Shown: piece after piece, positions 1 through 35,040 of the stretch | Numbering within the stretch: the stretch's first letter is position 1 | Layout: every line of letters begins with the position of its first letter | Assembly: GCA_937872685.1 (NCBI GenBank) | Contig: CALMTS010000434.1 | Coordinates: 1 to 35,040, forward strand | From: an uncultured Desulfomicrobium sp. | GTDB taxonomy: Bacteria > Desulfobacterota > Desulfovibrionia > Desulfovibrionales > Desulfomicrobiaceae | Length of the DNA: 35,040 bases | Reading direction: 5' to 3' | Notes under the pieces: generated by a model | What the model was told of the DNA's origin: nothing | The model's database searches: none | The model's input: the letters and a program-made list of their open reading frames with translations, nothing else | Made by a program: the position numbers and the translations under genes

Positions 1-1
1 C

Positions 2-838
2 ACACTGGCCATCGCCAAGGACACCTTCGTGGCCGCGGATCAGCGGGAACATTATTCAGACATGCTCTATTCGGTCCGGCTTTCGGGCGGGAAAACCGCA
101 TTCGTGTACCTGCTCTTCGAACACAAGAGCAGCCCCGACCGCTTCGTCGTTCTTCAGCTGCTGCGCTACATGCTCGAAATCTGGGAACTCCACCGCAAGC
201 AGAACAAGGCCGGGAAGACCCTGCCGCTCGTCATCCCCATTGTGGTCTATCACGGCAGAACACGCAGGCAGCCCGTAGGGCTGCTTGATCTCATGGACCT
301 GCCGGCCTGCGGTCTGGAGCGGTACGCGCCGGTCTTCGATCAGGCCTTTTACGATTTCTCCCCGGAATCGGACGAGGAGATCAAGGGGACCATCCTTCTT
401 CGCCTGGCGCTGACGTGCCTGCGGGCGAAGAACAACCCTGCCGTGGAACGTCATGTGCGCGACATCTTCCGCATGCTGGGCGAGCTCGGTGATGACGCGA
501 CTTCCCTGCAATGGCTGACGACCATTGCCGGCTACGTGTTTCAGACCATGGACATCGATCGTGAGGTCATGCAGAATATCATCAGTACAACCCTCGGATC
601 AGGCAAGGAGGAAACGGTCATGACACTTGCGGAACGTTTGCGCAGCGAAGGCAGGCAGGAAGGCAGGCAGGAAGGACGGCATGCGGTTCTCCACCGTCTG
701 CTTGCACGGCGCTTCGGTCAGGACATCCTTGACATCCGCACCCAGGAACGCTTGCGCGCCGCCACGTCAGAGCAACTCGACCTCTGGGCTGAACGAATCC
801 TCGACGCCCGCACCATCGAGGATGTGTTTCATGATTGA
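2..838 (+). CDS. Rpn/YhgA-family recombination-promoting nuclease or putative transposase, 5' end cut by window edge
   Basis: The frame is open from the first bases of the window, so the true start lies upstream; a GTG at 29 is internal. The visible part begins around the family hallmark, residues resembling REHYSDMLYSVRL, followed by YLLFEHKSSPD and LLRYMLEIWE. These fit the Rpn/PF04754 family, whose E. coli members are DNA endonucleases that raise RecA-independent recombination. The catalytic PD-(D/E)XK-like core is expected in this N-terminal half. The C-terminal part carries an EGRQ tetrapeptide repeat, made by a 12-bp tandem DNA repeat, then a charged helical tail (HRLLARRFG) typical of the family. 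It stands alone, with no neighbour in the same operon inside the window. Family assignment is firm; the biological role of this copy is not known. Confidence 0.85.
   Translation, partial: TLAIAKDTFVAADQREHYSDMLYSVRLSGGKTAFVYLLFEHKSSPDRFVVLQLLRYMLEIWELHRKQNKAGKTLPLVIPIVVYHGRTRRQPVGLLDLMDLPACGLERYAPVFDQAFYDFSPESDEEIKGTILLRLALTCLRAKNNPAVERHVRDIFRMLGELGDDATSLQWLTTIAGYVFQTMDIDREVMQNIISTTLGSGKEETVMTLAERLRSEGRQEGRQEGRHAVLHRLLARRFGQDILDIRTQERLRAATSEQLDLWAERILDARTIEDVFHD
647..676 (+). repeat. In-frame 12-bp tandem repeat in the rpn gene
   Basis: The unit gaaggcaggcag occurs twice in direct succession (647-658 and 659-670), and a third partial copy starts at 671. It encodes EGRQ-EGRQ-EGR. The unit length is a multiple of three, so copy-number change would lengthen or shorten the linker without breaking the frame. 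Confidence 0.85.
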
Positions 839-1060
839 TGGGGCGACAAAACCTGTAACCATTTCATCTCCGGGCCGCTTTCTTCTTGGCCCCAGGTGCG
901 AACCACCTTACATCTGCACGTCCTTCAGCTAGCCGTTCCGGTCTCTGCCCTGGGTTTCAGCCCTTGGGCCGATAGCCTGACGACAAAGGCGAATGCGCAG
1001 GATAATTTCCGCGTACGCTTGAGCCGGCTATTCCACCAATCCATATCTGGGTGATTCAGT
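839..1060. other. Intergenic stretch without a recognisable gene
   Basis: Between the rpn stop and the tRNA terminator there are about 220 bp with no convincing coding frame on either strand. The minus-strand frame that runs through it also runs through the tRNA gene, so it is not a gene. I see no T-tract hairpin directly after rpn, so its transcript end is not explained by an obvious intrinsic terminator. Confidence 0.5.
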
Positions 1061-1096
1061 AAAAAAAAGGAGTCAGCTTTTGAAGTCTGACTCCTT
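1061..1096 (-). terminator. Intrinsic terminator of tRNA-Arg
   Basis: The arms aaggagtcag (1067-1076) and ctgactcctt (1087-1096) form a perfect 10-bp stem with a 10-nt loop. On the minus strand the stem is followed by eight T residues (A run at 1061-1068). It lies just downstream of the tRNA 3' end. Confidence 0.9.
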
Positions 1097-1106
1097 GTAT
1101 TCCGTG

Positions 1107-1183
1107 TGGCGCGCCAGGGAGGACTCGAACCCCCGACCGATTGCTTAGAAGGCAATTGCTCTATCCGCCTGAGCTACTGGCGC
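1107..1183 (-). tRNA. tRNA-Arg (anticodon TCT)
   Basis: The minus strand folds into a full 77-nt cloverleaf. The acceptor stem is GCGCCAG/CTGGCGC, the D stem GCTC/GAGC, and the anticodon stem ATTGC/GCAAT with loop CTTCTAA. The T arm is GGGGG-TTCGAGT-CCTCC, the discriminator base is G, and the CCA end is encoded. The TCT anticodon reads AGA (and AGG by wobble), rare codons in such a GC-rich genome. The G discriminator is compatible with tRNA-Arg. It is a single tRNA with its own terminator. Such genes often serve as integration sites, but I see no integrase or attachment repeat next to it. Confidence 0.96.
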
Positions 1184-1198
1184 GCAAAATGGAAGCAT

Positions 1199-1227
1199 TC
1201 CGTATTTTTTCCCGCCTTGAAAGTCAA
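1199..1227 (-). promoter_or_regulatory. Possible sigma-70 promoter of tRNA-Arg
   Basis: On the minus strand TTGACT (1227-1222) is a good -35 box. A 17-bp spacer leads to TACGGA (1204-1199), a poor -10 match, which lies 16 bp upstream of the mature tRNA 5' end. The position is right; the -10 match is weak. Confidence 0.35.
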
Positions 1228-1358
1228 GTGATGGGGCAGGGGATTTCAGTTGCCGCCGTCCGGGGAACCTTTTATGAATGCTCCCCGGATGGTTTCCGGG
1301 CCGGCTGTTGCACGTTGGGTCGGGTCTTTTGCTGAAAATTCAATCAATCCGAGTTTCC

Positions 1359-2585
1359 ATGAAATTCGCTTCCTTTGCCGATTTCCAGGCTTATCTCGAC
1401 AGTCTGGGCCTTTTTTCCATGCAACTGGGCCTGTCGCGGATGCACGAAGCCCTCGCCCGACTCGGGCTCGGGCGGTCCGGGCGGGTCGTGGCGCATGTGG
1501 TCGGGACCAACGGGAAGGGGTCCACGTCGGGGTTTCTCGATGCCCTGGCGCGCGGGCACGGGCTCAGGACCGGGCTCTATGTATCCCCGCATCTGGTCAG
1601 CGTGCGCGAGCGCATCCGCGTCGGTGGGCGCATGCTGCCCGAGGCGCGGTGGGTGGATGCGGCCAACGCGGTCATGGGCGCTTGCGCGGACGTGGGGCTG
1701 ACCTATTTCGAGCTGCTGACCGTCATGGCCCTGCGGATTTTCGAGGAGGAGGGGCTTGATCTGGCCGTGCTGGAGGCCGGGCTGGGCGGTACTCACGACG
1801 CCACCTGCGCCGTGGCCGCAGACCTGGCTGTCATGACCCCGGTGGGCATGGACCACGAGCACGTCCTCGGACCGACCCTGGCCGACATTGCCGGCGACAA
1901 GGCCGGGGCCCTGGGGCGCTGTCCCGCCGTGTCGGGACTGCAGTCTCCGGAGGTCGCGGACATCTTGGGCCGGGCCGCGGCGGGGCACGATTTTCTGCGC
2001 CTGGAGGAGTGCCGGACAAAGGCGGGGTATGTGATCCCGGCCGAACCAGAACCTTTTCTGCTGACCCGGGCGCACCTCCCCGGCCTCCCTCCGTACCAGC
2101 TCGAAAACGCCGCCCTGGCGCTCTTGGCCTGGAGCCGCCTGGCCCGTACCGGACGCTGGCAATTTGATGCGGGTGTGTGTACACAAGTCCTTGGCAGGAC
2201 GCGATTTTCCGGGCGCTTTTGCCGTCACGGCCGCGTGCTGGTTGACGGGGCCCACAACGCCATGGGGCTGACGGCCCTGTGCGAGGCCCTGGAAGAATCG
2301 GGGGAGCGTTTCGACCGTCTCGTCTTCCAGGCCATGCGCGACAAGCTCCAGGACCCGGCCATCCTGTCCCGGCTGAAGCGCCTGGCGGACGAAGTGGTCA
2401 TCCCGCGGCTGGACCTGGACCGCGCGTGTGACCCGCAGGCCCTGGCCCCATGCTTCGGCCCGGAGGCCAGGAGCATCCAGAGCCTGGCGGCGGCCCTTGA
2501 GACGGAGGGTTCGATTCTTGTCTGCGGCTCCCTCTACCTTGTGGGCGCCTATTACGGGCTCCACCCGGAATATCTGGAATTTTAA
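1359..2585 (+). CDS. folC: Bifunctional dihydrofolate synthase / folylpolyglutamate synthase
   Basis: A Mur-ligase-family enzyme that adds glutamate to dihydropteroate and to folates with ATP, in the cytoplasm. The 408-residue product has the usual family length. Visible motifs are the ATP loop GTNGKGS (about residues 49-55), YVSPHL, the central LEAGLGG-HDAT segment, the MDHEHVLG-TLADIAGDKAG stretch, and VDGAHN in the C-terminal domain. I chose ATG 1359 because the protein family starts with a segment like MKFASFADFQAYLDSLG, and the upstream 27 codons of open frame show no family similarity. It is followed after 10 bp by selA, suggesting co-transcription of folC-selA and possibly hisC-cmk. 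Confidence 0.93.
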   Translation: MKFASFADFQAYLDSLGLFSMQLGLSRMHEALARLGLGRSGRVVAHVVGTNGKGSTSGFLDALARGHGLRTGLYVSPHLVSVRERIRVGGRMLPEARWVDAANAVMGACADVGLTYFELLTVMALRIFEEEGLDLAVLEAGLGGTHDATCAVAADLAVMTPVGMDHEHVLGPTLADIAGDKAGALGRCPAVSGLQSPEVADILGRAAAGHDFLRLEECRTKAGYVIPAEPEPFLLTRAHLPGLPPYQLENAALALLAWSRLARTGRWQFDAGVCTQVLGRTRFSGRFCRHGRVLVDGAHNAMGLTALCEALEESGERFDRLVFQAMRDKLQDPAILSRLKRLADEVVIPRLDLDRACDPQALAPCFGPEARSIQSLAAALETEGSILVCGSLYLVGAYYGLHPEYLEF

Positions 2586-2595
2586 GGAGATCCGA

Positions 2596-4002
<1,407 letters not shown>

Positions 4003-4075
4003 TTTTTCAGGCAAAGCCGAAGGAAACGCAGAACGCGCCGCACGTTGAAAGTCGGGCGCGATGAGAGGAGAATAT

Positions 4076-5191
4076 ATGACCAAGGTTCCGGTGAGACCGG
4101 AGATGGAGGGTTTCAAACCCTACTCGCCCGGCCTGAGCATCGATGAGATCAGAAAGCGGTACGGCCTGTCCAGGGTCATCAAGATGGCCAGCAACGAGAA
4201 TCCGCTGGGCACGTCCCCCGTGGTTCAGGCCCGCTTGAACGGGACGAGCCCCCTGGCTTTCCGGTACGCACAGGCCGGCTCCCCGGCCCTGAGCGAGGCC
4301 CTGGGTGCGCATCTGGGCGTGCCTTCGGCCTGCGTGGTGGCCGGCAACGGTTCGGACGAGATCATCGACCTGCTGCTGCGGGTGGTGGCAAGGCCGGGCG
4401 TGGACAATGTCGTGGCCTTCAAGCCCTGCTTCAGCATCTATGACGTGCAGTCCCGCCTGTGCGGCGTGGAGTTCCGGCAGGCGCCACTGAACGAAGATTT
4501 CTCTTTTCCCTTCGAGTCGCTTCTGTCCCTGACCGACGACAACACGGCCCTGGTCTTCGTGACCAACCCGGACAACCCCTCCGGCCACGCCTGCAAGGCC
4601 GCGGAACTGGTCGAACTGGCGGCGAAGCTGCCGTCGCGCGCGCTCCTGGTCGTGGACGAGGCGTACATCGACTTTGCCGAGCCGCTGGAGGAGTATTCCA
4701 TGCTCCGGCATTTCGGGAGGGTTCCGAATCTGGTCATCCTGCGCACCTTTTCCAAGATGTACGGGCTGGCGGGGCTGCGGCTGGGGTACGGCGTCATGCC
4801 CGAGTGGCTGGCGGACCTGCTGCTGCGGGTCAAGCTGCCGTTCAGCGTGAACATCCTGGCCGAGCAGGCCGGATTGGCCGCCCTGGAGGATGACATCTTC
4901 GTGGCCGAGACCCTGCGCGTAGTGCGCGAGGGGAGGGAGGCGCTGACGCGCGGGCTGACCGCCCTGGGCTGCACGGTGTGGCCGTCGCAGGCCAATTTCC
5001 TCATGTTCGACCCGCCCATGGACGCGCGCGCCCTGTTCGAGGAGCTTCTGCGGCGCGGGGTCATCATCCGGCCCCTGGCCAGTTACGGCATGCCGGGCAA
5101 GCTGCGGGTCAGCATCGGCAACGAGGACGAGAACCGGGAATTTCTGGAAAAAACAGCGGAGGTGCTGCGTGACAACCATCGTCACTCTTGA
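4076..5191 (+). CDS. hisC: Histidinol-phosphate aminotransferase
   Basis: A class I/II PLP aminotransferase of histidine biosynthesis, converting imidazole-acetol phosphate to histidinol phosphate. The 371-residue product contains the HisC-typical N-terminal ASNENPLG (about 38-45) and AGNGSDEIIDLL. It also has VTNPDNPSG, VVDEAYIDF, and the PLP lysine in RTFSKMYGLAGLRLGYG (Lys227). ATG 4076 is preferred over the in-frame ATG at 4061 because the purine-rich site gagaggag (4063-4070) sits just upstream of it. It lies 73 bp after selA and overlaps the start of cmk by 23 bp. Related enzymes act on aromatic amino acids, so side activity is possible, but the motifs are HisC-like. Confidence 0.92.
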   Translation: MTKVPVRPEMEGFKPYSPGLSIDEIRKRYGLSRVIKMASNENPLGTSPVVQARLNGTSPLAFRYAQAGSPALSEALGAHLGVPSACVVAGNGSDEIIDLLLRVVARPGVDNVVAFKPCFSIYDVQSRLCGVEFRQAPLNEDFSFPFESLLSLTDDNTALVFVTNPDNPSGHACKAAELVELAAKLPSRALLVVDEAYIDFAEPLEEYSMLRHFGRVPNLVILRTFSKMYGLAGLRLGYGVMPEWLADLLLRVKLPFSVNILAEQAGLAALEDDIFVAETLRVVREGREALTRGLTALGCTVWPSQANFLMFDPPMDARALFEELLRRGVIIRPLASYGMPGKLRVSIGNEDENREFLEKTAEVLRDNHRHS

Positions 5192-5834
5192 TGGACCGGC
5201 CGGCGTCGGCAAGACCACGTTGGCCACGACCCTGGCCGAACGCCTGGGCATCGCGTACCTGGACACGGGGGCCATGTTCCGCTCCGTGGCCCTGTCCTTC
5301 GGCGAAGGGGCCTGGGAGCGTTCCGTGGACCAGCTCGTGCCGGAACTCAACCGTCTGGATTTCGACCTGGAGGGAGTGGGCAGGCATTCCGAACTGCTGC
5401 TGAACGGCTATCCTCTCTCGCCGCAGATCCGCAGCGAGGAGGTGGGGCTGTGGGCCTCCCACCTGGGGCGCATCCCCGTGGTGCGGGACTTCCTGCGCCG
5501 CAACCAGCAGGCCATCGGCCGCATGGTTTCCCTGGTGGCCGAGGGGCGGGACATGGGCAGCGTGGTCTTTCCCGACGCACGCCACAAATTCTTCCTGGAC
5601 GCCTCCATCGACGTGCGCGCCAAGCGCCGCTACTCCCAGCTCAAGAGCATGGGCATGGAGGAGGACCTGGAACGCATCCGCGCCCAGATCCGCATCCGCG
5701 ACGACCAGGACCGCAACCGCGTCGTGGCCCCCCTGAAGCCCGCCCCGGACGCCATGATCGTCGATACCAGCGCACTGGATGTGGACCGGGTGCTGGAGAA
5801 AATCCTGGCGCACATCAAGGAAAAAGGGCTCTAG
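5169..5834 (+). CDS. cmk: Cytidylate kinase
   Basis: Phosphorylates CMP and dCMP to the diphosphates, for nucleotide recycling. The 221-residue protein starts at GTG 5169 inside the end of hisC, a 23-bp overlap, so translation is probably coupled. The P-loop is LDGPAGVGKTT (about 7-17), followed by YLDTGAMFRSVAL, which matches the CMP-kinase nucleotide-binding segment. The NMP-binding insert contains LNGYPLSPQIRSEEVG. AEGRDMGSVVFPDA and FFLDASIDVRAKRR are typical of Cmk, and DDQDRNRVVAPLKPAPDA matches the LID and C-terminal part. The reading is firm. Confidence 0.95.
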   Translation: MTTIVTLDGPAGVGKTTLATTLAERLGIAYLDTGAMFRSVALSFGEGAWERSVDQLVPELNRLDFDLEGVGRHSELLLNGYPLSPQIRSEEVGLWASHLGRIPVVRDFLRRNQQAIGRMVSLVAEGRDMGSVVFPDARHKFFLDASIDVRAKRRYSQLKSMGMEEDLERIRAQIRIRDDQDRNRVVAPLKPAPDAMIVDTSALDVDRVLEKILAHIKEKGL

Positions 5835-5876
5835 GCAGGCTGCGGGATTCGATTCACGCAACCTGCCTCGTGCCCT
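5825..5876 (+). other. Long imperfect hairpin at the cmk 3' end
   Basis: The arms agggc (5825-5829), aggcagg (5833-5839) and tgcg (5841-5844) pair with cgca (5857-5860), cctgcct (5862-5868) and gccct (5872-5876). They are separated by a symmetric 3x3 internal loop and a single C-A mismatch. It overlaps the cmk stop. There is no T run, so it is not a canonical intrinsic terminator. It could protect the mRNA end or aid factor-dependent termination. Confidence 0.5.
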
Positions 5877-5978
5877 GGAAATCCATGCGGCAGGTCTGTT
5901 CACGGATTGTGAGAGGGCGCATGGGGCCGATTGCCCTCCGACTTTCGCAGTCTGCTTGTACCTGAGCTTGGGCGTTAC

Positions 5979-6758
5979 TCAGCGGCCTTTTTTTATTTCG
6001 TCCCAGAGAACGTCCATCTCGGTCAGAGACATGCTGTCCAGTTCCAGCCCGCGTTCCCTGGCCAGGCCTTCCATGGCTTCGAAGCGCCGCAGGAACTTGG
6101 CGTTGGCCACTGCCAGGGCCGAGTTGGCCTTGATGCCGCGGCGCCGGCCATACTCCACCAGCGCAAAGAGGTAATCCCCGAACTCTTCTTCCCTGGCCGC
6201 CGCGTCGTCTCCGGCCAGGGCGCCCTGCAACTCGTTCCATTCCTCGGCAAGCTTGGCCTCCTGGTCGCCGTCCGTAGGCCAGGTGAAGTTTGCGCGGGCG
6301 GCCTTGGAATTGATGCGGTAGGCGCGCAGCAACGGCGGCAGGCTGGCCGGCAGGGAGGCGAAGACGCCCGGGTCCTTCTCCTTTTCGGCCTTTTCCTCTT
6401 TCTTGATCTTTTCCCAGTTCCTGACCACCTCGGCCACGTCGGCCGCCTTTTCGCCGTATACATGGGGGTGGCGGCGGACCATCTTGGCCACGTTGGCGGC
6501 CATGGCGTCCTGCAGGAAGCCGGGAATCTCACGGTCCATGTGGCGGCCGATGAAGAGGAGCAGGAAGAGGACGTCGCCCAGTTCCTCGGCGATCTCGGCA
6601 GGGTCGTTCTGGCGGATGGCCTCCACCAGTTCGAAGCATTCCTCCACCAGGTAGTCGCACATGCTCTGCGGGGTCTGTTCCTTGTCCCAGGGGCAGCCGC
6701 CGGGGCCGGTCAGCGTGTCGATGACCTCGACGATGCGGTCGAAATTATGTTTTTGCAC
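5979..6758 (-). CDS. mazG: Nucleoside triphosphate pyrophosphohydrolase MazG
   Basis: Hydrolyses (d)NTPs, probably including aberrant ones, to the monophosphate and pyrophosphate. The 259-residue product matches the two-domain MazG size (E. coli 263). The first domain shows GGCPWDKEQTPQSM, the metal-binding VEECFELVEAI and EELGDVLFLLLF. The linker is charged (KKEEKAEKEKD), and the second domain contains EWNELQGAL and REEEFGDYLFALVEYGR. The start is GTG 6758 with AAGGA seven bases upstream. It overlaps the cvpA end by 14 bp, indicating a cvpA-mazG transcript with coupled translation. Confidence 0.95.
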   Translation of the reverse strand: MQKHNFDRIVEVIDTLTGPGGCPWDKEQTPQSMCDYLVEECFELVEAIRQNDPAEIAEELGDVLFLLLFIGRHMDREIPGFLQDAMAANVAKMVRRHPHVYGEKAADVAEVVRNWEKIKKEEKAEKEKDPGVFASLPASLPPLLRAYRINSKAARANFTWPTDGDQEAKLAEEWNELQGALAGDDAAAREEEFGDYLFALVEYGRRRGIKANSALAVANAKFLRRFEAMEGLARERGLELDSMSLTEMDVLWDEIKKGR

Positions 6759-7317
6759 CGGTATTTCCTTTCATATCCTTGAGTTTTTCCATGACCCGCT
6801 TTTCCCACTCCTGCTGCAGTTCGCGGCTGCGCAGGAGGAACTGGTCGCGCATTTCCTTGGGCAATGCGTTCGAGAGCATGGTGTTGAAGGTGTTCACGTA
6901 GGGCACGATCTGCGATTCCGTCAGGATGGTCGCCTTGGATGGCAGGAAGGCGGTCAGCGCCATGACGATGATGCTGCACAGGAGCGCTCCCTTGAAAAAG
7001 CCCAGCAGCCCGCCGCCGATGCTGTCCAGCCAGCCGAGCATGATGAGTTGCAGGATTTTGCGGATGAGGGACGCCAGCAGGAAGACAGCTGCCACGGTGC
7101 CCAGGAAGATGCCTAGGTAGGCGGCGAGATTGGCCAGCCCCGGTCCGCCGAGGGGGCGTACGAGCAGGGGGGAGAGTTCCGCGTGGAAGGCGTTGGCCAG
7201 GATGAAGCCCAGGATGAGGCCCAGAATGGAGGCCACCTCCTTGATCAGGCCGCGGAAGATGCCGCGCAGGCCCAGAAAGCCGAGAATGACGCAAAAAACG
7301 ATATCAAGAGTGTTCAT
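6745..7317 (-). CDS. cvpA: CvpA family membrane protein
   Basis: A 190-residue protein with four hydrophobic segments in its first 120 residues (about 4-22, 30-48, 64-84 and 100-118). It begins LDIVFCVILGFLGLRGIFRGLIKEV, the pattern of the CvpA family (PF02674). In E. coli CvpA is needed for colicin V production and affects envelope stress and purF-linked phenotypes; its molecular role is unsettled. The C-terminal 60 residues are hydrophilic and helical (QEWEKRVMEKLKDM), probably cytoplasmic. It is the first gene of the cvpA-mazG pair, and the gene pairing itself gives no clear functional clue. Confidence 0.85.
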   Translation of the reverse strand: MNTLDIVFCVILGFLGLRGIFRGLIKEVASILGLILGFILANAFHAELSPLLVRPLGGPGLANLAAYLGIFLGTVAAVFLLASLIRKILQLIMLGWLDSIGGGLLGFFKGALLCSIIVMALTAFLPSKATILTESQIVPYVNTFNTMLSNALPKEMRDQFLLRSRELQQEWEKRVMEKLKDMKGNTGAKT

Positions 7318-7388
7318 GTTCGCCCCCGCTGTGTTGTGGGTCGGCTACCACAAAGGAACCCGGGCGTGAAGGGCGCAGTTGCGCGACC

Positions 7389-7417
7389 TTGACACTGCCG
7401 TATGCAGCTCTTAATCA
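7389..7417 (+). promoter_or_regulatory. Probable sigma-70 promoter for the gene at 7484
   Basis: A perfect -35 box TTGACA (7389-7394) is followed after 17 bp by taatca (7412-7417), a weak -10. The predicted start near 7424 would give a 5' leader of about 60 nt that contains a strong hairpin. Confidence 0.45.
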
Positions 7418-7427
7418 ATTGACCTTT

Positions 7428-7460
7428 GGCCCAGGCGCGCTTTTCGCGCGGACCCGGGCC
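7428..7460 (+). other. GC-rich hairpin in the 5' leader of the gene at 7484
   Basis: Outer arms ggccc (7428-7432) and gggcc (7456-7460) and inner arms cgcgc (7436-7440) and gcgcg (7446-7450) enclose a ttttc loop. It lies between the predicted promoter and the ribosome site and has no T run in either direction that would make it a clear terminator. Confidence 0.5.
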
Positions 7461-7483
7461 GCAGAAAACTCGACGAGGTGACA

Positions 7484-7831
7484 ATGTACGATATCAGATT
7501 GGTCAAGCTGGTGAACGGCGACATGGTGCTGGGCAAGTGGGATCAGGAAAAGGGTCTCATCAAGGACCCGGCCATCCTGCAGACCATCCCCACCCAGCAG
7601 GGCGGCGTGCAGATGCTGCTGCTGCCTTTCGGCTACCCCTTCGACCAGGAAATGGAAGGCGAGATCGACCAGCGGCACGTCATGTACCAGTACAAGACCG
7701 TGCCCGAGGAGCTCAAGACCAAGTATCTTGAGGCCACCACCAACCTGACCCTGTCGGCCCCCGGCGGCCTGCGCAATCTTGGCGGCATGGGCGGCGGCGT
7801 ATCCGATTTCAGCAAGTTTCTGAAAAAGTAA
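7484..7831 (+). CDS. Small protein of unknown function, possibly Sm-like fold
   Basis: A 115-residue soluble protein with no signal peptide. ATG 7484 is chosen because GAGGTGA (7475-7481) precedes it; an in-frame GTG at 7478 is within that site. The N-terminal part (IRLVKLVNGDMVLGKW, then IKDPAILQTIPTQQGG, then MLLLPFGYPF) has alternating beta-strand patterning. It resembles small phage and bacterial proteins described as LSM/Sm-like: a ligand-loop NGD, a DPA turn and a late LPF strand. A conserved-looking EELKTKYLEATTNL helix and a Gly-rich segment (GGLRNLGGMGGG) end the protein. It sits alone between its own promoter and terminator. The fold call is inference from pattern only. Confidence 0.7.
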   Translation: MYDIRLVKLVNGDMVLGKWDQEKGLIKDPAILQTIPTQQGGVQMLLLPFGYPFDQEMEGEIDQRHVMYQYKTVPEELKTKYLEATTNLTLSAPGGLRNLGGMGGGVSDFSKFLKK

Positions 7832-7855
7832 CCCGAACGCGGGGCTTCCGCAGAA

Positions 7856-7894
7856 AAGGGTGGCTCTGCCACAAGTGGCGTGCCGCCTTTTTTT
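7856..7894 (+). terminator. Intrinsic terminator after the gene at 7484
   Basis: The arms aagg+tggc (7856-7859 and 7861-7864, one bulged G) pair with gccgcctt (7882-7889). A run of seven T residues follows (7888-7894). It ends 28 bp before the radical SAM start codon, so that gene needs its own promoter or read-through. Confidence 0.75.
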
Positions 7895-7922
7895 CTGCCC
7901 GGCTTCCGTCTCCCAAGGACAC

Positions 7923-10469
7923 ATGAAGGCTCTTCTTCCCCTTTTCTCCCGGCCCAGCCACTATCTCGGCACCGAGATCAACAGCGTGCACAAGGACCCG
8001 GCCACGGTTTCGGCCCATGTGGCCCTGGCCTTTCCAGACCTGTACGAGGTGGGCATGTCCTACCTCGGCCAGAAGATCCTCTACGACATCGTCAACGCGG
8101 ACGACCGCTTCTACGCCGAGAGAGTCTTTGCGCCCACCGAGGACGTGGCAGCGGTGCTGCGCGAACACGGCGCGCCCCTGGCCACCCTGGAGAGCGACAC
8201 GCCCCTGGGCGGCCTGGACGCGGTGCTCTTCAGCATCACCCATGAGCTGTGCTACACCAACGTCCTCTACATGCTCGACCTGGCCGGGATTCCCCTGCGC
8301 GCCGCCGAACGCCGTGACGGCCACCCCCTGGTCGTGACCGGTGGCGGCTGCACCTTCAACGCCGAGCCTCTGGCCGCCTTCGTGGATGTCATGGTGCTGG
8401 GCGACGGCGAGGAAATTCTGCCGGAGATGCTCGGGGTCATGGCCCGCGGGAAGGACGAGGGCCTCGACCGGGCAGGGCTCATCCGCCGTCTGGCCGCGTT
8501 GCCGGGCGTGTACGTGCCGTCCTGTTTCGAGGACGACGGCAGCGGGGCCATGCGCCCTGTGGGGGGCGGGCAGGAAAAGGTGGAGAAGCGCGTCGTCCTG
8601 GACATGAACAAGGTGTCCTTCCCCACGCGGCAGATCGTGCCCTTCGGCAAGCCCGTGCATGACCGCCTGTCCGTGGAGATAGCGCGCGGCTGCACCCGCG
8701 GCTGCCGCTTCTGCCAGGCGGGCATGATCTACCGGCCCGTGCGCGAGCGCGAGGTGGACGTGCTCGGCTCCATCATCGATCAGGGCCTCGCCGGGACGGG
8801 CAGCGAAGAACTGTCCTTCCTGTCGCTGAGCACCGGGGATTTCAGCGCCCTGGAAGCCCTTTTCCTCTCTTCCTACAGCCATTGCCGCCAGGAGCAGGTC
8901 TCCATTTCCCTGCCGTCCCTGCGCGTGGGTTCGGTTTCCGAGGACCTCATGCGCCTCATGGGCAAGATCCGTCACACGGGCATGACCCTGGCCCCCGAGG
9001 CCGGCACCCAGCGCCTGCGCGACGTCATCAACAAGGGCGTCACCGAGGAGGAACTCCTCGACCATACCTCCAAGGCGTTCCGCCTGGGCTGGCAGCAGGT
9101 CAAACTCTATTTCATGATCGGGCTTCCCACCGAGACCCCGGACGACCTGGACGGCATCCTGGACCTCTGCCTGAAGGTGGCGGCCAGCGCCGGCAGGGGC
9201 GCCAAGCGTCTGCAGATCACGGCCGCGGTCTCGCCTTTCGTGCCCAAGCCGCACACGCCCTTCCAGTGGGAGCGGCAGATTTCCATGGCCGAGATCGAGG
9301 AGCGCATCGGCTACCTGCGCAATATCTTCCGGCCGTACCGCAAGCTCAAGCTCAAGTGGCACCACTCGCACATGACCTATCTCGAAGGGGTCTTCTCCCG
9401 CGGCGACAGGCGGCTGGCGCCGGCCCTGGAGGCGGCCTACCGCAAGGGCGCACTCTTCACCAGCTGGTCTGACCACCTGCGTCTGGAACCCTGGCTCGAA
9501 GCCTTCGAGGAGACAGGAGTGGAGCCTGACGCCTATCTGGCCGCGCGTGATCCGGAACGTCCCCTGCCTTGGGACCACCTGGCCTCGGGCGTGAGCCGGA
9601 AGTTCCTGCTGACGGAACGTCGGCGCGCCCTCGAAGGGGCCGTGACGCCCGACTGCCGCTATGAATCCTGCCGCGCCTGTGGTGTCTGCACCCTGGATGG
9701 CCGGTCTTCGGAGCTGTCCGGGCAGGCCGCGCAGAGCGAAATCCTCCCCGTCATCAACCGCGCCACCCGCGACCAGGAAGAACCCGGCGGGCTCGATGAC
9801 TCGCCGGCGCCGGCCGTGGACCTGCAGCACAGGGAGCAGCGTTTCCGGTTGTGGTATTCCAAGACGGGCCCGTCCATGTACCTGAGCCAACTGGAGTTGC
9901 AGCGTATCTTCGAGCGGGCTTTCCGGCGGGCGCGCTTGCCCCTGGCCTTCAGCGGAGGGTTTCATCCCGCGCCGCAGCTGTCCTTTGCCCGGGCTCTGCC
10001 CGTGGGCGTGGGCAGCGTGTGCGAGTGGATGGATTTCTTTGTCCGCGAGCGCCTGGACGTCTCGGACCTGCCCGCCCGCCTCGATGCGGAGCTGCCTGCG
10101 GGTATGCGCACCGCGCGGGTGGACGAGTTGCCCTGCCAGCGCCGCGCCCCCATATCGGTCCGCGAGCGTTTCCAGCTGGGATTTGCGCGCAAGGAGGACA
10201 GCGACCGCTTTTCCTTGCGTCTTGCCGCTTTTGTCGAGGCCGCGGAGTGGAAGGTGTCCAAGCTGACCAAGAAGGGCGAGCCCGGGGAGGTCGACGTGCG
10301 GCCCATGGTCCAGTCCGCCGACAGCAGCGAAGACGGCTATGTCATTGATTTTGATTGGCAGGCCTTGTACGTCAGCCCGGTATTCGTGCTGCAGGCCATT
10401 GATCCGGATTTCTCCCTGCTGCAGGGGCGCCTGCTCAAGACGGCGCAGTTCTTCGAGGGCGGGGAATGA
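7923..10469 (+). CDS. TIGR03960-type radical SAM protein fused to TIGR03936/DUF2344 domain
   Basis: An 848-residue protein. The N-terminal region looks like a degenerate B12-binding-type domain (SYLGQKILYDIVN, LGGLDAVLFSITHELCYTNVLYML). The radical SAM core follows with the cluster motif CTRGCRFC (Cys257, 261, 264), SVEIARG, the LSLSTGDFS and APEAGTQRLRDVINKG segments and KLYFMIGLPTET. A Cys-rich linker (CRYESCRACGVC) precedes the C-terminal domain from about residue 640 (WYSKTGPSMYLSQLEL, AFSGGFHPAPQLSFARALPVG), which matches the radical-SAM-linked DUF2344 family. The substrate is unknown to me; in other bacteria such genes often adjoin rng and rplU, but here they do not. ATG 7923 has AAGGAC upstream, and the open frame before it overlaps the terminator. 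Confidence 0.9.
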   Translation: MKALLPLFSRPSHYLGTEINSVHKDPATVSAHVALAFPDLYEVGMSYLGQKILYDIVNADDRFYAERVFAPTEDVAAVLREHGAPLATLESDTPLGGLDAVLFSITHELCYTNVLYMLDLAGIPLRAAERRDGHPLVVTGGGCTFNAEPLAAFVDVMVLGDGEEILPEMLGVMARGKDEGLDRAGLIRRLAALPGVYVPSCFEDDGSGAMRPVGGGQEKVEKRVVLDMNKVSFPTRQIVPFGKPVHDRLSVEIARGCTRGCRFCQAGMIYRPVREREVDVLGSIIDQGLAGTGSEELSFLSLSTGDFSALEALFLSSYSHCRQEQVSISLPSLRVGSVSEDLMRLMGKIRHTGMTLAPEAGTQRLRDVINKGVTEEELLDHTSKAFRLGWQQVKLYFMIGLPTETPDDLDGILDLCLKVAASAGRGAKRLQITAAVSPFVPKPHTPFQWERQISMAEIEERIGYLRNIFRPYRKLKLKWHHSHMTYLEGVFSRGDRRLAPALEAAYRKGALFTSWSDHLRLEPWLEAFEETGVEPDAYLAARDPERPLPWDHLASGVSRKFLLTERRRALEGAVTPDCRYESCRACGVCTLDGRSSELSGQAAQSEILPVINRATRDQEEPGGLDDSPAPAVDLQHREQRFRLWYSKTGPSMYLSQLELQRIFERAFRRARLPLAFSGGFHPAPQLSFARALPVGVGSVCEWMDFFVRERLDVSDLPARLDAELPAGMRTARVDELPCQRRAPISVRERFQLGFARKEDSDRFSLRLAAFVEAAEWKVSKLTKKGEPGEVDVRPMVQSADSSEDGYVIDFDWQALYVSPVFVLQAIDPDFSLLQGRLLKTAQFFEGGE

Positions 10470-10497
10470 AAAAGGGCGAAGCGTTTGCTTCGCCCTT
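10470..10497. terminator. Bidirectional hairpin terminator shared by the radical SAM and mucR-like genes
   Basis: A perfect 11-bp stem, aagggcgaagc (10472-10482) with gcttcgccctt (10487-10497) and a gttt loop, lies between the two convergent genes. On the minus strand it is followed by TTT and then CATT, with two further T residues inside the stem, so it best ends the mucR-like transcript. On the plus strand the T run is almost absent. Confidence 0.75.
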
Positions 10498-10509
10498 GAC
10501 TGAGGGGAG

Positions 10510-10902
10510 CTACTTCTTGACCCGTTTTTCCCAGAGCTTCATGTCCTGCATCTTCTTGCGGCGGTCGCGAGCCAGGGATTTGGCCACCAGGGACGTACCC
10601 TTCTTGTAGCCCCATTTTTCCCGGTATTCTTCGGGAGTGAGGCCGTGGGTCGCCAAGTGGCGTTTGGTCAGTACCTTGAAGGATTTTTCGCACTCCATGC
10701 AGATGATGCTCTTTTCGCGGATGGCCTTCTTGGCGTCTTCCGCAGAAGGAGTCTTGACCGGCTCGGGCTGCGTTCCTTCAGCGACATTCTTGATTCCTTC
10801 GGTCAACGAACGAACCATGGATGTCAGCTCTTCCTCGGTCATGTTCCGCACACTGGCTTGTGCTTTGACGATTTCGAGGGCCTGCTTTACATAATCTTCC
10901 AT
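10510..10902 (-). CDS. MucR/Ros-family zinc-finger transcriptional regulator
   Basis: A 130-residue protein. The C-terminal half has the Ros/MucR zinc finger: Cys68, Cys71, His82 and His86 in ICMECEKSF...RHLATH. The family signature GLTPEEYREKWGY follows, then a basic tail. The N-terminal half is a helical segment (VKQALEIVKAQASVRNMTEEEL) that in MucR proteins mediates oligomerisation. MucR/Ros proteins bind AT-rich DNA and act as repressors or H-NS-like organisers. The ribosome site GGAGG sits 8 bases before the ATG. Its upstream region is an AT-rich divergent promoter region shared with the gene at 11063, where autoregulation is plausible. Confidence 0.92.
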   Translation of the reverse strand: MEDYVKQALEIVKAQASVRNMTEEELTSMVRSLTEGIKNVAEGTQPEPVKTPSAEDAKKAIREKSIICMECEKSFKVLTKRHLATHGLTPEEYREKWGYKKGTSLVAKSLARDRRKKMQDMKLWEKRVKK

Positions 10903-10938
10903 GCTTAACCTCCAACTATCGCGTATTTGTAATTTGGA

Positions 10939-10967
10939 TCGTTACGTTTCCCCGCAAATTTTGTCAA
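10939..10967 (-). promoter_or_regulatory. Predicted promoter of the mucR-like gene
   Basis: On the minus strand a perfect -35 TTGACA (10967-10962) is followed after 17 bp by TAACGA (10944-10939), a weak -10. The -35 overlaps the -35 of the divergent promoter on the plus strand. Confidence 0.45.
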
Positions 10968-10989
10968 TAAAGATCGAGTAACGTATTCA
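10961..10989 (+). promoter_or_regulatory. Predicted promoter of the gene at 11063
   Basis: TTGTCA (10961-10966) and TATTCA (10984-10989) are separated by 17 bp. The predicted start near 10996 leaves an AT-rich leader of about 67 nt. The region 10903-11062 is much more AT-rich than the rest of the window. Confidence 0.5.
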
Positions 10990-11062
10990 TACATGCTTTT
11001 TCGTAGTCAAAATGTTTTATCTCACGACTCTAAATTGTTCATTAAGGTACAGGGAGTAAAAA

Positions 11063-11545
11063 ATGGCAATTCCTCAGAATGCGCTGATTGACACGGCTGA
11101 AGTTTTTCATTTCGAGTTCTGGCTCCGCTATTATTTTATCGCGGAGAGAGACGGAAATCTTTTCATTGAATTGACCGAAGAACAGATTAAGCAAATGCAG
11201 GCACAATTCCCGGACTACTGGGAACTCGTAGAGCGTGTGCAAGGCCGTCCGCTTTCTCCGGAGTTGTCCCAGCAGTCTGTGGTCGAGTTCCTCCAGCTCA
11301 ATCTGGAGAGTGGCAGATACCCGTCGAATACCGTTGTCAAGGTCTTGGACAGCAAGGAATTTTCCGTTGAGATGTACCTCTTCGACACGTGGGTGGATCT
11401 GCATGAGGAACAGCTCATGCAGAAGATCTACGGTTTCGATTACTGGATGCACGCTTTCAAGGAATGGAAGGGCTCGGCCCAGGCCCTGCAGCTGATCCAG
11501 AACCTTCAGGTTCAGATGCAGGAAGAGCGCGGCGCCATGAATTGA
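11063..11545 (+). CDS. Protein of unknown function, 160 residues
   Basis: A soluble acidic protein without signal peptide or membrane segment, rich in aromatic residues (FHFEFWLRYYFIAERDG, FDYWMHAFKEW). It is largely helical by eye and ends in a glutamine-rich helix (QALQLIQNLQVQMQEERG). I do not recognise a family; it looks like one of the short conserved proteins of Desulfovibrionales. The start has a good ribosome site (agggag, eight to nine bases before ATG). It is monocistronic, between its own AT-rich promoter region and a strong terminator, and divergent from the mucR-like gene, so it could be one of that regulator's targets. Confidence 0.75.
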   Translation: MAIPQNALIDTAEVFHFEFWLRYYFIAERDGNLFIELTEEQIKQMQAQFPDYWELVERVQGRPLSPELSQQSVVEFLQLNLESGRYPSNTVVKVLDSKEFSVEMYLFDTWVDLHEEQLMQKIYGFDYWMHAFKEWKGSAQALQLIQNLQVQMQEERGAMN

Positions 11546-11584
11546 TCTGGCCCGGCGTGTGCTGCCGGGTATTCGTACGGGCAA

Positions 11585-11624
11585 AAAAGAAGCCCCCGGG
11601 AGGAGACTTCCGGGGGCTTTTGCA
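11585..11624. terminator. Bidirectional terminator between convergent genes
   Basis: The arms aagcccccgg (11590-11599) and ccgggggctt (11610-11619) form a perfect 10-bp stem with a 10-nt loop. The plus side is followed by cttttg and the minus side by TTCTTTTTTGC, so both the gene at 11063 and the lipoprotein gene can end here. Confidence 0.88.
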
Positions 11625-11646
11625 TGTTGGAGAGGGCGTTTGGGGG

Positions 11647-12144
11647 CTACTGGAACAGGGCGCCCTGGCTGGCGAAAAAGACCTGGGATGTGCCCTGGGC
11701 GCCCATGGTGTTTTTCTGGGCCGTCAGCTCCATGCGGTAGCCGAAGGAAATGTACAGGGGGCCGGAAGAGCCCAAAGCCTCGGGCGTGAGATGGAACTCG
11801 AAGGGCACGCCCGTGTCGTGATCCAGGCTGGTGGGCAGGTAGAGGCGGAGGTCCTTGGCCAGCACCCGGCTCTGGTCGTCGCTCAGGTAGATCTGCATCC
11901 ACAGGTCCTGGATCCAGGTGGCCCATTCAGGGACGGCTCCGGCAATGGGTTTGGCCGTGCCGGTGACGATCAGCTTGTTGTCCTCCAGGCGGCTCGTGTA
12001 GGTGAACTCCCAGTAGCGCATGGCCAGGGTTTCCTGCTGTCCCAGGGTCCAGGGCTTCTTGTCCAGGTGCACGACGCTCAGGTGCGCGCAGGAGGCCATC
12101 AGCAGGGTCATTAGAATGAGGGCCGTCATCAGGCGTGAATGCAT
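11647..12144 (-). CDS. Predicted lipoprotein of unknown function
   Basis: A 165-residue protein with a short signal peptide (MHSRLMTALILMTLL) and a lipobox-like MASC, so Cys would become the lipidated N-terminus after about 18 residues. The mature part is rich in beta strands (YWEFTYTSRLEDNKLIVTGTA, VPFEFHLTPEAL, LYISFGYRMELTA) and has no domain I recognise. ATG 12144 is chosen over an upstream GTG at 12165 because AAGGAG lies 7 bases before it. It follows the YkgJ-type gene by 17 bp and is the last gene of the minus-strand run that may begin with the liv genes. Confidence 0.75.
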   Translation of the reverse strand: MHSRLMTALILMTLLMASCAHLSVVHLDKKPWTLGQQETLAMRYWEFTYTSRLEDNKLIVTGTAKPIAGAVPEWATWIQDLWMQIYLSDDQSRVLAKDLRLYLPTSLDHDTGVPFEFHLTPEALGSSGPLYISFGYRMELTAQKNTMGAQGTSQVFFASQGALFQ

Positions 12145-12161
12145 TGCCAGGCTCCTTGGTT

Positions 12162-12758
12162 TCACGATTCGGGTGCCCCCTGAACTATCATCTCCGCCAG
12201 GGTCAGATCAACCCGCGGCATGGTGCGGATCTTCCCGGGACCGACGAACTGCACTTCGAGTTCCATGAGGCGCGTGTACAGGGGGGTGCGGTCCAGGACC
12301 GGGTAGGACCCGCCTTCGGCGCACAGTTCCTGGCTGCGGAAACAGCCCGGGAAGTCGATCACACGCCCGTTGGGGTAGCGCAGGCTGTTCGGCACGCCAT
12401 GCAGACGGCAGATCATCAGGCGGTGCGCGTAGACCCCGCAGCGCCCGTCGTCGTTCAGGGGGCACATGATGCGGGGGCGTTCTCCCCTGGCCAGGGCGTT
12501 GTGCGCCTCGCGCACGTAGTTCCGTGCCCTTTCCTCGTAGGCGGCCCTGCGGGCGGCGGGCAGTCCGGCCAGGCCCTGCAGCAGGTAGGCCCATTCGATA
12601 CGGGTGTGGTGCTGGAAATAGCTGGTGCAGCAGTTGTCCGTGCAGTTTTCGCAGGTCAGGCCCAGGGCCTGGGCATATCTGACGTAGGCGTCCTGCATGT
12701 CGGCATAGAGGGCGGCCAGCTTGCGGAAGGCCTGGGCCGGCAGGAGTTTCTTGGTCAC
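12162..12758 (-). CDS. YkgJ family cysteine cluster protein
   Basis: A 198-residue soluble protein with eight cysteines. It has CENCTDNCC near residues 36-44, then CPL-(DDG)-RCGVYAHRLMICRLHG, and CF and LC further on. This pattern matches the YkgJ/PF03692 zinc- or iron-chelating family (CxxCxxxCC, then CPxL, CxVY and CR). The molecular role is not established; family members have been linked to metal binding. Its ATG overlaps the stop of the shikimate-kinase-like gene in an ATGA, indicating coupled translation. The lipoprotein gene follows 17 bp downstream. Confidence 0.82.
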   Translation of the reverse strand: MTKKLLPAQAFRKLAALYADMQDAYVRYAQALGLTCENCTDNCCTSYFQHHTRIEWAYLLQGLAGLPAARRAAYEERARNYVREAHNALARGERPRIMCPLNDDGRCGVYAHRLMICRLHGVPNSLRYPNGRVIDFPGCFRSQELCAEGGSYPVLDRTPLYTRLMELEVQFVGPGKIRTMPRVDLTLAEMIVQGAPES

Positions 12759-13276
12759 GACAGGTCCTCGATGGTTCCGGAAAGGGCTTGGATAATTGCG
12801 GTGCAGGTCTGGCCCGGGCTTTCCTCGTCCGTGCGCACCCGCACCTGGGCGTAGCGTGCATACAGGGGCGCGCGCTCGTCGTAAAGGTCCTTGATGGTCT
12901 GCCCGGGACCGATGGCCAGACCACGGGAGAGGGGGTTCGTCAGCCGGCGGGCGATGTTTTCATAAGATGATTCAAGGTACACGATCCGTCCCTGGCTTGC
13001 CAGATGAGCCATGGCCGGCTCGGAATAGACCACGCTGCCGCCCGTGGCGATGACGCACTTCTTGAGAAACGTGCGCATGACCTGCTCGGCCTCGGCCCGA
13101 ATGAAGGCTTCGAGGCCGAGATGGTCCTTGATCTTCTGCAGTGGCGCTCCCCACCAGGCCTCCATGAGAAGGTCCGTGTCCGCGAAGGCCCAACCGAGCC
13201 TCCTGGCCAGCCGTTTGCCCACGGTGGTCTTTCCGGCCGCGGCCATGCCGATGAGGATGATGTTGTCGTTTTCCAT
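12755..13276 (-). CDS. Shikimate-kinase-like protein (AroK fold; substrate uncertain)
   Basis: A 173-residue P-loop kinase of the shikimate kinase family. Visible are the Walker A IGMAAAGKTTVGKRLARRLG (about 9-28), the FADTD pair that holds the substrate, FIRAEAE with the substrate-binding Arg, ATGGSVVY, and ERAPLYARYA in the lid. The third glycine of the usual GGG substrate motif is Ser here, and the segment after DTD is MEAWWG. It could be shikimate kinase. I recall, without being able to check, that some Desulfovibrio proteins of this type were assigned as homoserine kinases. ATG 13276 is used rather than a TTG at 13303. It overlaps the YkgJ-type gene by 4 bp. Confidence 0.8.
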   Translation of the reverse strand: MENDNIILIGMAAAGKTTVGKRLARRLGWAFADTDLLMEAWWGAPLQKIKDHLGLEAFIRAEAEQVMRTFLKKCVIATGGSVVYSEPAMAHLASQGRIVYLESSYENIARRLTNPLSRGLAIGPGQTIKDLYDERAPLYARYAQVRVRTDEESPGQTCTAIIQALSGTIEDLS

Positions 13277-13308
13277 TGTGTGTCCGCCAAAAACGAAGCC
13301 CAAGCAAT

Positions 13309-13340
13309 GACGCCCGGGCTTCCTGAGAAATGGGGAAAGC
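13309..13340 (-). other. Imperfect hairpin after livF
   Basis: On the minus strand CCCGGCTTTCC pairs with GGAAGCCCGGG across a 10-nt loop with one C-C mismatch. No T run follows, so it is not a clear terminator, and the three genes downstream may still be read from the liv promoter. Confidence 0.4.
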
Positions 13341-13346
13341 CGGGGC

Positions 13347-14072
13347 TCAGCCCCCGAGATAGGCTTTCTTCACATCCGGGTTGTTCATGAGTTCCTTGGC
13401 GTTGCCCGAGGCCACGATGGCCCCCGTGTCGAGGACGTAGCCGCGGTGCGCGAACTGCAACGCGATGCGCGCGTTCTGCTCGATCAGCAGGAGCGTCATG
13501 CCCTGGGAATTGAGTTCCTTCAAGGCCCGGAACATGTCGTACATCAGGAGCGGAGCCAGGCCCATGGAAGGTTCATCGAGCATGATGAAGTCGGCACCGG
13601 TCATCAGCGACCTCCCGACGGAAAGCATCTGCTGCTCTCCGCCCGACAGGGACTCACTGCGCTGCTTGCGCCGCTCGTAGAGCCGGGGAAACAGGTCGTA
13701 CACGCGCTTGAAATCTTCCTGGATGGTGTCGTGGTCATTGCGGGCGTACGTGGCCAGTTGCAGGTTCTCTTCGACCGTCAGGTTCCCGAAGATGTGCCGG
13801 CCTTCAGGCGAGAGGGCGATGTGCAGATCCTGCACGACCTTGTGGGCTTCCACGCCGAGGATGCTCTGGCCCTTGTAGAGGATGTCGCCCTGGGTGACCT
13901 TGGGCCCTTCCGGCGGGGGGACGCGCGTGATGGTGTGCAGGGTCGTGGTCTTGCCTGCGCCGTTGGCGCCGATCAGGGTGACGATCTCGCCCTTGTCCAC
14001 GTTGAAGGAGATGCCGTGCAAGGCCTCGATATTGCCGTATTTGACGTAGAGATTCTTGATTTCAAGCAGCAT
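13347..14072 (-). CDS. livF: Branched-chain amino acid ABC transporter ATP-binding protein LivF
   Basis: One of the two ATPases that drive the LIV importer at the inner membrane. The 241-residue protein has Walker A GANGAGKTT (about 36-44), the signature LSGGEQQMLSVGRSLM, Walker B FIMLDEPSMGL, and the late IEQNARIAL segment typical of LivF. Family length is about 235-240. The start overlaps the livG stop by one base (TAATG), so the two ATPases are translationally coupled. It is the last transporter gene of the livKHMGF order. Confidence 0.95.
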   Translation of the reverse strand: MLLEIKNLYVKYGNIEALHGISFNVDKGEIVTLIGANGAGKTTTLHTITRVPPPEGPKVTQGDILYKGQSILGVEAHKVVQDLHIALSPEGRHIFGNLTVEENLQLATYARNDHDTIQEDFKRVYDLFPRLYERRKQRSESLSGGEQQMLSVGRSLMTGADFIMLDEPSMGLAPLLMYDMFRALKELNSQGMTLLLIEQNARIALQFAHRGYVLDTGAIVASGNAKELMNNPDVKKAYLGG

Positions 14073-14839
14073 TATATATTCTCATCTCCAAGGTAGGCCT
14101 TGATGACGTCCGGATTCTTCTGAATCTGTTCCGGAGTCCCCTCGGCAATGGTCACGCCAAAGTCAATGACTTTGATCCACGAGCACAGCGACATGACGAC
14201 GTCCATCTGATGCTCGATCATCCAGATGGCGATCTTGAACTCGCCGTGAATCCACTTGATGAGCTTGATGAGGTCCTTGACGTCGGCCGAATTGAGGCCC
14301 GCCGCAGGCTCGTCGAGGAGCAGCAGGGACGGGTTGATGGAAAGGGCCCTGGCAATCTCCACGCGCCGCTGCAGGCCGTAGGGCAGATTCTTGGGCTTTT
14401 CCAGCGCGAAGGCCTTGAGGTCGAGGGCTTCGAGGATCTCGTAGCCGCGGTCCGTCAGGCGTTTTTCGTTTTTCATGTAGCGCCCGCTGCGCAGGAACGC
14501 GTCCAGCAGGTTGTATCCCAGGTTGTAGTGCTGGGAGATCTGGATGTTCTCGAGCACGGTCATGTCGTGCCAGAGGCGGATGTTCTGGAAGGTACGGGCG
14601 ATGCCCAAGGCCGTGACCTGGTGCGGCTTGAGGCCGGCCAGGTTTTTTCCCTTGAAGACGAGCGAACCTTCCGTGGGGGAATAGAAGCCCGACACCATGT
14701 TGAAGACCGTGGTCTTCCCGGCGCCATTGGGCCCGATCAGGGCGATGAGTTCCTGGCCTTCGAGGGAGATGGAGAAGTCCGAGACGGCCCGCAGCCCTCC
14801 GAAGGTTTTGGACATGTTTGTAATCTGCAGTAGAGACAT
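14072..14839 (-). CDS. livG: Branched-chain amino acid ABC transporter ATP-binding protein LivG
   Basis: The second ATPase of the LIV importer, 255 residues. Walker A is GPNGAGKTTVFNMVSGFY (about 36-53). The typical LivG segment GIARTFQNIRLWHDMTVLENI follows. The signature is LPYGLQRRVEIARAL, Walker B is LLLLDEPAAGLN, and a conserved IEHQMDVVM follows. LivG differs from LivF in the longer inter-motif insert (YNLLDAFLRSGRYMKNE), seen here. It starts 46 bp after livM with GGAG upstream of ATG, and ends in a TAATG overlap with livF. Confidence 0.95.
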   Translation of the reverse strand: MSLLQITNMSKTFGGLRAVSDFSISLEGQELIALIGPNGAGKTTVFNMVSGFYSPTEGSLVFKGKNLAGLKPHQVTALGIARTFQNIRLWHDMTVLENIQISQHYNLGYNLLDAFLRSGRYMKNEKRLTDRGYEILEALDLKAFALEKPKNLPYGLQRRVEIARALSINPSLLLLDEPAAGLNSADVKDLIKLIKWIHGEFKIAIWMIEHQMDVVMSLCSWIKVIDFGVTIAEGTPEQIQKNPDVIKAYLGDENI

Positions 14840-14885
14840 AGGTGCTCCAGGTGATGGAATCGGCGGCCAGACGCTGTCCCGCGCG

Positions 14886-15962
14886 CTATTTGAAAGAGTA
14901 GAACCGCTTCAGCCCCGGGAAGATGTCGGACAGTTCCCGGTTGCCCATGATGCCCTCGGGGCGGAATTGCATGAGCAGGATGAGGATGAGCGGAATGATG
15001 ACCCATTTCCATACTTGGCTCAGTTCGTAACCGTCCGGGAGAAGGTGGGCGTAGTGCAGGACCGTGTCCATCCACGGCAGGACGAAGCGCAGCGACTCCA
15101 GCAGCAGGGTGAAGATGATGGCCGAGAGCACCGAGCCGCTCAGGGAGCCCATTCCGCCCAGGTAGACCATGACCAGGCATTCCGTCGATTTGAGGATGCC
15201 GAAGGAGTTGGGGTTGATGTAGCCCAGGATGTGCGCGAAGAGTCCGCCGGCGATCCCGGCCAGCCCGCTGGAGAGCATGAAGGCTACGAGCTTCATGCGG
15301 TTGGTGTTGACACTCATGATCTCGGCGGCCACCTCGTCCTGTTTGATGGCGATGATGCCCTTGCCGTAGGTGGACGAAACGAAGCGGCGGATGATGAACA
15401 CCGTGCCGATGGTGAAAACCATGACCCAGATGAGGATCCAGGGCACGCTGAGGCTGTCGTCCATGGCGAAGAGGACCTTCTTCATGCCCATGAAGCCTCT
15501 GGCGCCGCCGATGGAGTCCATGTTGATGATGGTGCTGATGATGATGTAGTTGGCCGCGATGGTGATGATGGCCAGGTAGTCATCCCGGGTCTTGAAGGAG
15601 GGAATGGCCACCAGGACACCGGCCAGCGCCGCGGCGACACCGCCGACGAGGAGGGTGACGGGGAAAAGGAAGACGGCCAGCTCGGGGGAAAGAAGGGCGT
15701 TGCCGAAGACCTTGTCGTCGGTGAAGAGCATGACGTTCAGGATGGACGTCACGTAGGCCCCGACCGCCATGAAGCCGGCGTGACCGCAGGCGAATTCTCC
15801 CATGTAGCCGTTCACGATGTTGAAGCTGCTGGACAGGATGATGTTCACGCCCATGAACATGATGACGGACTGGATGTACAGGTCGATGTACTCCTGGTGC
15901 GACATGAACACGACTACGCCGGTCATCGCCAGGAGCAGCGTGGGTACGGTAAGTTTCTGCAT
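14886..15962 (-). CDS. livM: Branched-chain amino acid ABC transporter permease LivM
   Basis: A 358-residue inner-membrane permease with eight or more hydrophobic segments. The family core NGYMGEFACGHAGFMAVGAYVTSIL (about 51-75) corresponds to the conserved GxxSLGHAxFxxxGAY motif of LivM. The cytoplasmic loop SSTYGKGIIAIKQDEVAAEIMSVNTNRMKL is the EAA-like loop that contacts the ATPases. GLAGIAGGLFAHILGYINP and VYLGGMGSLSGSVLSA are also family hallmarks. The start has GAGGAA upstream and it lies 67 bp after livH. It pairs with LivH as the transmembrane dimer. Confidence 0.94.
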   Translation of the reverse strand: MQKLTVPTLLLAMTGVVVFMSHQEYIDLYIQSVIMFMGVNIILSSSFNIVNGYMGEFACGHAGFMAVGAYVTSILNVMLFTDDKVFGNALLSPELAVFLFPVTLLVGGVAAALAGVLVAIPSFKTRDDYLAIITIAANYIIISTIINMDSIGGARGFMGMKKVLFAMDDSLSVPWILIWVMVFTIGTVFIIRRFVSSTYGKGIIAIKQDEVAAEIMSVNTNRMKLVAFMLSSGLAGIAGGLFAHILGYINPNSFGILKSTECLVMVYLGGMGSLSGSVLSAIIFTLLLESLRFVLPWMDTVLHYAHLLPDGYELSQVWKWVIIPLILILLMQFRPEGIMGNRELSDIFPGLKRFYSFK

Positions 15963-16029
15963 TGTATTCCTCGAATTCCGGATGAAGCGAAAGGCCGTGC
16001 CGCAGACGTGGCTGCGTGCGCGGGCGCCA

Positions 16030-16944
16030 TCAGATCTTGGTCGTGCCCGCCACGCCGAACATGCCGGTCGGTTTGATGCACAGGATGACCATCAGGATGG
16101 CGAAGGCGATCAGGTCCCTGTAGGTCGAGGGGAAGACCGCGACGACGAGGATTTCCACGAAGCCGAGGAGGAATCCGCCCAGGAACGCGCCCCGGATGTC
16201 GCCGATTCCGCCCACCACCGCGGCGATGAACGCCTTCCAGCCGACCATGGCGCCCATGTACGGGTCCAGGATGGGGTAGGAGAGCGCAAAGAGCAACCCC
16301 GCCAGGCCGGCGAAGGAGGAGCCGAGGATGAAGGTGAAGACGATGACGGTGTCGATGGGGATGCCCATGAGCGGGACCGCGAACTTGTCGTAGGAGATGG
16401 CCCTCATGGCCATGCCGATCTTGGTCTTGGTGACGATGAACTGAAGAAAAATGAAGACCAGGACTGCCGAGAGCACGACCCCTATCTTGAGGTTGGTCAT
16501 GCTCACGTCGCCTATGCTGTACACGACCTTGTCGACCAGTTCCGGGAAGCTCTTCCGGCTGGCGCCGAGCAGGGCCAGGTTGCCGTTTTCCAGCACCAGG
16601 CCGCACATCAGGGCGGTAATGACGACATAAAGCCGGTGCGCGCCCTTGCGGCGCAGCGGGCGGTAGGCGATGCGTTCCAGGGAGACGCCGACCAGGGCGG
16701 TCAGGATCATGGTCGCGGGAATGACCATGGCCAGCACCATCCATCCCGGAAGCGACATGGCCATGCCGAGGATGGCCGTGGCGATGAAAAAGGCGATGTA
16801 GGCGCCGACCATGAAGATGTCGCCGTGGGCGAAGTTGATCAGACGCAGCACGCCGTAAACCAGCGTGTAGCCGAGCGCGATCAGGGAGTAGAAACTGCCC
16901 CACTGGAAGGCGTTGAAAAGGTTCTGGATGATACTTGCGAGCAC
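16030..16944 (-). CDS. livH: Branched-chain amino acid ABC transporter permease LivH
   Basis: A 304-residue permease with about eight hydrophobic segments. It shows the LivH hallmarks SLIALGYTLVYGVLRLINFAHGDIFMVGAY near the N-terminus, RPLRRKGAHRLYVVITALM, MRAISYDKFAVPLMGIPID (ATPase contact loop), and VGGIGDIRGAFLGGFLLG. I chose GTG 16944: GGGGGA lies six bases upstream, and the protein then begins at ASIIQNLFNAFQWGSFYSL as in relatives. The open frame continues upstream, but that part crosses the hairpins behind livK. It starts 124 bp downstream of livK, behind a terminator-like hairpin, so its expression is probably lower than that of livK. Confidence 0.93.
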   Translation of the reverse strand: MLASIIQNLFNAFQWGSFYSLIALGYTLVYGVLRLINFAHGDIFMVGAYIAFFIATAILGMAMSLPGWMVLAMVIPATMILTALVGVSLERIAYRPLRRKGAHRLYVVITALMCGLVLENGNLALLGASRKSFPELVDKVVYSIGDVSMTNLKIGVVLSAVLVFIFLQFIVTKTKIGMAMRAISYDKFAVPLMGIPIDTVIVFTFILGSSFAGLAGLLFALSYPILDPYMGAMVGWKAFIAAVVGGIGDIRGAFLGGFLLGFVEILVVAVFPSTYRDLIAFAILMVILCIKPTGMFGVAGTTKI

Positions 16945-16976
16945 GAAATTTCCCCCATCTGTCCTTGGAACCGTCA

Positions 16977-17002
16977 ATCCCGGGATACCTGGAGCCCGGG
17001 AT
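16977..17002 (-). other. Inverted repeat between livK and livH
   Basis: The arms atcccggg (16977-16984) and cccgggat (16995-17002) form a perfect 8-bp stem with a 10-nt loop. It can be extended outward by three more pairs if one A is bulged. It lies between the livK terminator-like hairpin and the livH start and could stabilise the 5' end of a livH mRNA or be part of an attenuator. Confidence 0.65.
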
Positions 17003-17018
17003 GACCACGTTGGCGTGA

Positions 17019-17057
17019 AAAAGCGAAAAGGTGCGCGGGGACGGGTCCCCGCGCACC
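17019..17057 (-). terminator. Intrinsic terminator or attenuator directly after livK
   Basis: A perfect 12-bp GC-rich stem (17030-17041 with 17046-17057) closes a four-base loop. On the minus strand it is followed by TTTTCGCTTTTT. It begins 11 bp after the livK stop. In this position it would end most livK transcripts and let some continue into livHMGF. Confidence 0.9.
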
Positions 17058-17068
17058 GTGAATGAGTC

Positions 17069-18232
17069 TTACGGGCAAACGGACTTGGTGAAGACGAATT
17101 CACCCTGGTCGCTGATCTTGACGACGACGGCGCACTTGATGGGGTCGCCCTGCTCGTCGAATTTCATGTTGCCGGTGATGCCGGGGAACTCTGGGATGGC
17201 GGCCATGGCGTCGCGGATGGCCTTGCGGTCGGCGCGCTCCTTGCCGGTCAGCCCGCCGGTGTTCTGGATGGCCTGCAACACCAGGCGGGTGGCGTCCCAG
17301 GTCAGAGCGGCCACGTCGGCGGGCTCATAGCCGTACTTGGCCTTGTAGCGATCGATGAAGACCTTGGTGTCGCCGGTGGCGCCGGCGGCGGCGTAGTGGG
17401 TCGAGAAGTACTGGCCTTTGCAGTCGTCGCCGCACAGTGCCATCAGTTCGGAGTTGCCCCAGGCGTCGGCGCCCATGAAGGGGCCCTTCCAGCCGAGGTC
17501 GTGGGCCTGCTTCACGATGAGGGCGACCTCATTGTAGTTGTCGGGCAGGAAGATGAAGTCGGGCTTGGCGGCCAGGATGGTCGTCAGCTGAGCGCTGAAA
17601 TCCTGATCCTTGGAGGAGTAGGACTCGAAGGCCTTGACGGCGCCGGCGCCGTTCTTGGCGTTGAAATCGTCACGGAAGATTTCAGCCAGGCCCTTGGAAT
17701 AGTCGTTGTCCAGGGCGTAGAGCACCGCGGCGGTCTTGGCCTTGAACTGCTCCATGGCGAAGTCCACTGCCACGGGACCCTGGAAGGGGTCGAGGAAGGC
17801 GGCGCGGAAGACCCACGGACGGTCCTTGGTGGTGTCGGGGTTGGTGGACCAGGGGGAGATCATCGGGGTCTGGTTGTCGTCGCACACCTGGCCGGCCGGG
17901 ACGGCCTGCTTGCTGGAGTTGGGGCCGACAATGGCCAGGACGCCGTCGCGTTCGATGAGCTTCAGGGCTGCGGCGACAGCGGATTCGGCCTTGGATTCGT
18001 TGTCCTCGTAGATGAACTCGAGCATGTACTTTTTGCCGCCGACTTCGAGGCCGCCCTGGGAGTTGATGTCCTCCTTGAGCATTTCTCCGGCGAACTTGGA
18101 TTCTTCACCCACTTTGGGGATGTCGCCGGTCAACGGGATGTTGAAGCCGATCTTGATGGTTTCGGCGCCCGCGGCCGCAGCAAAGAGCAGCACGCATACC
18201 AGGGCCAGGAAAACACGGGCAAATTTCTTCAC
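17069..18232 (-). CDS. livK: Branched-chain amino acid ABC transporter substrate-binding protein
   Basis: A 387-residue periplasmic binding protein of the type 1 (Leu/Ile/Val) family. An N-terminal signal peptide (KKFARVFLALVCVLLFAAAAGA) is followed by the mature start ETIKIGFNIPLTGDIPKVGEES. Later segments include AIVGPNSSKQAVPAGQVC, PMISPWSTNP, FRAAFLDPFQGPVAVDF and AALTWDATRLVLQAI, all in the order expected for this family. GTG 18232 is chosen because GGAGG lies six bases upstream and gives a normal signal peptide. The ligand is probably a branched-chain amino acid. Amide or other amino acid ligands occur in the family and cannot be excluded. Confidence 0.93.
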   Translation of the reverse strand: MKKFARVFLALVCVLLFAAAAGAETIKIGFNIPLTGDIPKVGEESKFAGEMLKEDINSQGGLEVGGKKYMLEFIYEDNESKAESAVAAALKLIERDGVLAIVGPNSSKQAVPAGQVCDDNQTPMISPWSTNPDTTKDRPWVFRAAFLDPFQGPVAVDFAMEQFKAKTAAVLYALDNDYSKGLAEIFRDDFNAKNGAGAVKAFESYSSKDQDFSAQLTTILAAKPDFIFLPDNYNEVALIVKQAHDLGWKGPFMGADAWGNSELMALCGDDCKGQYFSTHYAAAGATGDTKVFIDRYKAKYGYEPADVAALTWDATRLVLQAIQNTGGLTGKERADRKAIRDAMAAIPEFPGITGNMKFDEQGDPIKCAVVVKISDQGEFVFTKSVCP

Positions 18233-18673
18233 AAACAACCTCCATAAGTAAGTGTTACAAAGTGACGGTTTTTCTAAACGAGAAAACCAAAAAAAGAAAG
18301 GTATTTGAGGGTCGTGCACCCTATTTTGTAAGAAACTCCGGACTCTCGGAAAGAAATGCGTGATTCGAACTGCTTAGGCATGGTTTGATTGTGCAATCAT
18401 CGTGCCTTCGCCAAACCGTATGCGCTTGCGAATCATCGACGGCGTTCAGGGGCGCTACGCTACGTAAATTCGCTCCTTGTCTGGCTTTGCGGGCGATTGC
18501 GCCGATTCGGTTTCGCATTCCGAAATTGTCAATCCCGGGCGGATGCGGCGCTGGCAATTTTGCATTTTTGTATAATCAGGACGCATGTGCGCGGGGGAAG
18601 AAACCCTTGCCAAAGGGCAGGGGGGAACTTACAAACCATGGTCCTGTTCAACGATCAAGGGGAGGGGCAGTCC
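18233..18673. other. Gene-free region between divergent livK and gmhA
   Basis: This is the longest stretch without a gene. The livK-proximal 100 bp are AT-rich with a long A/T run (pyrimidine-rich on the minus strand) and probably hold the livK promoter. In the middle is the palindrome tgattg-tg-caatca (18386-18399), a possible operator. The part from 18420 to 18545 is GC-richer, with several short inverted repeats such as gcgaat/attcgc and attcgg/ccgaa. A TATAAT stands at 18571-18576. Short open frames here have no ribosome sites and no recognisable family, so I do not call a gene. A small RNA or a dispersed repeat could be present, but I cannot show it. Confidence 0.5.
18571..18576 (+). promoter_or_regulatory. 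Possible -10 box upstream of gmhA
   Basis: A perfect TATAAT in an AT-rich segment about 100 bp upstream of the gmhA start. No good -35 box stands at 16-18 bp distance, so this is only a candidate. Confidence 0.3.
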
Positions 18674-19297
18674 ATGACCGATCGCGTACTGCGGATCATC
18701 ACGACCCATGCGCAGGATGGCGCCACGCTGCGGACCGCGTTTTTCGCCGACCATGCGGAGCAGGTCGCCGAGGTCGCCCGGGCCATGGCTCTGAGCCTTA
18801 CGGGCGGCGGAAAGATTCTTTTCTGCGGCAACGGCGGGAGCGCCGCCGACGCACAGCATTTCGCGGCGGAGCTGGTCAACCGGTTCATGATGGAGCGACC
18901 GCCACTGCCGGCCATCGCGCTGACCACGGATTCGTCGGCCCTGACGGCCATCGGCAACGACTATTCGTTCGAGCAGGTCTTCAGCAAGCAGGTGCAGGCC
19001 CTGGGCCGGCCCGGAGACGTGCTGATCGGGATTTCCACCTCGGGCAAAAGCGCCAACGTCAACGAGGCCCTGCGCGTGGGCTTGGAGAACGGTCTGGTAA
19101 CGGTCGGGATCGGCGGCGGCAACGGCGGGACCATGGTCCGGCACTGCCATCACGCCCTCATCGTGCCTGATACCCGGACTCCGCTCATCCAGGAAATTCA
19201 TGCCGCCATCGGCCACCTGCTCTGCGGCCTGGTGGATTACTATCTGTTTGAAGCGGTTGACGAGCTCGAACCTTTCCTGGGCTCCGAGCAATCGTAA
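18674..19297 (+). CDS. gmhA: Sedoheptulose-7-phosphate isomerase (SIS domain)
   Basis: Converts sedoheptulose 7-phosphate to D-glycero-D-manno-heptose 7-phosphate, the first step of ADP-heptose synthesis for the lipopolysaccharide core. The 207-residue protein contains the SIS fold with FCGNGGSAADAQHFAAELVNRF (about 50-71), LTTDSSALTAIGNDY, IGISTSGKSANV, and the late IQEIHAAIGHLLCGLVDYYL. The last segment carries the catalytic His and is typical of GmhA rather than other SIS proteins such as DiaA, which is the main alternative. ATG 18674 is preceded by GGGGAGGGG; an upstream in-frame ATG at 18638 lacks a good site. fmdB-type and hemC genes follow in a likely three-gene operon. Confidence 0.88.
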   Translation: MTDRVLRIITTHAQDGATLRTAFFADHAEQVAEVARAMALSLTGGGKILFCGNGGSAADAQHFAAELVNRFMMERPPLPAIALTTDSSALTAIGNDYSFEQVFSKQVQALGRPGDVLIGISTSGKSANVNEALRVGLENGLVTVGIGGGNGGTMVRHCHHALIVPDTRTPLIQEIHAAIGHLLCGLVDYYLFEAVDELEPFLGSEQS

Positions 19298-19311
19298 TTT
19301 AAGGAGGACGC

Positions 19312-19554
19312 ATGCCTATTTTTGAATACGTCTGCAATGCATGCCAGAAGGAGTTCGAGGAGATCGTCCTCGGCGGCGAGCAGCCAGTCTGCCCGGCCTG
19401 CGGGTCAGGGGATACGACCAAGCTCATTTCGCGCGGGGTGTTCCGGACCGGCGGTCCCATTGTCATGGGTTCGCCCAGCGCCAACGCCATCACCACACGG
19501 GGCAAGAGCGGCTGCGGTTCCTGCAGCGGCGGCAACTGCTCCAGTTGCGGCTAA
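19312..19554 (+). CDS. FmdB-type zinc ribbon protein
   Basis: An 80-residue protein starting MPIFEYVC. It has two CxxC knuckles (CNAC at about residues 8-11 and CPAC at about 27-30), the pattern of the FmdB/CxxC_CXXC_SSSS putative regulatory family. The C-terminus is Ser/Gly/Cys-rich ([13 protein letters not shown]), with four additional cysteines that could bind metal. The ribosome site AAGGAGG is strong. It lies 14 bp after gmhA and 17 bp before hemC. Its role is unknown; FmdB was named for a proposed regulator of an amide-induced porin. Confidence 0.9.
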
Positions 19555-19571
19555 CCCTCAAAGGACTTTTG

Positions 19572-20507
19572 ATGAACAACATTCGCATCGCCACCCGCGG
19601 GAGCAAACTGGCCCTGTGGCAGGCGCATCACATTTCGGATCTGCTCCGGGCCCAGTATCCAGGCATCAACGTCGAACTGAACATCATCAAGACCAAGGGC
19701 GACAAGATTCTGGACGTCCCGCTGGCCAAGATCGGCGGCAAGGGCCTGTTCGTGAAGGAGATCGAGGAGGCGCTGCTGGCTGGCGAGGCCGACATCGCCG
19801 TGCACTCCATGAAGGATGTCCCGGCGGAGCTGCCCGAGGGGCTCAAGCTCGGCATCATCCCCGAGCGCGAAGCGCCCACGGACTGCTTTCTGAGCGCCGC
19901 GTACCCCGACATCGCCTCGCTGCCCGCCGGCGCCCGCGTCGGCACTAGCAGCCTGCGCCGTCAGACCCAGCTCATGGGCATGCGTCGGGACCTGTGCATC
20001 GTGTCCCTGCGCGGCAACCTGGACACCCGGGTCGGCAAGCTCATGGCCGGAGAGTTCGACGCCATCATCGTGGCCATGGCCGGCCTGAACCGCCTGGGCC
20101 TTGGCGCGCCGCACATGCAGGAGCTTGCCCCTCCGGCGTTCTACCCTGCCGTGGCGCAGGGCGCGCTGGGCATCGAGTTCCGCACCGACCGGCCGGAGCT
20201 GGACGGGCTGCTGGCCTTCCTGGACCATGCGCCCACGAGGGCCTGCGTTGAAGCCGAGCGGTCCTTCCTTTTCGGGCTGGACGGCGGCTGCCAGGTGCCC
20301 ATCGCCGGTTTTGCGACCCTTTCAGGCCAGGCGCTGACGCTGACGGGCCTGGTGGCCGATCTGTGCGGGGAGCGTGTCATCCGGCACGAGGCTTCGGGCC
20401 CGGCCACGGAGGCCGTGCAGCTTGGGGCGGGAGTCGCCAGGGCGGTCCTTGAACAGGGCGGCCAGGAGATTCTGGACGAGGTCTACAGGAGCGGCGCGGC
20501 GGTCTGA
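19572..20507 (+). CDS. hemC: Hydroxymethylbilane synthase (porphobilinogen deaminase)
   Basis: Joins four porphobilinogen molecules into hydroxymethylbilane for heme, siroheme and cobamide synthesis. The 311-residue protein shows [51 protein letters not shown] with the catalytic Asp, [23 protein letters not shown] and [11 protein letters not shown]. The dipyrromethane cofactor is carried by the Cys in [10 protein letters not shown], Cys240. Length is normal. In a sulfate reducer, siroheme for dissimilatory sulfite reductase would be a major product; this is inference from the presumed lineage. The start has AAGGA upstream. Confidence 0.96.
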
Positions 20508-20527
20508 ACCGGGCCGCTTCCGACGCG

Positions 20528-20559
20528 AAAGGGCAGGCGGGTTGACCGCCCGCCCTTTT
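20528..20559. terminator. Terminator between convergent hemC and cobT
   Basis: aagggc-a-ggcgg (20529-20540) pairs with ccgcc-c-gccctt (20546-20557) around a five-base loop, with a single A-C mismatch. A T run (20556-20559) follows on the plus strand and TTTC on the minus strand. It best serves hemC and touches the cobT stop. Confidence 0.78.
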
Positions 20560-21623
20560 CATTTTCCGGCGTTCACACCTGCCGAGGCGAACGTGGCCAT
20601 TTCGTTGTAGATGTTGGCCGCGCTGCGCAGGATGAAAACGGCCATGGCCGCTCCCGTGCCCTCGCCCAGGCGCATGCCCAGGTTGAGGATGGGGGCCGCG
20701 CCCACTCCCTCCATGACGGCGGCAAAGCCCGGTTCGGCCGAGGCATGGGCGAAGAAGGCGTATTCGGCCACGGTCGGGCATATGGCCCGGGCCGCGGCAA
20801 AGGCGCTGCTTGAAATGAAGCCGTCGATGACCAGCGCCATGCCCAGGCTCGCGCCGCCCAGAAGCATCCCCGCCAGGGTGGCGATTTCGAACCCGCCCAG
20901 GCAGGCCAGAATGCCGATGGGGTCGCCCGTGGCGACGGCCGGCGCGTGCAGGGCCAGGGCCTTTTGGATGACCCGGATCTTGTGGCGCACCCCTTCCGCG
21001 TTCAGACCCGTGCCCGGACCCGTGATGGCCTCGGGGTCAAGGCCCAGGTAGGCGCTGAAAAGGGCCGTGGCCGGGGTGGTGTTGGCGATGCCCATCTCGC
21101 CGGTGCAGAGGGTGCGGATGCCGTCCTCCTTGGCGGCGCGGGCCAGGCGAATACCGTTTTCCAGGGCCTGGACGCATTCCTCGCGGGTCATGGCCGCGTG
21201 GGTGGTGAAGTCGCGGGTGCCCGGAGCGACCTTGCACTGCACCAGCGCGGGGTGTTCGGGGAACGCGCCGCCCAGGCAGCCCGCGTCCACAACCCTGAGG
21301 TCCACTCCGGCCGTGCGCGTCAGCACGTTGATGGCCGCGCCGTTGCGAACGAAATTTTCGACCATCTGCCGCGTCACTTCCTGCGGGAAGAGGCTCACGC
21401 CCTGGGCCGCAACCCCATGGTCACCGGCGCAGGTGTACACGCGCGCCGGGTCGACCGCGGGCGCGCCCCCGGCGGCCAGGGCCACCAGGCGGCAGGCGAT
21501 GCCCTCCAGGGTGCCAAGGCTCCCTTTGGGCTTGGTCTGTGTGTCGAGATGGGCCTGGGCCAGGTCGAAATATGTCGGGTCGAGGGGGCGTATCCCGTCG
21601 ATGGCGGACTGCAGAAGTGACAT
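20559..21623 (-). CDS. cobT: Nicotinate-nucleotide--dimethylbenzimidazole phosphoribosyltransferase
   Basis: Activates the lower-ligand base of cobamides by transferring ribose phosphate from nicotinate mononucleotide. The 354-residue protein has the family length (Salmonella 356). Visible are LDTQTKPKGSLGTLE near the N-terminus, VYTCAGDHGVAAQGVSLFPQEVTRQM, GAAINVLTRTAGVDLRVVDAG, GEMGIANTTPATALFSA, and LNLGMRLGEGTGAAMAV with the catalytic Glu (Glu321). It is divergent from the DUF523 gene with only 58 bp between, leaving no room for a full cobalamin riboswitch. No other cobamide gene is adjacent except hemC across the terminator. Confidence 0.95.
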   Translation of the reverse strand: MSLLQSAIDGIRPLDPTYFDLAQAHLDTQTKPKGSLGTLEGIACRLVALAAGGAPAVDPARVYTCAGDHGVAAQGVSLFPQEVTRQMVENFVRNGAAINVLTRTAGVDLRVVDAGCLGGAFPEHPALVQCKVAPGTRDFTTHAAMTREECVQALENGIRLARAAKEDGIRTLCTGEMGIANTTPATALFSAYLGLDPEAITGPGTGLNAEGVRHKIRVIQKALALHAPAVATGDPIGILACLGGFEIATLAGMLLGGASLGMALVIDGFISSSAFAAARAICPTVAEYAFFAHASAEPGFAAVMEGVGAAPILNLGMRLGEGTGAAMAVFILRSAANIYNEMATFASAGVNAGK

Positions 21624-21641
21624 GAAGCCTCCGGAATGTCA
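21618..21641. promoter_or_regulatory. Inverted repeat at the cobT start, possible operator
   Basis: tgacat (21618-21623) and atgtca (21636-21641) are perfect inverted arms separated by 12 bp that include a central tccgga. The left arm contains the cobT start codon. The repeat lies in the short divergent region and could bind a regulator or fold in the cobT leader. Confidence 0.3.
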
Positions 21642-21681
21642 GGTTTTTCAAGGAATGCAATCGAGTTCATAGGGCTACAGG

Positions 21682-22155
21682 ATGGACCACACGATGACAA
21701 GAGACGATTTCCGGCCGGCGCAAGACCGCTGCATTCTGGTCAGCGCCTGCCTGCTCGGCGTGTATTGCCGTTACGACGGCCGCATGGAAGCCGATGAACG
21801 CATTACGGCCCTGGCCGATCGCTTCACCCTCATTCCCGTCTGTCCGGAGCAGCTGGGCGGCCTGCCCACGCCGCGGCAACCGGTGGAACTGCTACAGGGA
21901 AAGGCCGTGACCCGTGACGGCTCTGATCTGACCGAGGCTTTCAGGCGCGGCGTTGAGCAGGTCGTACGTATCGCCCGGCTGACAGGGGCCCGAACCGCAG
22001 TGCTCCAGCCCAGGTCGCCGAGCTGCGGCATCGGGCTGATCTACGACGGCACGTTTTCCGGGACCCGCATTCCGGGCCACGGGATGCTGGCGGGTCGCCT
22101 GGCCGATGAGGACTTTCTCCTGTGCACGCCGGACGGCTTGGACAGGCTCGGCTGA
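21682..22155 (+). CDS. DUF523 family protein
   Basis: A 157-residue soluble protein with the DUF523 signature: ILVSACLLGVYCRYDGR (about 18-34), LIPVCPEQLGGLPTPR (about 52-67) and VLQPRSPSCG. Conserved cysteines in these three segments suggest metal or Fe-S binding, but the biochemical role is not known to me. Some relatives carry an extra DUF1722 domain; this one does not. An internal ATG at 21694 is an alternative start, since no strong ribosome site distinguishes them. It is divergent from cobT and followed by a PilZ gene. Confidence 0.88.
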   Translation: MDHTMTRDDFRPAQDRCILVSACLLGVYCRYDGRMEADERITALADRFTLIPVCPEQLGGLPTPRQPVELLQGKAVTRDGSDLTEAFRRGVEQVVRIARLTGARTAVLQPRSPSCGIGLIYDGTFSGTRIPGHGMLAGRLADEDFLLCTPDGLDRLG

Positions 22156-22232
22156 ACAGCCCCTTTTCTTTTCCCCGGGAAGGACTATACGATGAGATTA
22201 GTCTCCAAGATGCCGGGGATGGGGAGGGAAGG

Positions 22233-22559
22233 ATGGCCGACGACGCAACAAACAGGCGCGCATTCCCGCGCCAGCGCAAGGACAACAGCGTGAAGTACAG
22301 CTTGGTGGACAGTGAAGAGTACCACGACGGCCGGCTCATCGACATGGGCGAAGGCGGGTTGTGCATGGAGACGTGCTCGCCGCTTCGGACCGGCTCGGTC
22401 ATCTATGTCCAGCTGCTGAATCTGCACCCCGAAAAGAAGGGTTTGGCCGCGCACCGCAGCTTTCAGGGGCGGGTGCGCTGGACCAGGGACCTGGGGTGCA
22501 CGGACAAGACGCGATTCGGCATCGGCGTGCAGTACACTCGGCCGGTTTCGCGGCCATGA
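22233..22559 (+). CDS. PilZ domain protein
   Basis: A 108-residue single-domain protein of the c-di-GMP-binding PilZ family. The N-terminal arginine motif is RRAFPRQRKDN (about residues 8-18). The second motif, normally (D/N)xSxxG, reads LIDMGEGGLCM, so Ser is replaced by Gly. The following strands (GSVIYVQLLNLHPE, FQGRVRWTRDLG, TRFGIGVQYT) fit the PilZ barrel and its GIxF/GVQF ending. ATG 22233 follows gggaggg; the long upstream open frame overlaps the DUF523 gene and is not used. c-di-GMP binding is likely but the altered motif leaves some doubt. Confidence 0.85.
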   Translation: MADDATNRRAFPRQRKDNSVKYSLVDSEEYHDGRLIDMGEGGLCMETCSPLRTGSVIYVQLLNLHPEKKGLAAHRSFQGRVRWTRDLGCTDKTRFGIGVQYTRPVSRP

Positions 22560-22578
22560 AACAAGCAGGGTAATCCAG

Positions 22579-22914
22579 ATGTCAGCATTCGAAGAGGAAC
22601 TCGAGGCGAGCGCGGAACTGTTGAAGGGCGGGAAAATCGCCAAAGAGCAGGCCCGAGCCTATGCGCGCTCCCTGGTCTGGTTCCGGGAACACAGCCAGGA
22701 ACTGGCCGAGGCGGGCTGGACCGTTGCGGACCTCTACCGCATCGGAACCCTGGCCTTCCCCTATTCGGAGTGGGGGCCCGGCTGGCTGTCGCTGTGGAAC
22801 AACGAAAAATGTGAACCCCGGCTGGGAAACCGGGGTTCGCTTGAGTTCGTCCTGCACGAGGCGGGAGGTGACGTGGTCCAGACCTGCTGGCTCGTCAAGA
22901 ATTTCCTGTCCTGA
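22579..22914 (+). CDS. Protein of unknown function, 111 residues
   Basis: A soluble acidic protein. The first half is helical (FEEELEASAELLKGGKIAKEQARAYARSLVWF). The second half has aromatic segments (FPYSEWGPGWLSLWN) and a terminal hydrophobic strand (VVQTCWLVKNFLS). I recognise no family. It starts 19 bp after the PilZ gene and is probably co-transcribed. Its stop codon directly abuts the stop of the convergent gene at 22915. Composition matches the neighbours, supporting a real gene. Confidence 0.7.
   Translation: MSAFEEELEASAELLKGGKIAKEQARAYARSLVWFREHSQELAEAGWTVADLYRIGTLAFPYSEWGPGWLSLWNNEKCEPRLGNRGSLEFVLHEAGGDVVQTCWLVKNFLS
22813..22838 (+). other. Perfect hairpin inside the gene at 22579
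   Basis: gaaccccgg (22813-22821) and ccggggttc (22830-22838) form a perfect 9-bp stem with an eight-base loop inside the coding region, about 75 bp before the stop. No T run follows. Confidence 0.6.
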
Positions 22915-23994
22915 TCATTCCCCGGCTTTTCGGGGTTCTTCCGTCGCGTTTTGAGCGTCCGGCTCCGGCCTGGGCTGACGGGAGCGCTCCTCCACCGCGT
23001 CGGCGACCTTGACCAGAAGGTCGCCGGCCCTGCCGGTCATTCTGACCCGTTGCGGGTCTTCCAGGCCTCTTCTGTACATCCACTGCGCCAGGTAAATGAG
23101 CTCCGAGGCGTCCATGCCCTGCGGGCTGGCCACGGTCACTATGGCCTGCAGCAGGCGCTGGCGTGAAATCTCCCGGGTCTGGATGGTCGTCTTGATGCGT
23201 GTGCTGGCTTCGTCGCGGGCCGCCAGGGATGCGTTTTCGCCCTGTACGTTCCAGAAAGCCAGATGCGCCTGGCTGACGTTTTCGATGTCCTCAAGATACT
23301 TGGCCACCAGCGGCCGGATGGAATCCGTGCGGGCCAGGGCCCCCATGGTCTGGCCCACGGCGCGCAGGCGGGCGGCCAGCATGGTCAGCATCTCCTTGCG
23401 CTGCTCCTCGGTGACAGGAACGCTCTTACCGGAGGCCAGAGTGTGGCTGGTGGAGCTCAGGGCCGCATCCAGGCTGTCCAGGAAGAGCGGGGTGTAGGCG
23501 GCGTGCAGAAACTCCAGCACCGGCTCCTGCAGCACGTGCCCGAAAATGGCCTTGCGGGAGCCGAGGGTGTCGACGGGGTCAACGTTCATCCCCGGGAAAT
23601 CGATCCCGTAGCGCATGTTCACGGATTTGACGTTGAGGTCGAAGCGTCCTTGGGGGGCCGGGTTCTTCTTGGTGCCGCCGGGGAGATAGCGGGCTACGAG
23701 GTATTCGCTCAGGTCGCTGACGAAATCGTGGCGCAGGATCTCGTCCGCGGCAGGCTGCAGGGTGGCGTTGGTCCCGGCGGTGGCGTTGACCTCGGCGCTG
23801 GCGTTTGTGGCGTTGAGCGCAACGGGGGCGGTGGCGTTCAGGGGCTCGGGCGCCTTGGCCGTGCTGACCTGCCAGCGCTGCGGGGCCACTTCCTTGGCCA
23901 CGGGTTTGGGGAAAAAGCGTTCGCGGTTCTGCAGGAACCAGTAGCCGCCGACGGCCAGGCCCAGGACGGCAAGGATGACGAGGACGCGTTTCAT
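22915..23994 (-). CDS. Membrane-anchored protein of unknown function with Asn-Ala-Thr-rich linker
   Basis: A 359-residue protein with one N-terminal hydrophobic segment (about 4-21, VLVILAVLGLAVGGYWFL) and no lipobox, so it is probably anchored with the rest in the periplasm. Residues about 52-82 form a low-complexity linker in which Asn-Ala-Thr or Asn-Ala-Ser recurs (NATAPVALNATNASAEVNAT). The remaining 270 residues are mostly helical, with no family I recognise, and the last 30 are charged and disordered-looking (RQPRPEPDAQNATEEPRKAG), again including NAT. Its ATG overlaps the phosphofructokinase stop in ATGA, so translation is coupled to a glycolytic enzyme, which is unexpected for an envelope protein. 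Confidence 0.8.
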   Translation of the reverse strand: MKRVLVILAVLGLAVGGYWFLQNRERFFPKPVAKEVAPQRWQVSTAKAPEPLNATAPVALNATNASAEVNATAGTNATLQPAADEILRHDFVSDLSEYLVARYLPGGTKKNPAPQGRFDLNVKSVNMRYGIDFPGMNVDPVDTLGSRKAIFGHVLQEPVLEFLHAAYTPLFLDSLDAALSSTSHTLASGKSVPVTEEQRKEMLTMLAARLRAVGQTMGALARTDSIRPLVAKYLEDIENVSQAHLAFWNVQGENASLAARDEASTRIKTTIQTREISRQRLLQAIVTVASPQGMDASELIYLAQWMYRRGLEDPQRVRMTGRAGDLLVKVADAVEERSRQPRPEPDAQNATEEPRKAGE

Positions 23995-25316
23995 GATTTC
24001 TCCGTCGTTTTCATGCAGGTGAACATGGCTTGCGGCTGGCCGGTGGATTCCAGGACGGACCGCCAGTAGTTGGAGCGGATGTTCAGCCTGCGGCGTTTGG
24101 AGGTGACCAGGTTGAGGGGCAGGTGGAGATAGCGGTCCTGGAGCTTGGACACGACCATCCCCGTCTTTCCGGCCATGGCCGCGTGCACGGCGTGCTGGCC
24201 CAGGAACCCGCAGTAGATGCGGTCGTTGGAGTTGGCCGGGATGGAGCGGATGATGTAGCTCGGGTCGATGTACTTGAGGGTGAAGGGGACGTTCGTTTCG
24301 GCGAAATACTTCTTGATCTCCGCGCGCAGCACGTCGCAGATGTCGCCCAGAATGGGGTTGCCCGAAAGATCGTGGCCGTTGTCCGCCCGGCAGAGGTCCT
24401 GTCCGGCGCCTTCGGCCACGACGATGACGGCGTGCTGCCGCTGTTCGATGCGCGTCCTGAGCTGGGCCAGGAACCCGTCAGGGCCGTGCAGCTCGAAGGG
24501 GGCTTCGGGCACCAGCACGAAGTTGACTTCCTTCAGGGCCAGGCTGGCCTGGGCGGCAATGAAGCCCGACTCCCGGCCCATGAGCTTGACCATGCCGATG
24601 CCGCCCGGCGCGCCCAGGGCCTCGACGTGGGCGCAGCGTATGGACTCCGTGGCCTTCTCCACGGCCGTGTCGAAGCCGAAGGAGCGGGTCACGAAGTTGA
24701 TGTCGTTGTCGATGGTCTTGGGGATGCCGACAATGGCGATCTTGAGCCCGCGCCGAAGCACTTCCTGCGTCACGGCGTCGGCCGCCTTCATGGTCCCGTC
24801 CCCGCCGATCATGAAGAGGATGGAGACATTCATGCGCTCCAGCGCGTCCACGATCTCCTCGGGGGGCTGGGGGCCGCGCGACGAGGACAGCACCGTGCCT
24901 CCGAACTCGTGGATGTCGGCGACGTTGTCCGGCGTCAGTTCCATGATGTCGTGCTTGAAGCGGGGGATGAACCCCTGCAACCCGTAACGGATGCCGAAGG
25001 TTCCCGAAACATGGTAGTTGTGGTGCGCGCTCATGACGATGGCCCGGATCACGTCGTTGATGCCGGGGCAGAGACCGCCGCAGGTGACGATGGCGCATTT
25101 GGTCTTGGGCGGGTCGAAATAGATTTTCCGGCGCGGTCCCGCTTCCTCGAACTCGCAGAGGGTGTTGGGGCCGATGGCGTCCTCGATGACATCTCCGGAG
25201 AGGAACATGCGCATCTTGGCCGTGTCGTCGATGTGATGGCAATAGGGCAGCGGATTGTCGACCCGGCAGGCCCCCAGATCGGGGATGGTGGTGTCGAAGA
25301 TCGGCGCGTCGTGCAT
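23991..25316 (-). CDS. pfkA: 6-phosphofructokinase, ATP type with Lys-variant motif
   Basis: Phosphorylates fructose 6-phosphate to the 1,6-bisphosphate. The 441-residue protein is longer than the 320-residue E. coli PfkA because of an N-terminal extension of about 70 residues. The core motifs are CGGLCPGINDVIRAIV, IGGDGTMKAADAV, GIPKTIDNDINFV, SFGFDTAVEKATESI, KLMGRESGFIAAQASLA and LVPEAPFEL. In the family GGDG indicates ATP, GGDD pyrophosphate. The Lys in PKTIDND is typical of the PPi-related branch (clade X, as in trypanosome and spirochaete enzymes). The combination points to an ATP enzyme of that branch. It has a good ribosome site (GGGAG) and its stop overlaps the next gene. Confidence 0.92.
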   Translation of the reverse strand: MHDAPIFDTTIPDLGACRVDNPLPYCHHIDDTAKMRMFLSGDVIEDAIGPNTLCEFEEAGPRRKIYFDPPKTKCAIVTCGGLCPGINDVIRAIVMSAHHNYHVSGTFGIRYGLQGFIPRFKHDIMELTPDNVADIHEFGGTVLSSSRGPQPPEEIVDALERMNVSILFMIGGDGTMKAADAVTQEVLRRGLKIAIVGIPKTIDNDINFVTRSFGFDTAVEKATESIRCAHVEALGAPGGIGMVKLMGRESGFIAAQASLALKEVNFVLVPEAPFELHGPDGFLAQLRTRIEQRQHAVIVVAEGAGQDLCRADNGHDLSGNPILGDICDVLRAEIKKYFAETNVPFTLKYIDPSYIIRSIPANSNDRIYCGFLGQHAVHAAMAGKTGMVVSKLQDRYLHLPLNLVTSKRRRLNIRSNYWRSVLESTGQPQAMFTCMKTTEKS

Positions 25317-25347
25317 TGCGTCTCCCTGGGTTTATGGGCAAAGCCCC

Positions 25348-25401
25348 AAAAAAAATGCTTCTTGTCTGGTAAGCCAGGGAGGCTCAAAAAACAAGAAGCA
25401 T
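25348..25401 (-). terminator. Intrinsic terminator after the TIGR01777 gene
   Basis: atgcttcttgt (25355-25365) and acaagaagcat (25391-25401) form a perfect 11-bp stem. The 25-nt loop holds a small inner hairpin (ctgg/ccag). On the minus strand eight T residues follow (25355-25348). It separates the nif/epimerase transcript from pfk. Confidence 0.85.
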
Positions 25402-25426
25402 GCCCCTGAGAGGCAAATCGGTAACG

Positions 25427-26332
25427 TCAGGCGGTCTTGAGGGCGGGTATGACGTCGGCCAGGGCCTTGTCCAGGTCCGGATGGGCGAACGTGAACCCCA
25501 GGGCCCCCAGGGCGGCCGGCACGCAGCGCTGTCCCGTCAGGAGCATTTCCGCTGCCTCGCCCATGATCAGACGCAGGGCCGGGGCCGGGACGGGCAGGAT
25601 GGCCGGCCGTTTCAGCGCCCGGGCCAAGGCCGCGGTGAAACGCGCGTTGGTCACGGGGTCCGGCGAGCAGGCGTTGTACGGGCCCGAGGCCCGGGGCGTT
25701 TCCAGCAGAAAGCTCATGACCCTCACCAGATCCTGGATGTGAATCCAGGGGAACCACTGTTTCCCGCTGCCCAGCCTGCCTCCGAGCCCCAGGGAGAAGG
25801 GGAGGAACATCTTCGCCAGAGCCCCGCCGTTTCCGAGGACCACGGAGATGCGCGGCATGACCACGCGGTGGCCGAAACCTTCGGCGCGCAGGGCCTCGGC
25901 CTGCCAGGCCGCGGCCACATCGGCCAGGAAACCTGTCCCGCGCGGGGAGTCCTCGGTCAACAGCCTGTCACCGCCGTCGCCGTAGTACCCGACGGCGTTG
26001 GCGCAGAGCAGGGTTTTTCCCGCCGTCCCGGCCAGGGCGTCGACGATGTTGCGGGTGCTCATGATCCTGGTTTCGAGGATGCTCTTCTTTGCGGCTTCGT
26101 TCCAACGCGTTGCCACCGGGCTTCCGGTCAGGTTGATCACGGCGTCGTGCTGCGCGATCAGGTCCTGCCAGGGGCCGGGGGAGGTCGGGTCGGCCCTGAC
26201 GACGTTCACACCGGGCCCGAAGCTCGCCTTTGCCGAGCGGGCGGCCACGGTCGTCTCGTGGCCGCGCTCCTGAAGATGGGGCACGAGATGCGCGCCGACA
26301 AACCCTGTTGCGCCGAAGGCCAGAATCTTCAT
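25427..26332 (-). CDS. TIGR01777 family NAD(P)-dependent epimerase/oxidoreductase
   Basis: A 301-residue extended SDR protein (SDR39U1/YfcH type). The N-terminal Rossmann motif is ILAFGATGFVGAHLVPHL (about 3-20). INLTGSPVATRWNEAAKKSILETRI matches the family's NLAGxxIxxRRWTxxxKxxIxxSR region. The YYGD and later PFSLGLGGRLGSGKQWFPWIHIQDL segments are typical. The C-terminal DUF1731 part ends PAALGALGFTFAHPDLDKAL. The substrate is unknown. It lies 21 bp downstream of nifU on the same strand, so may share the nif transcript, and is followed by a strong terminator. Confidence 0.9.
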   Translation of the reverse strand: MKILAFGATGFVGAHLVPHLQERGHETTVAARSAKASFGPGVNVVRADPTSPGPWQDLIAQHDAVINLTGSPVATRWNEAAKKSILETRIMSTRNIVDALAGTAGKTLLCANAVGYYGDGGDRLLTEDSPRGTGFLADVAAAWQAEALRAEGFGHRVVMPRISVVLGNGGALAKMFLPFSLGLGGRLGSGKQWFPWIHIQDLVRVMSFLLETPRASGPYNACSPDPVTNARFTAALARALKRPAILPVPAPALRLIMGEAAEMLLTGQRCVPAALGALGFTFAHPDLDKALADVIPALKTA

Positions 26333-26353
26333 GGCCGCCCCCTTGTTCCGGGC

Positions 26354-26956
26354 CTAGAGCCCGAAATGTTTCTGGATGTAGCCGGACATGACGGCCTGGG
26401 CGTTTTCCTGGCATTCGCCGCAGCCCGTGCCGATTTTGGTCATCTCCTGCAGTTCGTGGAAGCTCCGCGCCCCGTCCAGAACGGCATGTTCAATGTCCTC
26501 GTCCGTGACCTGCATGCATTCGCACACGATCTTCGCGCCCTTGGTCTTGATGCGGTCTTCCATGCCGTTCTTGCCGTAGTAGTCGTCGATGGCGGCCCTG
26601 AGCGCCTTGTCGCCGAGCACCGAGCAATGCACCTTGTTGTCCGGCAGGCCGTCCAGCTCCTTCAGAATGTCCTTGGCCGTGATGCCGTAGGCCTGGTCCA
26701 GGGTCATGCCGATGACCATCTCCGAGAGGATGGACGTGCTGGCTATGGCGCTGGCGCAGCCGTATGTGCGCCACTTGCAGTCGGTGATGGTCAGCTTTTC
26801 GGGGTCAACCTTGATGTAGACCATCATCTCGTCCCCGCACTTGATGTTCCCCGTCAGTCCGATGCCGTGGTACTCGGCCTCGTTGTCCTCGCGCAGGATG
26901 TTGCGCGGGTTCATGAAGTGGTCCTTCACCTTGTCTGAGTATGTCCATTTGGCCAT
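26354..26956 (-). CDS. nifU: Iron-sulfur cluster scaffold NifU, short form (IscU domain plus BFD-like domain)
   Basis: A 200-residue scaffold on which [2Fe-2S] and [4Fe-4S] clusters are built using sulfur from NifS. The IscU-type domain carries Cys40 in NIKCGDEM with Asp42, Cys67 in TYGCASAIA, and Cys111 in KVHCSVLGDKALRAAI, the three usual ligands. From about residue 143 a BFD-like [2Fe-2S] domain has VCECMQVTDEDIE (Cys145, 147) and GTGCGECQ (Cys179, 182). The C-terminal Nfu domain of classical NifU is absent. Its ATG abuts the nifS stop with no gap (TAAATG), and its ribosome site lies in the nifS end, so the pair is coupled. Confidence 0.93.
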   Translation of the reverse strand: MAKWTYSDKVKDHFMNPRNILREDNEAEYHGIGLTGNIKCGDEMMVYIKVDPEKLTITDCKWRTYGCASAIASTSILSEMVIGMTLDQAYGITAKDILKELDGLPDNKVHCSVLGDKALRAAIDDYYGKNGMEDRIKTKGAKIVCECMQVTDEDIEHAVLDGARSFHELQEMTKIGTGCGECQENAQAVMSGYIQKHFGL

Positions 26957-28141
26957 TTATCTTCTCCTGTACGCAGTGGACATGGTCCGGATGCGGTCGA
27001 TGATTTGGGGGAGGTGTTCGAGCATGTACTGCACGTCTTCCATGGTGTTCTCGCGGCCGAGGCTGATGCGCACCGAGCCGTGGGCGTTCTCCACGGGCAC
27101 TCCCGTGGCCATGATGACGTGGGACGGGTCCAGGGAGCCCGACGCGCAGGCCGAGCCCGTGGACACGGCGATGCCGGCCAGGTCCAGATAGAGGAGGATG
27201 GCCTCGCCTTCGGCCCCGGCGAAGGACACGCTGAGGGTCCCCGGCAGGCAGTATTCCGGATGCCCCATGAAGAGCGTGTCCGGGATGGCCTTGGCGATGC
27301 CCTCCTTGAGGGCGTTCTTGAGTTCAAGGAGCCGCTTTTCCTCGGCGTCCATCTCCAGGGCGCGCATCTCGATGGCCTTGCCCATGCCGATGATGCCCAG
27401 GGAATTCTCCGTTCCGGCGCGGCGGCCGTTCTCCTGGTGCCCGCCGAGAATCAGCGGGCAGTAGGGCGCTCCCTTCTTGACGTACAAAGCGCCGATGCCC
27501 TTGGGCCCGTAAATCTTGTGGGCGGACATGGTCAGAAAGTCCACGTCGAGGTCCCGGACATCCACCGGAATCTTGCCCACCGCCTGAACCGCGTCGGTGT
27601 GGAACAGGGCGCCTGCCGCATGGGTGATGCGGGCCGCTTCCTTGATGTCCTGGATGGTGCCGATTTCGTTGTTGGCCATCATGATGGAAACCAGACCGAC
27701 CTTGTCCGTGACGGAGCGGCGCAGGTCTTCCAGATCGATCCGTCCGTGCCGGTCGACGTGGAGGTAGTGCACGCCGTGCTTCTTGCGTCCGAGGCTGCGG
27801 GCCGTGTTCAGTACGCAGGGGTGCTCGATGACCGTGGTCACCAGGTCGTGCCGGCCGCTCAGGGAACAGGCGCAGGTCGTGCTGTCGCAGTTCAGGAGGG
27901 ACAGGACGGTGTTGTTGGCCTCGGACCCGCTGCCGACGAAGAGGACTTCCTCGGAGTCGGCGCCGATGAAGGACGCCACCTGCTGCCGGGCGTTTTCCAC
28001 GCGTTCCCGCGCTTCGCGGCCGAAAGCGTGCATGCTGGATGGGTTGCCGAATATTTCGAGCCCCTCGACCAGAGCTTTTTTGACTTCCGGGTGCAGGGGT
28101 GTGGTGGCGTTATTGTCGAAGTAAACATTGCGATGTTCCAT
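26957..28141 (-). CDS. nifS: Cysteine desulfurase NifS
   Basis: A PLP enzyme that takes sulfur from cysteine and passes it to the NifU scaffold. The 394-residue protein has the class V aminotransferase fold with VYFDNNATTPLHPEV at the N-terminus. EHPCVLNTAR, HTDAVQAVGKIPVDV and the PLP lysine in TMSAHKIYGPKGIGALY (Lys209) follow. The catalytic Cys loop is VSTGSACASGSLDPSHV (Cys332). The loop and short active-site segment mark the IscS/NifS group rather than SufS. The ribosome site AAGGAG is strong. It directly precedes nifU; with no nitrogenase gene in view, the pair probably serves general Fe-S assembly. Confidence 0.95.
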   Translation of the reverse strand: MEHRNVYFDNNATTPLHPEVKKALVEGLEIFGNPSSMHAFGREARERVENARQQVASFIGADSEEVLFVGSGSEANNTVLSLLNCDSTTCACSLSGRHDLVTTVIEHPCVLNTARSLGRKKHGVHYLHVDRHGRIDLEDLRRSVTDKVGLVSIMMANNEIGTIQDIKEAARITHAAGALFHTDAVQAVGKIPVDVRDLDVDFLTMSAHKIYGPKGIGALYVKKGAPYCPLILGGHQENGRRAGTENSLGIIGMGKAIEMRALEMDAEEKRLLELKNALKEGIAKAIPDTLFMGHPEYCLPGTLSVSFAGAEGEAILLYLDLAGIAVSTGSACASGSLDPSHVIMATGVPVENAHGSVRISLGRENTMEDVQYMLEHLPQIIDRIRTMSTAYRRR

Positions 28142-28185
28142 TGAGAACTCCTTGTTTCGCTTTGAAGACGATCAACCTCTAATCC

Positions 28186-28941
28186 CTAATCCCGACCTGT
28201 CCACCCTGGAAAGGGTTGAAACGTGCCAGGCGCGGGATGTTCGGGCTCCATGCCTGTTTCGTGCCAGAGGCCGTCGTCCCAGTTGAAGAGTTGGTGCGGG
28301 CTGAACCTGGCCTTGTACGCCATCCGCTCGCAGCCGGCCACGACATAGCCCAGATAGTAGTAAGGCAGCCCGAGCCTGGCGGTCTCGGCGATCTCGCGCA
28401 GCACGCTGAAGGTGCCGAGGCTCAGGTGCGAGACGGCCGGATCGTAGATGAAATAGACCGAACTCAGGCCGTCGCTGCCGATGTCGAGGTATCCGGCTCC
28501 CAGAAGCCGCCCGTCCTCCTCGTAGCGTGAGAGCAGGGTCGGGCAGGAGGGCGCATGCAGGCTCGCGGCGAAATCCTCGAAACTGTGCTCTTGTCCGAAA
28601 CGAACCTTCGAATGTGTATGATACAGGTCAAAAAGTGCGTTTTCGTAGCGCAAGGGTCCGAACGTGACCCGCACGTGGGCGCAGCGGCGCAGGACGCGTT
28701 CCTGGCTGCGGCTGGGGCGGAAGCGGGCGACGGGCACGCGCAGCGGGATGCAGGCCCGGCAGCCGGGGCAGGCAGGGCGGAAGAAGGAGTGCCCGAACTT
28801 GCGCCAGCCGCTGGAAAGAAGACGGGAAAGCTCCCGGCTGTCCAGGCAGTCGGCGTAAAATGTCGAATAGACCAGGACCTTGTCCGGCAGGTACGGGCAG
28901 GGCATGGGCGGCGACAGCTCGGGCCTGGTGTACAGGATCAT
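28186..28941 (-). CDS. bpt: Bacterial leucyl/arginyl-tRNA--protein transferase (Bpt/Ate family)
   Basis: Adds an amino acid, in Bpt enzymes leucine, to the N-terminus of proteins beginning with Asp or Glu, marking them for ClpAP degradation. The 251-residue protein shows the family's CPYLPDK near residue 15, STFYADCLDSRELSRLLSSGWRKFGHSFFRPACPGCRACIPLRVPVARF, and FGQEHSFEDFAASL. Later come SVYFIYDPAVSHLSLGTFSVLREI and YYLGYVVAGCERMAYKARFSPHQL. ATG 28941 is chosen because GGAG lies just upstream; the ATG at 28968 lies within the glnS terminator stem. Whether leucine or arginine is used cannot be told from sequence alone, but bacterial members of this length are usually Bpt. It lies 44 bp upstream of nifS. 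Confidence 0.9.
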   Translation of the reverse strand: MILYTRPELSPPMPCPYLPDKVLVYSTFYADCLDSRELSRLLSSGWRKFGHSFFRPACPGCRACIPLRVPVARFRPSRSQERVLRRCAHVRVTFGPLRYENALFDLYHTHSKVRFGQEHSFEDFAASLHAPSCPTLLSRYEEDGRLLGAGYLDIGSDGLSSVYFIYDPAVSHLSLGTFSVLREIAETARLGLPYYYLGYVVAGCERMAYKARFSPHQLFNWDDGLWHETGMEPEHPAPGTFQPFPGWTGRD

Positions 28942-28955
28942 GCCGTTCTCCGGAA

Positions 28956-28983
28956 AGAAAAACGGCATGGGCAGCCCATGCCG
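28956..28983 (-). terminator. Intrinsic terminator between glnS and bpt
   Basis: cggcatggg (28963-28971) and cccatgccg (28975-28983) form a perfect 9-bp stem with a three-base loop. On the minus strand TTTTTCTTTC follows. The T run ends about 15 bp before the bpt start. Confidence 0.85.
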
Positions 28984-28995
28984 TCCATGCCGTCC
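28978..28995. repeat. Two tandem copies of catgccgtc next to the glnS terminator
   Basis: The nonamer catgccgtc stands at 28978-28986 and again at 28987-28995. Both copies can pair with the gacggcatg-like arm partly used in the terminator stem, so two alternative stems are possible. Confidence 0.5.
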
Positions 28996-29029
28996 AAAAC
29001 GTCCATCGTGTTCATTCTTCCCGGGAGTC

Positions 29030-30700
29030 CTACCCCGCCACCTTGGCCCACGAGTCCCTGAGGGTCACCGTGCGGTTGAAGACCGGTTTTTGCGGTCCGT
29101 GGTCGAAGCGGTCGGCGCAGAAGAATCCCTGCCGCTCGAACTGGAAACGGTCTTCGGGAGCGGCGTCTGTCAGGCTCCGCTCGACCTTGCATCCGGTCAG
29201 CACCTCCAGGGAGGCCGGGTTGACCTGGGTCAGGAAGTCCGCATCCCTGCCGGGGGATTCGACGGTGAAGAGCCGGTCGTAGAGGCGGACTTCGGCCGTG
29301 GCGCAGTGCCGGGCGCTGACCCAGTGCAGCGTGCCCTTGACCTTGCGTCCGTCGGGGGCGTCGCCGCCGCGCGTGGCGGGGTCGTAGGTGCAGATCACGG
29401 CCTCGATGCCGCCTTCGGCATTGCGGACGACGTCCTTGCAGGTGACCAGGTAGGCCCCGCGAAGGCGCACCTCCCGGCCGGGAGAGAGGCGGAAGTACTT
29501 GCTGGGCGGATTCTCCATGAAATCGTCCGCTTCAATGAATATCTCGCGGGAGAAACCGACCTTGCGGCTGCCCATTTCCGGATTCTTGGGATGGTTGGCC
29601 AGTTCGAAGAACTCCTCCTGCCCTTCCGGATAGTTCTCGATGACCAGCCGGACGGGGCGCAGCACGGCCATGGCGCGCGGGGCCGCGGCGTCGAGGTTCT
29701 CGCGCACGCAGTTCTCGAGCACGCCCATGTCCACGCAGCTGTCGGAGCGGCTGACGCCGATGCGCTCGCAGAAGTCGCGGATGGCCGCGGGCGGGAAGCC
29801 CCGGCGGCGCAGGCCGGAGATGGTGGGCATGCGCGGGTCGTTCCAGCCGGCCACCACGCCGTTCTCGACCAGGGTCTTGAGCTTGCGCTTGCTGGTCACG
29901 GTGTAGTTGATGTTCAGGCGGTTGAACTCGTACTGCACCGGGCGGCTGGGCACGTCGAGCTGGTCGAGGATCCAGTCGTAGAGGGGCTTGTGGTCGGCGA
30001 ATTCCAGGGTGCAGATGGAGTGGGTGATGTGCTCCAGGGAGTCCGACAGGCCATGGGCGAAGTCGTACATGGGGTAGATGCACCAGGCGTTGCCGGTGTT
30101 CTGGTGCTCCTGGTGCAGGATGCGGTACAGGGCTGGGTCGCGCATGTTCATGTTCGGCGAGGCCATGTCGATCTTGGCGCGCAGGATGTGCGCCCCGCCG
30201 GGGAACTCGCCGGCCCGCATGCGCCGGAAGAGGTCCAGGTTTTCCTCCGCGGAGCGGTCGCGGTAGGGGCTGTTTTTGCCGGGCTCCGTCAGGGTGCCGC
30301 GGTACTCGCGCACCTCCTCGGCCGACAGGGAGCAGACATAGGCCTTGCCCTTCCTGATGAGCTCCTCGGCGAACTCGTAAAGCCGCTCGAAATAGTCCGA
30401 GGCGTGGTAGAGGTGTTCGCCCCAGTCGAAGCCCAGCCAGCGCACGTCTTCCTTGATGGAGTTCACGTAGACGGGGTCTTCCTTGCCGGGGTTGGTGTCG
30501 TCGAAGCGCAGGTGGCAGCGCCCGCCGTAGTCCCGGGCCAGGCCGAAATTCAGGCAGATGGACTTGGCGTGACCGACGTGCAGGAAGCCGTTGGGCTCCG
30601 GGGGGAAGCGGGTGTAGACCCGGCCTTCGTTCTTGCCGGTTCTGAGGTCTTCTTCGATGATGGCGCGCAGAAAGTTGGTCGGGGTGGATGGCGTGTCCAT
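29030..30700 (-). CDS. glnS: Glutaminyl-tRNA synthetase
   Basis: A class I aminoacyl-tRNA synthetase that charges tRNA-Gln directly. The 556-residue protein is close to the E. coli length of 554. The HIGH region is [17 protein letters not shown] (about 32-48), and [18 protein letters not shown] follows. The KMSKS-like loop is [33 protein letters not shown] and [22 protein letters not shown] are GlnRS-type, not GluRS-type. The C-terminal two-barrel anticodon domain is complete ([21 protein letters not shown]). AAGGACC precedes the ATG. It is the last gene of the minus-strand nitroreductase-Nudix-glnS run or is separately transcribed; 28 bp separate it from the Nudix gene. Confidence 0.96.
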
Positions 30701-30728
30701 GGTGGTCCTTACGGGTGTGCGTTCTCGT

Positions 30729-31304
30729 CTAAACGGCGTTCAAAGCCGCAGTGCATACGGTCAGGGGCATGGGTTGGCAAGCCCGGCCCTGGAGGTGCGC
30801 CCTGAGGGCGTCGCGGGTGCTGGGGAAGGCCAGTGCGTCCCAGGGGATGTCTTCCGGCGCGAACAGGGCCAGATCCTCGGTCTCCTCCCCTGCCTGGGGC
30901 GAGGCCTCGGCCAGACGGGCGCTGTACACGATGATGACCGGGGGCCATCCGGCGTAGGAGAAGACCCCGACGAGCCCGTCGAGGCTGACGTCGAGGTTCA
31001 CTTCCTCCCGGATTTCGCGCATGGCGGCCGCCTCGACAGGTTCGCCTTCGTCCACGTATCCGCCGGGCAGAAGCCATCTGTGCGAATCGTCGGGCCGCTT
31101 GCGGCGCATGAGCAGGATTTTGCCGCCGATTTCAAGGATGACGCAGGCCACGACCTTGGGGTCGAGGTAGACCACGCCCGTGCAGGCCGAGCAGACCAGC
31201 CGGGGAGGGCCGTCGGCATGGATGCGGTGCAGGGCGAGGGGGGCGCCGCAGGCCGGGCAGAAACGGTAGCGGTCGTGGCGGATGGGTCCGGTGGTGGAGA
31301 TCAT
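30729..31304 (-). CDS. Nudix hydrolase with N-terminal zinc ribbon
   Basis: A 191-residue protein. The N-terminal zinc ribbon has Cys16, Cys19, Cys38 and Cys41 (CPAC and CSAC), as in NudC-type and related Nudix proteins. The Nudix box runs from Gly82 to about residue 104 ([20 protein letters not shown]), with Asn103 in place of the last glycine. It lacks the NudC SQPWPFPxS motif that marks NADH pyrophosphatase, so the substrate is open: ADP-ribose, NADH or another dinucleotide. Its start overlaps the nitroreductase stop in ATGA, so the two are translationally coupled. Confidence 0.9.
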
Positions 31305-31822
31305 GCGTAGGTGTCGGTCCTGATCTTGTGATCCTTGAGGTTCTCGCGGGCGTGGCCCCTGGGCGATTTGGCGGGATACCCGATGCTGATGACGGATTCA
31401 ACCCGCAGATGCGGGGGGATGTTCAGAATCTGCCGCACGCGCTCCTCGGCGGAGACGGACTGGTCGAAGGCGCGCAGGCGAATCTGCACCCAGCAGCTGC
31501 CGAGCCCCAGGCTCTCGCAGGCGAGCTGGAGGATGATGGAGGCGATGGCGCAGTCCTCGATCCAGGTGTCGGCCTTGGCCTCGTCGCCGAGCACTACCAC
31601 GCCCAGGGCCGCGTCGCGCAGGAAATGCGCCCCGTGGGGCTTGGCCGTGGCTAGCTGCGCCAGCAGGGCCTTGTCCGTGACGAAGACGAACTCCCACGGG
31701 TCCAGGCTGCGGGAGGAAGGGGCGCGCAGCACGGCCTCCCGAAGCTGTTCCATGACCTCTGGGGAGATGGCCTGACCGGTATAGTGGCGGATGCTGCGCC
31801 GTTTGCGCAAGATGTCGAGCAT
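31301..31822 (-). CDS. Nitroreductase family FMN-dependent oxidoreductase
   Basis: A 173-residue member of the nitroreductase (NfsB/FRP-like) family in its short form. The FMN-binding N-terminus is MLDILRKRRSIRHYTGQAISPEVMEQLREAVLRAPSSRSLDPWEFVFV. DCAIASIILQLACESLGLGSCWVQI forms the central helix pair, and VESVISIGYPAKSP is the C-terminal FMN-binding strand. ATG 31822 is chosen for its AGGAG site and because the family begins at this point. The natural substrate is not predictable; quinones, flavins and nitroaromatics are used within the family. The coupled Nudix gene hints at a nucleotide- or NAD(P)H-related task, but that is speculation. Confidence 0.9.
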   Translation of the reverse strand: MLDILRKRRSIRHYTGQAISPEVMEQLREAVLRAPSSRSLDPWEFVFVTDKALLAQLATAKPHGAHFLRDAALGVVVLGDEAKADTWIEDCAIASIILQLACESLGLGSCWVQIRLRAFDQSVSAEERVRQILNIPPHLRVESVISIGYPAKSPRGHARENLKDHKIRTDTYA

Positions 31823-31951
31823 GTGTTCTCCTGGGCCGCGGACAGCCGCTCGGGCAGAGTTTTCCACGCTTCTTGATCCGCGTGGACGCATACCGTATCA
31901 AAGCCCTCATTGGGCGGCAATTGCCGATTCCCGCCCCGCCCTGGAGGAACC

Positions 31952-32395
31952 ATGGAAGGACTCATTCTCGTCTTGACACTGCTGGCCGGGTGTCTCATGC
32001 CGGTCCAGCCGGCCGTAAACGCGGTCACCGCCGTTTATCTGAACAGTCCGTACCTGGCCTCGTTCTTTTCGTTTCTGACAGGAACCATGGCCCTGGGACT
32101 CATCTGCCTGGCGGTTCGCCTGCCCTGGCCGGCCGGGAGCGTCGTGGCCGGCCTGCCGTGGTGGGCCTGGACGGCCGGGCCCATGGGCGCCTATTTCGTG
32201 ACCATGACCATCGTGGCCGTGCCGCGTCTTGGAGCCATGAGCGTCATGGCCTTGCTCATCGCCGGACAGATGACCGTGTCCCTGGTCATGGACCATTTCG
32301 GCTGGCTGGGCATCCCGGCCCAACCCATTTCCCTGTGGCGGGTCCTGGGGGCGGTGCTGCTTTTTGCCGGCGTGATCCTCATCCGTAAATTTTAG
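31952..32395 (+). CDS. YdcZ-type (DUF606) DMT family membrane protein
   Basis: A 147-residue inner-membrane protein with about five hydrophobic segments. It begins EGLILVLTLLAGCLMPVQPAVNAVTAVYLNSPYLASFFSF, the DUF606/YdcZ pattern in which an early GxxxPxQxxxN motif is followed by SPxxAxxxSFxxG. Later segments (PMGAYFVTMTIVAVPRLGAMSVMALLIAGQMTVSLVMDHFGWLG) agree. Half-size DMT proteins usually act as dimers; the substrate is unknown. ATG 31952 has GGAGG five to six bases before. It is divergent from the nitroreductase gene, with promoters expected in 31823-31951. Confidence 0.88.
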   Translation: MEGLILVLTLLAGCLMPVQPAVNAVTAVYLNSPYLASFFSFLTGTMALGLICLAVRLPWPAGSVVAGLPWWAWTAGPMGAYFVTMTIVAVPRLGAMSVMALLIAGQMTVSLVMDHFGWLGIPAQPISLWRVLGAVLLFAGVILIRKF

Positions 32396-32407
32396 GGGGG
32401 CCAGATC

Positions 32408-32752
32408 ATGAAAACAGCTCTTTTCGTCTTCAACGGCGACCCGATGTGCTTCATCCACGTGCTCCTGAACGCGCTGGACATGCACGCAAACGGCCACGAG
32501 GCCGTGATCGTGATGGAAGGCGCTTCCGTGGCCCTCCCGCCGGCACTGGTCAAGCCGGACCATCCCCTGGCCCGGCTGTTCGCCGAGGTGCGGGAGAAGG
32601 GTTTGCTGGCCGGGGCCTGCAAGGCCTGTTCCGTGAAGCTGGGCGTGGCCGCCGCGGTCGAGGCCGCAGGCGTGCCGCTCATCGGCGAGATGAATGGGCA
32701 TCCGTCCATGCGCGGCTATATGGACGCCGGCTTCCAGGTCGTCACTTTCTGA
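32408..32752 (+). CDS. DsrE-like protein
   Basis: A 114-residue soluble protein. The N-terminal strand-loop MKTALFVFNGDPMCFIHVLLNALDM matches the DsrE/F-like fold. A CKAC motif (Cys75 and Cys78 approximately) followed by SVKLGVAAAVEAAGVPLIGEMNGHPSMRGYMDAGFQVV occupies the place where DsrE-type proteins carry their sulfur-relay cysteine. Proteins of this type are often simply called cytoplasmic or DsrE family proteins. A role in sulfur handling is possible but not shown. It follows the YdcZ-type gene by 12 bp, probably in one transcript, and its end overlaps the convergent DUF2905 gene by 11 bp. Confidence 0.8.
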   Translation: MKTALFVFNGDPMCFIHVLLNALDMHANGHEAVIVMEGASVALPPALVKPDHPLARLFAEVREKGLLAGACKACSVKLGVAAAVEAAGVPLIGEMNGHPSMRGYMDAGFQVVTF

Positions 32753-32942
32753 AAAGCCAGGCCAGGAAGCTGAGCGCCAGGCTGATCAGAATCCCCGTGG
32801 TCAGGGGAAAGTAGAGTTTGAAGCCAGGCCGGTCGATGACGATGTCACCGGGCAGGCGTCCCAGGGGCAGCTTGCCGATGAAGGGCCAGGCCAACCCGAC
32901 GGCGAGGATGATGAGGCCGGTAATGATGAGGGCGCGTTGCAT
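32742..32942 (-). CDS. DUF2905 family small membrane protein
   Basis: A 66-residue protein with two membrane segments (about 5-22 and 45-63). They are separated by the signature loop GKLPLGRLPGDIVIDRPGFKLYFPL, which defines DUF2905. The function is unknown. ATG 32942 is preceded by AGGAG. The open frame on this strand extends far upstream through the YjjX-type gene; that part is shadow. It is convergent to the DsrE-like gene with an 11-bp overlap, and divergent from the YjjX-type gene. Confidence 0.88.
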   Translation of the reverse strand: MQRALIITGLIILAVGLAWPFIGKLPLGRLPGDIVIDRPGFKLYFPLTTGILISLALSFLAWLFRK

Positions 32943-33008
32943 GGGTTTCTCCTGCCATGTCCGTGGCAGAGTGCGAGGGGTCCTGGCAAGGGGCGCCGGG
33001 GAGGATTC

Positions 33009-33524
33009 TTGATCATCAATGTCGGTTCCATGAATCCGGTCAAGCTGGGCGCCATCCGCGCGGTCATGGAGGTGCGTTTCCCCGGGGCGGAGTTCCGGCC
33101 CGCAGCCGTGGATTCCGGGGTTTCCGTCCAGCCCATCGGCCTGGATGAAACCCTGCGCGGCGCCTGCAACAGGGCCCGGGCCGCCTTTGCCGGGTGCGAC
33201 CTCTCCGTGGCCCTTGAATCCGGGCTCGTGCCGGTGCCAGGGACGGCCACGGGCTACATGAACCTCACGGCATGCGCCATTTTTGACGGTCACGAGATGT
33301 TTTTGGGCCTGGGCCCCGCCTTCGAACTGCCGGCCGAAGTGACACGCCTGGTGGTGGAGGAGGGGCTGGAACTGGACCCGGCCGTGCGCAAGGCCGGGCT
33401 GACGGACAACGAACGCATCGGCTACGCCCAGGGCATCATCGGCATCCTGAGCGGAGGGCGCGTGACGCGCATGGACTACAGCCGACCCGCCGTGTCCATG
33501 GCCATGGTCCGCATGGGCCTTTGA
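33009..33524 (+). CDS. YjjX/DUF84-type inosine/xanthosine triphosphatase
   Basis: A house-cleaning NTPase that removes ITP and XTP. The 171-residue protein starts at TTG 33009 (LIINVGSMNPVKLGAIRAVM). The TTG start is required to include the first strand and the NPVK nucleotide loop; gggagga lies three bases upstream. The next ATG, at 33030, would cut off the first strand. Further motifs are LDETLRGACNRARAAF, VALESGL, TDNERIGYAQGIIGILSGGRVTRMDYSRPAVSMAM, all typical of the DUF84 family. Together with MazG and the Nudix protein it is the third nucleotide-pool sanitation enzyme in the window. Confidence 0.88.
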   Translation: MIINVGSMNPVKLGAIRAVMEVRFPGAEFRPAAVDSGVSVQPIGLDETLRGACNRARAAFAGCDLSVALESGLVPVPGTATGYMNLTACAIFDGHEMFLGLGPAFELPAEVTRLVVEEGLELDPAVRKAGLTDNERIGYAQGIIGILSGGRVTRMDYSRPAVSMAMVRMGL

Positions 33525-33562
33525 GTTGAAAATTTCATAAACCATTTGCCAAAGAGGAACGC

Positions 33563-33973
33563 ATGTCCCGTTCATATCTAGTCTATCGCTGCAAGGAAGG
33601 AGAGGTCCTGAAGAAGCCCGAGGCAGTCATTGCCCTGTGGGACGAGGACCTGTCGCGTTTTTCCGAAATTCTGGACGAGGCCACAGCATCCCGGCCGGAT
33701 AAGGCCCGCAAGCCCGGAGAATACTGGGAAATCGTGACCAAGGAGAAGGCCGACGCCTACGACTGGGAGAAGGTGGTCAAGCCCATGCAGAGCAAGGAGC
33801 ACGACCCCTTGGGAGACATGTGGAAGGAGCGGGCCAAGATCGAGAAGCTCATGGAGGAGGGGGCGACGCTGGAGCAGGCCCTTGAAGTGATGACGCCCTT
33901 CAGCCACACGTTCCGCTACGAATCCGAAAGCCCCAAGAACATCCTGCCCAGCATGGACGAAGTCGAATCGTAG
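33563..33973 (+). CDS. Protein of unknown function, 136 residues
   Basis: A soluble, highly charged protein with a helical pattern: EVLKKPEAVIALWDEDLSRFSEILDEA, then DMWKERAKIEKLMEEGATLEQALEVMTPFSHTF. It has no signal peptide, metal motif or known domain that I can see. The ribosome site GAGGAA precedes the ATG. Gene-like codon use and placement between well-supported genes make it real. It looks like a lineage-specific conserved protein. Confidence 0.72.
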   Translation: MSRSYLVYRCKEGEVLKKPEAVIALWDEDLSRFSEILDEATASRPDKARKPGEYWEIVTKEKADAYDWEKVVKPMQSKEHDPLGDMWKERAKIEKLMEEGATLEQALEVMTPFSHTFRYESESPKNILPSMDEVES

Positions 33974-33979
33974 CTCTTA

Positions 33980-33994
33980 CGGGGCGCCGCCCCG
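33980..33994 (+). other. Short GC hairpin before the gene at 34009
   Basis: cggggc (33980-33985) and gccccg (33989-33994) form a six-pair stem with a three-base loop just upstream of the ribosome site AAGGAGG. No T run follows, so it is probably not a terminator. Confidence 0.5.
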
Positions 33995-34008
33995 CCAAGG
34001 AGGCTCTC

Positions 34009-34455
34009 ATGCGCTGGATATTCCTGCTTCTGCTGCTGGCGCCCCTGCCAGGGCTGTGCGGCGGCCCCGCGCTGTCTTCCGGGCAGCTTCTGTATGTGCC
34101 TGTCTATTCGCACATCTACACCGGGGACAAGGAGCGGCCCTTCAACCTGGCCGTGACCCTGTCCATCCGCAACACCGACACCAAGGGGACGCTGCGGCTT
34201 ACGGCGGTGGACTACTACGATACGGAGGGAAAGCTCGTCAGAAGCTATCTCGACGCGCCCCGTGAACTGGGGCCGCTGGCCTCCATTCGCTATGTGGTGG
34301 CCGAGAGGGATGTCAAAGGCGGCTCCGGGGCCAATTTCATTGTCCGCTGGGAGTCTGCGGCGCCCGTCAACGCCCCGGTGGTCGAATCGGTCATGATCGG
34401 GGCCCAGTCCGGGCAGGGCATATCCTTTACTTCCCAGGCCAGGGAAATCCAATAA
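34009..34455 (+). CDS. DUF3124 family secreted protein
   Basis: A 148-residue protein with a signal peptide (about 1-18, RWIFLLLLLAPLPGLCGG) followed by a beta-rich domain. The segments GQLLYVPVYSHIYTGDKERPFNLAVTLSIRNTD, VDYYDTEGKLVRSYL and FIVRWESAAPVNAPVVESVMIG match DUF3124. A Cys at the end of the signal (LPGLCGG) could be lipidated, but the lipobox is poor. The function is unknown; the domain is expected in the periplasm. AAGGAGG precedes the ATG. Confidence 0.82.
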   Translation: MRWIFLLLLLAPLPGLCGGPALSSGQLLYVPVYSHIYTGDKERPFNLAVTLSIRNTDTKGTLRLTAVDYYDTEGKLVRSYLDAPRELGPLASIRYVVAERDVKGGSGANFIVRWESAAPVNAPVVESVMIGAQSGQGISFTSQAREIQ

Positions 34456-34477
34456 CCATCTGCAACAAGGAAAAGTC

Positions 34478-34888
34478 ATGGAAAATACGGTGGCTGAACT
34501 GGAGGCGTTTCTCTCCGAATGGGAGCCCTGCGACTCCAAAGAGGCATTTCTGGCCTGCCGGCAGGCTCTTGAGTCCATTGAAGGCGTGGCGCTTGATTTC
34601 AAGGCCCGGCCCGGCATCACCTACTCCCTGCGCGGCTCGCATCCGTCCCAGCAGGGGAGGGAGTTGTTCGCACTGGTCGATGTCATCGACGACGACCCTG
34701 AACAGCGTTGGCTCTCCGTCTGTTTTTACGACGACATGATCAGCGATCCCGAAGAGCAGGGGGACTGGGTGCCCGGCGGCCTTCTGGGCGAGGACGCCCG
34801 TTGTTTCAACGTCGACGAACTCGACGAGGATCTGGTGGCCTACGTGGCTGCGCGCATCCGCGAAGCGGGGGACAGCGCGGCGAAGTGA
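34478..34888 (+). CDS. Protein of unknown function, 136 residues
   Basis: A soluble acidic protein with an alpha/beta pattern: helix VAELEAFLSEWEPC, ACRQALESIEGVALDFKARPGITYSLRG, strand ELFALVDVIDDDPEQRWLSVCFYDDMI, and an acidic C-terminal helix. I recognise no named family; short Desulfovibrio proteins with a similar layout come to mind, but I cannot verify that. It lies 22 bp after the DUF3124 gene with AAGGAA before the ATG, and is followed by a strong terminator. Confidence 0.75.
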   Translation: MENTVAELEAFLSEWEPCDSKEAFLACRQALESIEGVALDFKARPGITYSLRGSHPSQQGRELFALVDVIDDDPEQRWLSVCFYDDMISDPEEQGDWVPGGLLGEDARCFNVDELDEDLVAYVAARIREAGDSAAK

Positions 34889-34893
34889 CGGAC

Positions 34894-34918
34894 AAGCCGG
34901 GCCATGCCCGGCTTTTTT
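34894..34918 (+). terminator. Intrinsic terminator after the gene at 34478
   Basis: aagccgggc (34894-34902) and gcccggctt (34906-34914) form a nine-pair stem with a three-base loop, followed by a T run to 34918. Confidence 0.9.
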
Positions 34919-34936
34919 CACGCCGGCGGGGGACGC

Positions 34937-35040
34937 ATGCGGTATCGGGGTGAGATTTCCGAGTGGCGCGACGATCGCGGGTTTGGTTTCATCACGCCCG
35001 TGGGCGGTGGTGAACGGGTCTTTGTCCACATCAGCGCGTT
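34937..35040 (+). CDS. Cold-shock-domain protein, 3' end cut by window edge (possibly CSD-DUF1294)
   Basis: ATG 34937 follows ggcggggga and opens a frame to the window end. The 34 visible residues read as a cold-shock domain: a first strand (MRYRGEISEWRDD), RNP1-like GFGFI, then RNP2-like VFVHI. The start MRYRGEISEW and the GGGERVFVHISAF ending resemble the cold-shock plus DUF1294 membrane proteins more than classic 67-residue CspA proteins, which begin with a shorter strand. The missing 3' part decides which type it is. Confidence 0.8.
   Translation, partial: MRYRGEISEWRDDRGFGFITPVGGGERVFVHISA

Follow-up and report, generated by a model that had tools for sequence, protein, structure and literature searches.

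The window – the whole 35,040-nucleotide stretch analysed here, from an uncultured Desulfomicrobium – carries a small gene whose protein family is shown by computation to be a bacterial branch, carried on chromosomes, of the cyanophage Sm-like family represented by the crystal structure 3by7 and by phrog_527. Computation likewise establishes the gene itself, its predicted fold, its kinship and distribution, the hydrophobic tip at the C-terminus of its product and the pattern of promoter and terminator around it. The family is already known from phages and from a single crystal structure; what is new, as far as our literature search shows, is a branch with linker and tip that is near-universal on the chromosomes of two phyla. 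That search covered open-access titles and the beginnings of abstracts with a few terms, and within it the family is not described in Desulfovibrionales or Deferribacterota. As to what the protein does, we favour an Sm-fold, probably ring-forming adaptor, in which the ring would handle nucleic acid and the tips would recruit a partner – a proposal that we hold in even balance between acceptance and doubt.

The gene and its predicted fold

The gene is real. An open reading frame of 115 codons on the + strand begins with ATG at 7484 and has a stop ending at 7831; GAGGTG stands three bases upstream of this ATG, which is thus the likely start and makes 7428-7483 the leader. The closest named record, from Desulfomicrobium (L034), is 96% identical. 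The features of the gene and its product are as follows.

7484-7831, + strand: gene for a 115-residue Sm-fold protein of the 3by7 / phrog_527 family (open reading frame, profiles and predicted model)
7475-7480, + strand: Shine-Dalgarno-like GAGGTG, identical in 12 aligned leaders of the genus
7490-7741, + strand: predicted Sm-like barrel and subsequent helix, residues 3-86 (AlphaFold2 model)
7745-7804, + strand: Gly-rich linker, residues 88-107, predicted to be disordered (pLDDT below 50; Gly fraction in 89 proteins)
7805-7828, + strand: C-terminal tip DFSKFLKK, a hydrophobic tip kept in the family (89 of 89 distinct cellular proteins)

An AlphaFold2 model of the window protein, built on an alignment of 48 family members (A2), has a mean pLDDT of 80, with ten-residue blocks at 88-97 over residues 1-80 and the block 81-90 at 72. 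The predicted elements are strands at residues 4-9, 14-20, 25-36, 42-48, 60-62 and 66-69 and a helix at 75-86, beyond which the tail (88-107) falls below a pLDDT of 50. A sequence-only reading of this DNA had claimed an NGD turn and a layout of β-strands recalling Sm-like proteins, and its hunch about the fold was good, as its regulatory hunch, taken up below, was not: VNGDM is present in the protein, the model is strand-rich and matches 3by7 best, profiles match both 3by7 and phrog_527, and the comparison with Hfq and Sm folds that it had proposed returned a predicted Sm barrel, not the absence of one.

Structural comparison points consistently to 3by7. Foldseek against the PDB gave seven matches at E ≤0.001, every one of them 3by7 or its TIP60 fusion, with spliceosomal Sm proteins next in line (E 0.019 upward). 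In VIA the top match of the window model was 3by7_D (Z 10.9, rmsd 3.3, 83 aligned residues), with TIP60 entries at Z 8.3, 7.3 and 6.8, and with SmD2 and MazF chains tied at Z 6.0 and below. A second model, of a Deferribacterota member – built like the first on a shallow alignment (Neff 2.6 for A2) and not fully independent of it, since the two alignments have members in common – again put 3by7 first (3by7_C, Z 9.0, rmsd 2.6 over 80 residues); MazF and Sm chains reached no more than Z 5.9. The five-stranded barrel of the Sm/LSm superfamily is present in the predicted models, Sm chains matching the window model at Z ≤6.0, and both models follow it with a helix, as in the 3by7 / phrog_527 family. 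A library of predicted virus structures returned 24 matches at E ≤0.001, of which the named ones are phage proteins; one, at E 0.001, from Synechococcus phage S-CAM3, is named an Sm-like domain-containing protein. The models thus predict that the window protein shares the Sm fold, with 3by7 as its nearest relative.

The level standing of MazF and CcdB chains with Sm proteins in VIA (Z 5.5-6.0, and about 4.9-5.9 for the second model) raises the question of whether the barrel is instead of the MazF/CcdB type, the fold of toxin-like nucleases and gyrase poisons. However, 3by7, also the best profile match, lies far above both groups in both models; Foldseek puts Sm proteins immediately after 3by7; and the gene is near-universal in Desulfovibrionales. 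We consider a MazF/CcdB-type barrel most improbable. As a separate observation, a KTSC-domain chain (7x8c) weakly matches family residues about 49-86, the end of the barrel and the helix (E 0.42 and 1).

Kinship with phage proteins and the C-terminal tip

The kinship is visible in profiles. That of the cellular family matched 3by7 at E 0.0069 when it held 19 sequences and at E 1.1e-4 with 48 (A2); phrog_527 is matched by 39 of the 48 members (best E 6e-6) and by the window protein itself (E 0.0031); and hhalign aligned A2 with a cyanophage profile (A7) over 78 columns, with a probability of 93% and E 3e-7. From the phage side, two cyanophage proteins match phrog_527 at 2e-40 and 8e-34, and the one of these compared with 3by7 matches it at 2e-9; relatives of the cyanophage protein at E 0.001 number 353 among 50,697 phage records. 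The link surfaces only through profiles and structure, or through chance-level tblastn with one Deferribacterota member. Direct phage matches of the window protein by tblastn were nil, as were phage relatives by cellular profiles in two scans of viral contigs. The Deferribacterota member gave five phage matches (E 0.7 to 6) that taken alone are at chance level; two of them were confirmed by the phrog_527 profile, one of these also by 3by7. A Desulfovibrionales member gave three (E 1 to 6).

Pfam assigns the window protein to no family even at E 10. Individual family members did match PG_binding_5 (20 of 48, best E 0.0011) and five further families, and for this reason these matches were judged to be chance.

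3by7 is the best match by structure and, at E 1.1e-4, a match by profile; the PDB title of this protein from an uncultured source calls it structurally similar to Sm/LSm-like RNA-binding proteins. Das and colleagues reportedly described it in 2009 as a pentamer from a marine metagenome, of putative cyanophage origin. One account describes the Sm-like part of the TIP60 fusion as a five-fold assembly (PMC12389965). The two differ in length, 3by7 having 100 residues (of which its chains hold 76-86), whereas the cellular protein has a roughly 20-residue linker rich in Gly, and its tail is longer. With phrog_527, a phage family of unknown function, the cellular family shares a profile match, what looks like a related hydrophobic C-terminal tip and, by eye, a KL-[VI]-[KR]-...-G-[DE] stretch as well as (K/R)HV.Y in many members; it differs in that the cyanophage copies examined have no Gly-rich linker, and in that the cellular copies stand as single genes behind a promoter-like site, followed in some cases by a terminator. 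One cyanophage gene (L135:2998-3294) bears the misleading annotation 'TIP60 protein', a name probably taken from the designed fusion containing the 3by7 domain.

The hydrophobic tip is proposed here, and not by earlier authors, as a feature of the family. It follows a linker with a Gly fraction of 0.35 across 89 distinct full-length cellular proteins, all 89 of which hold a hydrophobic pair within their last six residues, against 123 of 992 six-residue stretches of the linker. Among the other ORFs of the phage loci, a fairer control for a C-terminus, 77 of 274 pass the same loose test, so that chance is not negligible for any single protein. (L111, for which no start was found, and L106, with masked bases, were left out, as were truncated members such as L033, L054 and L061 from the tail counts.) A pattern that recalls clamp binding, [DNS]-h-[SGTA]-x-h-h-[KRT], defined after the tails had been seen, is present in 56 of 89 tails and in none of the 89 proteins elsewhere.

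Among phage relatives the tip takes a stricter form: in all 27 distinct close relatives from cyanophages the last three residues are a hydrophobic triplet (-LIL/-LIV), compared with 0 of the 274 other ORFs from these loci, and the same holds for eight more cyanophage-type proteins that are 33-52% identical to the query. A terminal triplet (such as -LIL or -IIL) is also found in 24 of 28 Deferribacterota proteins. The relative from a Sinorhizobium jumbo phage (L231) has no tip, and that from a huge uncultured phage (L223) passes the loose test only. Desulfovibrionales tips, unlike the phage -LIL end, usually add one or two terminal lysines; the window protein, ending in DFSKFLKK, has the hydrophobic pair but not the exact -LIL end. 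The simplest reading of a kept tip at the end of a flexible, disordered arm is a docking peptide. That it resembles a clamp-binding peptide in particular is offered as an idea only.

The neighbourhoods of the phage copies were viewed in twelve stretches, ten annotated and two without annotation. A clamp-loader gene lies beside or near the phage copy in six of the ten, two of which also have RegA or a putative translation repressor nearby, and in four of the ten the neighbours are mostly hypothetical.

These elements suggest a mechanism for the adaptor. The 86-residue core would form an Sm-type barrel with a helix behind it, where Hfq has a helix in front, and would probably assemble into a small homo-oligomeric ring, by homology probably a pentamer. 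From each subunit would extend a flexible Gly-rich linker tipped by a short conserved hydrophobic end. The ring may bind or guide RNA (or single-stranded DNA), while several hanging tips may recruit one partner protein, such that the whole would serve as a nucleic-acid adaptor. The ring, its nucleic-acid ligand and the docking of a partner are steps that we infer.

The charge of the protein bears directly on the second of these. The cellular family is acidic, with a median pI of 5.07 (4.8 for the core), as compared to 4.57 for the cyanophage set and 6.92 for the Hfq core; such acidity would be unusual in a general RNA binder and makes a pure protein scaffold a serious rival. The scaffold would be an Sm-fold ring whose ligand surface has fallen into disuse and whose tips collect a partner such as a component of replication or of RNA polymerase – a role with which the retention of the tip while the preceding linker varies, and the position of several phage copies among clamp-loader genes, would both accord. 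Yet the nearest solved structure carries a title that likens it to RNA-binding proteins, and no partner or binding site is pointed to. We consider the scaffold fairly unlikely. A broader conjecture, possible although tentative, is that two phyla keep a near-universal, acidic Sm-fold ring, shared with cyanophages, whose tipped arms dock an ancient partner such as RNA polymerase, a nuclease or the sliding clamp.

Distribution and the relation to Hfq

A central issue is how the family relates to Hfq. The two have in common their fold class and their place as small bacterial genes, and Hfq too has a flexible C-terminal tail. An identity with Hfq was rejected: there is no Pfam match, hhalign against 15 Hfq sequences gives 0.6% for the cellular family (3.2% for the phage family), and the predicted model opens with strand 4-9, without the N-terminal helix of Hfq. 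Moreover, the YKHA of Sm2, invariant in 15 of 15 aligned Hfq rows, is missing from the window protein, which has RHVMY there, and the core of the family is the more acidic. No Hfq chain is among the VIA rows shown, an absence from which, according to the tool itself, nothing can be concluded. To the Sm/LSm proteins of archaea and eukaryotes (PF01423) the likeness is one of structure (Foldseek E ≥0.019, VIA Z about 4.6-6.0), the differences being the helix that follows the barrel in the model and the LSM profile, which matches neither the window protein nor anything in 61 Desulfovibrionales genomes.

In those 61 genomes the family is present 59 times; the exceptions are G007, which is 63% complete, and G016, at 96%. 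Within the genus it occurs in 15 of 16 genomes. Hfq (PF17209) gave no match at E 1 in the window's own genome, with positive controls, and none over cut-off in the 61 genomes, control genomes again being positive; two Hfq-like matches of about 18 bits, below the cut-off, came from G032 and G040. A sample of 197 genomes from the phylum held the family in 8 (all Desulfovibrionales), Hfq in 51, both in 0 and neither in 138. In 50 genomes of Deferribacterota the family was found in 44 and Hfq in 31: both in 27, the family only in 17, Hfq only in 4 and neither in 2.

The figures for Desulfovibrionales invite the view that the protein is a functional stand-in for Hfq, its ring pairing small RNAs with mRNAs where Hfq is lacking: not one of the 61 genomes has Hfq over cut-off or an LSM match while 59 have the family, and no genome of the phylum sample has both. 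This exclusion weighs little, however, given that 138 of the 197 genomes have neither and that the eight with the family belong to a single order. Nor do the acidic core and the want of any sequence relation to Hfq sit easily with such a role, and the coexistence of the two in 27 of 50 Deferribacterota genomes indicates that their jobs are not exclusive and that the family is not simply Hfq's stand-in. We regard the stand-in as unlikely.

If the broader conjecture of an acidic ring with partner-docking arms is true, bacteria would have another type of Sm-fold system in addition to Hfq, and the Hfq-less Desulfovibrionales would have in it the one Sm-fold protein that this analysis recognised there. 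Predictions of candidate small RNAs are on record for strain G20 of that order (PMC11124144). With small RNAs predicted in one of its strains but no Hfq over cut-off in 61 genomes, the order would have in this protein a candidate post-transcriptional or other nucleic-acid adaptor. In addition, kinship to cyanophage proteins of unknown function, combined with a related tip, would provide one testable handle for the cellular and the phage proteins alike.

An observation apart concerns Hfq itself: many Deferribacterota genomes have, besides a normal Hfq, an ORF of about 155-200 residues with two tandem Hfq-profile matches (for example G252:C85:13228-13659 and G265:C1:152371-152802).

Transcription unit, leader and neighbours

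The gene lies between a promoter-like site and a terminator, with a hairpin in its leader and a conserved neighbour downstream.

7389-7417, + strand: promoter-like TTGACA (7389-7394), 17 nt spacer and TAATCA (7412-7417), conserved in the genus
7435-7450, + strand: GC hairpin GCGCGC-TTTT-CGCGCG, present, but not above chance and with a stem not kept in the genus
7857-7894, + strand: intrinsic terminator, a stem-loop and T run (folding z, recurrence in the genus)
7923-10469, + strand: fusion of TIGR03960 B12-binding radical SAM and TIGR03936, the conserved downstream neighbour

CTTGACA is invariant in the 12 aligned leaders of the 15 from the genus; L014, left out of the alignment, has none in its 120 nt. 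A consensus promoter scan lists no promoter. Across the family a promoter-like pair lies within 140 nt upstream at 63 of 79 loci, against 22 of 790 control stretches, by a pattern defined after the sequences had been inspected. Judged from this site, transcription would start near 7424 and the hairpin would fall within the transcript. Downstream, the stretch 7826-7905 has a folding z of -2.93, a stability reached in 0 of 200 shuffles, and a terminator-like element recurs at 13 of the 14 loci of the genus and, more widely, at 33 of 74, compared with 11 of 395 control stretches; a terminator scan lists none on the + strand. The conserved promoter-like site and the terminator make the gene look, in the genus, like its own short transcription unit. 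We thus suppose that it is made as a short transcript of its own, running from a near-consensus promoter-like site to the terminator, in which the leader hairpin has no demonstrated part.

The sequence-only reading had given that hairpin a larger role, seeing a strong stem with a U-rich loop and imagining autoregulation, in which the protein would bind the loop and repress itself. Hairpin and loop exist: there are five perfect pairs in either of two registers, with a loop of ctttt or ttttc, and the leader fold contains a longer imperfect stem (7424-7464). A start downstream of the hairpin, which would have spoken against the proposal, is not what is predicted, the promoter-like site being upstream, and a CTTTTC run stands at the hairpin site in 7 of 12 aligned genus leaders. 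The strength of the stem is another matter, for its stability is at chance: z = -1.31, with 16 of 200 shuffles at least as stable, while among 1420 60-mers of matched GC content from the window 165 are as stable as the leader. GC hairpins with at least three T in the loop number 8 on the + strand, where some sites count in each of two registers, and 3 on the - strand, as compared to 3.05 per strand in Markov copies.

Comparison across the genus gives the same picture. The 15 leaders have folding z from -1.63 to +0.40; RNAalifold of 10 leaders yields -3.7 kcal/mol with a covariation term of -0.22; the window stem is paired in 49.6% of cells (10 leaders, 9 distinct) versus 47.1% when shuffled, a level reached by 91 of 500 shuffles; and covariation, the check that had been suggested, is at chance, being equalled in 95 of 500 shuffles of the 10 leaders. 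By eye, no such element appears in the leaders of other families in the order. The hairpin is neither above chance nor covarying, and its stem is not retained across the genus; autoregulation by way of the leader therefore lacks support, and we hold it to be scarcely probable. Rfam gives no match in the leader; its sole match in the window at gathering scores is a tRNA gene (1110-1183, - strand).

The genes that follow do not indicate a partner, for they differ by phylum. Among the loci with at least 1 kb downstream, a radical SAM gene of the TIGR03960/TIGR03936 type lies downstream on the same strand within 600 nt at 57 of 74; five of the 17 loci without it are from Deferribacterota. There, a homologous ORF group follows on the same strand at 14 of 20 loci, overlapping the Sm-fold gene or beginning within about 35 bases of its stop, and the one member examined is a NUDIX protein; the two may possibly form an operon. 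In Desulfovibrionales the TIGR03960/TIGR03936 fusion is the common downstream neighbour. Behind it in the window, between the convergent radical SAM and ROS/MUCR-type genes, lies an eleven-pair hairpin (10472-10497) that is possibly a two-way terminator.
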